Positions 1-64,000 of a DNA stretch of 64,000 nt are shown piece after piece; within the stretch, counting starts at the first letter, position 1; each line of letters begins with the position of its first letter. This DNA comes from Patellaria atrata CBS 101060. Taxonomy: Eukaryota; Ascomycota; Dothideomycetes; Patellariales; Patellariaceae. The notes under the pieces were generated by a model. The model did not search any database and was not told the origin of the DNA. It saw only the letters and a list, made by a program, of their open reading frames with translations. The translations under genes were made by a program, and so were the position numbers. The DNA lies in NCBI GenBank assembly GCA_010093705.1, contig MU006119.1:73002-137001 (forward strand), given 5' to 3'.

Positions 1-553
1 TGTCTGCCAGACTTTCATAGCATTATAGTAGTGCTGAAGGGATGGGCCGATTGGAATTCCGGCGTATGAGGGAACCAACAGCATATTGCATAAGAGGGAG
101 AACAAAATAGTGTCAAAAACAAACGAATTAAAGAACGTCACGGCATGACATGTACTCTACCATTTAGAACCAAGAGAACGACATGAATTTGAAAGAGCCA
201 GATGTTGTTTCGAAGGGGCGCTCGTACAATGGAGAATTAGATCTGCTATTGCAGCCTTGACTAACCGTTTGTGGTCATTCCCACCTCACTGCATGTACTG
301 TATAAATACGGCGCCTGTGTATGTGAGAAGAGCTTCAGCCGTATCCTTTCCTCTCTCTCAATAATATGGTTGTGCACTCACAAAGTACCTAAGACTGGAT
401 TCTGTTAACTGTCGTTACAATTAACCGCACGACGTTATGTACGTGCGTCTGTCATACTCGAGGGAGATATACTCGTACAGAAATAAATCATAATTAAAGC
501 AGACTGTACAGCGGATAAGAATCAAAGAAAAGCATTAACCAGATCTTTTTCGC
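1..553. other. Left edge, no gene seen
   Basis: No open frame with family resemblance was found here. The stretch lies downstream of the NADH dehydrogenase gene, which reads leftward and stops at 554, so it includes that gene's 3' UTR and terminator. No RNA gene or repeat was recognised. Confidence 0.5.
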
Positions 554-2858
554 CTAGAAGTTCATCATGTCTAGCATCCGCGTTAGCTAACAATCACTCT
601 TAGTATCAAAGTGAAAGGAGACCTCACCTCTGCCGAACAGCGCTCTCTTACTCCAATCCATGGCAAGCAGAATTCTCGTTCTCAAACTCACGCTCTGCGC
701 GAAATAAATACTTCTCCACAGGTATACCGCCAACAAGCCTCCCGAGAAGTTCATGCCCCCGAAATCAAACACTGCCGCGTTACCGATGTATGCCAAACTT
801 CCCAGGTGTTTGTACTCGAATGCCTTGTAGATGGCCTCATCCAAGTCTCCATAGTCCACCTGATTAGCTTGCATACCCGGCGCCGCCTGCGCCGCCTTAT
901 TGAACTTGCGGCCGAGGTAGAGACCCTGCTGATGCGCACGTTGAGCCGTCGCCGGTAGTGATGTCAGCTTCGAGTCGATCTGCCGCAGGAGTTCCAAAAG
1001 CTCGCCAAAATCCAGTGTTCCGGATCTGTCCTTGTCGTACTCCTGGAACAGCCTATCCAGACGTCGGAGATGGTCGGCCGCTTGAGGAAAGTGGACGCGG
1101 ACTCGTTTGGCTACTTTGCGCCAGTCGGAGAAGGAGATCTGCATTTCTTCCGGATTCTTGCCTTTCTCCCACGCGAGTGTGCGGAGGAAAGTGACGATGT
1201 GCTCGGAGACGTTATTTTGGACTGTGGAGCAATCACCGATGGCATAGACGTCGCCCAACGGCGCGCCAAGCAAGCGAAGATGAGTGTCGGTTTCAAGAGC
1301 ATGTTTGTTGTTCTGATTTTCCAGTTTTTGAGCTAGTATTTGGCAGAACTCTGTTTGGGCTTTGGGCCGTTTAGCTATGGAAGGGAATAAGTAGAGCATG
1401 GAAAGCCTTACAAACACCAGTGGACCAAAGACAAAACCCCATCGGGAGCTCTTTTGTAGTAATCTTCCCGTCTTCGCCCTTCTGACTAAAAAGAATCTTG
1501 TCGGCCTGGACTTCTTTAACGCGTGAGTTCGTAAGCACCTCGACTGATTCATGAGCGAAGCGTTCCTAAACATGTAAGCGTTGAACTTCACAAGTGATGG
1601 GAAAATGATAACTAGCCATACCTCTGCATACTTGGATAGAGCTTCATCATAGGTATTGAGGATATGGCCTCTACTCTGGATGACATGCACAGAGATCTCA
1701 TTGCGTAACAGTCTTGGATACATCTGTATAAGATCCTCGTTAAGCATGTCATACAGCTCCGCCGCAAACTCTACTCCGGTTGGTCCCCCACCACTAATGA
1801 CGAAGGAGAGAAGTCGTCGACGTTCCTCATCAGAGGTCGTGGGCAGACATGCCGTCTCCAAGTTCTCTATCACCTTATTCCGTATAAGCCGGGCGTCAGT
1901 GATATCCTTTAGGAAATGACAATGTTCAAGACCCTTGACTCCATGTGGATTGGTTACAGAGCCTAACGATGGTCAGAAACCGTAGTGGTAAAATGAGCTA
2001 CACCGACAACTCACCGACACCGATGACGAGCTTATCATATGGCAAATAGAAATGCTCCTTCACGCCGTCAGATCCGATAGAGGAGACCTCTACCAGTTTT
2101 GACGAGAAGTCAATGTCTTCCGCCTTAGCATTCAAGAATTGGCCCCGGACTCTAGCGATAATACGTCGGACAGGCTCTACAAGGGATCGGAGTTCTAGAG
2201 TACCGACCGTTGCCGATGGAAGCATTGGTGTAAAGAGGAAAGCATTCGAAGGAGACACCACAGTAACATGATAGTCTCCGGGATTCAGTTGCTTTAATAG
2301 GGCCACGCTACCCCAACCCGTCCCCAAGATGACCAACTTTGGTTTGTGCTTCTGATTGTAGTTTTCCGGTGTAGCATCGTCGTCGATAAGATGCTCAGCT
2401 ATAGGAAGGTTTTTTGGGCCACCTCTTCGCGGATTCAATGCTAATTCCGATATGGGTACGTCCGCACTGGCAGGATCTAATTTATACGTTGTGGCATCAT
2501 AGACGAAAAAGGCCAGCAGAAGGCCGCCTGACGTAAGCATAAACCCACCGAATAATGCAAGACTCCTGTATGCTATTCGAACAAGCCGCGAACGTTGCTT
2601 TGGATTAGGAAGCGTGGATGCCCCGCGGTAAGTGATTTTAGGTCTTATTGTATGCAATTGCGATTGGGAACAAGGTAAGACGAATGACGGCAACGAGGAG
2701 CGAGAATTGAATTGAAGGCGCGAGAAGTCTGAGAAAGGTCTGCGTTGTACTGAATGGAGATCATGGTGGAATAGCTGTCGAGCGCTCGATATCGGCTTAT
2801 GATTCCAGAGAGCAGCATCCGATCGAGTGGACGTGAGTCTGCCGCGCCGCAGTAGCAT
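554..2858 (-). CDS. nde1: External alternative NADH:ubiquinone oxidoreductase with EF-hand (NDE type)
   Basis: Type II (rotenone-insensitive, non-pumping) NADH dehydrogenase, expected at the outer face of the mitochondrial inner membrane, passing electrons from cytosolic NADH to ubiquinone. Five exons read on the minus strand: 2858-2015, 1962-1622, 1565-1412, 1359-628 and 570-554. Introns are 52, 56, 52 and 57 nt, and the exons sum to 695 codons plus stop. A basic N-terminus is followed by a hydrophobic segment at about 99-120. The first dinucleotide fold has GTGWGS at 169-174, the second has GGGPTG, and YAIGDC follows near 485. An EF-hand loop, DKDRSGTLDFGE, sits at 555-566 inside the second half; this insertion marks the calcium-responsive NDE subfamily (Neurospora NDE-1 type). 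The last exon encodes only six residues (end GRDMMNF), which is easily missed. The AT/GC composition is normal for the gene-rich side. Confidence 0.93.
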
Positions 2859-4741
2859 CGCTATAGAACTCCTCCAGACACAGAAATCAATTGGCGCTTA
2901 TCTATCATAAGGCAGGTTCTAGGAGCAGTTGAGAGAAATATAAAGAGAAGGGAGAGGTAGGAGTTGATTGATAACTAGAAAAGTACTGTGTACCTTTTAG
3001 TGTGTACTGTACATTGACCCTGTTACCTGTTGCTAACCCTGCTGCGCTGTGACGTAAATCACGTGATGAGCTCTTGAGGTGAACTACAGCATCGGAGAAA
3101 CCATTTGCCGCCCCCTTCTCGTCCGTTCCTTTGCTTCTTTTGACAACATCACAGATAGAACCTCCGATCATTTCATCCCTTTGCTGTATTTCCTTGCAAC
3201 ATCCGTACTATTAGGCATTGCCGCATATGCTAGTGTATTGGAGGATACAACGTATCTCAATTTCAGGCTCTCATGAGATCCGATGATCTGTATTGTGCAG
3301 TTACAAGTTCTTCTGCAGCTTCGATGTCCTGTTCAAGCAGAGAGTCCAGTGAGAGAGAGACAGAATAGCGCCTTTGAATGGCTCAATTCGCTCAGAGGGA
3401 AGCTAAAATAGTGGACTGATCACCAGATATTTATTCAAACTGGATGTATGACTCTTTCCCTGCAGTCAATCGGGATAATACGTTCCAGCTAGTAGACTCC
3501 TTCGGACCTTTTGTCTATTACAAACCGTATCTTCCGATGTCTGAGGAGGTCTTGTCTATTACTCTCATGTTACTCCCTTCTCAACCCACTCTTGTTCCGT
3601 TCAAAGTTCTTAACTAAGTGACACCCTCACTTGTCAATCACTTCTCTTGCACAAAAGGTATCCAGATCTCTAGTGTGTTCTCTCACGTTTGAATTCGACC
3701 CTTCGTCTGCAGGCCTTTACAAAACAGGTGCGGTCCGTCGGAAAAATATATCTTTACGTGTCCTTCATTCCATATTCAAGTTATCTCATCATAATATTGA
3801 ATAACCGTATTCGTAAGCTATCTCAGAATATCAGCGGAGACGTAATGTTCTTTCGTATAATTCTACATCAGCTCACGGACAAATATCACCTTCGTTGTCT
3901 TTCCGAAGGCAGGTTTGAACAAGGAATCCTCTGAAAGAGGTATAACATCTCACTCTCTGATTATGGACCAAATCGATCGAAGAGAAGACGAAGTTTTGTG
4001 AGTGTTTACACCTTTACTGAGGGAAAGGACCATGTTCAAGCGAAGATTGTTGGCCGAGATAGTATAGGTGGGTAAGTCTTTCTTTTCCTTACATCAGCCT
4101 TCAATATCTCTTGAGATTGATAAATAGGATCCCGCACATTTCAAGAGTGGAAATAATAATGCTACAGTCAATTTTTGTATGCTAAATGTTTAGGAGCACT
4201 TACTATGCTATGGTTCGACTCGACGCCGGAGAAGCTGAAGAGCCATCTTCACAGTTTTGAATTCAATCAAACTCTCAGATGCGGAAACCTCACCCGGTTT
4301 AGTTCATCATTGGTTAAAGCGTATTGTCTATACGGAAAGCTTGCATCGTTCAATCTCAAAGTTCAGCGTAGAAGATTTGAGTAGATTTTGATTTTGTGCT
4401 AGACAATTGTTAAGAAACGAGTTCACGGTCTGTCACGTCGATATTAACACACATTTCTTTGCCAAGAGACCTTCAAAACGTGCTTCGCACACAAACACAA
4501 CTTTACCCAAGAACTTAACCTGTCCAACACTAAATTCACCACTAAATTCACCACTAAATTTGAACTTACAGCATTCAAGCCAATTTCTCGCCTGCTTCCT
4601 TTCAGCTTTACCTACATAAATTCTTTTCTTTCCCAACCTCACTTCCACATCACAATCAGCCAAAATCACGTTACAACTTTAGCATCCCCATACTCACGCT
4701 AGTTGTTTACATTGCATAACAATAGCACCATAAACCGCTCA
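2859..4741. promoter_or_regulatory. Divergent intergenic region
   Basis: This is the shared upstream space of the NADH dehydrogenase (-) and the 803-aa protein (+). No convincing gene was found; the small open frames have no family look. Just before the rightward gene, at about 4527-4562, a 12-bp unit (cactaaattcac) repeats nearly three times inside the presumed 5' UTR. Pyrimidine-rich tracts before 4700 fit a fungal core promoter. Confidence 0.45.
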
Positions 4742-7153
4742 ATGAGTTTACCACACAACGAGGACATCATGCCTTACCATTCGGAACACCCCTTCCCCCA
4801 TAACGATCACGCTTCATATCAGTTCAGTCATGATGGATCTGATGAGATCCAGCCTCCCTCTAACAACCGCGCTAGTCCCAACACTTCCGATACTAGGACT
4901 AAACACACACATTCCAAAATTACACAGCTCATCAACGAGGTGAATGCTCAGTTCAGCACCGGCCTTCCACCAGATCAAGTCAAGGTCGGTAGTGTTGTGT
5001 CTATTGTCGCCGAACTTCCAAGTGATTACGTTTTTCTATGGAATTTAACGGACAATGCCTTGGCTAAAGGTTTCTTGACAAAGACCCTCGGCTTCTACTC
5101 AAGAGTAGTGGATGTTAAATGGCTCTTGGACGGTGTTGAAGAGATTGTTGCTCGACGTCGTCTGAACGAAGCTCCGGCTAATCTAAAGAGGGTCGAATCT
5201 ATAAGACCTGCGAGTTCCCAAGGTCAATCCGCATACCAACAAATTTCTGCATCACAGACCCGCCCTCTTAGACCACAAAATAATTACTATACGAATGGAT
5301 TCCAGATTACAGAGAGAGATGACACAAAGCGTCCTAATTCTGGCGTACCATACATTGCAACACCCGGAAGATTTTTGTCTGTTCAAGAAGCGAAAATCCA
5401 CTTGAAGTATCCACGTTGGACCCCACCCGACTCACCAATCCCTGAGACTGAAGAAGAAGTATTGGAATGTGTACAACAGCTGATGGAGGCAATGTTGGAT
5501 TCAAGCAACATCCAGGACAAACGTATGACGAAATTTCAGATGACACAATATTCGCAAGAAGACTTCGAGGCGAGGTGTTGGTTGGTCTATCATGGTATGG
5601 TGAAACTACATCAGAATGGTTGCACGCTTTTCCCGGGCCCGGATATGACAGAAAGGACGTCAACCGATCGCAACTACAGTTTTCAGACTCGTCTTGCCGA
5701 GCTATGCAAACTTCTCAAGCATTGGAAATGTGCTTGTCAAGACATCATGGATGGTGTGAAAATTGATCATTATATCGCCGCGCCAACCATGCACAACAAA
5801 CGCAAACACATCAATAAAGTCGGTAATGATGAAAAGGCTGGTCATCTGAAGAAGGGCAAAGCTATTGCTAAGCAGGAGAAGGAACAGGAGAAACAGATTG
5901 CTAAGCATAAGGACGATGAGGATACAGAACGTCCTAGTAAGAAGAGAAAGACGGCGCCAACCAGTAAAGTGACGCGTGACAAAGCTTGCTCTCCTCCGGC
6001 TGGAATTGAAGATAATGGTGATAACACCGGCGATGCCAAATCTTTACCCCCCGCACATGCAGTTCTACCAACACCGACTGCGAACAATCGTGGCAGACAA
6101 GGTGTGAACAGGAATCAGAAGTTGCGCCCACAAACTTCTGGCCATCGTTCCCCCTTGAGTTCTCGTAGGAATTCTCCTGCAGTCCTTCAACCCATTGGAG
6201 TCAATGATCGCCAGTTCCAGCCAGGGACTCAATCTAGCTTCGCAACACTTGGTAGTGCTTATAATAGCCAGGGTGGAGATGGGCAGACCGCATTTGCCGC
6301 AACTATTTCTTCTTTCCCTCAAGGATGGCAAGAGAAGCGTATAAGTGTATACCGCGAACCAAACGTGCAGTTGGGTGCCACTGTACATCCTCAATATCCC
6401 CCTTCCCAAAATTCTTCCACATACTTTGGGCAGCAAGGTCCTTCTCAGCCTTACCTCCTCAATGATGCCGGCCTCTCTAGTCAGTTGCAAGATACTAACA
6501 CGATTGCCACATCCGATCTATTCATTCCTTGCCAGCAGTTGCCCATGGATCAGGCTTTCACTAATTCTTGGGTGAATGCGGCCTCACCAATGCATCACAA
6601 TCCCAACATGCATAATCAAATGTTGGGGAACACGAAAATCTTCAGTAACGGTAGGATCCAATCAGAAGAGGGAGGCGTCAGCAACCACTCCATCCTACAT
6701 AATCAGATGTTGGGAAACACGAACAACGCCAGTAACAAGAGGAAACGCTCAAGTGACCTAGATGTCAGCAACCACCACAACCTACATAATCAGATGTCGG
6801 GAAATATGAACAACACTGGTAACAAGAGGAAACCCTCATACAACCAAAGTGTCACCAACCACCTCAACCTACATAATCAAATGCCGGGAAACACGAACAA
6901 CGCCAATTACAACCGGAAATGCTCAAATGAGCAAGTTGTCAGCAATCACACCCGACTGCATAATCAGATGTCGGGAAACATTACCAATGCCAGTAACAAG
7001 AGGAAGCGCTCAAACGAGCAAGAGGATAGCAACTATGGTGCCCATTCATCTCCTCCTTTGATTTTGAATGATATCAATAATGATGACTCCGGCATCTTGA
7101 TGGACGATCTAGCCGAGGACGGTTTTGGAGACGGGGCGAACGATGCAGTCTAA
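4742..7153 (+). CDS. Unrecognised 803-aa nuclear-looking protein with five 29-aa repeats
   Basis: Single exon. The first ATG in the frame is at 4742; an upstream extension would need TTG. I do not recognise a domain. Residues about 100-150 form a folded-looking segment (FLWNLTDNALAKGFLTKTLG, then a region ending EEIVARRR), and a second conserved-looking block with WLVYHGMVKLH lies at about 280-330. Next comes a lysine-rich, probably coiled or nuclear-localising stretch (about 365-420, including RPSKKRK), followed by a long Q/S/P/N-rich low-complexity part. The C-terminal quarter holds five tandem units of exactly 29 residues (87 bp), each opening HNQM.GN and most carrying a basic NKRKRS-like patch. 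An acidic tail (DDSGILMDDLAEDGFGDGAND) ends the protein. A nuclear or chromatin role is inferred only from the basic patches and composition. Confidence 0.75.
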   Translation: MSLPHNEDIMPYHSEHPFPHNDHASYQFSHDGSDEIQPPSNNRASPNTSDTRTKHTHSKITQLINEVNAQFSTGLPPDQVKVGSVVSIVAELPSDYVFLWNLTDNALAKGFLTKTLGFYSRVVDVKWLLDGVEEIVARRRLNEAPANLKRVESIRPASSQGQSAYQQISASQTRPLRPQNNYYTNGFQITERDDTKRPNSGVPYIATPGRFLSVQEAKIHLKYPRWTPPDSPIPETEEEVLECVQQLMEAMLDSSNIQDKRMTKFQMTQYSQEDFEARCWLVYHGMVKLHQNGCTLFPGPDMTERTSTDRNYSFQTRLAELCKLLKHWKCACQDIMDGVKIDHYIAAPTMHNKRKHINKVGNDEKAGHLKKGKAIAKQEKEQEKQIAKHKDDEDTERPSKKRKTAPTSKVTRDKACSPPAGIEDNGDNTGDAKSLPPAHAVLPTPTANNRGRQGVNRNQKLRPQTSGHRSPLSSRRNSPAVLQPIGVNDRQFQPGTQSSFATLGSAYNSQGGDGQTAFAATISSFPQGWQEKRISVYREPNVQLGATVHPQYPPSQNSSTYFGQQGPSQPYLLNDAGLSSQLQDTNTIATSDLFIPCQQLPMDQAFTNSWVNAASPMHHNPNMHNQMLGNTKIFSNGRIQSEEGGVSNHSILHNQMLGNTNNASNKRKRSSDLDVSNHHNLHNQMSGNMNNTGNKRKPSYNQSVTNHLNLHNQMPGNTNNANYNRKCSNEQVVSNHTRLHNQMSGNITNASNKRKRSNEQEDSNYGAHSSPPLILNDINNDDSGILMDDLAEDGFGDGANDAV
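6611..7045 (+). repeat. Coding tandem repeat, 87 bp x 5
   Basis: The motif cataatca-atg begins at 6611, 6698, 6785, 6872 and 6959, a constant 87-bp spacing. All units stay in frame (29 residues) in the 803-aa protein. Units differ by scattered substitutions, so the array is not brand new, yet no unit has gained or lost a base. Confidence 0.92.
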
Positions 7154-8315
7154 AGAATGTAACCATGGTAACCATGATCCCGCTTCAATTGCAAATAACA
7201 CAACTCCAAAAACACCTCGCATAACGTCAGAAATTCAGGGTTAGAAGATTTCTACCGAGTAATATGACACGTAGCGTTAGAATCTTTCCTGACAAACAAT
7301 CTGGCCACCCCTTGGCTTTGCCTACAAACATCATCGGTATTGGGGAAAACTTCATTCAGTATTATCAGAGACATCGTCTAATATTTTTGGAAGCGTATCT
7401 TGTATTATTCGAAAACATTCCTCGGTGTTATTGGAAGCATCCCTAATGTTATTGGAAGCATTTCCTGGTGTCCTTGGAAACACTCCCCCAGTGTTATTAA
7501 AAGCATTCCCTGGTGTCATTAGACACACCCACTGAGCTTATTGAAGCAATTGTTGGTGTTATTAGAGCCATCCTTGAATATCCCTCTCTTTCCTCACTCT
7601 GTTGGTTGTTTTAACGCTCCTATTTTGGACCCTTTAGTTGGAAAGCTTTTTGCTATTTCTTTTCTGTTCAGTATATCACTTGGCCTTGAGGCTAAAATTA
7701 CAGCAACCATTTCGCAGCCCCCAAGTATTTGCTCTCTATCTCAAGAGAGGGACTACACGAGGCTGAGCGAATGGCTGTAGTTGAAGGCGCTATTCATGCA
7801 CACGGTGGGGTCCTGTGTTCCTTCCACACTTTCATACATTGTATAATCGATGCTTGCTTTTGGGATTGTTTGGATGTATTTTGGTGCCCCGTTTTGCTGG
7901 AAAACTATAACCCAACTTCTTTAGGTTACAGAATATAGCAATGAAAATCTCGATTCTCTTCAAACAAAGTGATTCATTCAATGATAGATTAGCTAGATGT
8001 GTTCAAGTGAAAGACCTTGATCCACATAAAGAAGTGATCCTGAAATCTTGCAAATTTCGTTTTCTATGATACGTGTCTCTATCAAGACCTCGTTTAAATC
8101 GGACTCCGTACACACAGCTCGTTGTAGGTTTGCTTCGTGATCCTAGAGAAATTCTATATCACACAGAGGACAGCAGCCATAATTGAAGTGATACAACGCT
8201 AAATGCTAAGCTAACAATGGTTGTTAAAAACCTTGAAGAACATCATAATATAGTTTGGTATCTAATGCGAGCAGCAATGAAAACTATGTCTATAATGCAT
8301 CTTCCAATCCACTTA
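7154..8315. other. Convergent intergenic region
   Basis: 3' flanks of the 803-aa gene (+) and ESF1 (-). Apart from the degenerate minisatellite at about 7334-7573, no feature was seen. Small open frames here show no protein character. Confidence 0.5.
7334..7573. repeat. Degenerate 21-23 bp minisatellite, about 11 units
   Basis: Successive units resemble ggtgttattggaagcatcc. The clearest are around 7430-7570, and weaker ones extend back to about 7334. Units vary in length by one or two bases and in sequence, so the array is old. It lies in the 3' flank of the 803-aa gene and has no open frame across it. Confidence 0.7.
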
Positions 8316-10445
8316 TTATTTTCTACTTCGGGCCTTGACTTTGGCAACCAGTTTCTGCAGATCATCAGCATCTCCGACCTCCTTGTTGATTGATCGCTTG
8401 ACCGCTCCTTTCGCCACTCGGCCAGGTTTGGGGTCAGATTCTCTTTCCTTCCTTTTTCTACGACCTTCCTCTAGTAGTGCTTTCATCCCTTCAGTGCCCA
8501 AGAACCTAGGATTCGTCGGATCAATAGCAAATTCATGGCTCTCAAATACGCCCCTAAACCGAGGGTCGTTGACATCCATCTGGAAGTCATCTCTTTTAGC
8601 TTTCTCAACTGCGTTCTTCCTTTTCTTCCCCCCCTTGTCCCTTTTCCTTTCCTTCTCGGCCTTGGCAATCTCGATCATGTCGAAGTGCTGCATACTCCCT
8701 TGGTCTTTGTCCTCGTCCATCATCAATAGCTCTAACTTAGCACGCTTCGACGCATTCACCCTTTCTTCTGCCTCCCGCTCAGTGCGCTTTCGAGCTTTCG
8801 CGTCGCGTCGCGCTTTTTTAGCTTCTGTAGCAGTATGAGCAGCCGGGTCGAGGAAGAACGGATCATTGAAGGGGTCTTCACTCTCCATTACGTTACTCTT
8901 AGCGTTATCGGAAACTTTTGGAACCTCAATAGCTGTAGATGCTGCTTCTACTGGTTCTTCATCGAGTCGTTTAGCTTTGGCCTTTTCTTTTCGTTTTGCT
9001 TTCCGTTCCTTTTCTTTCCGAATGTACTTCTCCATAGTGGTCTCTTCTGTTATAGGCTCATTTTCGAATACAGAATTATTAGACGGCTTGCTTGAAAGTC
9101 CGGACGTGAACGTGATCTGCATATTCCCCACAGGTCCATCATCTTTTTGTTTTGATGATTTGGCTGGCTCCACGGAAAGGCCGAGGGCTGAGCGAAGGGC
9201 AGCGGCTTTGGCACTCTTATTTGACATTCTCGAAAAATTTGCTTCTGAATCCTCTACTTCCCTTTCTATCTCTTCGTCGGAGAAGCCAGCAAAATCTGAC
9301 GAGGAATTATCGCTACCGATGTACGCCAGCAAGTCATTCTCTTCTAGTTCCCCTCGGCTGAAGGCACGTTTTTGTACCTCTTTCCTCTGGGTGTCGTCGG
9401 CATCCCAAGTGAGCTTAACCTTACTCCGCGTTAGGGCATCAGTAACAAAATCATTAGGTCTATAGCCGTCAGGTACGCTCTCACACTCGTCCCGGGGGTT
9501 TTCATCAAACTTCACGGAATCAGGGATGAATCTAAGGTCGAAGAAGTTAGCAGATGAGAGGTACTCGCGACCGTCCATAGCGTCGTAAAGGTGTTTAGCA
9601 GTGTTCATGTCTGAGCATGAGAGAACTGCGTAATAGTATCGAAGACGAGTAAGCTGATAATTGCGCAAAGCAGCTGAATTAAAATCTGCGCCGTCGTCTT
9701 CTTGGATGAGACGTTTCTTGATCTTCTCTTCATTGTCGGATTCTGAACCATCGTCTGCTGATGCCTCAGAGATAGGTCCATCTTCATGGGTAGTGGACGT
9801 AAATATTTCACGGGGCGGTCCTTCTAACTCTTCCCGCTCCAACCTCTCACGTCCATACTCACTAGGGTATACTGTAACTTTCAATATTCGACCCTCAGGG
9901 GGTGCAAAACTAGACGCGACCGCCATTAGATCCATGGCACGTATATTATCCCAGTCCAAGTTTACTGCCGCTAAGCGTGACGATACGTCTCCGGTGGGAA
10001 CCTGCGCCTCTTCAACATTGAGGAATTCTTCCCCAGGATCTTCAAGATCCTCATCTTCCTCTTCCGATTCGCTCTGACTACTTGACGAGGAGGTATCGAA
10101 ACCCCCGTCTCTCGCTAGATTGTACTTGTTGTCCAACCTATTTAATTCCCTCGCGACCTCATCATCATCATCGGCGCTACTTTCCCCTTCGTCCTCATCA
10201 TCTTCCTCGTCCGTCAATTCCTCCTTATACAGCCTTCGTAGCTTCTCTTTCCCCGCATCACGTTTTACTTCCCGTCCGTATCGGTCTACTGGAGCTTGCC
10301 GAGAGAATTCATCATCGCGTAACATGCGCGAGAAACGCTTGTCGAGTTTAACATGGGTATGCTTTTTGGATGGAAGGCGATATCGAGGGTCGGTGTGGAT
10401 GTTGGAGAACCGCGGGTCGGATACTCGTTTATTTGGAGGCCCCAT
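8316..10445 (-). CDS. ESF1: ESF1-type 18S rRNA processing protein
   Basis: Nucleolar protein needed for early pre-rRNA cleavage leading to 18S rRNA in the small-subunit processome. Single exon of 709 aa; the first ATG is at 10445. The N-terminus has the family block DPRFSNIHTDPRYRLPSKK and then DKRFSRML. An acidic linker follows (about 78-150). The conserved ESF1 core at about 158-345 includes NLDWDNIRAMDL, the YPSEYGRERL segment and a block containing RLRYYYAV and DLRFIPDSV. A long charged, lysine-rich region with predicted coiled coil follows. The short NUC153 motif lies at about 623-650 (DVNDPRFRGVFESHEFAIDP). Length is a little above the yeast protein, as usual in filamentous fungi. It is convergent with the 803-aa gene; its 5' side faces the 3' end of a small minus-strand hypothetical 314 bp away. 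Confidence 0.95.
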   Translation of the reverse strand: MGPPNKRVSDPRFSNIHTDPRYRLPSKKHTHVKLDKRFSRMLRDDEFSRQAPVDRYGREVKRDAGKEKLRRLYKEELTDEEDDEDEGESSADDDDEVARELNRLDNKYNLARDGGFDTSSSSSQSESEEEDEDLEDPGEEFLNVEEAQVPTGDVSSRLAAVNLDWDNIRAMDLMAVASSFAPPEGRILKVTVYPSEYGRERLEREELEGPPREIFTSTTHEDGPISEASADDGSESDNEEKIKKRLIQEDDGADFNSAALRNYQLTRLRYYYAVLSCSDMNTAKHLYDAMDGREYLSSANFFDLRFIPDSVKFDENPRDECESVPDGYRPNDFVTDALTRSKVKLTWDADDTQRKEVQKRAFSRGELEENDLLAYIGSDNSSSDFAGFSDEEIEREVEDSEANFSRMSNKSAKAAALRSALGLSVEPAKSSKQKDDGPVGNMQITFTSGLSSKPSNNSVFENEPITEETTMEKYIRKEKERKAKRKEKAKAKRLDEEPVEAASTAIEVPKVSDNAKSNVMESEDPFNDPFFLDPAAHTATEAKKARRDAKARKRTEREAEERVNASKRAKLELLMMDEDKDQGSMQHFDMIEIAKAEKERKRDKGGKKRKNAVEKAKRDDFQMDVNDPRFRGVFESHEFAIDPTNPRFLGTEGMKALLEEGRRKRKERESDPKPGRVAKGAVKRSINKEVGDADDLQKLVAKVKARSRK

Positions 10446-10759
10446 TTGCAAATTTAGGTTCTTCGAAGATTGTAAGGTAAACTGTTCTGAAAGATATTGA
10501 TTAGTTCAGGTTCAGACGTCCTGCGCACAAAAAAATAAGTGTTTGAGCTTGGACATATCTTATCGATAAGAAGCTTTTAGTGTTTCTACTTTCTACTTTC
10601 CACTGCGGGAAAGCGGGAAAGAGATCGTGTGCCTACAATGGAATAAAGCACTAATTTATATCTTCAACAACTCATCTTCATATATCCATCTATTATCTGG
10701 CAGAACCAAATTTCCAATTCTATTTCTAAATCTCTTTAATACCTTTGAACTGCTTCGCA
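10446..10759. promoter_or_regulatory. ESF1 upstream region
   Basis: A 314-bp gap between the ESF1 start and the stop of the next minus-strand gene. It contains pyrimidine-rich stretches and a purine-rich block, gcgggaaagcgggaaaga, near 10605-10622. No specific regulatory motif is claimed. Confidence 0.35.
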
Positions 10760-11092
10760 CTACCCATGACTTGGCAAAACTTTGTAAAGTGAGTTCATAA
10801 AGTTCTCCACCCCTACGACTCCGACATATTGTGGCATAACAGCTCTCAATTGACGTTCATAGCCGACGAAATGTATCCATCTTTGTTCTCCTTTCACTAG
10901 GAGGTTCTTACGCCATTTTGAAAGCGCGTACGCTCTCCGAGAAGAGGAAGCAGCGGTTGCAGCGCGATTATTCGGTGCATACCTCCCGATCCGGTCAGTT
11001 AACCCCCAAATTACCTCGAACGGATTCCACCAGACCACACTATAACTGTCCTTGTATCTTGCTGATGGGACTCGGTGCGTAGGAGGTGGCAT
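10760..11092 (-). CDS. Small hypothetical protein, 110 aa
   Basis: Uninterrupted frame from an ATG at 11092 to a stop at 10760. The composition looks protein-like rather than random: aromatic block SYSVVWWNPFEVIWGLTDRIG at about 16-36 (not quoted further), basic middle with RRAYALSKWRKNLL, and a hydrophobic end with YVGVVGVENFMNSLY. No signal peptide or clear membrane span is visible. The family is not recognised. It is transcribed away from the tautomerase gene, with about 650 bp between their starts. It could be an exon of a longer gene, but no better upstream exon was found. Confidence 0.5.
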   Translation of the reverse strand: MPPPTHRVPSARYKDSYSVVWWNPFEVIWGLTDRIGRYAPNNRAATAASSSRRAYALSKWRKNLLVKGEQRWIHFVGYERQLRAVMPQYVGVVGVENFMNSLYKVLPSHG

Positions 11093-11744
11093 TTGACTTG
11101 GATGCTCTCTTCAAATTGACTGAAGTATCCCTCGGCCTCTCTATTTCTCCTTACTCTTTACGGCTACATCTCGATATGATGGTAATTTGGACGGCGCAGG
11201 CAACAAAGCATAGTGATAATAACTTCTTTTGTTCAAAAAATGGCGTATAATGGGGTGCTAAAGCATTCGCGGGCGTTCTATTTTTTTTTCGGGTGGGTCA
11301 TTTTGTTGGCTATCAGATCATGACTTTTTGAACATTGACATTATATTCATCATCAGGCACTACCCTCACTAGGCTTTTCCAGTTGTCCATTATTCTTAAC
11401 ATTGTTTCTCTGTTCACTCTGTACGAATCTTCCTAATATGCAAGATTCGTCTAGTTCCCGTACTCCTTCACTCGTTCGGCATACCGCCGATTTCACAACG
11501 TCATGATCGACAGTGAGCGACACACATGTGTCTACCTTGAGATTCCAGCACTACCATACCTTACAAGTTATCTTCCGTATGCAAGAGGGAGAAAGACATT
11601 TGACTTGCGGTAACTTGAACATTGCCCCTCTTAACATACTCTCATTGTCAGTGTACTATATGATCCCCGTGGACGGCCCACTTCCCTTTTTCCAGGACTT
11701 CAACCTCATATTCTTTGAATTTTACTGACCTTCGCACCACCATA
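11093..11744. promoter_or_regulatory. Divergent intergenic region
   Basis: Upstream space of the 110-aa hypothetical (-) and the tautomerase-family gene (+). A T-run lies near 11281-11288. No gene or repeat was recognised. Confidence 0.4.
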
Positions 11745-12327
11745 ATGCCTGTCTACGAGATCCACCACTGTATTGACATATCAGATTCTCAGAAGGACCA
11801 ACTAGCAGAAGCTATCACCAAGCTCCATAGCTCGCGTTTCACAACCCCATCGCTCTTTGTTAACGTTCGCTTTCACGACTCATCCTCAATACCGCATTAT
11901 GTAGCAGGAAAAAGGGTATGTACACCTACCTTTCGTACCAATTTTTATCCGTAGCCCACCAGCCGGTTCGGAATCGAAGCTCACATAAACTCACATACAG
12001 AAATCGTTCAACATCATAATTGTCCATCTCCGGCCCGGTCCAGACCGGCCTCGCTCCGCGCTTGACGCTCTCACAAACTTCCTCACAGATCTCTGGAACA
12101 CCATCATGTCGCCCTCCTCCACCTCCGAGAAGCTTCACACTACTTTCCTTCTCAACACCATCGCCGGCGGTCAGGAAGCGGGTTTTCTTCTTCCTGAAGC
12201 GGGAAATGATGTTGAGTGGGTGAAGGATAACTTGGCTGAATTTGAGAAAAGAGCGGGGGAAAAAGAGGAAGATATTGCAGACTTACTAGATGAAGTGAAA
12301 AAACGCAAGGTGTTTGGTCTCGGATGA
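11745..12327 (+). CDS. Tautomerase-superfamily protein (cis-CaaD-like / fungal oxalocrotonate tautomerase type)
   Basis: Two exons, 11745-11915 and 12001-12327, give 165 aa. The 85-nt intron starts GTATGT and ends ACAG, and the frame is continuous. The protein begins MPVYEIHH. In this superfamily the initiator Met is removed and Pro becomes the N-terminal catalytic base, so MPVY is diagnostic. The two beta-alpha-beta halves are visible: MPVYEIHHCIDISDSQKDQL, then NVRFHD; and KSFNIIIVHLRPG, then the helix SALDALTNFLTDLWNTI. The length suits the fused fungal tautomerase family (Tautomerase_3 type). The substrate is unknown; fungal members may act on small keto acids or halo-acrylates, but nothing here fixes the reaction. 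It may be a free-standing cytosolic enzyme, as no targeting signal is visible. Confidence 0.87.
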
Positions 12328-12720
12328 GAAAGGAAGGGAGGTATGGCATCTACAAATATTGTGAGGAGGTATGAAGACGACTATCTAGGATACGAGGGGG
12401 ATGGAATGGGCTTGGATATTGAATAGGGGCCAAAGAGAAGATTATAATGATGTATACTAATACCAAGTGGTGTATTGACCATGGACTGGCTACTGAGAAC
12501 ATTTCTTCATCAGACATTACTCTCTTGAGTAGGAGGAACAGAATCATTATTGTTGAAGGTGTTGAAGTACTCACATATCGCACAAAGGAAAGAATGATTT
12601 ACAACTAGCATACATTGCAGGCGGCTTAGATCGGAAAAGTGCGGTATAGAGTTATTTCCCGAATAGCTTTACCGAAACTGGGGACATGGACATCAGTGTT
12701 TCCACAACTGCCAAACCAAC
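12328..12720. other. Intergenic, tautomerase 3' flank to tRNA-Ile
   Basis: No gene seen. It contains the tautomerase 3' UTR and the upstream flank of the first tRNA-Ile gene. Confidence 0.5.
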
Positions 12721-12858
12721 GGTCGGTTAGCTCAGTTGGTTAGAGCGTAAGTTAAATTGTCCATCCCACATATTATAACGTCTAACATATCACCAGGTGG
12801 TGCTAATATCAATTGATATGATACGCCAAGGTCGCGAGTTCGACCCTCGTACTGACCA
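12721..12858 (+). tRNA. tRNA-Ile(AAU) with canonical 14-nt intron and an extra 50-nt mRNA-type intron
   Basis: The mature parts fold as a standard tRNA: acceptor GGTCGGT (12721-12727) pairs with ACTGACC (12851-12857), discriminator A12858, D-arm TAGCTCAGTTGGTTAGAGC, anticodon stem TGGTG/CGCCA with loop C-U-AAU-A-A, T-arm GCGAG-TTCGACC-CTCGT. Anticodon AAU is at 12805-12807. A 14-nt intron (12809-12822) sits at the canonical place after position 37. A second insertion, 12747-12796 (50 nt), lies near position 26/27. It starts GTAAGT, has GTCTAAC eleven nt before its end, and stops CACCAG. Removing both leaves 74 nt, matching the other copy. T-runs follow within about 10 nt (TTTT near 12864), as expected for a Pol III terminator. 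A-box and B-box (GGTCGCGAGTTCGACCC) are intact, although the insertion separates them further than usual. Confidence 0.88.
12747..12796 (+). other. Spliceosomal-type intron inside tRNA-Ile
   Basis: This 50-nt insertion is absent from the sister tRNA at 13853-13940. It has a perfect U1-type donor (GTAAGT), a fungal branch site (CTAAC, branch A at 12785) and a CAG acceptor. Its size equals that of nearby protein-gene introns (50-57 nt). It is not at the canonical tRNA intron position. Whether it is spliced, and by which machinery, cannot be told from sequence. Confidence 0.8.
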
Positions 12859-13852
12859 TTCACTTTTGCACTTTTATTTTTAACTTTAGGCGACTAAGTA
12901 TATTATAATGTTGTCGGCGCTCTACTATTTTGCTCTCTAGGTGTACCTATCAGAAATTTAGAGCTCACTAAGTATAGTTATATTTTTGAGATGCTATTTA
13001 TTCTAGCTTAGCTATAGGGAACACGGTCCCGTTAGAAACAAGGTAATTATAGCACCTGTCTTCTTTCTTATATGTTCACAAGTCTATCCCTTCCACTCAT
13101 GTAGACATTAACATCTGTAAACGACCATGTTCCATCTCTCCCCACCTAAGGAAGTATGCAGGATACCGACAGCGCTTAATCTAGGTTGAGGCAGAAGGAC
13201 CTTCAATCTTGTGAATGCACATGTAAATTCGAACTCTGGAAGGCCGCATCGCGAGATAGATACTGGCGAATAAGATACTGTAGGGATCCGAAATGCTCTT
13301 GTATGATGCTAACTCAAACCGAGTAGTTTGATGAACTATGCCTCTATGATCGTTAGGGAAACCTTTTTTTTAAGACATAATTGGCTTCCACTATAATTTG
13401 AAAGATAACATGAGTCAAATTGCTGTGATTTGAGTGACTTCTTGAATGACTATAGCTTAGAAACCCAGAAAACGTAAGTACCTTAACTGTATAAAAAAGT
13501 ACCCGGTATCTAGTCTAACTCATAGATGGAAATAATGTAAACTTGAAACGGATATTGAAGGACTGGAAAAAGAAGCTGGTAAGCAAATTATAAATAACTA
13601 CGATAGTGCTACCCGACCCGGGTTTCTTTATTACCTTAGTATATAGACTATTAAGGCGATGGACAAGCTTTCTAAGGAGTACTTTCAGATTCCGATAGCG
13701 TTATGATCGATCGATTATTAGGGTGAAAATTTATAATTTTCACTCTTACCTTATGTACTGATGAAAAGGGGTGTTTATACTTAAGAGTAAAAAGAAACTG
13801 AGAACAAAAAGTTAAGCACAAGAAAATGGGCAAAAAGAAAATTTGAGGATTA
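12859..13852. other. Spacer between inverted tRNA-Ile genes
   Basis: About 1 kb of moderately AT-rich sequence with no open frame of interest. tRNA flanks often collect retroelement scars, but none was recognised here. Confidence 0.45.
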
Positions 13853-13940
13853 TGGTCAATACGAGGGTCGAACTCGCGACCTTGGCGTATCATATCTACT
13901 GATATTAGCACCACGCTCTAACCAACTGAGCTAATCGACC
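13853..13940 (-). tRNA. tRNA-Ile(AAU) with canonical 14-nt intron
   Basis: On the minus strand, acceptor GGTCGAT (13940-13934) pairs with ATTGACC (13860-13854), discriminator at 13853. The anticodon AAU is at 13906-13904. A 14-nt intron spans 13902-13889, after A37. D-arm, anticodon stem and T-arm are identical to the copy at 12721. At acceptor pair 6-67 this copy has A-U where the other has G-C, a compensated pair that argues both genes are functional. A T-rich Pol III terminator follows (TTTTCTTTTT on the minus strand). This gene lacks the 50-nt insertion. Confidence 0.93.
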
Positions 13941-14042
13941 GATGATTATAATAACTTAGCAAATCTAAATACTTAACGAGCGCAAAATATTATGCATTGC
14001 AGCCCCTTCAAACTACTAGCTAAGGCGCTAGTCTTGGAGCTA

Positions 14043-14062
14043 TAAGGTAAGCTACCTTAGCT
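14043..14062. repeat. Short perfect hairpin
   Basis: TAAGGTA-AGC-TACCTTA forms a 7-bp stem with a 3-nt loop, upstream of the 786-aa gene. The significance is unknown; it may be chance or a footprint. Confidence 0.4.
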
Positions 14063-14220
14063 TGAGCTAAGGCGACCTTCAACATCCCTGCTCCAACCTC
14101 GAGCCTTGGCAAAAACTTTCTCGAGAGAACGATCTTGGACGATTGACGTGCAGGGAATAGTTACAGTATGTGCACGCAAAAGAGAGTCTCCAACTAAGTG
14201 ATCAGTTATCGGCGACCACT

Positions 14221-16685
14221 ATGGCCAGGAAGAAAAGATCATCTCGATCCGATATTTCTGCTACAAGTGCCGCCGAGTCATCATCGAGTCCTATGCCGCC
14301 CATAGTCACATCGAAAGCTTTAGACCCGCCTGTCTCTGGCAAGACATTCCAAAATACGACCAAGACACCACCTTCCACTTCGGCACTGATAATATGTCGC
14401 AACAAGTAGGTATTTATCGAGGCATGTCTTTGATATCATTACTCATTACCTGCACTCTTCGCACTTCTGTCAACTTGCGAACTCTATATTAACAGACTCC
14501 GGTTTCTAGACACTGGCGTTACATATCTTCGTTCCATGGACCTTGGCTACAACTACCACCGGAAGTTCTCGAAAGTCTTGCCCATAGCAATTACATATCC
14601 CCGCGACCACATCCCATAGACCCTGCTGTCTTCTATGACCTTGTCAAGATTCGTAAAGCTGTAGATGAAGCGACGAACCTGGCTGTACGCGCTACCAGTG
14701 GCCTTACCTCTGCAGCTCTAAGCAACTCCCTCAATGCAGGAAACGGCATACTTGGAGGTGCTGCAGCCCTGGGATTAGGGTATGGTGGAGGTGGGGGCAA
14801 TGCGAAATTGAGTAGAGAACGTAAACATAGGATGCGAGAACTGGCGACGCAAAAGTTATCCCAAGCATACCATCTCGATGAAATAGCTGCGAGTGTGGCA
14901 ACAATGCAGTCAGCGTCAACTTTAGAGGATGTTGCACAATATGTGCTAGAACGGAGTAGTGCAGATAGTGATGCGAAATACGTTCATTTTTTTCATGAAA
15001 AGATTCCAAGCAGGATGATGGCGCAGAATACACCCTTGGATCCACTGAACGAAATAATAGCTGAACGACCCACTGATGGAGCTCCGCTCAGGACAAGAGC
15101 CCTCACCAGAATGTTCAAGAACGATTATGCTAATGCCGCAAAAGACTTAACGGAGAGCCTGGCGGTTTGTCGATATTGGATGGCGCAGCACAAAGCAGGC
15201 AAGAATCAACTGGTACTTGCCAGGACAGTAAAGGGGGAAGTGGAGAAAAGGAGTTTCGGCAGAGACTGGAGGCAAGAAGTCAAGCTAGAGGAGGAAGATC
15301 AGCCAAGCAGTTTGGAGGCCCAATTATTGTTCCATCGGGCTGGTACGTATTTCGCCATCGCCTGTCAGCATATTCACTCTGCATTGGACGGATTGGAGAA
15401 GGCAGGAGGACCTGGACTGAATGGAGAGAATAATATCGTGTCTGGGGGTGACAGTCTGAAGACGCCACAATTAAGTGCCGAAGAGATAGAGGCTCATCAG
15501 AGACGGCTTGAAGAGCGAAAGATTGTCAAAACGAATGCAAAGAGGGCTATTCGAGATTACATTTCCTTCCTCTCTCATTTTGACTACACATCGGGCTTTC
15601 CGACCGAACTCGCGGAAGAATTCCTCCGCCGCGCAAATGTTGCCGCCAATGGTTCTGAAGAGACTCATCATATCTCTTCGCCTGTGCTTGGATCTTCTTC
15701 TCAGTCAAATGGTAGTTTATCAGATGCATTAGTCCCACACAGGGAACACCACCAGGAAAGACGTTCTGCGCCCAACTGGGCACAACTTCCACCTCCGCAG
15801 ATATACCAGCTCTCTTCGCTTTTCTCACCGAACCCTCCCCCTAACCTACCACCTTATCCTTCAGACTCAACTACCTTATATAAAACTGCGCCACAGTCTC
15901 AGTCCAATTCGCCGTCTGCGACAACCATGTTTGCCGACCCTCATGAAGCGATCACATATCATCCTCTTTTGACAGATGCTTTACATTCTCTACTTTTGTG
16001 CCATGCGCTTCTGCAGACATCTCCCAAGGAACTTCTTCGCCACGCCCACAATGCAGCTCGCCTCGCTCGGGTTTGTGACGGTTACCCAATTTTCCTTGCC
16101 GCTCGGTCGCCTAGTCGTAGCGACTGGATGGAAGTACTTCGAAGAGCGCACAATTGGATCGGCTTGTCCCAATCGTGGGAACAATTGTGTAAGCCTGCTC
16201 CGTTACCAGGTCAGAAAGAAGGAGCGGAGAGGACTGAAACAGAAGAACAAAAGAGGGAAAGGATGAAACATGAAGCGATCCTTGAAGCTCTAGCTGATGA
16301 TCGTGTTGTGGATGAAGAGAGTTTCCAGAAGGCTGTAAGAGCTAGAGAGAGAAGAGCAATGGAAGATGAAGAAGAAAGTAGAAACGCTAGCAGAAGTCCT
16401 AGGACTGACTCAGCCTCCCTTAACGGTAATCATACCAATGGAAACAGTAGTCCAGCAGATAGAGATCCGCCGCGAAGATGGGCTCAGGAAGATGGGAAAG
16501 AGTACCCAATATCTACAGAACGAGCGGAAGCGATTGCAAGATGGGTTAAGGAAGCGCCTTTGGTCATGGAAGGCGTCAAGAGAAAGGGTAAGAAAGGTGT
16601 GAAGGGAAAGAAGAAAGCAGGTTTAGAAGAAAGTGTAGACACATTCAGCGTTGAAGACCTAGGAGAAGTAGAGGAGCTTGATTAG
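14221..16685 (+). CDS. Conserved uncharacterised fungal protein, about 786 aa, TPR-like
   Basis: Two exons, 14221-14405 and 14510-16685. The 104-nt intron (GTAGGT ... TTCTAG) joins ICRNK to HWRYISSF with the frame kept; an alternative acceptor 18 nt upstream (AACAG) breaks the frame. The start MARKKRSSRSD is basic and serine-rich. The segment PWLQLPPEVLESLAHSNY resembles an F-box-like or helical opening. A glycine-rich linker (ILGGAAALGLGYGGGGG) follows. The next part looks helical and repeat-like: RTRALTRMFKNDYANAAKDL and later HPLLTDALHSLLLCHALLQ recall tetratricopeptide helices. The C-terminus is charged, ending in a basic GVKRKGKKGVKGKKKAG patch and an acidic tail. I believe it is conserved in Leotiomycetes-type fungi but cannot name a function. 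An alternative start (ATGTCGCAACAA, 14394) would use the other acceptor and omit the basic N-terminus. Confidence 0.8.
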
Positions 16686-17023
16686 CAGGTTGTAAGACTA
16701 GGGGTGTCCATATATTAGAGAACACGATTTGAGTACTATGATGAGCGATCGATCAGAGTTCACGGCATTTGTCCTAGTGGACATGGTGTGGTAAAGAAAG
16801 CAGTAGGCACATGTATAGCATAATTTCTTGTATTCCAGGACTAGATAGTACGTATGTCTTAATACTGACTGCTCCGTGCATGGGTAAAGGGTACCTTTGT
16901 ACCGTAAAGGGGCTGTCAGGGGTTAGGGCATCGTACTTCCACTTCCGGGGAGATGCCGACACCAAAACTTTTTGAGCCAGCGCTCTCCAACACTGAGCAT
17001 CTTAAACCTTATTAGAACTACCA
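16686..17023. promoter_or_regulatory. Intergenic, upstream of ASNSD1-type gene
   Basis: 338 bp between two rightward genes. No distinct motif is claimed. It contains the terminator of the 786-aa gene and the promoter of the next. Confidence 0.4.
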
Positions 17024-18884
17024 ATGTGTGGCATCTTCTTTTCTCTCAGTTCTTCCGATTTTATTGTCCCCAGTCCTCAAACCTTGAGACGACTACAGAG
17101 TAGAGGCCCCGATTCAACGCGTGAACATCGTGTTGAAATCCAAACTTTAGGCTTTACCCAGTCAGGGACCTTTTACCTATGCTTCGTGTCCACTGTTCTC
17201 TCCCTTCGAGGTGAGAATATCGTAGCTCAACCTCTGGTTGATGACGCTACAGGCTCTGTTCTCTGTTGGAATGGAGAGGCGTGGAAGGTAAATGGGAGCC
17301 CCATCGATGGAAATGATTCCAAGGCCGTCTTTGATCTTCTGCTCCAAGTATCCGCCACAACGAAGGCTCTATCACCAGATGGTAACTCTGGACCTGCCTC
17401 TAAAAATATTCTCGATGCTATTTCCAGCATAGCCGGACCTTATGCTTTTGTCTTTTATGATGCTCCCTTCAGAAGGATACTCTATGGTAGAGATTGCCTT
17501 GGGAGACGATCCTTGCTCTTCAGAGCTGACAGGACAGACGAAATCACTCTCTGTAGCATTGCTGATATTCCTACTACTAGAGGGTCATGGCATGAAGTTG
17601 AAGCAGATGGACTTTACGTATTAGGTTTGAATGATACTCAACTGTCCTACAGATTCGAAGATCAGAAAAACCCACGGTCAATATGTCCATGTCATGTGCC
17701 TTATCGTTCCTCGCCTTCGCGAGATGGGTCAAAACTCGAACTGGTTCGTCTCATCTGTACCTCGCTCCAGCCTTGTGATAGTCTCACACTCATTCTAGAC
17801 GCTACCATTCGGACCATTGAACAAGATTACCAGTGGAAAGATACTTAATTTAAATACAGATTCGCCCGCTATTTCTGCGCTATGCCATCATCTACGAGAG
17901 TCACTAGCTGATCGCATTTACAATGTGCAGCCTATTTCTAACAACTCAACTGATCCACTAACTCAATCTCACCCAAAAATAGCAATTCTGTTCTCGGGAG
18001 GACTTGATTGTACAATATTAGCTCGCATATCGCACGATTTATTACCCACGGAAGAAATTATCGATCTCCTCAACGTGGCTTTCGAAAATCCTCGAATACA
18101 CAGTAAAAGGATGCAGGACACTGTAAGCTCATGTATTTATGAACTTTGCCCAGATAGAGCTACGGGGCGAGCATCGTTTGAAGAGTTGCGAAAGGTCTGT
18201 CCGCAAAGAAAGTGGCGCTTTGTTGAGATCAACGTTGCTTATGAGGAAACTCTTGCGCACCGTCAACAGGTGATTGAGCTAATGCACCCTCATAACACGG
18301 AGATGGATCTTTCTATTGCCCTCGCTCTCTACTTTGCTTCGAGAGGCAGAGGAATCCTTGAAGGTACTTCCTACGAAACACCCGCCCGTGTACTCCTTTC
18401 AGGGCTTGGAGCAGACGAGCTCTTTGGCGGATACCAACGCCATGCTACTGCATTTGCTCGTAGTGGCTACACAGGCTTGATCGATGAAATTGAACTCGAC
18501 ATCAACCGATTAGGAAAGCGTAACCTTGGACGTGATGATCGAGTTATATCTCACTGGGGCAAGGAAGTTAGGTTCCCATACCTGGCTGAAAAACTGCTCT
18601 CCTGGGCTCTTTCTATACCTGTTTGGGAGAAATGTGATTTTGCAGATTCAGATCTTCAAGGGAGCGGTTCTAATACTGGAGTAGAAGCTGGAAAGAGGAT
18701 TCTACGCTTATTAGCAGTGAAGTTGAACATGGTTCAGGTCGCAAAAGAAAAGAAACGAGCGGTTAGTGACCCATGAATTTTTAGTTTTACAATAATTCCT
18801 GACTGCTGCATTCAGATTCAATTCGGTGCTAGGACGGCAAAAATGCAAATAGGGAAGACAAGGGGCTCCCAACCCATATGTTAA
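17024..18884 (+). CDS. Asparagine synthetase domain-containing protein (ASNSD1 / YML096W type)
   Basis: Three exons, 17024-17743, 17799-18761 and 18816-18884, each a whole number of codons, give 583 aa. The N-terminus MCGIFFSLS has the Cys2 of class II glutamine amidotransferases, with the RGPDS block at about 29 and LCWNGEAW further on. The C-terminal synthetase-like part has the PP-loop LFSGGLDC at 304-311 and GADELFGGYQRH at 444-455. The family is related to asparagine synthetase B, but its true substrate is not settled. Intron 1 uses an unusual donor (GTTCGT, 17744) and ends TTCTAG; it is needed to restore frame and gives ELTLPFGPLNK. Intron 2 starts GTTAGT (18762) and ends TTCAG, joining KKRA to IQFGARTAKM, the conserved family C-terminus. 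Without intron 2 the frame stops early at 18776. Cytosolic, by lack of signals. Confidence 0.93.
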
Positions 18885-20538
18885 AATTGTAGGTTTTCGC
18901 CGTTTCTTTGCAAATATCGATGAGATGTCCCATGGCTATGATGACTGGGACCTCGGTCCCAGCAGATACTTGGTAGAGCAGATTATCAGGTCATACGTAC
19001 ACCAACTTATGCTTGTTCTGCGTTTTCGAGGGACTAACACCTCGTTAACCGCTCAACGTAACTTGTGTTACGCAAGTAGATTCTATATCTGTGGCCTCTA
19101 AAAGGGAAGTCTGAGCCACATCCTTCGAATTTTTACCTTAGTTTCCAAATTCCTCGCAAGTAGTGCTGACGATTAACTTTGATCTAGAAGGATTACTCCG
19201 GGAGACTACCTACGTCTGCTTGTTTCTAGGTTCGGAACTATCCAGTCGAACTTGATCTTCTTCACTTTCTCGGTGTATTCTCCTTTGTACCGGCCGCGCC
19301 ATCAAAGACCTTTGCAATTGTTAGGGGATATCATCTACTTTGAATACTGCGATAACCTGAGTCCTGTATGCTCTGATTTCTGTCCGTCTGCGATTCCCGT
19401 CCTTCTCGGCTTCAGGGCCGGGATCATCTTGTGTGTCGGATGTGTAGCACCCTAGCGAAATTAATTGAAACATGGCTCGAGCATCCAGTTCAAGGCCTCA
19501 AAGGCTAATTCGTACATGTTCTATGGGATTTCCGTGGGATACATGCTTCAATTCTAAGTCTGATCAATACTACATTTGAGTTATGAACATATTGAGTTAG
19601 TTATCGGCAAGGACGTTATATAATCAAGTACAACCTTTTTTTTCCAAGTATCCATGAGGACTATATGGAGGCTCTTGGCGCAGGACTGTATTTTTTGTAA
19701 ACGTCTCGAGAAAGACGTCCGTATCTTCGCCCTTTNNNNNNNNNNNNNNNNNNNNNNNNNNNNNNNNNNNNNNNNNNNNNNNNNNNNNNNNNNNNNNNNN
19801 NNNNNNNNNNNNNNNNNNNNNNNNNNNNNNNNNNNTATTTGATCTGTTTTGCAATATGAAAGAAAATCTCTTCCCTCCATCCTGCAGTTATATCTTATAC
19901 CAGTTTTAGCCATACATATTTCCTTATTTTACTAGGGCTTATAGCCCTATTGTATTTCCCTCTCCTGCCTTGCAGTTGAGTTTTTGGTCTGTTGTGGGTT
20001 GTATCTGGTGGGGTTTTAGTTGCAAGAAAGTGATCTTGGCACGGTGAAAACTCTGCCAATCTGGCTAAGCAGTGTGCGAAGTTTTCTTCAGCGCCCACTA
20101 TCAACAGCGCAATGCTGTATACCAGTATTGGACATGATCCTGATAAGCAGCTTGATCTAGAGATCAAAATGATACCAAAACCAACCCCCATATAACAATA
20201 TAGGTGGGATCATGATTTTGATGTTGCTTTTTCAAGTACAACCTATTTGTACCAAAGTACCCAAATTCCTGCCCCGCTCCCCTTTACTACCGTAGCCCTC
20301 CCTCACCTGAACAAGAAATTTTCAGTTCTCTCAATATCTAATCATCACTAAGAAATCGATGAATCTACTTGACTGGCCTCTGTTGCATATACGGTTGTTC
20401 ACACCGCGGCTTTCTACGCTTTATAGTATGTTACAGCCATCAGCTTGATGGATTTACGTCTTATTCCAATCAGGTAGCTTGACCGTACGACGTCTGTCTA
20501 ACGCCTATTAAAGTCCCTAAATGGCCTCAATATAAAAG
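18885..20538. other. Intergenic, contains assembly gap
   Basis: No gene was recognised. A run of 100 N occupies 19736-19835. The stretch opens the accessory island between the ASNSD1-type gene and PPG1. Confidence 0.5.
19736..19835. other. Assembly gap, 100 N
   Basis: Exactly 100 undetermined bases, the usual placeholder for a scaffold join of unknown size. Sequence may be missing, so distances across it are not reliable. Confidence 0.99.
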
Positions 20539-22535
20539 ATGGGGCACACTGAACTCGAAGAGGATACACGGTCGATACGCTTACTGCGTTTGAAAGCCAC
20601 GACAGACCTTCTTAACTGATTGTCCCGAAACTCAAGGGAATATCTACTGCGAACTGAAAATTAGCAGATCATCCGCCCAACCACCTTACATTGTTCTCTC
20701 GTATACATGGGGAGATCCAAATGTCACTGAGAATAAATATCTAGATTCCAAAGAGCTACACGTGACCACTAAGCTTAGATTAGTTTTATCTCATCTCCGG
20801 CAAGATGAAGGAGATCTACTTTTGTGGATTGACGCTCTCTGTATCAATCAAAAGGATGTAAGAGAAAAGACTTCGCAAGTCGCTATGATGAGAGAGATAT
20901 ATTCTGAAGCAACAAAAGTAGTGGGATAGTTAGGAGAGGAGTTGCCTGGTACAATGAACGCCGTCATGATGATCAAGAACATTGGCACCTGGATGTGTCA
21001 AGAAGGAATCTTTGGTGCAATAATGGCGATGTGGGGTTCATGTGGCGGCGAAGAGATAGATGAGAAGATGTTTTCTAAGCTAAAGGCGAAGGGCAAGCAG
21101 TTTGAAGATTATATGTTACCACTTCAGGCATACCAGGAGCTCTAATCCCGAGATTACTGGCAACGAGCGTGGATACGACAGAAATTTTCCAGGGCTGAGA
21201 CCGTAGAAATTCTTATTGGCCATCTTAATATCTCGTTCGAGCATCTCCATGCGACTATCTTGTTCCTAACTCGGTTCCAAGTAGACCACATCAACTACTT
21301 TAGTAGAAGGTTCTGAGCACGGATGGAGCACCCGAACGGATCAGGAATTACATCAAGATGCTTATATTCCCTTCATAGCTTCTCGTTGCAGATTTGTGCA
21401 GGCTATTCCAACCATATTCGAATTCTGGCTGGCGTGATTCATTGTACAAACACTTGGCCGTTGCTTTCGTACCATCGCCGCGTAATCGGGCCATAGCAGC
21501 CACAGATCCACGAGATCGGATATGCTCTATACTAGAACTTGCCTCTGACGTTGCCGAACTACAGATCGAACCAAATTATTCTCTGTCCTGTACCGAAACA
21601 TATATAACAGGAGCTTTTAAAATAATGCACCAAGGGCATCTAGACTTGATGGTCTACTGCCAGAATCTCGAGCCGGATAAGAGCATAGGTAAAGAACTTA
21701 GGCCTGATTACACGAAGGAGTATTTACCAAATCTGTCGTTATGGGTTCTTGACCGGCTGCTTCCAATGCGATGCCCTTGTGGTGGATACCCTTTCGAGTC
21801 GAGTTTTAAGGTCTCGGGCCCAATTGCTCTAATGTCAGTAGCGCCTTTAACCTTAATAGAAATGGAACTCTCTGTGTAAAAGGTTATTTTATCGACGAAA
21901 TCAGTGAGCTTGGCAGCTCCTGGACAGGACCAAGGGATGGGAAACCGGACATATTGAAAGCACGGATTTTCTTCCAGAGATCAGGGGCTTTTGTAGAAGT
22001 CGGAAACCACGAGCGCAGGAATTGATGCAACGAAAGGAGATGCTGAAACTGCTAAGTACCGTTTGCCCATAGCAGACCAAACGATAAATATACAGGGGGG
22101 AATTATTAACCGAGCCACACCGGATATCTGGAATCCGGGGTACGAGTTTCTGAGATGTGTCAGTGAAGGAGAGCAAAAACCGTTGGATTATCATGCCAGT
22201 TTACATTATGTGACTATGATAGGGTACCTTCATTCTTGGAGACCATTCCTCTTGTCTAAAGGCTACGTAGGTCTCGGTCCCGATCGATTGGAATTAGGAG
22301 ATGTGGTTTGTATCTTTGCCGGTGCGAAATTTCCATATGTCTGAGAGCTCAGAGTGGCGGGAAGCATGTTTTGGTTGGTGGTAAGTGAGAACGCTGCAAA
22401 GTTTAATACATTGCGTATACAGAAAACTTACCTGAAAATAAGAAGCATACGTCCCACGAGATAATGTACGGGGAGTACCTACGCACAAATCGAGAGATGC
22501 GAACATTCGAAATTAGGTTAACGGAGCCTATATAG
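20539..22535 (+). pseudogene. Decayed HET-domain (heterokaryon incompatibility) gene
   Basis: The HET family acts in non-self recognition and cell death after fusion of unlike hyphae. Recognisable pieces in order: N-terminal RSIRLLRLKA at about 20570; VLSYTWGDPNV (about 20695), the HET signature; LLLWIDALCINQKD (about 20815); REIYSEATKV; RDYWQRAWIRQ (about 21150); ATDPRDRICSILELASD (about 21500); and the family C-terminal block GYVGLGPDRLELGDVVCIFAG (about 22264-22326). All lie on the plus strand in the right order, but several stops and at least three frame changes interrupt them. Some stops fit C-to-T or G-to-A change (for example TGG to TAG), consistent with mild RIP or drift. Introns could explain one or two of the breaks but not all. 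Confidence 0.85.
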
Positions 22536-23926
22536 AGAATCCATTTGTAACGGTACTTTTATATGCACCTTCACAACACAGGAGAGGAACAACTAACAAG
22601 GAACAGTTAGGTTATATCCAGATAAAGAATATGCATTTCCACCCTATATATACCCATGCAAGCTACTGTAGGGTTTGCGTCTATTCTTAACACCCCAAAG
22701 AATATACTCACCCGATAAATATATTCAACGAAGTGGTTAAGGAGCTCTTCATCTTGAGACTAGTTTATTGCTGTCATGTAAACCTCATTCTGTAGGTATA
22801 CGGTAATAATAGGGCTTTCTATTTGATCCCGCCTTTTGGTTACTTTCCTCGCTCATCTTTGGGTCTTCCTACGTACACGTAGAATCAATCCTTAAGTTTG
22901 CGGTACGGCTTCTTTGAAAATGTTGTCCGAAGTAGATAGAATACGTCTTGTCCTTCTAGAACAAAACATGTTGTTGATTTCTTCAATTTTCTTCAATTCA
23001 TGTGAGCACTGGCATCGTTCCATCTCACCAACGATCTCTATAGTACTCTCTTCGCTCTTTAACTCCTCATAGTGAATAATGTGTAGGTATGTTCAATGCA
23101 AGCATCGCAAATACCACTGTCATACCACTCACGGAGATGCGCTCTAAAGGTATTCTGGAAAGTAGCACGAGCAAGGTCAACCGTAACACGATCTTCCATA
23201 GTATGAGATATTTGTGCTGCGGATTGCGCATCTTGGGCTTGGGCCTTTGCTGCTTTGTTAAAGTACTATTCTCTTTCTAGCCTTGTCCATCGCCAGAGTT
23301 GTACGCTTAATAAAAAGACGCTGAAAGGTCAGACCGATCCATTTCCTGTACCGTGGAGGTGGACTGAAGAAAAATTCCTTACACACATGGAAGATTGGAG
23401 TAAAAGTTTAGCACCAGCGTACAATTCAGACCGCAACAACTTAAAAGAAAATTAGCGTATGGGTTCACTGAATTATCGAAATCATATAATAAATTGGATT
23501 GTCAAAGTCCTCAGTATTTGGGTAGAGACTGCTGGTGACACTGGAAAATGCAGGTATCCGAGACGTTGCACTAATCACTAACTCATCGTTGGTAATACCG
23601 TGATATTTGAAAAGTTCGCCGCTCCAAAAGGATATTCGGGCTTATAGAACGGGTTGTTGGATCTCGCAGGGGGACTTCGGGCATCAAACCGAGATATTAC
23701 GGCTATCATACTTTGGCCATGTGACTTGATAGTGCAAGGAAAGATCCTTCTCGGTCAATATCCTTATTTCTACGCTCTTATAAGAAGTGGTACCGGTACG
23801 CGAGTATTCCAATCCATCTTTCCTCAACTCACATTTGCCCATAACATCTTATTACCATCGTCGGACTTCGTACTCCAGAATTCAAACTCGTCGAAAAGTC
23901 TCAAGAAACACCTTTGAGGAATCACC
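22536..23926. other. Intergenic with possible unidentified coding remnant
   Basis: No gene could be named. At about 23285-23453 an open stretch ends in a protein-like run (DPFPVPWRWTEEKFLTHMED), which may be the remnant of a decayed gene. The rest shows nothing. Confidence 0.4.
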
Positions 23927-24991
23927 ATGACTTCAGAGAAGGGTACACCTAAAGTCATGGCCCCGAACCACCCAGTTGTCCGGGCTTACACTCGTCCGAC
24001 TCGCGGGTTTCTGGCTCTTTTGCCACACAAGTTCGTACCGTACGCTGAACTGATGCGTGTCGAAAAGCCTGCTGGGTTTTTCACCGCGCTGTGGCCTCAC
24101 ATGTTCGGAACTTTGTATGCTGCGTGCATCATCAATTCACCCTTTCACGACCTACTTATGGCAAATACCATCCTGTTCTTCGGCTCGTTTTTCCTACGCA
24201 GCGGCGCGTGTACTTGGAATGATACTGTTGACGCTCCCTTCGATCGTCAGGTTTCTCGAACTCGTAATCGTCCCATTGCCCGTCGTGCAGTTGGATCGGC
24301 TGATGCAATCGTCTTCGCTGCACTCCAAGGAATGATATGTCTTGTGTTGCTTCTCGAGTTGCCCGATCACTGCTTCTGGTATGCTATACCGTCAGTAATA
24401 GGTCTAATCTTCTACCCCTTTGCCAAACGCGTCATGGATGTACCACAGCTGGTACTTGCCCTTACCTGTGGTTGGGGAATTCTCATTGGTATAACAGCAA
24501 TGGGTATGGATCCCGTTGGTGACGCGATCGCTATTATTTCTCATAAATCAGCCCCAGGTGCCGCTCCGAGTGCGGTGCAACTAGCGAACGCGCTTACTCT
24601 CCCGATCTCTTGTTTTTGCCTCTACCTCGCCAATGTCTCCTGGACCTTGATATACGATACCGTCTACGGCCACCAAGATAGCACTGAGGATGCCGCCGCG
24701 GGAGTTAAGTCAATTGTCCTGACATTGAGTAATAATACGAAGCCTTTACTTGCTATCCTCACTGCTATACAGACACTTCTGTTCTCGATCGCTGGCTGGG
24801 GAGCGGACTTTGGCTTTCCCTACTTCGCTGGAGCTGTTGTCGCCATGGCAGTGAGCCTTGTCATCATGATCTTAAAAGTGGATACCGCGGATAAGCGCAG
24901 CTGCGGATTTTGGTTCCAACGAGGTGTGTACACCACTGGCACGTTAATTCTTTTTGGTTTCGCCGGAGAGTATGCCAGGAAAGCTCTGTAG
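23927..24991 (+). CDS. UbiA-family prenyltransferase, probably secondary-metabolite type
   Basis: Integral membrane enzyme that joins a polyprenyl diphosphate to an aromatic acceptor. Single exon, 354 aa, ATG in a good context (CACCATGA). The first aspartate-rich motif is NDTVDAPFDRQ at 98-108 (N98, D99, D102, D106), followed by RTRNRP at 111-116. The second is YDTVYGHQDSTED at 243-255 (D244, Q250, D251, D255). Both are complete, so activity is plausible. About eight hydrophobic spans are visible. The N-terminus (MTSEKGTPKVMAPNHPV) lacks the arginine-rich mitochondrial presequence expected of COQ2. That, and the position in an accessory island, favour the fungal meroterpenoid or aromatic prenyltransferase branch over ubiquinone synthesis. 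No polyketide synthase or cyclase is visible nearby. COQ2 paralogy remains an alternative. Confidence 0.88.
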   Translation: MTSEKGTPKVMAPNHPVVRAYTRPTRGFLALLPHKFVPYAELMRVEKPAGFFTALWPHMFGTLYAACIINSPFHDLLMANTILFFGSFFLRSGACTWNDTVDAPFDRQVSRTRNRPIARRAVGSADAIVFAALQGMICLVLLLELPDHCFWYAIPSVIGLIFYPFAKRVMDVPQLVLALTCGWGILIGITAMGMDPVGDAIAIISHKSAPGAAPSAVQLANALTLPISCFCLYLANVSWTLIYDTVYGHQDSTEDAAAGVKSIVLTLSNNTKPLLAILTAIQTLLFSIAGWGADFGFPYFAGAVVAMAVSLVIMILKVDTADKRSCGFWFQRGVYTTGTLILFGFAGEYARKAL

Positions 24992-26235
24992 GAGATTGGG
25001 GTATAGCGGGTTTATATGGCATATCGAGAGGTGGTGTGAGGCTAGTAGGGGAAGCCATGGTTCTCTTACCCTGCTCTTTAGACGCGGCTCTTTTCACAGC
25101 TTCGGTTGACTCTGTAAGTTACACTGATGGTGCGTTGTGCTTTATACCGAGTCTTCCTCGTACGGAGTTACCTTTGTATGACACATCTAGGAATTATTTT
25201 GCGTTATTCTGCTTTGCTGCGTAATGCTTGAAGTAGTCAAACTCCCTAAGACCAATGTAGTATCTTAATTCCAGCATCAAGAGCCTACTATAATCACTAT
25301 CACGGCACATGCTCTACTGAAGATGCATGGTATGACTACAGTACCTAGAGTAGGCTTATTCTTCACATTACTCTCTATGAATACGCATGCTCAACACGCG
25401 TCCACATGCTCCCAAGAGTATAGAGAGTGATTGGTGGCTGACTGTAGGGACAAATGAACGAAAGAAACAGCTGAGAGATCAAATCGACAGAAGGGGTAAT
25501 GCGCAAAGAAAACCAGTCCTCAAACTCGAGGTGCGTAATAAAATTTGGATGAACAATATTCAATGGACTCTAGATATAGACTTATGATGGAGAACTGATA
25601 CGCGGAAATGGGACCGCTGGCAATTGAGGGAATTGAGTGATTTAGATGTGGATACTGCAAATCCTAGATACCATTAATATGGCGGACGTTTTTGATACTG
25701 TGTACTGTACCTCAGAGGTAGGCGTCGCTGCCCTCAGCTACTGGATCACCAGCGCCGGAATATACGCTAGACAATAAGGTACAGAGTATACCTAAGTGGA
25801 ATGACAGCATGCACTCCGCCTAAACAAAAATTTGATGGTAATTGATGATGTACGGACGCTCGGAGCCTGATTGGACTGTACTGTACCACATGTGGTGGCT
25901 TGACTTGTGAATTAACTAACTCTTAAGAAGTTTGCAAAGCTTGATAACACCATATTATAGACCTCCCACCGTCTGGCCTGAAAGACTGTGGACAATTGCA
26001 CAAGGTGTACCTCCGTACCGTAGAGGGTAGAACTAAAGATGTGATGAAGGGGACGGGAGCTAGAAGAAGCTTTGCCAAGATAGTTGATTTATCCGTAGTT
26101 CTCCCGGCACTTCTTCTCTCATCTTCATCTCTACCTAAGATAGTTTACGTACATTTACAAGTAAAAGTGTGTTTCTGAAACAAGGGAACTATTTGCGGAG
26201 TACAAAAAGCGGCTTAGCAAAAGGATACAACGTAT
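24992..26235. other. Intergenic, accessory island
   Basis: No gene recognised between the prenyltransferase and the ankyrin remnant. Small open frames lack family features. Confidence 0.45.
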
Positions 26236-27882
26236 CATGCAGCTTTTTGACCTCCTGATTGATGTCTTTCGCACCTTACTCGACTTTACGATTTTGGCCA
26301 TTGGCTATCGCGAAGCTTACTGCAAATTGAGACCATTTTCAAGTAAGTAAACTAATGAGCAACTGCTGTTTTATTATGATACTTAGAAACCAATCTGTAG
26401 AACTCCTTAACGACGAAGTATTGGTCATGGTTGTAAGTAAGGGGCATTTAGAACGTAATTTGCAGCAGCTCCAGTCTCCAGATCCAATTAACCGAATAAA
26501 TTTTGAAGTATTCATCGATTATGTTTTTCGACGGGTAGAAAGTGACCGCAACGGAGACAACAATGTACCCTCTGCTATTCATGATATAGTTAGTTATTTA
26601 TTATAACGGATTCCGGATTCCACAGAGTCTCTGCGGTAGCGATACACATATGAGCTGTGCAAGGTAGCAGTTTAGCATGCCGGTATACGAACAATTGAGA
26701 TGCTTAGCCCCAATTACATCCCACTGTCAGGAATGCTAGCCTGTGATCAGATCTCATATTCAAATGCAAAATTTGTGGCCGCAGCGCTACTAGGTAGGAC
26801 AGACATACTTATGCAGTCCCTTGACAAGGAGACCGACGTTATGGAAGTACATCTGTATTTTGGAGCGCCTCTCCATAATGCTGCTAAACAAAGCCACCTT
26901 GAAATATGCAAGTTACTCCTCGATAAAGGTGCTGATTGCTCTAAGCCGAAGTGGAAAGAAGGAACGGCTCTCGAAACAATAGCATATCAAGGACAACAAG
27001 ACGAGAACATTTTCTGCCTTCTTGTCAATTACGAAAAGGATCACAGCGATTTAAAAGCCAGATACTGGAGATTACGTACCAAAGCTGTTATAGGAGGACA
27101 CAAAAGGATACTCCAATTTTGTTTCAGCCAGAAAGACGCTGCTCTGTCTCAAACATGAACTTGACCGGTTACAGATCATCGCTACCCACAACGGCCATGA
27201 GCGCTTGGTCGATATGACCATAAAGAGAGAAGCTGATGCAAAAAAGAGCGAGATAACATGGCCGCAGTTCTCTCCCCTAAGTCGAGCTGCTAGCCGAGGC
27301 TACTTCTCTGTTATCAGCACGATCATACGATCTGGAGTGAGCCTCTGTGGAGACTCGGAGCATATGTACATAGGAGCGCAGGCCCTTCAGGCTGCTGCGC
27401 AATTCGGTTCTGCCCGCGCAGTCCTCGCACTGGTAGGGTACGGCGCCGCAGTCAAGAATGATGCTGTGAGTTTCTCAAGAAATCCAACTTGGTACAATGC
27501 AAAGCGCGGCCATGACCATATCATTCGATTGTTCGTCAAAGCAGGATTAGACGTTAATCATCCCCGAGATATTAGCCAACATGCTCTTTGTGCAGCTATC
27601 AGAGGTGGTCATGAGTCTGCAGTATGTATTCTAGTAGCTCTTGGGGTTGATATTAACGGATGCGGCGATGCACGTGGTACCACACAAATGAAATCTGCTC
27701 GATTGCACGAAAAGTCTTCCGCAGATAATCGGATGGTAAATGCAATAATCTCCCTCGGCACCAGTGATGATGTTACATGTAAATACCATAGCCGCCCCAA
27801 TAGAACTATTTGCATCATAAAAGCATGTGTAAGGAAATGCCAGATGATGAGAGTCGCACAGAGGGTATTGAGACAAGAATAA
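26236..27882 (+). pseudogene. Decayed ankyrin-repeat gene
   Basis: The opening frame at 26236 (MQLFDLLIDVFRTLLDF) can be continued through a possible short intron into a segment ending near 26604. Ankyrin units are then clear: APLHNAAKQSHLEICKLLLDKGAD (about 26867-26935, quoted in part), PLSRAASRGYFSVISTIIRSG (about 27275), and ALCAAIRGGHESAVCILVALGVDING (about 27585). One frame change lies between the piece ending at 27158 and the piece that continues with ATHNGHERLVDMTIKRE. At least one stop separates the first segment from the second. Fungal ankyrin genes of this kind form large, fast-evolving families, often beside HET genes. It could be a living gene with unusual introns, but a broken copy is more likely. 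Confidence 0.72.
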
Positions 27883-28867
27883 GCTGAAGTCGTGGTATAT
27901 TCTTTTGAGCGTCACTTATCATCTGGATAACCCTGAGTTAGACTACAAGGAAACATTTCTGAAGAGTAAGAGACTTAAGTTAGCTCTGCCAATTGACCCT
28001 ATTCCCTTTAAACAGACTTACCATGCCAATAGGTAACAGTCCTAGGTCGACCTTGTTGAAAACCACCAAACCTTCGCAGCATCTCAGCGTAGACTGGCAT
28101 AGAATACACTGTGTCTATTCTGCATTGGCCTTTGAAAAGTAGTAATCAAGCCTAGAAAGATTGATGAAAACGTATCATCCTATCATTGTATTTTGACGTT
28201 ATCTGGAAATTGTGAAGCGGATTCTGCCCTGCCCCAGCCCCCAAGCACGAAATCAATACTGAAGGAGGATACCAACGAACTGATGTCAGACCTAGGTTGC
28301 GCCCCATTTAATGATACCAAGGCGAGCCAGGTCATTTATGACTGGCTCCAGAGGAGTCGACCGCGTTGGTTACCCTTAGGATCCGAAGTCTCTTGGGCTT
28401 AGTCAGTCCTATGTGTGTTCGCAGGGCGGGAGTGGACCGTAGTAGGTATCTGGTGTCTAATTACCAATACATCAGGTACTAGCCTCGAAGACGATAATAT
28501 AAGCGAATATATTATTTCTCTGGGAACTGAGGTTCTGTTTAATGGGCTCCGACCCTCCAGATCATGACTAGAAGAGAAGTGTTGATTGCAGCTTGCTTGA
28601 TTTTTACACTCATCTTATTCGAAAATCGCGTACAAGGACAAGAAATGTGCCAATAGGAAGGGTGACAAGTGCGCGGTGGTCTGGCGGACCTGTTGCAGAT
28701 GCATGAAATATATGTGTGGACAACTTGTGGGTCACCCACCTCTACAACTACCTTAGGGCGGCTCAATGCACCGTCTCCGTATGCATAATCCGTACATAAG
28801 ACAAACAGCCGGTCGGGGTATCATCGCCCATCACCTCTAGACGCCCGAAAATAGATATAACAGTGTA
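27883..28867. other. Intergenic, end of accessory island
   Basis: An open frame at about 28193-28402 (70 aa) has no recognisable family. Nothing else was seen. The right part is the 3' flank of PPG1. Confidence 0.4.
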
Positions 28868-30042
28868 TTACAAGAAATACTCCGTCTGTACGTCTTTTCC
28901 TTGCTGTTGCTGTTCCGCCCTATGTACGTCGTTCTCGGGTGCTGCTTCAAAAACGTTGAAATATCTTTCACCCTTTTCACCAACTTCAAGTACGGACGCC
29001 ATATTACCGCAGCGATAGCAGTAATTCGGAGCACTCCAGACAGTAGATAGTTTACCATCGAAAAGTTCCTGGTAGCCTTCTTGACATAACTGATGTGCCC
29101 GTAATATGTGTGACATGCTATTCACTCCCAAGAACTTCTGGACAACCTGGCTCCCAAAGGTATACCCTGCACCACGAGGGGAAAGAGAGAATTCATCTCT
29201 TTCAGCATCAGGATCAGACCATACAAGATCCGCCATCGGCCCTTCGTGCGGGATTTCCCGGAACCTATCGATGATCTTGATTTGATCGATTGAATGTATG
29301 GATGGACTTAACCCACCATGAACGCAGAAAACATCATTATTAATGACGACAGAGAGTGTGAGGAAGTCGAACATGTCGGTGAAGTAGTGCCAAACGTTCG
29401 CATTCCCATACTTGCGAGAGCATTCAGTGTAGAATCCGTAAGACTGCGTGACACCCCTTGATTCGTGGTTGCCGCGAATCAGATGTACGCGGTGGGGATA
29501 GCGCAGCTTCAGACAGACAAGAAGAGATATAGTTTCGACGCTAAAAAGGCCACGATCGACATAATCGCCTACGAGTGGAGCATCCGTCAGCTAGCTGTTC
29601 GCCCCTCCGCACAATGTCTAATAAAGGTAGGATATTTAAACGGTAGGAGAGAATTGGGCGTAAGTCCCAGTAGCGGACATTCAGCGGTAATTAACACCAC
29701 AGGGTCGTGGGAAAGTATAGAGCCATACCTAGAAAGAGGTAGTTTGTATCAGGACACCACCCTCCTATTCTGAATATTTCTATCATATCGAAGAATTGAC
29801 CGTGAATGTCACCGACGACTGTTACTGGTGCTGATATGTGAACGACATTGCTCTCTTTCATAAGCAACTCTTTGGTTTTGGCGCATATTGCCTCGATGAC
29901 GGAATCTGCAAGTAACTCCTTGTTATAGAGGCGTGAAATACACTCATCGAGATCGACAGTAGCTATGAATGGCAGAGCGATTAGTTCTACAGCCCATTAA
30001 CATGCTGATTAGGTGAAATTCAATACCTGGGAGACCTGGCAT
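28868..30042 (-). CDS. PPG1: PP2A-like serine/threonine phosphatase PPG1
   Basis: Three exons on the minus strand, 30042-30027, 29962-29729 and 29568-28868, with introns of 64 and 160 nt, give 316 aa. The first exon encodes five residues plus one base (MPGLP). Metal-binding and catalytic blocks are all present: GDIHGQ at 56-61, GDYVDRG at 84-90, RGNHES at 115-120, and HGGLSP further on. The family-specific stretch IDRFREIPHEGPMADLVWSDP and the block NYCYRCGNMASVLE, with YFNVFEAAPEN, match PPG1 better than PP4 or SIT4. The C-terminus ends EYFL, the PP2A-class tail used for methylation and regulatory-subunit assembly. Yeast PPG1 works in a STRIPAK-like complex (Far proteins). It shares a divergent upstream region with the Q/P/H-rich gene. 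Confidence 0.94.
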
Positions 30043-30933
30043 GACTACGCAGAGTCAAGCTGTGCAGGTGGGGGTTGGGAGCTCTGATTGAGCGAAGGTA
30101 CCAGTATCAATGTCTTACAATCATACTCTATATATCGGAGACCACGGATCAAACGGGGGAAAGGAGAGTAACATGCAAGGACCGGACCTAAGACTCTATG
30201 TAAAGTAACTCTCGAGGTTGTTGTCCGAAAAAAAAAGAAAATGAGATTAACGTGAGAACGGTGAGATGTCGTCAGGTCGCGATGTTGTGCGTGAAAGGAC
30301 TGAAGTTCTCATTTTGGGGGGTGCGAATAATTTTCAGAGCTGGAAAGTTGAGGCGGATAGGGAACAACACCAAAATGTACAATGCCGATCAATTTTCCTC
30401 CTTCCAGCCCAACCACATCTCATCTGTTCGATCCATCTCACAGCACAACAATCCTCATATCCCCTTCAAAAGTCATCGATCCAATGTCTCCTTTCAGAAA
30501 TCCATAAATCCTCTCGAAGTCCTCTTATCTATCACATTTTCTACCTTGTTAATTCTTCCTCTTCCTAAACTCTTCTACTTTCGTCTTTGAGTGAGAGTTT
30601 ATCTTGGCGAAGCACGCCCGGTCTCCCTCTTGGCTATCTACTGGGAGTCCCCAACCCTTTTTTAAATCTCTTGTTCTCCACTGTTCTCAAGAGAGCTACA
30701 TGGATTTGCTCCTGTCCAGGTAGGATTGATGAGCATCAACTTACACCTTTGGCCGATCTATCAGTTTCGGTGAAGGGCGGGTTGGTCTTGCATCTGGCTG
30801 ATCACCGCCGATTCCATTGTCACCTTACAGTTCTTATGAATCACGGGGCTTTCTAGTGTTACACGTCAAACTTTTGATTCTCTCTTTTCCTTCAAGTCAT
30901 TCACAATCTCCTCACCCTCACTCGAAGCTCAAA
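30043..30933. promoter_or_regulatory. Divergent promoter region with long leader
   Basis: Upstream of PPG1 (-) and the 770-aa protein (+). The right half is pyrimidine-rich and contains short upstream open frames (for instance from about 30252 and 30587), suggesting a long 5' UTR with uORFs for the rightward gene. No conserved motif is claimed. Confidence 0.4.
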
Positions 30934-33500
30934 ATGGCAGGGTATGGGCCAGCACCAGTATTTCAGCAGCAAAGCGCACCATACGGGAACGGTGTTGTTA
31001 GCCATGGCCAACCGGCGTATAACCATCATCAGCATGTTGCTCCTCAATATTCGCAGCCTCAACCGGCTTACAATCAACAACCATATGGGGCACAACCAGC
31101 ACCTCCTTCTCAGCAGTACCATCAACCTACCTACCAGCAAGGATATCAGCAGAGTAGACCCCCTCCTCATGCTCATCAACCCCCCAAGTAAGTTCTAACA
31201 TTCATCCAAACAAGACGAATAATTCCATAGACTTCCACATACTCTAAAAGAAGTTCATATCGATTCAATTTTTACTTACTGTGTTACAGCTCATACCCAC
31301 CGGCTAAGAGACATAAGGGTAACCCTGTAATCACGCGATATCCGCCGCCGCCCGGATATCAGACCTCAGGTGGAAGCCCTACCGGCCCACCATATCCCCA
31401 AAATCAATATGGGTCTCAGCAGAGCTATCAGCAAAGCTATTCACCAGCGCAAGGTTTTCAAACTAATGGCACTTATCTGCCTCCTCAGGGATATCAAGGG
31501 CCCCAACATCAGAACTACCAGCAGCAACATTCTAATACTTATCCTGCGCCCCAAAATTCAGGGTATCAAGGTCTACCACAAGGCTCTCAACAATGCTACC
31601 CACATTCTAAATCTTATCCCGCCCAAGATTACTCACAAACTCCCAATTATCCTCATCAGACGCATGGTTATCAGCAAACCTACACCCCGTATCCACCACA
31701 GAGCTCACCAACGGCCACTAGTCCCCAGCATGGATATCCTGCTGTCAGTTTGGAATGGACACAAGGTGCACACCAAGGTCACCCACAAGGCCACCAACAC
31801 GGGTTTTCACAAGAATTTTCGCAAGGTCATCCACAAGCACATATACAAGCTCATCCACAAGCTCATCCACAAGCTCATCCACAAGCTCATCCACAAGCTC
31901 ATCCACAAGCTCATCCACAGGGCTACCAGCAAGGTCATCCGCAAGGTTATTCAAACGGCCCTTTACAAAGTGCTCCACAGTGTGGTTACTCATATCCTGA
32001 TCAAAATAATTCTCAGCCACCTGCTCGCAATGGCCATGATGGCGTCACAGGACAAATATCTAGGAAAGTATCTGATCGCCGTGCTAGTATCAATGCGCAA
32101 CATCCGTCAATGAGCCATTACGATCCTAAGGAATTAATGGAAGACCGCAAGTTCTTCGAAGAAATTGATCGTAGGTATACTCCGAGACCTAATAACATGT
32201 CAATCTTTGTGGAATCAGACGATTGGGAATATGATTTTGATGGACCAATTTGGCCTAAAGGAACGGATCAGGTCGACCAGCAACTTAGCATTGGGGTCAT
32301 AAGTGAGTAATCCGACTCGCGTACGTGGATTGTTTATCTAATAAATGATCAGCATGGCATCCTGCTACAGAGGTTACACGGCCTTTAGCGTCAACTTTCG
32401 ACGAAGCAGAGGCGGCTGCTGCGCAACCTCCACCGCCTAAACTCGGTAATGGCAACTCCGTGTCTATATATTTCACTCTAGAGAACGACCACGAAGCCTA
32501 TCTTAATGTGAGGCAAACCGATGACTGGGTTCATGTCAAGGATGATCTGTCCTTCGTAGAATTTCCGAAGTACCCTCCATTGATTGCTCTTGACCTAGTA
32601 GTCTCACATCGTCTATCCCGCGGAGGTGAAAAAGACAATGATTTCCAAGAAATCAAGCCGGAAGACCATGATGACGGTTGGAACGTAATGGATAATCTTG
32701 AACAGGCGTTGGCCCGAAGTGACTACACCTCTGGGACCAAGTCAGATCACATGAGTGACAATACCTCCTTAACCGCGATAACACCTATATCCAAGACAAA
32801 GCCCAATAAGGATGAGACACAGGAAGAAATTCTTGCTCGGTTAGGTGTTACTGGATCTCCAAAAGCTGCATACCCGACACCTGGTCCGGCCTATCACTCT
32901 ACGTCAAAAAAGAGGTATAATTAAATTTATACATGTTACTTTCAGTCTCGTTCCTTGACTCACTGCTTTAGGTCATTCTCTCAGATGTCACCTTCTGAGG
33001 ATCAAACTTACCGAGAACGCGATGGTGGCTTCATACCAGCTCACCGCGGGTCAGTATCTCAGACAATCCCACCACCTCCTCCGCCTATCCGTCATCGTTC
33101 ACCATCGTATGATCCTTGGAAAGCAGACGAATTACCCAACCATCGTAGCTATGATGGCGCCAGGGAGAGCCCTGCGCGCTCCGATACGAGTCGTCACACT
33201 GCTGTTGGCCCCGATTTTGATACAGTTGCTGAGCCCAACGGTGTAAAGCCTAACGGTGCGGAGCTTAATCATACTTCGGATATCGAACCTGTCCTAGGAT
33301 CACCGAAGCTACAACGTGCTGACAGCAATCCCGGTCGCAAAAGGAGTCTAGCCGAGTACACTGAAGACTTGAAACGGCGACAAGCGGACGATGATACCAC
33401 CAAGAACAAACGACGACAGCCATCCGTAGCTGCTGCTTACAGGTAATGTCCAATCGCCTTAAAATTTATGATTCTAACGTGTTTTAGCCGTCGCTGGTAG
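30934..33500 (+). CDS. Q/P/H-rich uncharacterised protein, 770 aa
   Basis: Five exons: 30934-31187, 31290-32302, 32353-32914, 32972-33442 and 33488-33500. Introns are 102, 50, 57 and 45 nt with GT-AG ends, and the exons sum to 771 codons. The last exon encodes only SRRW (partly) and stop. The first 350 residues are low complexity (Q, P, Y, H), with tandem HPQA units near residues 265-296. A folded-looking middle part follows (RKFFEEIDRRYTPRPNNMSI, WEYDFDGPIWPKG, then VSIYFTLENDHEAYLNVRQ and LIALDLVVSHRL). The C-terminus is polar, with poly-proline IPPPPPPIRHR and a basic stretch (KRSLAEYTEDLKRRQ, KNKRRQPS). The family is not recognised. Nuclear location and condensate-type behaviour are possible from composition but inferred. 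Confidence 0.8.
31828..31920 (+). repeat. Coding 12-bp microsatellite (HPQA units)
   Basis: The unit catccacaagct repeats about seven times, nearly perfect from about 31852 to 31918, adding HPQA tetrapeptides in frame to the 770-aa protein. The near identity suggests recent slippage, so length may vary between strains. Confidence 0.9.
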
Positions 33501-34195
33501 GTTCAGTATTTGCTGCGTCCATCATAATACGAGCATATCTTCTTGCTTGTAGATTGTAGCGAAGGAACCGAATCACTTGTATCATAATTCATTGCGTTAA
33601 GGAACACAACGGACTCTTTACCCGAGATGTTCCTTTATCATACTCTTTCAGTCACAGTCCGGTGAATCCTATAGTCTTCTCTCAACTGTTATCCTTCTAG
33701 TATGTCGTTAATACCCGGTCTTATGGTCACGAGCTTCGGCGTTTACTATCAATCATATCACAGTTGATCTACTGCCTAGTCTATCTGCATTTGTTGTCCA
33801 GTCAAAAATTTTCAACTTGTTTCAATGTCAGAAAAGCAAGCTAATAAATAATCTTACCAAACTTTGAAGTCATATCAGTCATTATCTCTTGCTTAGTCAA
33901 TTCATCAGTGATCTGCGTCTAGGGTCTATTCTTACATGTTTTCCGAGACCTCAAGCTTTCCTCCAGTCAACCCCGAAGATCGACAGCGAATGGGCTTGGA
34001 ACGGGTGGCATGGTCGTTACCTTCATAATTTATCGAACGTCTCTTTCAGAAGTAGAGAGAAGCCGAAGTTGAGGAATTGAAGCAGAAAAAAGTGTAGAAT
34101 GGATGGGGACTGCGATAGGAGGTGGTCTTGGTGGCTAGGTAGACATTGTCCTGAGCAGGACATCGGAACATGTGTGAAGAAGAATCCGTTCGTCG
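33501..34195. other. Convergent intergenic region
   Basis: 3' flanks of the 770-aa gene (+) and AP-3 beta (-). No gene or repeat recognised. Confidence 0.5.
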
Positions 34196-36759
34196 TCATC
34201 TCTCTTTCATTAACATGACTTTCTCGCCCTCGTCGGTTTCACTCCCTTCCCCCTCGGAGTCATCTTCCGTAGTCTCTTCATCTGTTTCTTCCTCGGTCTC
34301 GCCTTCCTCACTATCACTCTCGTCCAACCAGTCATTTAGGGCCTTTTGCTTGTGTCCATTTGTATTGCTCCCTCCCACTACGTTGTTACTTAATGTCTTT
34401 TCGCTCTCCATCACTTCCAGCTTTTCACTTGCCGAGACTTCTCTCTTTTCGCCGTAATTGTTATCGAACCCCTCTTCTCTCAGTCCCGGATTTGGCTCTT
34501 CGCTTTCTTTCACCCAATCTGGTAGCTTCTCGTAACCACGTAAACCCCCAATCCCTCCTTCTTCGCCAACTATCAGGCTGGAGGATCCCAGCAAAAGATC
34601 CCGTCTCGTTTCAGAGGGGCTAGGGGCTTGTGGGACTGGCTTGGGCGCAAGAAGAACCAAGGAAGCAAGTTGAGTAGATGATGGCACAGCGAGAAGGGAT
34701 CGATAAAGACGAGCACGATCCCGCAAATCGTAAGATGTATCGTACCGACTCAACAGTTGGATATATCGCCATATGACAACAATTGGATGCTCTGGGCCCT
34801 TGAGGCTGTCTTCCGCGCTTCTATCAGGTTCATATTTGTTCACTGCGAAGGTTGATTCTCGGAGTCTGTCTTCGTCATCATTTGGTGCCAGAACGGTGGA
34901 GGTTTTAACCTGTGCAGATTGCTCAAAACTTGAAGCTGTCGGCTGCGTGAGGTTCAGATAATGCACGTAGACCTTAGCTGCTAGAAGAACGATTTGCAGT
35001 TTAGCAACTTCAGCTTCGTCTACAAAACCTTTCACAAGAATGCGAAGTACATCGGCTGCAATGTTATTTTCCGGATCAATACCCGCAAACTCACCGACAA
35101 GCCATATGATACTGGCGCGTGCGTACGGGTTAGTCAGTGTGTCAAGGTTCTTCGCCAGCCTAATGACAATGGACTGGTGTGTTGCAGGATCTCGCTGGAT
35201 GAGATGCCGTACAACTTCCAATGACTCCGCTACCAGATGGCCGTCCGGACTATGGATATGTGATAGGAGAAGTCGCAGACACCGTGAGCTGGTCGACCCG
35301 TCACTATTTTGTGCGCATCGACCAACGGCTCGAACGGCCTCACGAACCAATAGCGTATCGTGACCACGCGACAGATGGTCCAATTCACTAAGAATTAGGC
35401 CTTGTAGTGGAGATGTACATAGTGGATATATCAAGGTTAGTAACTCGAGTTTTAGTTGCCAGATGTGTGGAGCATCAGTGCTGCGTACGAGGAAGTGGGT
35501 CGCGTAAGGAACAAATGCTTTGGGTCTGAGAAGGCATACTTGGATGATGTTGTGGAGAGCTATGTACTGGATATCCGAGGCAGAGCGAAGTAGCGCGATT
35601 AAGGGACCAATAGCTTGGTCCACGTGAGAATCGGTTCCGAGATATAGGTAGGTTCGTGTTACAGCAAGGACTACGGCCGAGTTTCTGGATTGAAGAAGCG
35701 AAGCAGCAGACTCCAGTAAAAGCGAAAGATCTGGATCTAGAATTATTTCATCGTAAAAAGCGTCCTTATTACTCGTATTTTCTTCAGACCCAGATGATGA
35801 GCCGTCATAGAATCCTTTAGTATTCGTGCTGGTTCCTCGCTTGTCTATGAGCCTTTTGACCCTCCGTTTCCGCCGTGGAAAGCATCTTCGTGCATAATTG
35901 CCCATAAGGCGTAGTGTATCGAGCTGGCTCCACTCATCCATATCCAGAAGTTTACGTAACAAACTTCTATAATGCGGGTGTATGAGATCGAGGCGGTCAG
36001 GACAAACTTCGAGGAAGGCAGACACAGCTGCACCAGCCACAAAATATTGCTTATCCCCCAACAGCGCCGCTAAGTACTCAATCATTTGCGGCTCAGTCCC
36101 TGGGTCCAGCCTGTAGCACTTTAGTATCGCGAGAGCCGCCGCTTTTCGTACATATGGGCTCATGTCCCCAACACCCCGCTTGATCCCGAGGCTCACAATT
36201 TGGGAGATCACGGGTACACGGATTCCAGACATGACCCGTAATGCGAGAGCGCGTAGTTGTGGATTCTGGTCCGTAAGAGATTTTTGGATACTGTTGATGG
36301 ACAGAAGGGCCGTATCGGGGGAGGATTCGGCATGCTGGAGGAGGTAGGCGTAAACGAGCTTCTTGATTTCAAGGGAGGGCGAGGCAATATTCTTGATGAG
36401 GTGTGTGAAGAGGCTGTGAGTGGGTTCCTGGCGGTATGACATCTAATAGAGCTGTTGTGAGTGCTGCGTTCGTACCCCATTGTAGAATGGAAAGTTAGCA
36501 ATAACTTCGTACCGCTATCACTCGTCTGAGGCCTTCAAGAACATCTCGTTCAGAGCGACTGTCCAATAGCTTCTTGAGATGTACTGTAGACATTCCCCGT
36601 GTCGCAGATCTACGAGCAGCGGTGGCATCACGGGCTGCTTCAAGAGTTAGGTCCCGAGCTGCAATTAGCGGATGCTGTTAGTGACTGGGAGTTAAAACCA
36701 AGATTTTCGAAATCCGTACCTGTTTCCAGCATACTCGAGATTCTAGATATTGACTCCAT
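34196..36759 (-). CDS. APL6: AP-3 adaptor complex beta subunit
   Basis: Large subunit of the AP-3 coat that sorts cargo from Golgi/endosomes to the vacuole. Three exons on the minus strand, 36759-36720, 36658-36513 and 36442-34196, with introns of 61 and 70 nt, give 810 aa. The joined N-terminus reads MESISRISSMLETARDLTLEA and continues to KLLDSRSERDVLEGLRRVIA, typical of beta-adaptins. The adaptin solenoid follows (NIASPSLEIKKLVYAYLLQHAE, then NPQLRALALRVMSGIRV and VRKAAALAILKCYRLD). The C-terminal third has an acidic, serine-rich hinge (DESDSEEGETEEETDEETTE) like that of beta-3 subunits; an ear domain is not obvious, as in many fungal versions. The ORF alone would start at 36442 (MSYRQ), but the upstream exons are needed for the conserved N-terminus. 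The start codon is only about 170 bp from the AT-rich desert. Confidence 0.94.
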
Positions 36760-37271
36760 CCAGACCTAATGTGTTAAGGTGAGCTCCCTCACGCAGAATG
36801 TATTGAGGTGATGAGTACAGGAGGTGCAGGGATCTATTGGAGGTGGGGCAACAGGTTGCAAGTTCAAACTTCGAGCTTTCATAGAAGTCTAGGATAGACC
36901 GTGCATAGAGACAGGCCATGCATGTAACGTTATAGTATAGCTATAGAAATAGTATAGTTAATAATATCGAATACTAACTACTAAGTATAAAGAATAAAGA
37001 AAGAGAGTTTTATAACTAAGCTAATAAAATTTATAATAATCTAGTTAATCTATTTTTAAATAAATTAATTTTTATTTAAAAATTAAAGTTTAAAAATCTT
37101 TTTTAATTTTAAAAATAAAAAAGTCTTTAATAAATAAATTAAATATAATTTTAATATTATATTATTTATTAATTAAATTTAATTAAAAATTAATATTTTA
37201 ATTTTAATTTTATATATTTATTAATTAAATTTAATTATTAAAAATAATAAAATATTTTAAAATTATTAACG
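36760..37271. promoter_or_regulatory. AP-3 beta upstream region crossing into the AT desert
   Basis: The first about 170 bp have normal composition. From about 36930 the sequence becomes A/T rich and by 37000 is nearly pure A/T. No gene is present. The promoter of the AP-3 beta gene must fit in this short normal stretch or reach into the AT-rich part. Confidence 0.6.
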
Positions 37272-39141
37272 TGGTTTATAAGCGAGCGGCGTATATAAGC
37301 GAGCGGCGTATATAAGCGAGCGGCGCACTTTTCCACGCATTATAACTTTTTCTTCTATAATAACGCATTTCTCCATAACCAACAATACCTACGCAGTTAA
37401 ACGAAAGTCAAATTGTCCTTGCCATCCAAGCTCTCCAACGCAATAAAAAACTCAGCCGTCGGAAAGCCGCAACGATCTACAACGTCTCCGAAACTACCCT
37501 CCGCGCGAGAACAAACGGCCGAACTCCCAAGCGCGACTGTCGCCCTAATTCTCAAAAGTTGACAGAAACCGAAGAAGAGGTGGTCGTCCAATATATTCTG
37601 GACCTAGATGCGCGAGGCTTTCCGTCCCGGCTGGCTAATGTGGAAGAGATGGCCAATCTGCTCCTCGCGGAGCGCGTCGCGGGACGCGTCGGGAAGCATT
37701 AGGCGGAGAACTTCGTCAAGCGACGACTAGAGCTGAAAACGCGTTTTTCTCGTGCCTACGACTTCCAGAGAGCCCTTTGCGAAGATCCGGACGCGATAAA
37801 CGCGTGGTTCCGTCTGGTAGCCAACATGCGCGCGAAATACGCGATCCAAGATGCCGATCTTTACAACTTCGACGAAATAGGCTTCATGATGGGCGTCATC
37901 TGCGGCGGCATGGTTGTCACGCGTGCCGACAGGCGTGGTAGAGGCAAACAACTTCAGCCTGGCAATCGCGAATGGGCCACGGCAATCGAGTGTGTAAGCA
38001 GCGACGGTTTGTGCTACCTCCTTTCTTGATTGTGCAAGGCGTCAACCACCTCGCATCCTGGTACACCGAATGCGGTCTCCCGCTTTCCTGGGTTATCAAG
38101 ACCTCGCCAAACGGCTGGACGGATAAAGAGACGGCTATGGACTGGATTCAGCATTTCCACTAGTATATAGATGCCCGGCGGAAAGATATCTATCGGATAA
38201 TTGTTCTTGACGGTCATGCAAGCCATCTATCGGCTTAGTTCGAGGAATTCTATAAAGAAAAGAATATTATCACCGTTTATCTACTTATATATTCTTCGCA
38301 CCTCATTTAACCTTTAAATGTTAGATATTTCAACGTGCTAAAGCGGATATATAGCTAGAAACTCGAAACCTTTATTAAAGTCTATATTAACTATATTATT
38401 AAAATTAAGTTCTTTATCGCGTTTAAAGACACTTATATTAATATTATAATAATTAAAAATATTTAAATAAGCTTTTTTAATATTAGTTTAATTTTTTATA
38501 ATCTTTAAACTATTATTTTAAAGTTTAATATAAAACTATAAATATTAATATTAATTAAATCTTTTTTCTTTATTATTAATTTATAAGTCTTTTAAATATT
38601 AAATAATTTTAAAGAAACTATTTTATAATTTAAATATATTAAGAATTAAATAATTTAATATTAAGAAAATTCTTTAAATACTATTTTTTTAACTTTTAAA
38701 TAATTAATAAAGAATATAAAATTTATTATTTATAAAATAATATTTATATATAATAATATTTAAATATTTTAAAAGATTAATAAAATATTTATAAAATAAT
38801 AATAAACTAAAAATATATATATATAAATAAAAGAAATATTTAATATATAAAATATATAAAAATTAATTATTTAAAAAAAAAATTATTAAATAATAATTAA
38901 ATAAAAAGTTAAAAAAAAAGAATTTAATAAAAAAAGAATTATTATATTTATAATATTATAAAAGATATAAAAAGATTAAATATAATATATAAATTTATTA
39001 AAAGAATAAAGAAATATTTAAAGAAAAAAGTTTAATTAAATATAATTAATTTTTTTAAATTATAATTATATAATTAAATTTAAAAATTATAATAAAATAG
39101 AAAAATATATTATTTATTTATATATATCGCTCGTTTATAGA
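37272..39141 (+). mobile_element. Fot1/pogo-type DNA transposon, copy A (half RIP-degraded)
   Basis: The left end carries three 17-bp repeats (37274-37324) and the right end a matching inverted sequence (tatatatcgctcgtttatag at 39121-39140). Total length of about 1.87 kb is normal for Fot1-like elements. The transposase is clear in the 5' half: QALQRNKKLSRRKAATIYNV (HTH), the block VVQYILDLDARGFPSRL, NFVKRRLELKTRFSRAYD, the first catalytic region YNFDEIGFMMGV, and later DGHASHLSA. The DDE order is kept but several in-frame stops and a frame change near 38030 break it, so the copy is dead. G+C is fairly high up to about 38290, drops quickly, and is close to zero after about 38460. Confidence 0.88.
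37274..37324. repeat. 17-bp subterminal repeat x 3
   Basis: The unit gtatataagcgagcggc occurs at 37274 (one mismatch), 37291 and 37308, head to tail. Probable transposase binding sites at the left end of Fot1-like copy A. Confidence 0.88.
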
Positions 39142-40298
39142 CTATATTATTTTATTTAAAAAATATTAATTTTATTATTATTAAATAAAAAATTTATATT
39201 ATTTATATTTATATAAAATTTAAAGAAAAAAATTTTTTTTAATTTTTTTTATATATTTAAATATTATATTTAATTTTTTTTAGAATTTTTATAATATTAT
39301 AAAATTAATTAAATTATTTTATAATTATTATTATTTTAAATTTTTTTTAATTATTAAAAAATTATATATATTTTAATAATAATTTATATTAATATTTTAT
39401 TTTATTTTATTATATTTTATTATATTATAATATTATATTAAATTTATTTTTTTTATAAAATTATTATTTAATTATTTTATATAATTATTTTTTAAATTTT
39501 AAAAATATTTTAATATAATATTAATTTAATATTTTTAATAAATTAAAAAAAATTAATTTAAATAAATATAATTTAAAAATATATATATATATATATATAA
39601 ATAATATATTTTTTTATATATTATAATTTTTTTTTTATAATAATATATTTTTTTATAATTAATAATATTTATATAATTAAATAAAAAATAAATTATTTTT
39701 ATTATTTAAATTTTTAAATATAATAAAAATTTTAATTATTAAAAAATTATAATAATTTATAATATTTTTAAAACTATTTTTTATATAAAAATTAATAGTT
39801 AAACTTTTAAATATAATTATTATTTTAATTTTAAAAAATTAATAAAAAAAATAATTATTTAATATATTTTAAATTTAAATATATAAAAATTTTCTTTTTA
39901 ATTAATTAATATAAAAGAGAAAATTAATTTACTTTCTATAAAATATATTAGAAAATATATTAAAAAATATTAAATAAAAAATTTTATTAAATAATAATTA
40001 AAATTAAAATATATTTTTTTTATATTTATAATTTTTAAAGAATTTTTTATAAAAATTTAAAAATAATAAATATATAATTTTATTTAATAATTAATATATA
40101 TATAAAATATTAATTATTTTATATTTTAATATATTAATTATAGTTTTTTATTTTATTAAATTATTAAAATTTTATTAAATAAATAAATAAATAAAAAAAG
40201 AATTATAAATTAAATATAATATTTTTTATTAATATATAAATATTAAATAAAAAGATATTTATTAAATAATTATTTTTAATAATTATATAAATTTTTTA

Positions 40299-41591
40299 TT
40301 AATATATTTTATTATTTAAATAATTATTTTATTAATATTAATATATATTTTTATATAAAAATAAAAATAATAATATAATAAAAATTTATTATTTTTTAAA
40401 AAAATAATAAATTATTTTTTATTTTATAAACTTTTTAATTTAATTTAATTTTAAATATATAATAAATTATAAAAGTTTATAATATTTTTAAATTAATAAT
40501 TTAAAAGTGACTTTAAAAAATAATATAAAATAAATTAATAAAAATAAAAAATCTTTTTATATAAAAAAAAGATTTTTATAAATTAAATATTTAATTTAAA
40601 TTAATAAAACTTTTTATTTTAAATTATAAATTTATAAAAAATAGTAAAAACTTTATTTATTAAATATAATTAAAATTTATTATTAATATTTATTAATAAA
40701 AACTAAATTTTATATTTTATTATATAATAATTTAAATTAAAAATATAATAAAATTAAAAGTTTTAATTATAATATATTAAATATAAGAATTTTTATATAA
40801 TAAATATATAATTTTAATAAAATAAAATTTTAAATAAATATTATTATAATTATAAAAATAATTTTAAATTTAAATAATATTAAATAAATAAATATTATAA
40901 AATTATAAAATTATAAATAAATTATAATTATTAAAAAAATTAATTTATTAAATTATATTATTAAATTATATATTATTTTAATAGAAAAAATTTATTAAAT
41001 TAATTAATATATAAATTTATTAATTAATTAAATAATTTTCTTAAATATAAATAATTAAATAAATAAAATATTTTAATATTTATATTAAAAACTTTATATA
41101 ATAAATATATAATAAAAATTAAAGAAATAAAATTATAAATATTATATTTTATATAAAAATAGTTTTTAAATTTAATAAAAATAATTTCTTTTTAATAAAA
41201 TAAAAATAGAAAATATAAAATTAATAAAATTAATAAAATTATTATATAATAATAAATATTATTAATATATAATAAATATTATTAATATATAATAAATATT
41301 ATTAATAAATAATAAATATTATTAATATATAATAAATATTATTAATATATAATAAATATTATTAATATATAATAAATATTATTAATATATAATAAATATT
41401 ATTAATATATAATAAATATAAAATTTAAGATTATATTATTTATATATATTTAAATATAAAAAAAATTAATTAAATAAATTTTTAAATAAAATAATATTTA
41501 TTTTAATTAGATTTTTATATAAAATTATATATTAATATTAATAAAATAGTTATTTAAATAAAATAACTATTTAAATAATAAAATATATTAA
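40299..41591. mobile_element. Putative TIR element nested in copy B
   Basis: About 60 bp near 40299-40362 are the reverse complement of about 41511-41591, apart from a roughly 16-nt duplication on the right. The interval interrupts the alignment of copy B with copies A and C. This fits a DNA transposon or MITE of about 1.3 kb with terminal inverted repeats, inserted before RIP saturation. The coding content is unreadable. In such AT-rich sequence, inverted similarity can arise by chance, so confidence is moderate. Confidence 0.5.
41251..41420. repeat. 20-bp A/T minisatellite, 8.5 units
   Basis: The unit aataaatattattaatatat repeats head to tail from 41251 to about 41420 with a single different base (one unit has aaat in place of atat). 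It lies inside the nested TIR element. Near identity in an otherwise saturated region suggests expansion after the RIP phase. Confidence 0.92.
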
Positions 41592-42449
41592 TTTAATTTA
41601 AAAAATTTTATAGAAAAAAAAATATTATTATTATTTATTTATTTTTATATTTTATTTAATCTTTAAATATTAAATATTTTAATATATTAAAATAAATATA
41701 TAATTAAGAATTTAAAATTTTTATTAATTATATTATTAAAATTAAATTTTTTATTATATTTAAAAATATTTATATTAATATTATAATATATAAAAATATT
41801 TTAATAAATTTTTTTAATAATAATTTAATATTTTATAATTTTTAAACTATTATTTTAAAATTTAATATAAAATTATAAATATTAATATTAACTAAATTTC
41901 TTCTCTTTATTATAAATTTATAAATTTTTTAAATATTAAATAATTTTAAAAAAGTTATTTTATAGTCTAAATATATTAAAAATTAGATAATTTAATATTA
42001 AAAAAATTATTTAAATATTATTTTCTTAATTATTAAATAATTAATAAAAAATATAAAATTTATTATAAATAAAATAATATTTTTATATAATAAAATTTAA
42101 ATATTTTAATAAATTAATAAAATATTTATAAAATAATAATAAATTAAAAATATATTTATATAAATAAAAAAAGTAGTTAATATATAAAAATTATTATTTA
42201 AAAAAAATTATTAAATAATAATTAAATAAAAAATTAAAGAAAAAAAATTTAATAAAAAAGAAATTATTATATTTTTAATATTATAAAAAGTATAAAAAGA
42301 TTAAATATAATATATAAATTTATTAGAAATATAAAGAAATATTTAAAAAAAAAAAAAAGTTTAATTAAATATAATTAATCTTTTTTAATTATAATAAAAT
42401 AGAAAAATATATTATTTATTTATATATATTATTTATTTATAAATTATAT

Positions 42450-43745
42450 TATATTATATTTTTTTTATTAAATTTTTTTTCTTTAATTTTTTATTTAATT
42501 ATTATTTAATAATTTTTTTCTAAATAATTAATTTTATTTATATATATTTTTTTTTAATTTATTATAATTTTATAAATATTTTATTAATTTATTAAAATAT
42601 TTAAATTTTATTATATAAAAATATTATTTTATAAATAATAAATTTTATTATATAAAAATATTATTTTATAAATAATAAATTTTATATTTTTAATTAATTC
42701 TTTAATATTTAAAAAATTTATAAATTAAGAATAAAAGAAAATAATTTTATTAATATTAATATTTATAATTTTATATTAAAGTTTAAAATAATAGTTTAAA
42801 AATTATAAAAAAATTAAATTAATATTAAAAAAATTTATTTAAATATTTTTAATTTTTATAATATTAATATAAATATCTTTAAATATAATAAAAAATTAAA
42901 ATTAAATAATATAATTAATATAAATTTAATATAAAACTTTATATTTTTATTTATATTTTTTATTTATATATTTAATTTAATATATTAAAATATTTAATAT
43001 TTAAAGATTAAAAAAATATATAAATAAATAAATAAAAATAATATTTTTTAATTATAAAATTCTTTAAATTAAATTAATAAATTAAATTAAAATAATTTAT
43101 ATAATTTAAAAAATAAAATTATTTAATAAATATTCTTTTATTAAATATTTATATATAAATAAAAATATTAAATTTAATTTATATATAAATAAAAATATTA
43201 AATTTAATTTATAATTATCTTTTTATTTATTTAAATATTTAATAAAGTCTAAATTTTCGTAAAAGATTCTTTAAAAATTATAAATATAAGAAAAATATAT
43301 TTTTAACTTTAAATATTATTTAATAAAATTCTTTATTTAATATTTTTTAATATATTTTATAATATATTTTATAAAAAGTAAATTAATTATCTTTTTTATA
43401 TTAATTAATTAAAATAAAAATTTTTATATATTTTAATTTAAATTATATTAATAATTATCTCTTATTTAATTTCTATTAACTTTTAAAAATTAGAATAATA
43501 ATTATATTTAAAAGTTTAATTATTTATTTTTATATAAAAATAGTTTTAAAGATATTATAAATTATTATAATTTTTTAAATAATTAAATTTCTTATTATAT
43601 TTAAAAGTTTAAATAATAAGAATAATTTATCTTTTATTTAATTATATAAATATAATTAATTTTAAAGAAATATATTATTATAAAAGAAAAATATATTATA
43701 TAAAAAAATATATTATTTATTAATATATATTATTTATTTATAAAT
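42450..43745 (-). mobile_element. Fot1/pogo-type DNA transposon, copy C (RIP-saturated, inverted, shortened)
   Basis: The reverse complement of about 42950-43740 matches copy B's left part (39590-40300). The reverse complement of about 42650-43060 matches the right part of copies A and B (the actattattttaaa block). Copy C therefore lies head-on to copy B. It is about 1.3 kb, so a few hundred bases are missing relative to copy A. No reading frame remains. Confidence 0.65.
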
Positions 43746-44718
43746 TATATTAAAAATATAATTATAATTTTTATAAATAATAAAAAATAAATTTAAATAT
43801 TTTATAATATTAATATTTTAAATAATTATAATTTATTTTTAATTATTTAATTTAATTATATTAAGTTTTAAAATTTTTTTTTAAAATTTTATAATAATTT
43901 TAATTAATTTAATTATATTTATTTAAAAGTTAATTTTATTAAAATTATAGAAAATATTATTATTATAATAATTATTATATTATAATTTTTTTACTTTTTT
44001 CTATTTAATAGATTTACTTATATTTAACTTATTTATATTAATATAATATTTTATTAATTCTATTAATTCTATTATTTAAATTTATAATTATTATTTTTAA
44101 TTTTTTTTTAATTTAATCTCTTTATTTAATAATAATAATATATAGTTAATAATAATAAATTAGCTTTTAATACTATAATTATTATATTAAATTAAGTTTA
44201 ATATAATTATAATCTTAAAAAAAATAATATAATATTTTAATTAAAATATAATATTAATTTAATTAATATTTTATTATAAATAATTAATTTAATATATTTT
44301 TATAAAATTATTAAAGTATTATAATTAGATAAAATTAAATTATTTAATTATTTAATTATTATTATAAATTATTAATATTTAATTAATAGATAAATCTTAA
44401 TATTAGTTTATTTAATAGATTTTATTTATAAAAATAATAAAAAGTAAAATTATTTATTTAAATATATTAAATAAATATAATTAATTAATAATTATTTAAT
44501 TATATAATTATTTACTAATTTATTATATTTAAATTTATAATAATTTATAATATATTTATAATCTTTATTATAAATTTAATTTTATTAAAATTATATATAT
44601 TTTTATTAAAAATATTATATAATAAATATATTATATAATAAATATATTATTTTAATATATTTAAATTATATATTAATTATCTCTAAATTAATGTATCTAA
44701 TATATTATAAATAGATAT
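43746..44718. other. AT desert, possible start of the chromodomain LTR family
   Basis: Almost pure A/T. A block at about 44170-44290 resembles about 62150-62280 near the last LTR-family copy, so this may be a left piece of that family, cut off by the insertion at 44719. No gene. Confidence 0.4.
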
Positions 44719-45298
44719 TATAATAGAAGTCTATATTTATTAAGACGAAATTAGATAAATTTAAAAACACGTTTAACTTCTTACTTAATATAGTTAACTA
44801 TTAAGATAGATTTAGTAAAATAATAGAATATATATAATAAAGATATTTTAAGTTAATAATATAACTTATTAACTTCTTAATTTCGAGTAATACTTATAAT
44901 AAGATAAGACGTATTATATAGAAATAATATAATAAATAAAGTTAAGTTTAAAACTATAATATCTAAATTTATAGATAAAATTAATAGTAAAAATAACTAT
45001 AAAGAATCTAAATATATAAAAGAGAGATTATCTTTAAATATTTTTATTCTTTATAATTAATTTAGTTATTTATACTCTAATTATTTTAGTTATTAATTAT
45101 TTATAATAATTAACACGATTAATAATTACTATTTAATTATTTTAGTTATTAATTATTTATAATAACTAGCGCGATTAACGATTATTATTTAAATTATATA
45201 ATTCTTTATTACTTATTTTATTTATAGTTTTTTTAAGTAATATTTCTTTTTTTTCCTTATTTATTATCTATATATTCTTATAATTTATAGCTATAATA
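44719..45298 (-). repeat. Left LTR of the gypsy fossil (3' LTR)
   Basis: 580 bp, beginning tataatagaagtctat and ending tagctataata; pairs with 51494-52073. Confidence 0.85.
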
Positions 45299-48200
45299 CT
45301 ATTCTCCCTCTTTTTAACTTTTATTTTAAGAGTTTTTTTCTTTTACTTAAATATATAATAAATATATTATCTATTTATTAAATTATATATATCTCTTTTT
45401 TCTTTCTTTCGAGATATTAAAAGCTAAATCCCGTTTAATCTATTATTAATATTATATTATTTATATTATTTTATATAATTATCTTATATTAACTCTTTAT
45501 TCTATTTATTATTATTTTTCTTATTTTTATATTATCGATATCTCTTTTAGTTTCTATTTTAAGTATTTTATTTAGGATATAAAATATAATCTTATAATAA
45601 TATAAAAGGATTAAGATAAATTTAATACTTTAAAAATTAAGCTTTATTATAAGTTTATTAAAGCTTATTTTACTTATAATAAAATGTTTATTTAAAAGAA
45701 ACGTTTAATATAATAACTTTATTTCTTTAATTAAAAGAAGTTCGAAATATCTTATTATAAGCTTAATTTTATCGAGAAACTTAAGACTTTAAAGTAAATA
45801 GTTAAAAAGCGATAAACTTTCTTAATAACTCTTTCTTCTTCTACTATTATATTTTCTTTTAATTAGTTTAATTTAAATTTCTCTATCTTTAAAAGTCTAG
45901 AATTCTCTAATTTTAATAATAAAATTATTTAAGTTTTTAATTATAATTTATTAAGTATTTAAATAGTTTCTATATATTATTTATATATTTATAATCTTTC
46001 TATTTTATTAAGTATTTATATTAACTATTTATTTATTATAAATCTAAGATTTATTCTACTTTATAAATATTTTTTTCTTTAAGTTTTATAGATTATATTT
46101 AGAGTTTAACGTTAATATATACTAGTTTTAAAAGTAATATATAGAAAATTAAGTATATCTTTATTTCTTATAGTAATTCTAATTTATAATTAACTTTTCC
46201 TTTAATCTATTTAATTTTAAAAGAGTCGATTTTCTTATAATCTAGTTTCTTATTAAGTTATTTTATTTTAAGGTTTTTTTATAATAAGTAAATTTTATTC
46301 TCTCTTTTAAAGATTAATTTTAATAATCTATATTAATTATTATATTTTATAGTCTTTATCGTCTAGAAAGCTATATCTTATAATAATTATATATATAATT
46401 TTTTAATTTATTTAACTTTTAATATTACTTCTTATAAAATACTCTAAATTATTCTCGGTTTACGATATACTTCTAGTTTAAAACTATAGTTTATATAGAA
46501 GAATAAAATCTGTATAATATCGAATTTCGCGTTATTATATATAAATTATACTATTAGTAATAACTTTATCTAATTATTTTACTAGTAATTTATATAATTA
46601 TATAAGTATTACTTTAGAGATTAATTTATTCTCTTAGTTTAACTATCTATTTATAGATAAAAGCTCGTTAATAGCTTATAATTTATCTTTAAACTCTATA
46701 TTAGAGTTTATTAAAACGCTAATTTAAATAGTTTATCTCTATTTAAGATAATCTTTTTTAATATTTAATAATTCGTTAGTATTATTTTTATTATTAATAC
46801 TACTATTTATAGTACTATTATCGTCGTCTTTATTAATATAAAATAGATAAACTTTATTAATTATTTTATAATAATTAATATCGCGTTATACTTTATTTCT
46901 ATCGTTAAATCTTTAGATTCTAATAAACTTATAATAAAGTCTATTATTATTAAGTTCTATACTCGCTTTAATAGTTTAATATATTATATTTATCTATAAG
47001 ATATATATTTTATACTCTTATTTTATACGTAATTATTATACTTTAAGATAATTTATTTTACTTTATTTTTTATCTTTAAAAAATAGTAATTTCTTAAAAT
47101 CCTTTTTAAAGTTTTATTAATATCTTAATAACTATATATTAGTACTTCGTAGATCTCTTTAATAAGAGTCTTTTATAGTATTATTAATATATATATAAGT
47201 CTATTATATAGTTATATTTTTTAAGCTATTTTTATTACTTTAAAATTATTACTTTTTTAAAACTTCTCTATTATATTATCCTTTTAATAGATATCACGAA
47301 TTTATTATTCTCTTATAGATTCGATTATTAGTATTATAGCTAATCTTAATTAATTATAGATAATTATATTACTTTCTCTCTTTAATATTATATTATATAT
47401 CGGTTTTATTTTTTTTAAATAATTAAATCTTCTATTTATAATATTAATTAGTTTATTTTTAACTTTTAGTCTATAAAATATTTTAAAGTTAAAGAATATA
47501 AATATTTCTACTTATTTTATTTATCTTTAATTTAATTTCTTTATTATAAGGAAATTTATTAGGTTTTAATAATTTAACTAAACTTTTATAGTATATTTAA
47601 ATCTTTTAAGATATAACCTTTATTATTTAAATATATCGATAATTATTAATAACTCTTTATCGTATATATTATAGTTTAGCTCTATAGCCGTAAACTTTCG
47701 TGAATAAAAGATTATTAAATATAGTTATTCTTTTTTATCTAATTAACTTATATATATATTTAATATATAATTAGATATATTTATTTCTAATACTATTAAT
47801 TTCTCTAAATTAAATATAACTAGAATAAATATTATAATAAATTTCTTTTTAAGTTTATTAAATATTCTCTATACTTTCTTTATTTAATTAAAGGTATTTT
47901 CCTTCTTTATTAATTTTAATAGCGGCGTTATTATCTTTAAGTACTCTTAGATAAATTTTTTATAATAGTTTATAAAATCTAAAAACGATTATATATTTTT
48001 TACGTTCTTTAATATTAGCTAATCTTTAATTATAGCTATCTTTTTTAGGTCTATTTATATACTTTTAATAGTAATAATAAAGTCTAGAAATTTTATTTCT
48101 TTAATATAGAATTTATACTTATCTAAATATATTAAGAGTCTCTTTTTTTATAGTTTCTTTAATACTTTTTTTACGTGCTTTTTATACTCTTTAAATATTC

Positions 48201-51200
48201 TATTTATATATACTAGTATATTATCTAGATAAGTAGTTATAAATATATTTAAATATTCTCTTAATATATAGTTAATCACTACTTAAAATATTATTAAGGC
48301 GTTAATTAAGCTAAATAGTATTATTATATATTTATATAGTTTAAACTTTATTTTTATAACTATCTTCTATTTTTTATCTTCTTTTATTCTAATTCGATAA
48401 TAATTATCTTAAATATCGAATTTCGTAAACTATTTTACTCTTTATAACCTATCTTAGATTTTTAAGATTAAGGATAATAAATATCTATTTTTAACTATAA
48501 TATTATTTAACTATTTATAATTAATATATAATCTTAGCTTACTATTCTTCTTTAATATAAATAGAATTAGTGAAGCTATCGAGTTTTCGTTAAATTATAT
48601 ATATCCTTTTTCTAAGTTAATATAAATATATTCTTTAAGTACTTTATATTATTCTCTTATTAACGAGTAAATTAGGTTAAATTATAGTTTTATACTCTTT
48701 TTTAATATTATTTTATAATCTTATATCTAGTAATTTAAAAGTATAGTCGTTATATCTTCTTTAAATAAATCTTTAAACTCGTTATACTTTTTAGATATTT
48801 TAAATTCTTCGGAAATTTTCTCTATATTTACTTTCCTAAGTTATACTACTTTTATACTTTTAAATTTATTTCTATAAATCTTTATTATCTTATAATATAA
48901 AAAATATTTTATAAATATATTAACGTCTATTTATTTAATATATTTTATTTATTTAATTTTATTCTTTTATAAGATATTTTAGTTAATCTAAATACTTTTT
49001 ATCTTTTAATTAATATTTAAATTTATTATTTATAACTAATCTATTCTTAAAATTATATTTATATCTTTTAGATTAATTATAAAAATATATTAAATAGTTA
49101 CTTTCTTTTATATATTAACTTTTATTAATATAGTTTTAAAATTAATTAGACCTTATTTATATTCTATTTCTTCGTTATTTCCTAGTCGTAGCGAGATTAG
49201 ATTCTTAAATTTTATATAAAATATACTTTTCTTCTCTATCTATTAAAGTAAGATAAACGAATTAGTGGTATTATTATTAACTAATACTATCGTTCTTTTA
49301 CTATATATAGTAATATTTATTTAAAATATTCTATTATTATTTTATAAAGTTTTAAGAAACTTAAAAGTTATATTTTTTAATTATTTTTATCTTAAGTGAT
49401 TTAATAGTTTTTTATATAATTATACGCTAGATAATCGAGTTTTATATATTTAATCTAATATAGTCTATCGTGTTTATTATAATATAGGTCTTTATAATAT
49501 TCTTTATATTTAAGCTCTTAATACTCTCTTTTAATAATTATATTATAATTAAAGTTACTTTTAATTCCTATTCTTTATCTCTATATTATATAATAGTTAT
49601 ACTATATATCTCTTATTATATATTATCCGAAGTCTTATATATTATATTTAATAATATATTTAGATACTTTTTTATCGTTTTAAAGTACTTTTATCTTTTA
49701 TAAGAATACTTTTTCTTTATAAAACTCTTTTTTTAAATCTTTATAGTACTAATAATCTATACTATATTTATAATCTTCCTATATTACTACTATATATTCT
49801 ATATAAATTAATATTTAATAGTATCGTTTATATCTAAACTTATCTATATAATTAAAACTATTATATTTTCTATAATTATTTATTAATAATTTAAGTTTTT
49901 AGTTCTTTTTAAATTTTCTTATTTCGTTTTTATAGATTTTATATCCTTTTATCTAGTATTCACCTTTAGATAAATATATATAAATAAGATTTTAATCTTT
50001 AAACTTTATTATAATCTTCTATTATTTATAGTATAAGTAGTTACTCTCTTTATATTATATTTATTAAAAGGTTAGATAGTTTTTTACTCTTAATATAAGG
50101 TTTAATTATTATTTTTTAACGATTATATCGATATTAAATTTAGATTTAATTAGTTTCTAATCTCGAAATTCTCGTTTAAGTTATTATTATTATTCTATAA
50201 TTCGATATATAAGATTTAATTTATTAAATATTTATACTTTAATTCTCTAATTCTAATTTTATACTAGATATTCTAATATTATATATATATATATATTTTT
50301 ATACGCCTAATATTATTAATTATTTAAATATTATCGAAGTATCTTCTCCTTTAGCTAATTTCCTATTATTAGAAATAATATTAATAGTCTATTTATCTTT
50401 ATTTAATAAAGTAGTAACGTTTCTTTAATCTCTTCCTTTTTTAACGATAAAACTAGTAATAGTAATATTAAATATATAACTTTAAGTTATATATATTAGT
50501 TATATCGCGAGGATAGTTATATTTTCTATAGATAATCTTTCTTAAAATATTCTATTTCTCTATATTATAAATATACTTTATTTATAAAATATTCTTTTTC
50601 TTCTTAAATAAACTATTATTATTTCTTTAACTTCTTTTATTTTATTTATTATAATCGATTAAAGTTTATTAAATCTCTTTAATTTTATTTATTTATAGTC
50701 TTTATTATCTTCTTTTTATATTTAACTATAATATTCTTCTATTCTCTCTTTTTCTATCTATATTTATATAATCTATTATCTATTCTAACTATTAAGATTA
50801 TTATATTTTATATAATTATTAATCTTTTATAATAAATTTATTTATCTTTTATTTCTTTCTTTAAATTTTAATAAAAAGCGATTATTAATAATTTATTAAA
50901 CTATTTTAATATTAATATTATTTATTAGAATATAATTATATACTTTAAAGTTAATTCTTTTTATTTAAGTTCTTAAAGCTTTTTTTTAACTATTTATTAT
51001 TTATCGACTTTTTTAAAGATATTTTTAAACGTTTCTTTAAATTTTAGAAATAACTTAAAAATCTCTATTATTTTATCTTTTTAATATTCTTTATTATTCT
51101 TAAAATAGTTTTATATAATAGATTTAAATTGTTTTAAAGCGTTTTCTTTAAGATATATTAATATATCGAGTATATATTTATTATTATCTATTAATTTTAT

Positions 51201-51493
51201 TCTTTTATAATAAATTCTTATTTAGATTAAAAATTCTTTTAATTTATCTTATTTTCTATTATATAGTATAGATTTTTTAACTTTTATAGTTTACTATTAT
51301 AATAATAATAATTATATAATAAATTATTTAAGCTAGTCTTTAAATTCTTAGATTATTTCTTTATTTTTAAATTTATTAATATATTTATATAACGTTTAAA
51401 TATATTTTTTATTTATCTTTATATTAATTATAGCTAATAATATTATATTTAGGTCTTATTATATATTTCTCTATTATATAATAGTTATAATAT

Positions 51494-52073
51494 TATAACG
51501 GGAGTCTATATTTATCGAGATAGAACTAGATAAATCTAAAAACACGCCTAACTTTTCACTTAACGTAATTAACTATTAAGGTAGATTTAATAAAATAATA
51601 AAATATATATAATAAAGATATTTTAAGTTAATAATATAATTTATTAACTTTTTAGCTTCGGGTAATACTTATAATAAGATAAGATATATTATATAGAAAT
51701 AATATAATAAGTAAAGTTAAGTTTAAAACTATAATATTTAAATCTATAAATAAGATTAATAGTAAAAATAATTATAAAGAATTTAAATATATAAAGAAGA
51801 GATTATTTTTAAATATTTTTATTTTTTATAATTAATTTAATTATTTATACTTTAGTTATTTTAATTATTAATCGTTTATAACGACTAACGCGATTAATAA
51901 TTATTATCTAATTATTTTAATTATTAGTTATTTATAATAATTAACGCGACTAACGATTATTATTTAGATTATATAATTCTTTATTACTTATTTTATTTAT
52001 AGTTTTTTTAAATAATATTTCTTTCTTTCTTTTACTTATTATCTATATATTTTTATAACTTATAGTTATAATA
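51494..52073 (-). repeat. Right LTR of the gypsy fossil (5' LTR)
   Basis: 580 bp, beginning tataacgggagtctat and ending tagttataata; it keeps slightly more G+C than the left copy. Confidence 0.85.
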
Positions 52074-52540
52074 ATAGAATCGATAATTTTATTTTATTTA
52101 TAACTTTAATTAAATCTTAATAAATTAATTAATTTAGTATTTTTTAAATAATAAAAAAAAATTATCTAATTATATATAATTAATAAATAATTTATTATCT
52201 ATTATATATTAATTATTAATAATAGAAATCTATATTAATTAAGTTTTAATATTTATTATATTAAAGAATATTTCTTTAATTAATATAACTTTTATTTTTA
52301 AATATTAATTATAATTTAAAGAAAAATATTATAAATATCTTAATATAATATAATTTAAAAAATATTATTTATTATTATAATTTTTTTATAATTTAAAATT
52401 TACTTATTTTAAATTAATTATTTTAATAAAATTAATTTACTTTTCTTTTAAAATTATTAAATATAATATTATAATAGTATTATAAATTTAATAGAAAATT
52501 TATTATAATTTTAATAAAATATAATTAATAATTATTTTTT
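52074..52540. other. AT-rich spacer, unassigned
   Basis: RIP-altered sequence between the gypsy fossil and the next LTR family. It may belong to either neighbour or to the interrupted older element. No gene. Confidence 0.4.
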
Positions 52541-55500
52541 CTAAAAATTAAAGAAGAATAATATAATTTTAATAAAATTAATAAAATTTCTAGATTAAAT
52601 TTATAAAAACTTAAATAGAAAATTAAAAGTTAAAGATAAATTAAAGAAATTAAGATAAAACTATTTAATAAACTTTTTAAAATTTTAATTTATATTTATT
52701 TAATTAATTAATAAAGATAAATTATTATATAATTAATAAAAAGAGAAATTTTATAATAAACTTTATAATAATTTAAGATTATTAATATCTTTAATAATTT
52801 AAAGATAATATTAATTAACTAAATATTTAAGATAAACCTTATAATTAAAGAATAAAAATAGTTAATATTAATTATAATAATAGATATAAACTATAATAAT
52901 ATATTTATAAATAAGAAATAATTCTTTAAAATTAATAATTTATTTAATTATAAATACTATTAAATTATTTAATTAAAATAGACTATTATAATTATTTAAT
53001 TAAAATAGACTATTATAATTATTTAATTAAAATAGACTATTATAATTAAAGATTAATAATAAAATATTATAATTTTAAAAAATAAATTATAAATTTAAAT
53101 TAATTTATAATATTAATTTAATATAAAATAATAAGATAAAGTTATTAATAAATAAAAATATAATTAATAGAAAATATTAATTAATTAAAAAAGGAAATTA
53201 TAACTATTTTAATAAAAGTAATTAAGTTTATAGACTAAAAATATTAACTTTAATCTTTAAAAGATAAAATTAAAACTATTAAATTTAATAAAAAGAAAAA
53301 TATTAAAACTTTTTAAAAAGTTAAAATTAAAATTAAGTAAATAAGTTAATATTATTAGAATTTATATAGATATCTATTTAATTAATAAAGAGAATTATTT
53401 ATAAAATATAAAATATAAATATATTATTTTAAATATTATAAATTTATATAAAATTAACTTCTTAATATAAAATTAATTTATAAAAGATAAAGACTTTTTA
53501 AATAAAGATAAAAATATCTATAAAATAATAATCTATAAAAAGTTATTTAAGAAGTATTATTATTTAACTTATATATTCTTAAAATCTATATTAGATAAAT
53601 TATTACTATTTAAAGAAAATATAAATTATAATATAATATTAAATTAAGATAATAATTTTACTATTAACCTTTTAAATAATATATTTATTAAATATTTATA
53701 GCTAATAAAGGACTATCTAAAGAAGTATTTTTAGAAAAGATTTATTATTTTAAATAAGATATTATATACGTTTTTAATATTATTTACTAAGAAGTTAAAG
53801 GAAGATTAAAGATTTTATATTAATTATAAAAACTTAAATAATATTATTAAGAAAAATAAATATCTATTATCTTTAATTAAAGAAATATTAATACGCCTTT
53901 AATAAGTAAAGATATTTATAAAACTTAATATAAAATAAGTATTCTACTAAATTTAAATAAAAAAGTTAATTAAAAATTTTATTATCTTTTAAATAAAATA
54001 TAAATTATTTAAATATAAGATATTATCTTTTATATTATATAATAATCTAATCTTATTTTAATAATTTATTAATAAAGTATTCTTTTAATACTTAAATAAC
54101 TTTTATATAATATATATTAATAATATACTAATCTATTTTAAATATTTACTAAAGTATTAAATCTATATTATAAAAGTGTTAAAAGTATTAATTAAAACTA
54201 ATCTATAAGTCGATATTAAGAAAAAGTGAGTTTTATATAATAAAGATAAAGTTTCTCGACTTTATTATTAATATTAACGGAATAGCGATAAATCTAGAAA
54301 AGACTAAAATAGTTTAAAATTAAAAGTTACTAATAAATATAAAGAAAATTTTATTATTTAATAAATTCTATAACTTCTACTAGAAATTTCTAGAGAAGTT
54401 TAGATAAATTATACGACTATTAATAATATAGATATAAAAAGGGGTTTAAAAACCACTTAAATAAAAAGAAAAAAAAATATTTAAAAAAGTAAAAAAGTTA
54501 ATTCTATTAAACTAAATATTAATATATTATAACTCTTTATTTAAGATAAAAGTCGAGTTTAATTATAGTAATAAGATTATTATAATAATTATATTATAGT
54601 TTTATAAATATATTTAAAGACTAATTACCTTCTAGACTAAGATATTATTAAAGATAAAATTAAGATATAAAATTCACGATAAGAAAATATTAGTTATAGT
54701 AAAAGTATTAATCGAGTAAAGAAGTATATTAATAGAATTATAATAAATTCTCTCTACTATAATTATTAACTATAAAGTACTAGAATATTTTACTATAAAA
54801 TAGTTACTTAATATTAGATAAACTTAATAGAATAAAGCTTTCTCTAATTTCTATTTCTAAATTATATATCGGCCTAGAGCCTAAAATATCGTAATAAATA
54901 TACTCTTTTATAAATAAGAAGACTTAAAAATAATAAAAAATAAAGATATTATAGTATAAATTTAAGTATTAATTAACTTAAATATAATAGTAGTATCTTT
55001 TTAACTTTTAATAAAATAATAATTATTACTTAAAAAGATATTTTAAAGTAGTAAGAAATATATAATCTTTAAAGAGAAAATAGTAGAAAAGTACACTTTA
55101 AAGTTAAGATTTAAGACTTAAATAATAATAGCTAAGATAGTAATAATTAAGTTTTTATAAAGGATAAAAGAAGTTAAAACTTAAAATTAAGAGTTTATAA
55201 TAATTAAAATATTAAAAGAAAGAAATAATATATTAAAGAAATATATTAATCTCGATTTTAGACTAGAACTTACGCTTATCTATTCTATAATTTTCACTAT
55301 AATTAAAAAAGAAAAGAAAGTTAGATATAAAGTAGAAGAAAGAGAAGATATATCTATAAATTTAAAATAATATATTTAAAATAAACTCGATTAGAAATAA
55401 AAGTCGCTAATAATATATTTACTAATAAATTAAATATTAGAAGTAAATCGGAAATATAACTCTTTATTAATATATTAAAAGTAAGTTAAAGTTAAAAAGA

Positions 55501-55558
55501 AATATTAAAAACTATAAAACGATTTATTTATTAAATTTAATAGATTTATAGTCCTAGA
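52540..55558 (+). mobile_element. Fossil Ty3/gypsy (chromodomain family), partial copy 1
   Basis: Aligns by eye with 55945-59550 of the next copy but lacks an internal stretch of the gag/protease part. It covers the region from gag-like to RT/RNase H-like sequence and ends abruptly at about 55558, where another copy begins. Strongly RIP-altered and broken throughout. Confidence 0.75.
52962..53043 (+). repeat. 27-bp unit x 3 inside partial copy 1
   Basis: A 27-bp unit containing ttaattaaaatagactatta repeats three times head to tail. The corresponding place in the next copy (about 57000-57040) has one unit, so the triplication arose in this copy. Confidence 0.85.
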
Positions 55559-58500
55559 TAAAAAGCTATAGAACGTTTTTAGGATAAGATTAATACCTTA
55601 AAAAAATAGATTAAGTAGTTTAAATTAAACTAAAAAAATATCCGGTTTAATAATAAATCTAACGATAAAGAACTATTAATATTATATAATTATAACGACT
55701 AAGCTAGAATAGTCGACTTAACTAGAAGCTATAAAAGTAAAGGCGATAATAAGATAAAAAAGTTCCTTAATCTATTAAAATTAACTAATAGTAAAAAGCT
55801 AACCTATAAGGAGTAGAAAAGTAAAATAAACAATAAACTTTATATTAATAGTAACTAGTTTTAAGATAAAAGAACGAAAACTATCTATATTAAAATATAA
55901 ATTAATGGCGAGGTAGCTAAATATATATACTTTTTCTTAGAATTAGAGAAGAATAACGTAATCTTAATAAAACTAATAAGATTTCTAGATTAAATTTATA
56001 AGAACTTAAATAGATAATTAAAAGCTAAAGATAAACTAAAGAAGTTAAGATAAAATTACTTAATAAACTTTCTAAAGTTCTAGTTTACGTTTATCCGGCT
56101 AGTTAATAAAGCTAGGTTATTACGCGACTAGTGGAAAGAGAAACTCCACGATAGACTCTATAATAGTTTAAGGCTAATAATAGTGGAAGCTATAAATAAC
56201 GATAAAATTAGCTTCTAGAAATACTATAGTAAAGTCACGATATAGATATAAAAGTTAAAAAGGTTAGATAAAGCTAGTAAAGCCTATAGAGAGAGTTAGA
56301 AGTGTGGTAAACTAACTAAAATAACTTCTATCTTAATAATAATAAATAAAACTTTATATCGATTAAGAAGTAGAGGAATTATCTTACCTATAACACTATA
56401 AGTAATAGAGTAGACTATAACTATTCGAAAGTTTATAGGTAACTACTTTAACTATAGTAAGGCCGGATATAAAGCGTTAAAATGCCGGGAACTAAAGAAG
56501 ATAATCGAAGTAAAGTTAGTCTAAAAAGATAAGTATTAGAGCTTAAAGTCCGATTTAGAGTTAAATTCGAAAAACGAGAAACCCTAAGTAGAGACTCTAT
56601 ATTAGGGCTAATAATAGAAGTATTAATAATACTAATTAACGATTTAGTATTAAAAAAGCTATTTATAATACCGTGCTAAATCTCGAAGAATAGAATTATA
56701 ATATAACTTAAGGCCCTAATCGATATTAAAGCTTAAGAGTATACCTTACTAAATAAAAGATAGCTACGCGCTCTAAAATAATACCTTAGAATTAAAGTTA
56801 AAAAGATAGACTAGAAAATCGAAGTTAATACCTTTAATAATTTAAAGATAATATTAATTAACTAAATACTCGAGATAAGCCTTATAATTAGAGGATAAAG
56901 ATAGCTAATATTAATTATAATAATAGATATAAGCTATAATAATATACTTATAGATAAGGAGTAATTCTTTAAAATTAATAGTCTACTTAATTATAAGTAT
57001 TATCGAATTATTTAGCTAGAATAAACTATTATAGTTAAAGACTAATAATAAGATATTATAATTTTAAAGAACGAGTTATAAACTTAAACTAATCTATAAC
57101 ACTAATTCGATATAGAACGACGAGATAAAGCTATTAATAAACGAGAACGTAACTAATAAAAAGTATTAGTTAACTAAAGGAGAAAACCGTAACTATTTTA
57201 ATAGAAATAACTAAGTTTATAGGCTAAGAATATTAGCTTTAATCTCTAAAAGATAAAATTAGAACTATTAAATCTAATAAAAAGAAAGATATTAGAACTC
57301 TCTAAAAAGCTAAAATTAAAGTTAAATAAGCGGGTTAATATTACTAGAATCTATATAAATATCTACTTAGTTAGTGGAGAAAACTATCTAAAAAATATAA
57401 AACGTAAAGATATTATTATAGATACTATAAGTCTATATAAGATTAACTCTTTAATATAAGATTAACTCTTAGAAGATAAAAACCCTTTAAATAAAGATAA
57501 AGATATTTATAAAGCGATAATTTATAAAAAGTTACCTAAAAAATATTATTATTTAGCCTATATATTCTCGAAATCTATATTCGATAAGCTACCACCGCTT
57601 AAAGAAGATATAAACTATAATATAATACTAAACTAAGATAATAATCTTATTATTAGCCCCTTATATAATATACTTATTAAACACTTATAGCTAGTAAAGG
57701 ACTATCTAAAGAAGTATTTTTAGAAGGGGTTTATTATTTCGAGCGAGACACTATACACGTCTCTAATATTATTTATTAAGAAGTTAGGGGAAGATTAGAG
57801 ATTTTACGTTAACTATAGAAAGTTAAATAATATTATTAAAAAGGATAAATATCTATTACCCCTAATCGAAAAAACACTAACGCGCCTTCGACGAGTAAAG
57901 ATATTTACGAAACTCGATATAAAATAAGTATTCTACTAAATCTAGATAAAGAAATTAGCCGAAGATCTTACTACCTTTTAAACGAGATATAGATTATTTA
58001 AATATAAAATACTACTTTTCGAGTTATATAACGGTCTAGTCTTATTCTAATAATTTATTAATAAGGCGCTCTTCTAATATCTAAACGATTTTTATATAGT
58101 ATATATTAACGATATACTAATTTACTTTAAATATCCATTAAAACACTAAACTTATATCGCGAAAGTGCTAGAAGTATTAGCTAAAGCTAGCTTATAAGCT
58201 GATATTAAGAAAAGCGAGTTTCACGTAATAAAGATAAAGTTTCTTAGCTTTATTATTAGTATTAATAGAATAGCGATAAATTTAGAAAAGACTAAAATAG
58301 TCCGAAACTAGAAGTTATTAACGAATATAAAGGGAATCTTATTATTTAATAAATTCTATAATTTCTACCGGAAGTTCCTAGAGAAATTTAGACGAGTTAT
58401 ACGACTATTAACGATATAGATATAAAAAGAGATTTAAAAACCACTTAAATAGAAAGAAAAAAAGGTATTTAAGAAAATAAAAGAGCTAATTCTATTAAAT

Positions 58501-61340
58501 TAAATATTAACGCACTACGACTTTTTACTCGAGACGAAAGTCGAGTCTAATTATAATAATAAGGTTATTATAGTAATTATATTATAACTCTATAAATACG
58601 TTTAAAGGCTAGTTACCTTCTAGATTAAAACGTTATTAGAGATAGAACTAAGATATAAAATCTATAATAAGGAAATACTAGCTATAATAAAAGTATTAGC
58701 TAAGTAGAGAAGTATACTAATAAAGTTATAATAAATTCCCTTTACTATAATTATTAATTATAAAGCACTAGAATACTTTATTATAAAATAATTATTTAAT
58801 ACTAGATAAACTTAATAGAGTAAAGCTCTCTCTAATTTCCACTTCCGAATCACGTATTAGCCCGGAGCCTAAAACGTTGTAGTAGACACGCTCTCCCGTA
58901 AATAAGAAAATCTAAAAATAGCGAAAGATAAAGATATTATAATATAAACCTAAATACTAATTAACTTAAATATAACGGTAGTATCTTTTTAGCTCTTAAT
59001 AAAATAATAACTACTATCTAAGAAGATATCTTAGAGTAGTAAGAAACGTATAATCTCTAGAAAGAAGATAATAGAAAAGTACGCTCTAAAGTTAAGGCCC
59101 GGGACTCGAGTGATAGTAGTTAAGATAGTAATAATTAAGCTTTTATAGAGGATAAAGGGAGCTAAAACTTAGAACTAAAGATTTATAATAACTAAAACCT
59201 CGAAAAAGAGGAATAATATATTAAATAAGTATATTAACTTTAACTTTAAATTAAGGTCCACGCTTATCTACTCTATAATTCCCACTATAACTAAAAAAGA
59301 AAAGGAAATTAGGTATAAAATAGAAGAAAAAGAAGATATATCTATAAATTTAAAACGATATATTTAAAATAAGCCTAATTAAAAATAAGAGTTACTAGTA
59401 ATATACTTACTAATAGATTAAATATTAGAAGTGAACCGAAAATATAACTTTTTATTAGTATACTAAAAGTAAGCTAAAATTAAAAAGAAGTACTAGAAAT
59501 TATAAAATAATCTATTTATTAGATTTAATAGATTTATAGTCCTAGATATAGATAATCTTAGAATATATCTAATATAAAACGTATATAACGCATTAATTAT
59601 AGAATATCTAGAAATTAAAAAGATAAAAGAATTAATCTAAACGCGATACTATTAACTTAGATTAATAGCTAATATAGATAAATATATTTAGAACTATTAT
59701 ATCTATTATCGAACGTATATATTAAGAGATAAAACCCCCGGTTTACTAAAATCACTACTAATTAGAGATAGATATTAGTAATACGTTATCTTCGACTTTA
59801 AATTATTCCTTAAGGATATATATAGATTCGAAATAGCGTTTATAGTAGTAGATTAATTAGAAAAAAGAGCGATTTCACTCCCTTATATTAAAGATATCTT
59901 AGTTAAGGTAACTATAAAGCTATACTATAAATATATATAGCGAATATATAGTATACTAGAGATAGTAATATTAAATTATAGTCTATAGTTTATTTCTATA
60001 TTTATAGATAAGCTTTATAAACTAATAAAAGTAAAATAGAAGCTATTTATAATTTACTATTTATAGATAAATAAAGATATAAAGATTATTAATTAGTATA
60101 TAAATTTATAGTTCCGGCCCTTTATAAACTACTACTAAAGTAATTAGTCGAAGTTATTATCTATAATAGACTTTATCTAGACTATATTAGTCTATAAATT
60201 AACGGGTATTTTCCCTTATAAGTTAGAATTTAATTATTAACTATAAATATATTTTAACTAATAAGAGTAGATAGATCTTAATATATATAAGATAGTTCGA
60301 GAAAAGATAAATAGAGAGGAAGCTTAATTATTTATAAAACACACTTATAATACCGTTAAATAGACGAGGAATAATCTAGAAAAGGTATAAATAATATAAA
60401 TAAAATCGGCTAATAAGTATCGGAGAGAACTAGATTTTAGATTAGAAGATTATATTTTTATCTTATATAAAGACTAGATATTAGATAGGCTAAATATTAA
60501 ACTAAACTATTAGAATATAGGTTTATATAAAATAATAGAAATAAAGAGATATTCTTATATAATCGATTTACCTACTAATATAAAGATATTGAATATATTT
60601 CACGTAAATAGGCTTTATAAAATATCGATAGACCTATTACCCGGATAACAGCTAAAATTATCACCGCCGATCGAAATAGACGGTAAGCCCGAATATAAAG
60701 TAGATAAGATTCTAGTAAGTCGTATCTCTCGCGGTAAGTTATAGTATAAAGTAAGTTAGATTAAATATAACTTTAATAAAATATAATATCTAGCTTATAA
60801 CTTTATCGAAGTATTATATAAGCTCGAAAAATTCTATAATTAAAGATTAGCTAATATCGAATTACTAGTCTAATTTAAAGAATAGCTCTAAACCTTTAAA
60901 TTCGAGATAGAAATAGAGCCGTACGATAATAATAATATAGTTAAAAAGAAAAAAGACTTATATAGATTTTAAAATATTATAAATAGATAATAAATCGTGT
61001 TATAGAATATTATTAATATTATTATAGAAATTAAGGCCGATTTCTACTATTAAAGAGGAGATAATATAATAATATATTATAATATTAATTCTATATTTCC
61101 TATATTAAGTATTTAATTTATTTATAAAAGATCTTTATCGAGTTAAATATAAAAAAGATCTTTAAACGCTAATTAGTTAAATAGAAGATAGTTAAGTTAA
61201 AATTTAATAAAATAGAACTATTATATATAGATATTCGACTTATAATATTATTATTCTTTAACTTAATCTCTATACTTAATAGTTAATAATAGAGATAATT
61301 AAAATATAATTACTATAGCTATACTATATTATTATAATAA
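55558..61340 (+). mobile_element. Fossil Ty3/gypsy chromovirus, partial copy 2 with 3' LTR
   Basis: Gag-like sequence from about 55.56 kb, RT-like core about 57.8-58.4 kb, integrase-like region about 59.5-60.4 kb, and a chromodomain-like C-terminal part about 60.68-60.88 kb. A purine tract (aaagaggaga, about 61050) precedes an LTR of about 290 bp (61055-61340). This copy keeps more G+C than any other repeat in the desert, so it is the least RIP-altered, yet it is broken throughout. The plus orientation is opposite to the gypsy element at 44.7-52.1 kb. A matching 5' LTR was not seen. Confidence 0.8.
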
Positions 61341-61344
61341 ATCT

Positions 61345-62160
61345 ATATAAGATAATAGAAATAAAGAGATATTTTTATATAATCGATTTACTTACTAATA
61401 TAAAGATATTAAATATATTCTATATAAATAAGCTTTATAAAGTATTAATAAACTTATTACTTAAATAATAATTAGAACTATTATCGTTAATTAAAATAAA
61501 CGATAAACCTAAATATAAAATAGATAAAATCTTAATAAATTATATCTTTCGCGGTAAGTTATAGTATAAAGTAAGTTAGATTAGATATAATCTTAATAAA
61601 ATATAATATCTAGCTTATAACTTTATTAGAGTATTATATAAACTCGAAAAATTTTATAATTAAAAATTAACTAATATTAAATTATTAATTTAATTTAAAG
61701 AATAACTTTAAATCTTTAAATTTAAGATAAAAGTAAAGCTATATAATAATAATAATATAGTTAAAAAGAAAAAGCTTATATAGATTTTAAGATATTATAA
61801 ATAAATAATAAATCGCGTTATAAAATACTATTAATATTATTATAAAAATTAGGGCCGATTTTAACTATTAAAGAGAAAAGTAATATAATAATATATTATA
61901 ATATTAATTCTATATTTTCTATATTAAGTATTTAATTTATTTATAAAAGATCTTTATTAAATTAAATATAAAAAAGATCTTTAAATATTAATTAATTAAA
62001 TAAAAGATAATTAAACTAAAATTTAATAAAATAGAACTATTATATATAAATACTTAATTTATAATATTATTATTTCTTAACTTAATCTTTATACTTAATA
62101 GTTAATAATAAAGATAGTTAAAATATAATTATTATAATTATATTATATTATTATACTAGA
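61345..62160 (+). mobile_element. Fossil Ty3/gypsy chromovirus, 3' fragment with LTR (copy 3)
   Basis: Repeats 60525-61340 almost end to end (about 815 bp), covering the integrase/chromodomain tail, purine tract and LTR, with more A/T changes. Direct orientation. The LTR at about 61885-62160 may also serve as the left LTR of the next copy. Confidence 0.78.
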
Positions 62161-64000
62161 TTAAATTTTTCTTTAATAATCTTTAAAAAGATAATATAAT
62201 ATTTTAATTAAAGTATAATATTAGTTTAATTAATAAATAATTATAAAATTAATTAGAAATTTATAAATAATTAAGCTTTATTAATAATAAAATATTTAAT
62301 ATTTAAAAATATTAATATTAATAATAACGATAATTTAGTATTTAAAAGAAATTAAAATTAATAAATATAAATTATTTAAAAAAGTAAATATTATAGTAAA
62401 TTAAATAAAATAATTAAATCTTTAATAATTTTAATAAAGTAAATAAATAATAAATTAACTATAAATTTAAAAGTAAAAAGTAATATTAAATTAAAAGAAA
62501 AAATATATTAATATAAATTAATATTAAAAGTAATTAATTAATAAATTATTAATAATATTTTAGAAATAAATTTATAAAATTTATTAAAAAAAATTTCTAA
62601 AATAATAAAAAAAGAAAAATCTCTTAAATATATTATTATTATAAATAATTGAAATAATAATATAATTAATAAAATAAAAGAATAAATAGTTAAAAGTTTA
62701 AATTAATTTATAATAAAATATTTTTATATAAAAGTAAAATTTATAATTTAAAAAATATAATTTAAAAAAATAGTAAATTTTATTAATAAAATAATATTTA
62801 ATTTATAATTAAAGCTATAAATATATTAAATAAATAAAAAAGCTATAAAATATTTTTAAAATAAAATTAATATTTTAAAAAGATAAATTAAATAATTTAA
62901 ATTAAATTAAAAAAGTATTTAATTTAATAATAAATTTAATAATAAAGAATTATTAATATTATATAATTATAATAATTAAGTTAAAATAATTAATTTAACT
63001 AAAAGATTTAAAAGTAAAGATAATAATAAAATAAAGAAATTTCTTAATTTATTAAAATTAATTAATAATAAGAAATTAATTTATAAAAAATAAAAAGTAA
63101 AATAAATAATAAACTTTATATTAATAATAATTAATTTTAAAATAAAAAAGTAAAAACTATTTATATTAAAATATAAATTAATAATAAAATAATTAAATAT
63201 ATATATATTTTTTTTAAAATTAAAAAAGAATAATATAATTTTAATAAAATTAATAAAATTTTTAAACTAAATTTATAAAAATTTAAATAAATAATTAAAA
63301 GTTAAAAATAAATTAAAAAAGTTAAAATAAAATTATTTAATAGATTTTCTAAAATTTTAATTTATATTTATTTAGTTAATTAATAAAGTTAAATTATTAT
63401 ATAATTAATAGAAAAAGAGACTTTATAATAAATTTTATAATAATTTAAGATTAATAATAATAAAAACTATAAATAATAATAAAATTAGCTTTTAAAAGTA
63501 TTATAATAAAGTTATAATATAAATATAAAAGTTAAAAAGATTAAATAAAACTAATAAAATTTATAAAAAAAATTAAAAATATAATAAATTAATTAAAATA
63601 ACTTTTATTTTAATAATAATAAAAAAATTTTATATTAATTAAAAAGTAAAGAAACTATTTTATCTATAATATTATAAATAATAAAGTAAATTATAATTAT
63701 TTAAAAATTTATAGATAATTATTTTAATTATAATAAAATTAGATATAAAGTATTAAAATACTAGAAATTAAAGAAAATAATTAAAGTAAAGTTAATTTAA
63801 AAAGATAAATATTAAAGTTTAAAGTTTAATTTAAAGTTAAATTTAAAAAATAAGAAACTTTAAATAAAAACTTTATATTAAAATTAATAATAGAAATATT
63901 AATAATATTAATTAATAATTTAATATTAAAAAAGCTATTTATAATATTATATTAAATTTTAAAGAATAAAATTATAATATAACTTAAAACTTTAATTAAT
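62161..64000 (+). mobile_element. Fossil Ty3/gypsy chromovirus, 5' part (copy 4), cut by window end
   Basis: Sequence from about 62840 aligns with 55558-56700 of copy 2 (gag-like part) after heavy C-to-T and G-to-A change, and the stretch before it extends further toward the 5' end. It is strongly degraded and continues beyond the window. Confidence 0.7.

What the first reader, a model, noticed from the sequence alone, without database searches (positions are those of the whole stretch)
12721..12858. An mRNA-type intron inside a nuclear tRNA gene
The tRNA-Ile(AAU) gene at 12721 has a 50-nt insertion (12747-12796) that begins GTAAGT, has CTAAC eleven nt before its end, and stops CAG. These are the donor, branch site and acceptor of this genome's protein-gene introns, and the size is the same. 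The sister tRNA at 13853 lacks it, and cutting exactly at GT...AG restores that sister's sequence. The insertion is not at the 37/38 site that tRNA endonuclease uses. Spliceosomal introns are known in U6 snRNA and in some lichen rRNAs, but I know of no established case in a nuclear tRNA. It implies reverse splicing into a Pol III transcript, or an intron-forming element, and raises the question of which machinery removes it.
Basis: partly seen in the sequence, partly recalled or inferred. Interest (0 to 1): 0.93.

Follow-up and report, generated by a model that had tools for sequence, protein, structure and literature searches.

The report
mRNA-type intron inside a tRNA gene
A fungal gene for the isoleucine transfer RNA is interrupted by a 50-letter segment with all the marks of an ordinary messenger-RNA intron, which, if it is really spliced out, would be a kind of tRNA intron not previously described as far as we could find.

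Summary
A fungal tRNA-Ile(AAU) gene (12721-12858, +) has 50 nt inserted between positions 25 and 26, reading GTAAGT...CTAAC...CAG. Cutting it out restores a normal cloverleaf that matches the sister gene (13853-13940, -) at 84 of 88 positions. Two differences form a compensatory acceptor-stem pair (6:67); two lie in the loop of a separate 14-nt 37/38 intron that both genes carry. Of 1,500,000 shuffled inserts 6 pass a loose intron test and 0 a strict one. The bulge-helix-bulge of tRNA-endonuclease introns is absent at the GT-AG borders (0 of 4 core pairs). A box, B box and terminator are intact, with no internal T4. I judge it a spliceosomal-type intron in a Pol III gene, probably removed by the spliceosome before the endonuclease takes the second intron. 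Splicing itself is inferred, not shown. The main rival is a silent or dead copy. The closest precedent is spliceosomal introns in ascomycete/lichen rRNA (passages read). Ten paper searches, several with capped listings, showed no tRNA case. No fungal genome collection was searchable, so whether relatives share the insert is unknown.

The parts
12721..12858 (+). tRNA-Ile(AAU) gene, discriminator base at the end, holding two introns
   Evidence: Rfam tRNA model 38.3 bits with the insert in place; cloverleaf after removal
12721..12746 (+). exon 1: tRNA positions 1-25
   Evidence: comparison with sister
12747..12796 (+). 50-nt GT-AG intron-like insertion at 25/26
12747..12752 (+). 5' splice site GTAAGT
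12782..12786 (+). branch-site-like CTAAC
12794..12796 (+). 3' splice site CAG
12797..12858 (+). rest of the tRNA (positions 26-73), interrupted by the canonical 14-nt intron
12809..12822 (+). canonical 14-nt 37/38 intron TCAATTGATATGAT
   Evidence: ARAGORN on the copy without the 50 nt; outer helix 5 of 5 pairs, core 2 of 4; coordinates
12728..12739 (+). A box TAGCTCAGTTGG
   Evidence: consensus recalled
12837..12847 (+). B box AGTTCGACCCT
   Evidence: consensus recalled
12864..12867 (+). first T4 after the gene, Pol III terminator-like
13853..13940 (-). sister tRNA-Ile(AAU) gene without the 50 nt, with the 14-nt canonical intron

Best explanation
The 50 nt are a spliceosomal (U2-type) intron that was gained inside a Pol III tRNA-Ile(AAU) gene. 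Pol III transcribes the 138-nt gene from its intact internal promoter to the T4 at 12864 (inferred). The spliceosome recognises GUAAGU, CUAAC and CAG in the nucleus and removes the 50 nt (inferred). That brings the D arm and the anticodon arm to their normal distance, so the tRNA fold forms. The tRNA endonuclease and ligase then remove the 14-nt 37/38 intron from the folded precursor (inferred from the known need of that enzyme for the folded tRNA body). Shown: the anatomy, the non-random splice signals, the restored cloverleaf, the absence of a bulge-helix-bulge at the GT-AG borders, and the intact promoter and terminator. Inferred: expression, removal by the spliceosome, the order of the two steps, and the origin.
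For: Signals and near-exact restoration. Chance control: 6 loose and 0 strict of 1,500,000 shuffles. Core helix of a bulge-helix-bulge 0 of 4 in the GT-AG register and 1 of 4 in the two slid registers. After removal both the RNA fold and ARAGORN give a normal tRNA-Ile(aat), ARAGORN with a 14-nt intron. All 4 differences from the sister are structurally silent; the two in the mature tRNA form one compensatory pair (A-U to G-C at 6:67), P = 0.0034 for two random substitutions. No T4 within the gene; next T4 at 12864. The 300-nt flanks of the two genes show no convincing similarity (best E 0.016, between non-corresponding flanks), while the 74-nt mature parts differ at 2 positions; this argues for selection on both copies since duplication. 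Precedent: spliceosomal introns are removed from lichen-fungus rRNA, and a 57-bp one with 5' site GUAAGU was removed from Pol I transcripts in yeast after one base of that site was changed to the common yeast form (PMC8527467, abstract and passages). Recalled, not read: Kohrer et al. 1990 on spliceosomal removal of a pre-mRNA intron placed in a yeast tRNA; U6 snRNA introns in fission yeast.
Against: No RNA data. [quoted passage not shown] The compensatory change may predate the insertion. Exon 1 ends in C, not the AG of a typical proto-splice site (recalled). The eight modelled protein-gene introns have different, weaker signals, and a looser intron motif set is not clearly enriched in the window (8 against 4.1). 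The unspliced RNA is predicted to fold with the insert paired to exons, which could hinder splicing. The 14-nt control intron itself shows only 2 of 4 core pairs, so the bulge-helix-bulge test is not sharp; the slid registers reach an outer-plus-core sum of 4, as do 3503 of 20,000 shuffles in the GT-AG register. A second strict intron-like site at 13474-13525, in no known gene, shows that such signals also occur nearby outside recognised exons.
Confidence: 0.55

Rival explanations
1. The insert is a spliceosomal-type intron by origin, but this tRNA copy is silent or its transcript is not spliced and is degraded; the sister and other copies supply tRNA-Ile(AAU).
For: One of two copies in the window affected; such insertions are supposed to be pseudogenes (PMC4090602). 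A recent insertion into a redundant copy would leave the rest of the gene intact, as seen. The insert pairs with exon parts in the predicted fold.
Against: No damaging substitution in the 88 nt outside the insert; A box, B box and terminator intact. All three splice elements remain near-perfect, which an unused insert would lose with time.
Confidence: 0.28
2. The intron belongs to a Pol II transcript that overlaps the tRNA, such as a 3' UTR of the tautomerase-like gene ending at 12327 (+) or a non-coding RNA, and is spliced there.
For: The upstream gene on the same strand ends 393 bp before the tRNA; a second strict intron-like site lies downstream at 13474-13525 on the same strand.
Against: The ends of the insert coincide with an interruption of the tRNA relative to its sister; a Pol II host does not explain why removal restores the tRNA. 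Open frames beside 13474-13525 are short, and the flanks fold no better than shuffled sequence.
Confidence: 0.08
3. An ectopic tRNA-endonuclease intron like those of Cyanidioschyzon merolae or of archaea at 25/26.
For: 25/26 is a known archaeal non-canonical site, and such introns coexist with canonical ones (PMC4090602); many nucleomorph tRNA introns lack a defined bulge-helix-bulge (PMC3978253).
Against: No bulge-helix-bulge at the GT-AG borders and 1 of 4 core pairs in the slid registers; this would leave GTAAGT/CTAAC/CAG as coincidence (0 strict of 1,500,000 shuffles).
Confidence: 0.05
4. A chance insertion (repair filler or mobile-element scar) that happens to look like an intron.
For: GT repeated at both ends could be a short target-site duplication.
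Against: Shuffle test; no more than chance-level similarity of the 50 nt to the rest of the window.
Confidence: 0.04

Closest known systems
Spliceosomal introns in nuclear rDNA of ascomycetes and lichen fungi (Bhattacharya et al. 2000, known here only as cited in PMC8527467)
   Same: Short (57 bp in the Cladonia grayi example), GUAAGU 5' site, in a non-Pol II structural RNA, spliceosome required
   Different: Host there is Pol I rRNA; here a Pol III-type tRNA gene that also needs the tRNA endonuclease for a second intron
Spliceosomal introns in U6 snRNA of some fungi (recalled)
   Same: mRNA-type intron in a Pol III RNA
   Different: U6 is a spliceosome component; here the host is a tRNA
Ectopic tRNA introns of Cyanidioschyzon merolae, cryptophyte nucleomorphs and archaea (PMC4090602, PMC3978253, passages)
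   Same: Intron outside 37/38, sometimes together with a canonical intron; 25/26 is a used archaeal site
   Different: Those of archaea and C. merolae are cut at bulge-helix-bulge motifs by the tRNA endonuclease; here no such motif at the GT-AG borders, but mRNA-type signals
Engineered yeast tRNA with a pre-mRNA intron (Kohrer et al. 1990, recalled, not read)
   Same: mRNA intron inside a tRNA transcript
   Different: Laboratory construct; here natural

Membership tests
Spliceosomal U2-type intron | GT donor and AG acceptor at the exon borders | tested here: met
   GTAAGT...CAG in one of three possible registers; removal restores the tRNA
Spliceosomal U2-type intron | branch site at suitable distance | tested here: met
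   CTAAC, branch A 11 nt from the end
Spliceosomal U2-type intron | length within that of the organism's introns | tested here: met
   50 nt; 8 hand-modelled protein-gene introns 37-160 nt
Spliceosomal U2-type intron | signals like those of the organism's introns | tested here: inconclusive
   nearer to general consensus than, not identical to, the 8 modelled introns: 0 of 8 GTAAGT, 0 of 8 CTAAC, 2 of 8 CAG
Spliceosomal U2-type intron | removal by the spliceosome through a lariat | not testable with these tools
   needs RNA
tRNA-endonuclease intron (the 50 nt) | bulge-helix-bulge at the borders | tested here: not met
   core helix 0, 1 and 1 of 4 pairs, outer helix 1, 3 and 3 of 5, in the three registers (geometry recalled)
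tRNA-endonuclease intron (the 50 nt) | 37/38 position (usual eukaryotic site) | tested here: not met
   25/26
tRNA-endonuclease intron (the 14 nt) | 37/38 position with anticodon stem as outer helix | tested here: met
   outer helix 5 of 5 and the C-G pair at 32:-3; core 2 of 4
Group I, group II or other catalogued self-splicing intron | match to a family model | tested here: not met
   In 10500-14500 only tRNA (two genes) and a SNORD37 match at 13719-13779 came up at E up to 5; nothing but tRNA on 12721-12858
Functional tRNA-Ile(AAU) gene | intact cloverleaf, promoter boxes and terminator once introns are removed | tested here: met
Functional tRNA-Ile(AAU) gene | expression and aminoacylation | not testable with these tools
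   needs RNA
Decayed tRNA pseudogene | broken stems or lost promoter outside the insert | tested here: not met
   4 of 4 differences from the sister structurally silent

The most novel reading that the evidence does not exclude
A natural nuclear tRNA gene whose maturation needs both RNA splicing machineries in series: the spliceosome first, for a 25/26 intron in a Pol III transcript, and then the tRNA endonuclease and ligase for the 37/38 intron. tRNA supply would then be coupled to spliceosome activity.
Probability: 0.5. Interest if true: 0.92.

Novelty: new variant of a known kind. Interest (0 to 1): 0.77.

Why it matters
Spliceosomal introns are tied to Pol II, with exceptions in rRNA and (recalled) U6. 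A natural case in a tRNA would extend the exceptions to very short, fast-folding transcripts and give a clean test of whether capped Pol II RNA is needed for splicing. It would also offer a recent-looking intron gain, with an intron-free paralogue 1 kb away. Annotation programs may miss such cases: on the unspliced gene ARAGORN reports nothing by default, or a tRNA-Asp(atc) with a 54-nt intron when long introns are allowed, and tRNAscan-SE 2.0 describes its search for non-canonical introns as part of the archaeal mode (PMC8450103, passages). Others may therefore hide among odd fungal tRNA predictions.

Tried and rejected
Whole-genome search for other interrupted tRNAs: no genome is held. Pattern scans for relatives, with splice motifs and with any 35-65 nt insert, in the prokaryote genome collection and the viral collection: 0 matches each. 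A 32-nt exact piece of the uninterrupted gene gave 0 in the viral collection too (not run on the genome collection). These collections are not fungal, so the zeros say nothing about fungi.

Automatic intron finding by codon scores gave 1 doubtful site and was dropped. Introns were modelled by hand from reading-frame continuity and protein motifs. Searches also list many chance joins (36 rows), which I did not use. The asparagine-synthase-like gene near 17.8 kb could not be modelled.

Copies of the 50 nt in the window (intron-forming element): the 20 best matches listed hold, besides itself, only 10-17 nt pieces with E 0.81 or more. ARAGORN's alternative tRNA-Asp(atc) with a 54-nt intron was rejected: one mismatch and two G-T pairs in its anticodon stem. 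A structured RNA around 13474-13525: folding no better than shuffled sequence (z 0.7 without and 1.0 with the 52 nt). The SNORD37 match at 13719-13779 (19.6 bits against a cut-off of 45, E 2.4) was taken as chance. In one search the run of N was removed, so its coordinates above 19735 are 100 too low.

Papers: all 10 searches used. Listed of found: 20 of 127, 20 of 28, 7 of 7, 1 of 1, 3 of 3, 15 of 33, 20 of 63, 3 of 3, 9 of 9. Going by titles and abstract beginnings, none of those listed reports a spliceosomal intron in a nuclear tRNA gene; the unlisted ones were not seen. The library holds open-licence papers only. Passages read: PMC4090602, PMC13149111, PMC8527467, PMC8216456, PMC13130702, PMC3978253, PMC10161547, PMC8450103. 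PMC13149111, PMC8216456, PMC13130702 and PMC10161547 gave nothing on this question.

Full report
What is there. The window holds protein genes for a type II NADH dehydrogenase, ESF1, a UbiA prenyltransferase, an adaptin and a PP2A-type phosphatase. From this and the short introns I take it for a fungus, probably a filamentous ascomycete; no call names the species, and no genome is held. At 12721-12858 (+) lies a tRNA-Ile(AAU) gene that ARAGORN misses by default. Rfam misses it in the whole-window run but scores it 38.3 bits, above the 29-bit cut-off, in a more permissive run of 10500-14500. It holds 50 extra nucleotides, 12747-12796, that begin GTAAGT, carry CTAAC at 12782-12786 and end CAG.

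Removal. Taking out the 50 nt gives 88 nt that match the sister gene (13853-13940, -) at 84 of 88 positions. Both genes hold a further 14-nt intron at 37/38 (12809-12822 here), recognised by ARAGORN in the copy without the 50 nt and in the sister. The 74-nt mature forms differ at two positions, which are partners in the acceptor stem: A6-U67 in the sister, G6-C67 here. Two random substitutions form a restored pair with P = 0.0034, and leave all pairs intact with P = 0.29. The other two differences fall in the 4-nt loop of the 14-nt intron. There is thus no sign of decay outside the insert. This does not date the insertion.

Chance. Shuffling the 50 letters and allowing the register to slide gave 6 loose and 0 strict intron-like inserts in 1,500,000 trials. 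In the GC-normal part (1-38000, both strands) the strict motif set occurs twice against a mean of 0.17 in 30 Markov sequences; a looser set occurs 8 times against 4.1, sd 2.7, so it is not clearly enriched. Both strict sites are on the + strand within 800 bp: this one and 13474-13525. The second lies in no recognised gene and is not explained.

Comparison with protein-gene introns. I modelled eight by hand: 1963-2014, 1566-1621, 1375-1411, 29963-30026 and 29569-29728 on the minus strand; 32303-32352, 11916-12000 and 14406-14509 on the plus strand. Lengths are 37-160 nt. Donors are GTGAGT (2), GTATGG (2), GTAAGG, GTATTG, GTATGT and GTAGGT; acceptors are TAG (6) and CAG (2); none has CTAAC within 40 nt of its end. 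The tRNA insert is therefore of the same class and size but nearer to the general consensus than any of the eight. These models rest on reading frames and on protein motifs that I partly recall (the phosphatase and dehydrogenase genes have database matches), not on RNA.

tRNA endonuclease test. The geometry that I used for the bulge-helix-bulge is recalled. As a control the 14-nt introns of both genes show the outer helix 5 of 5 and the C-G pair at 32:-3, but only 2 of 4 core pairs. For the 50 nt the core helix has 0, 1 and 1 of 4 pairs and the outer helix 1, 3 and 3 of 5 in the three registers. In the GT-AG register the sum is 1, the lowest class seen in 20,000 shuffles; the two slid registers reach 4, as do 3503 of the 20,000 shuffles scored in the GT-AG register, so they are unremarkable. 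An endonuclease-type intron is thus unlikely, although many nucleomorph tRNA introns lack a defined motif too (PMC3978253, passages).

Transcription. A box (12728-12739) and B box (12837-12847) are intact, 97 nt apart against 47 nt in the sister. There is no T4 inside; the first T4 starts at 12864. Of the eight protein-gene introns three contain T4, so the absence of T4 in the insert is compatible with Pol III but not telling.

Mechanism. I hold it most likely (0.55) that the spliceosome removes the 50 nt from the Pol III precursor and that the tRNA endonuclease then removes the 14 nt. [quoted passage not shown] In lichen fungi spliceosomal introns sit in rDNA and are removed from rRNA, and a 57-bp one with GUAAGU was removed from Pol I transcripts in yeast after one base of its donor was changed (PMC8527467, abstract and passages). 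This shows that spliceosomes can act outside Pol II transcripts in ascomycetes.

Against. An insertion in one copy among synonymous genes is the usual picture of a tRNA pseudogene (PMC4090602, passages). There is no RNA and no orthologous gene in a relative. Exon 1 ends in C instead of AG. The predicted fold of the unspliced RNA pairs the insert with exons. A Pol II transcript could run through: the gene upstream on the same strand ends at 12327.

Known or new. Ten searches of an open-licence library, some with listings cut at 15 or 20 papers, showed no spliceosomal intron in a nuclear tRNA gene. Known relatives by mechanism are rRNA introns of ascomycetes and (recalled) U6 introns and a yeast tRNA construct of 1990. 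I therefore rate it a new variant of a known kind: a known intron class in a new class of host gene.

Noticed in passing
13474-13525 (+): Second strict intron-like element (GTAAGT, CTAAC, TAG; 52 nt) between the two tRNA genes, in no recognised gene; only short open frames beside it, and its flanks are not more structured than chance.
   Followed up: partly
38000-64000: Abrupt change to extremely AT-rich DNA (2-24% GC in 2-kb steps; 2% at 40-42 kb), with no closed open frame of 120 codons listed; looks like a heavily mutated AT-rich block.
   Followed up: no
   Followed up: partly
11745-12327 (+): Small tautomerase-like protein gene with one 85-nt intron (family name recalled from the look of its N-terminus, not from a search).
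   Followed up: partly
17006-18776 (+): Asparagine-synthase-like gene whose two halves lie in different frames near 17.8 kb; no convincing intron found.
   Followed up: partly
19736-19835: Run of exactly 100 N, an assembly gap.
   Followed up: no
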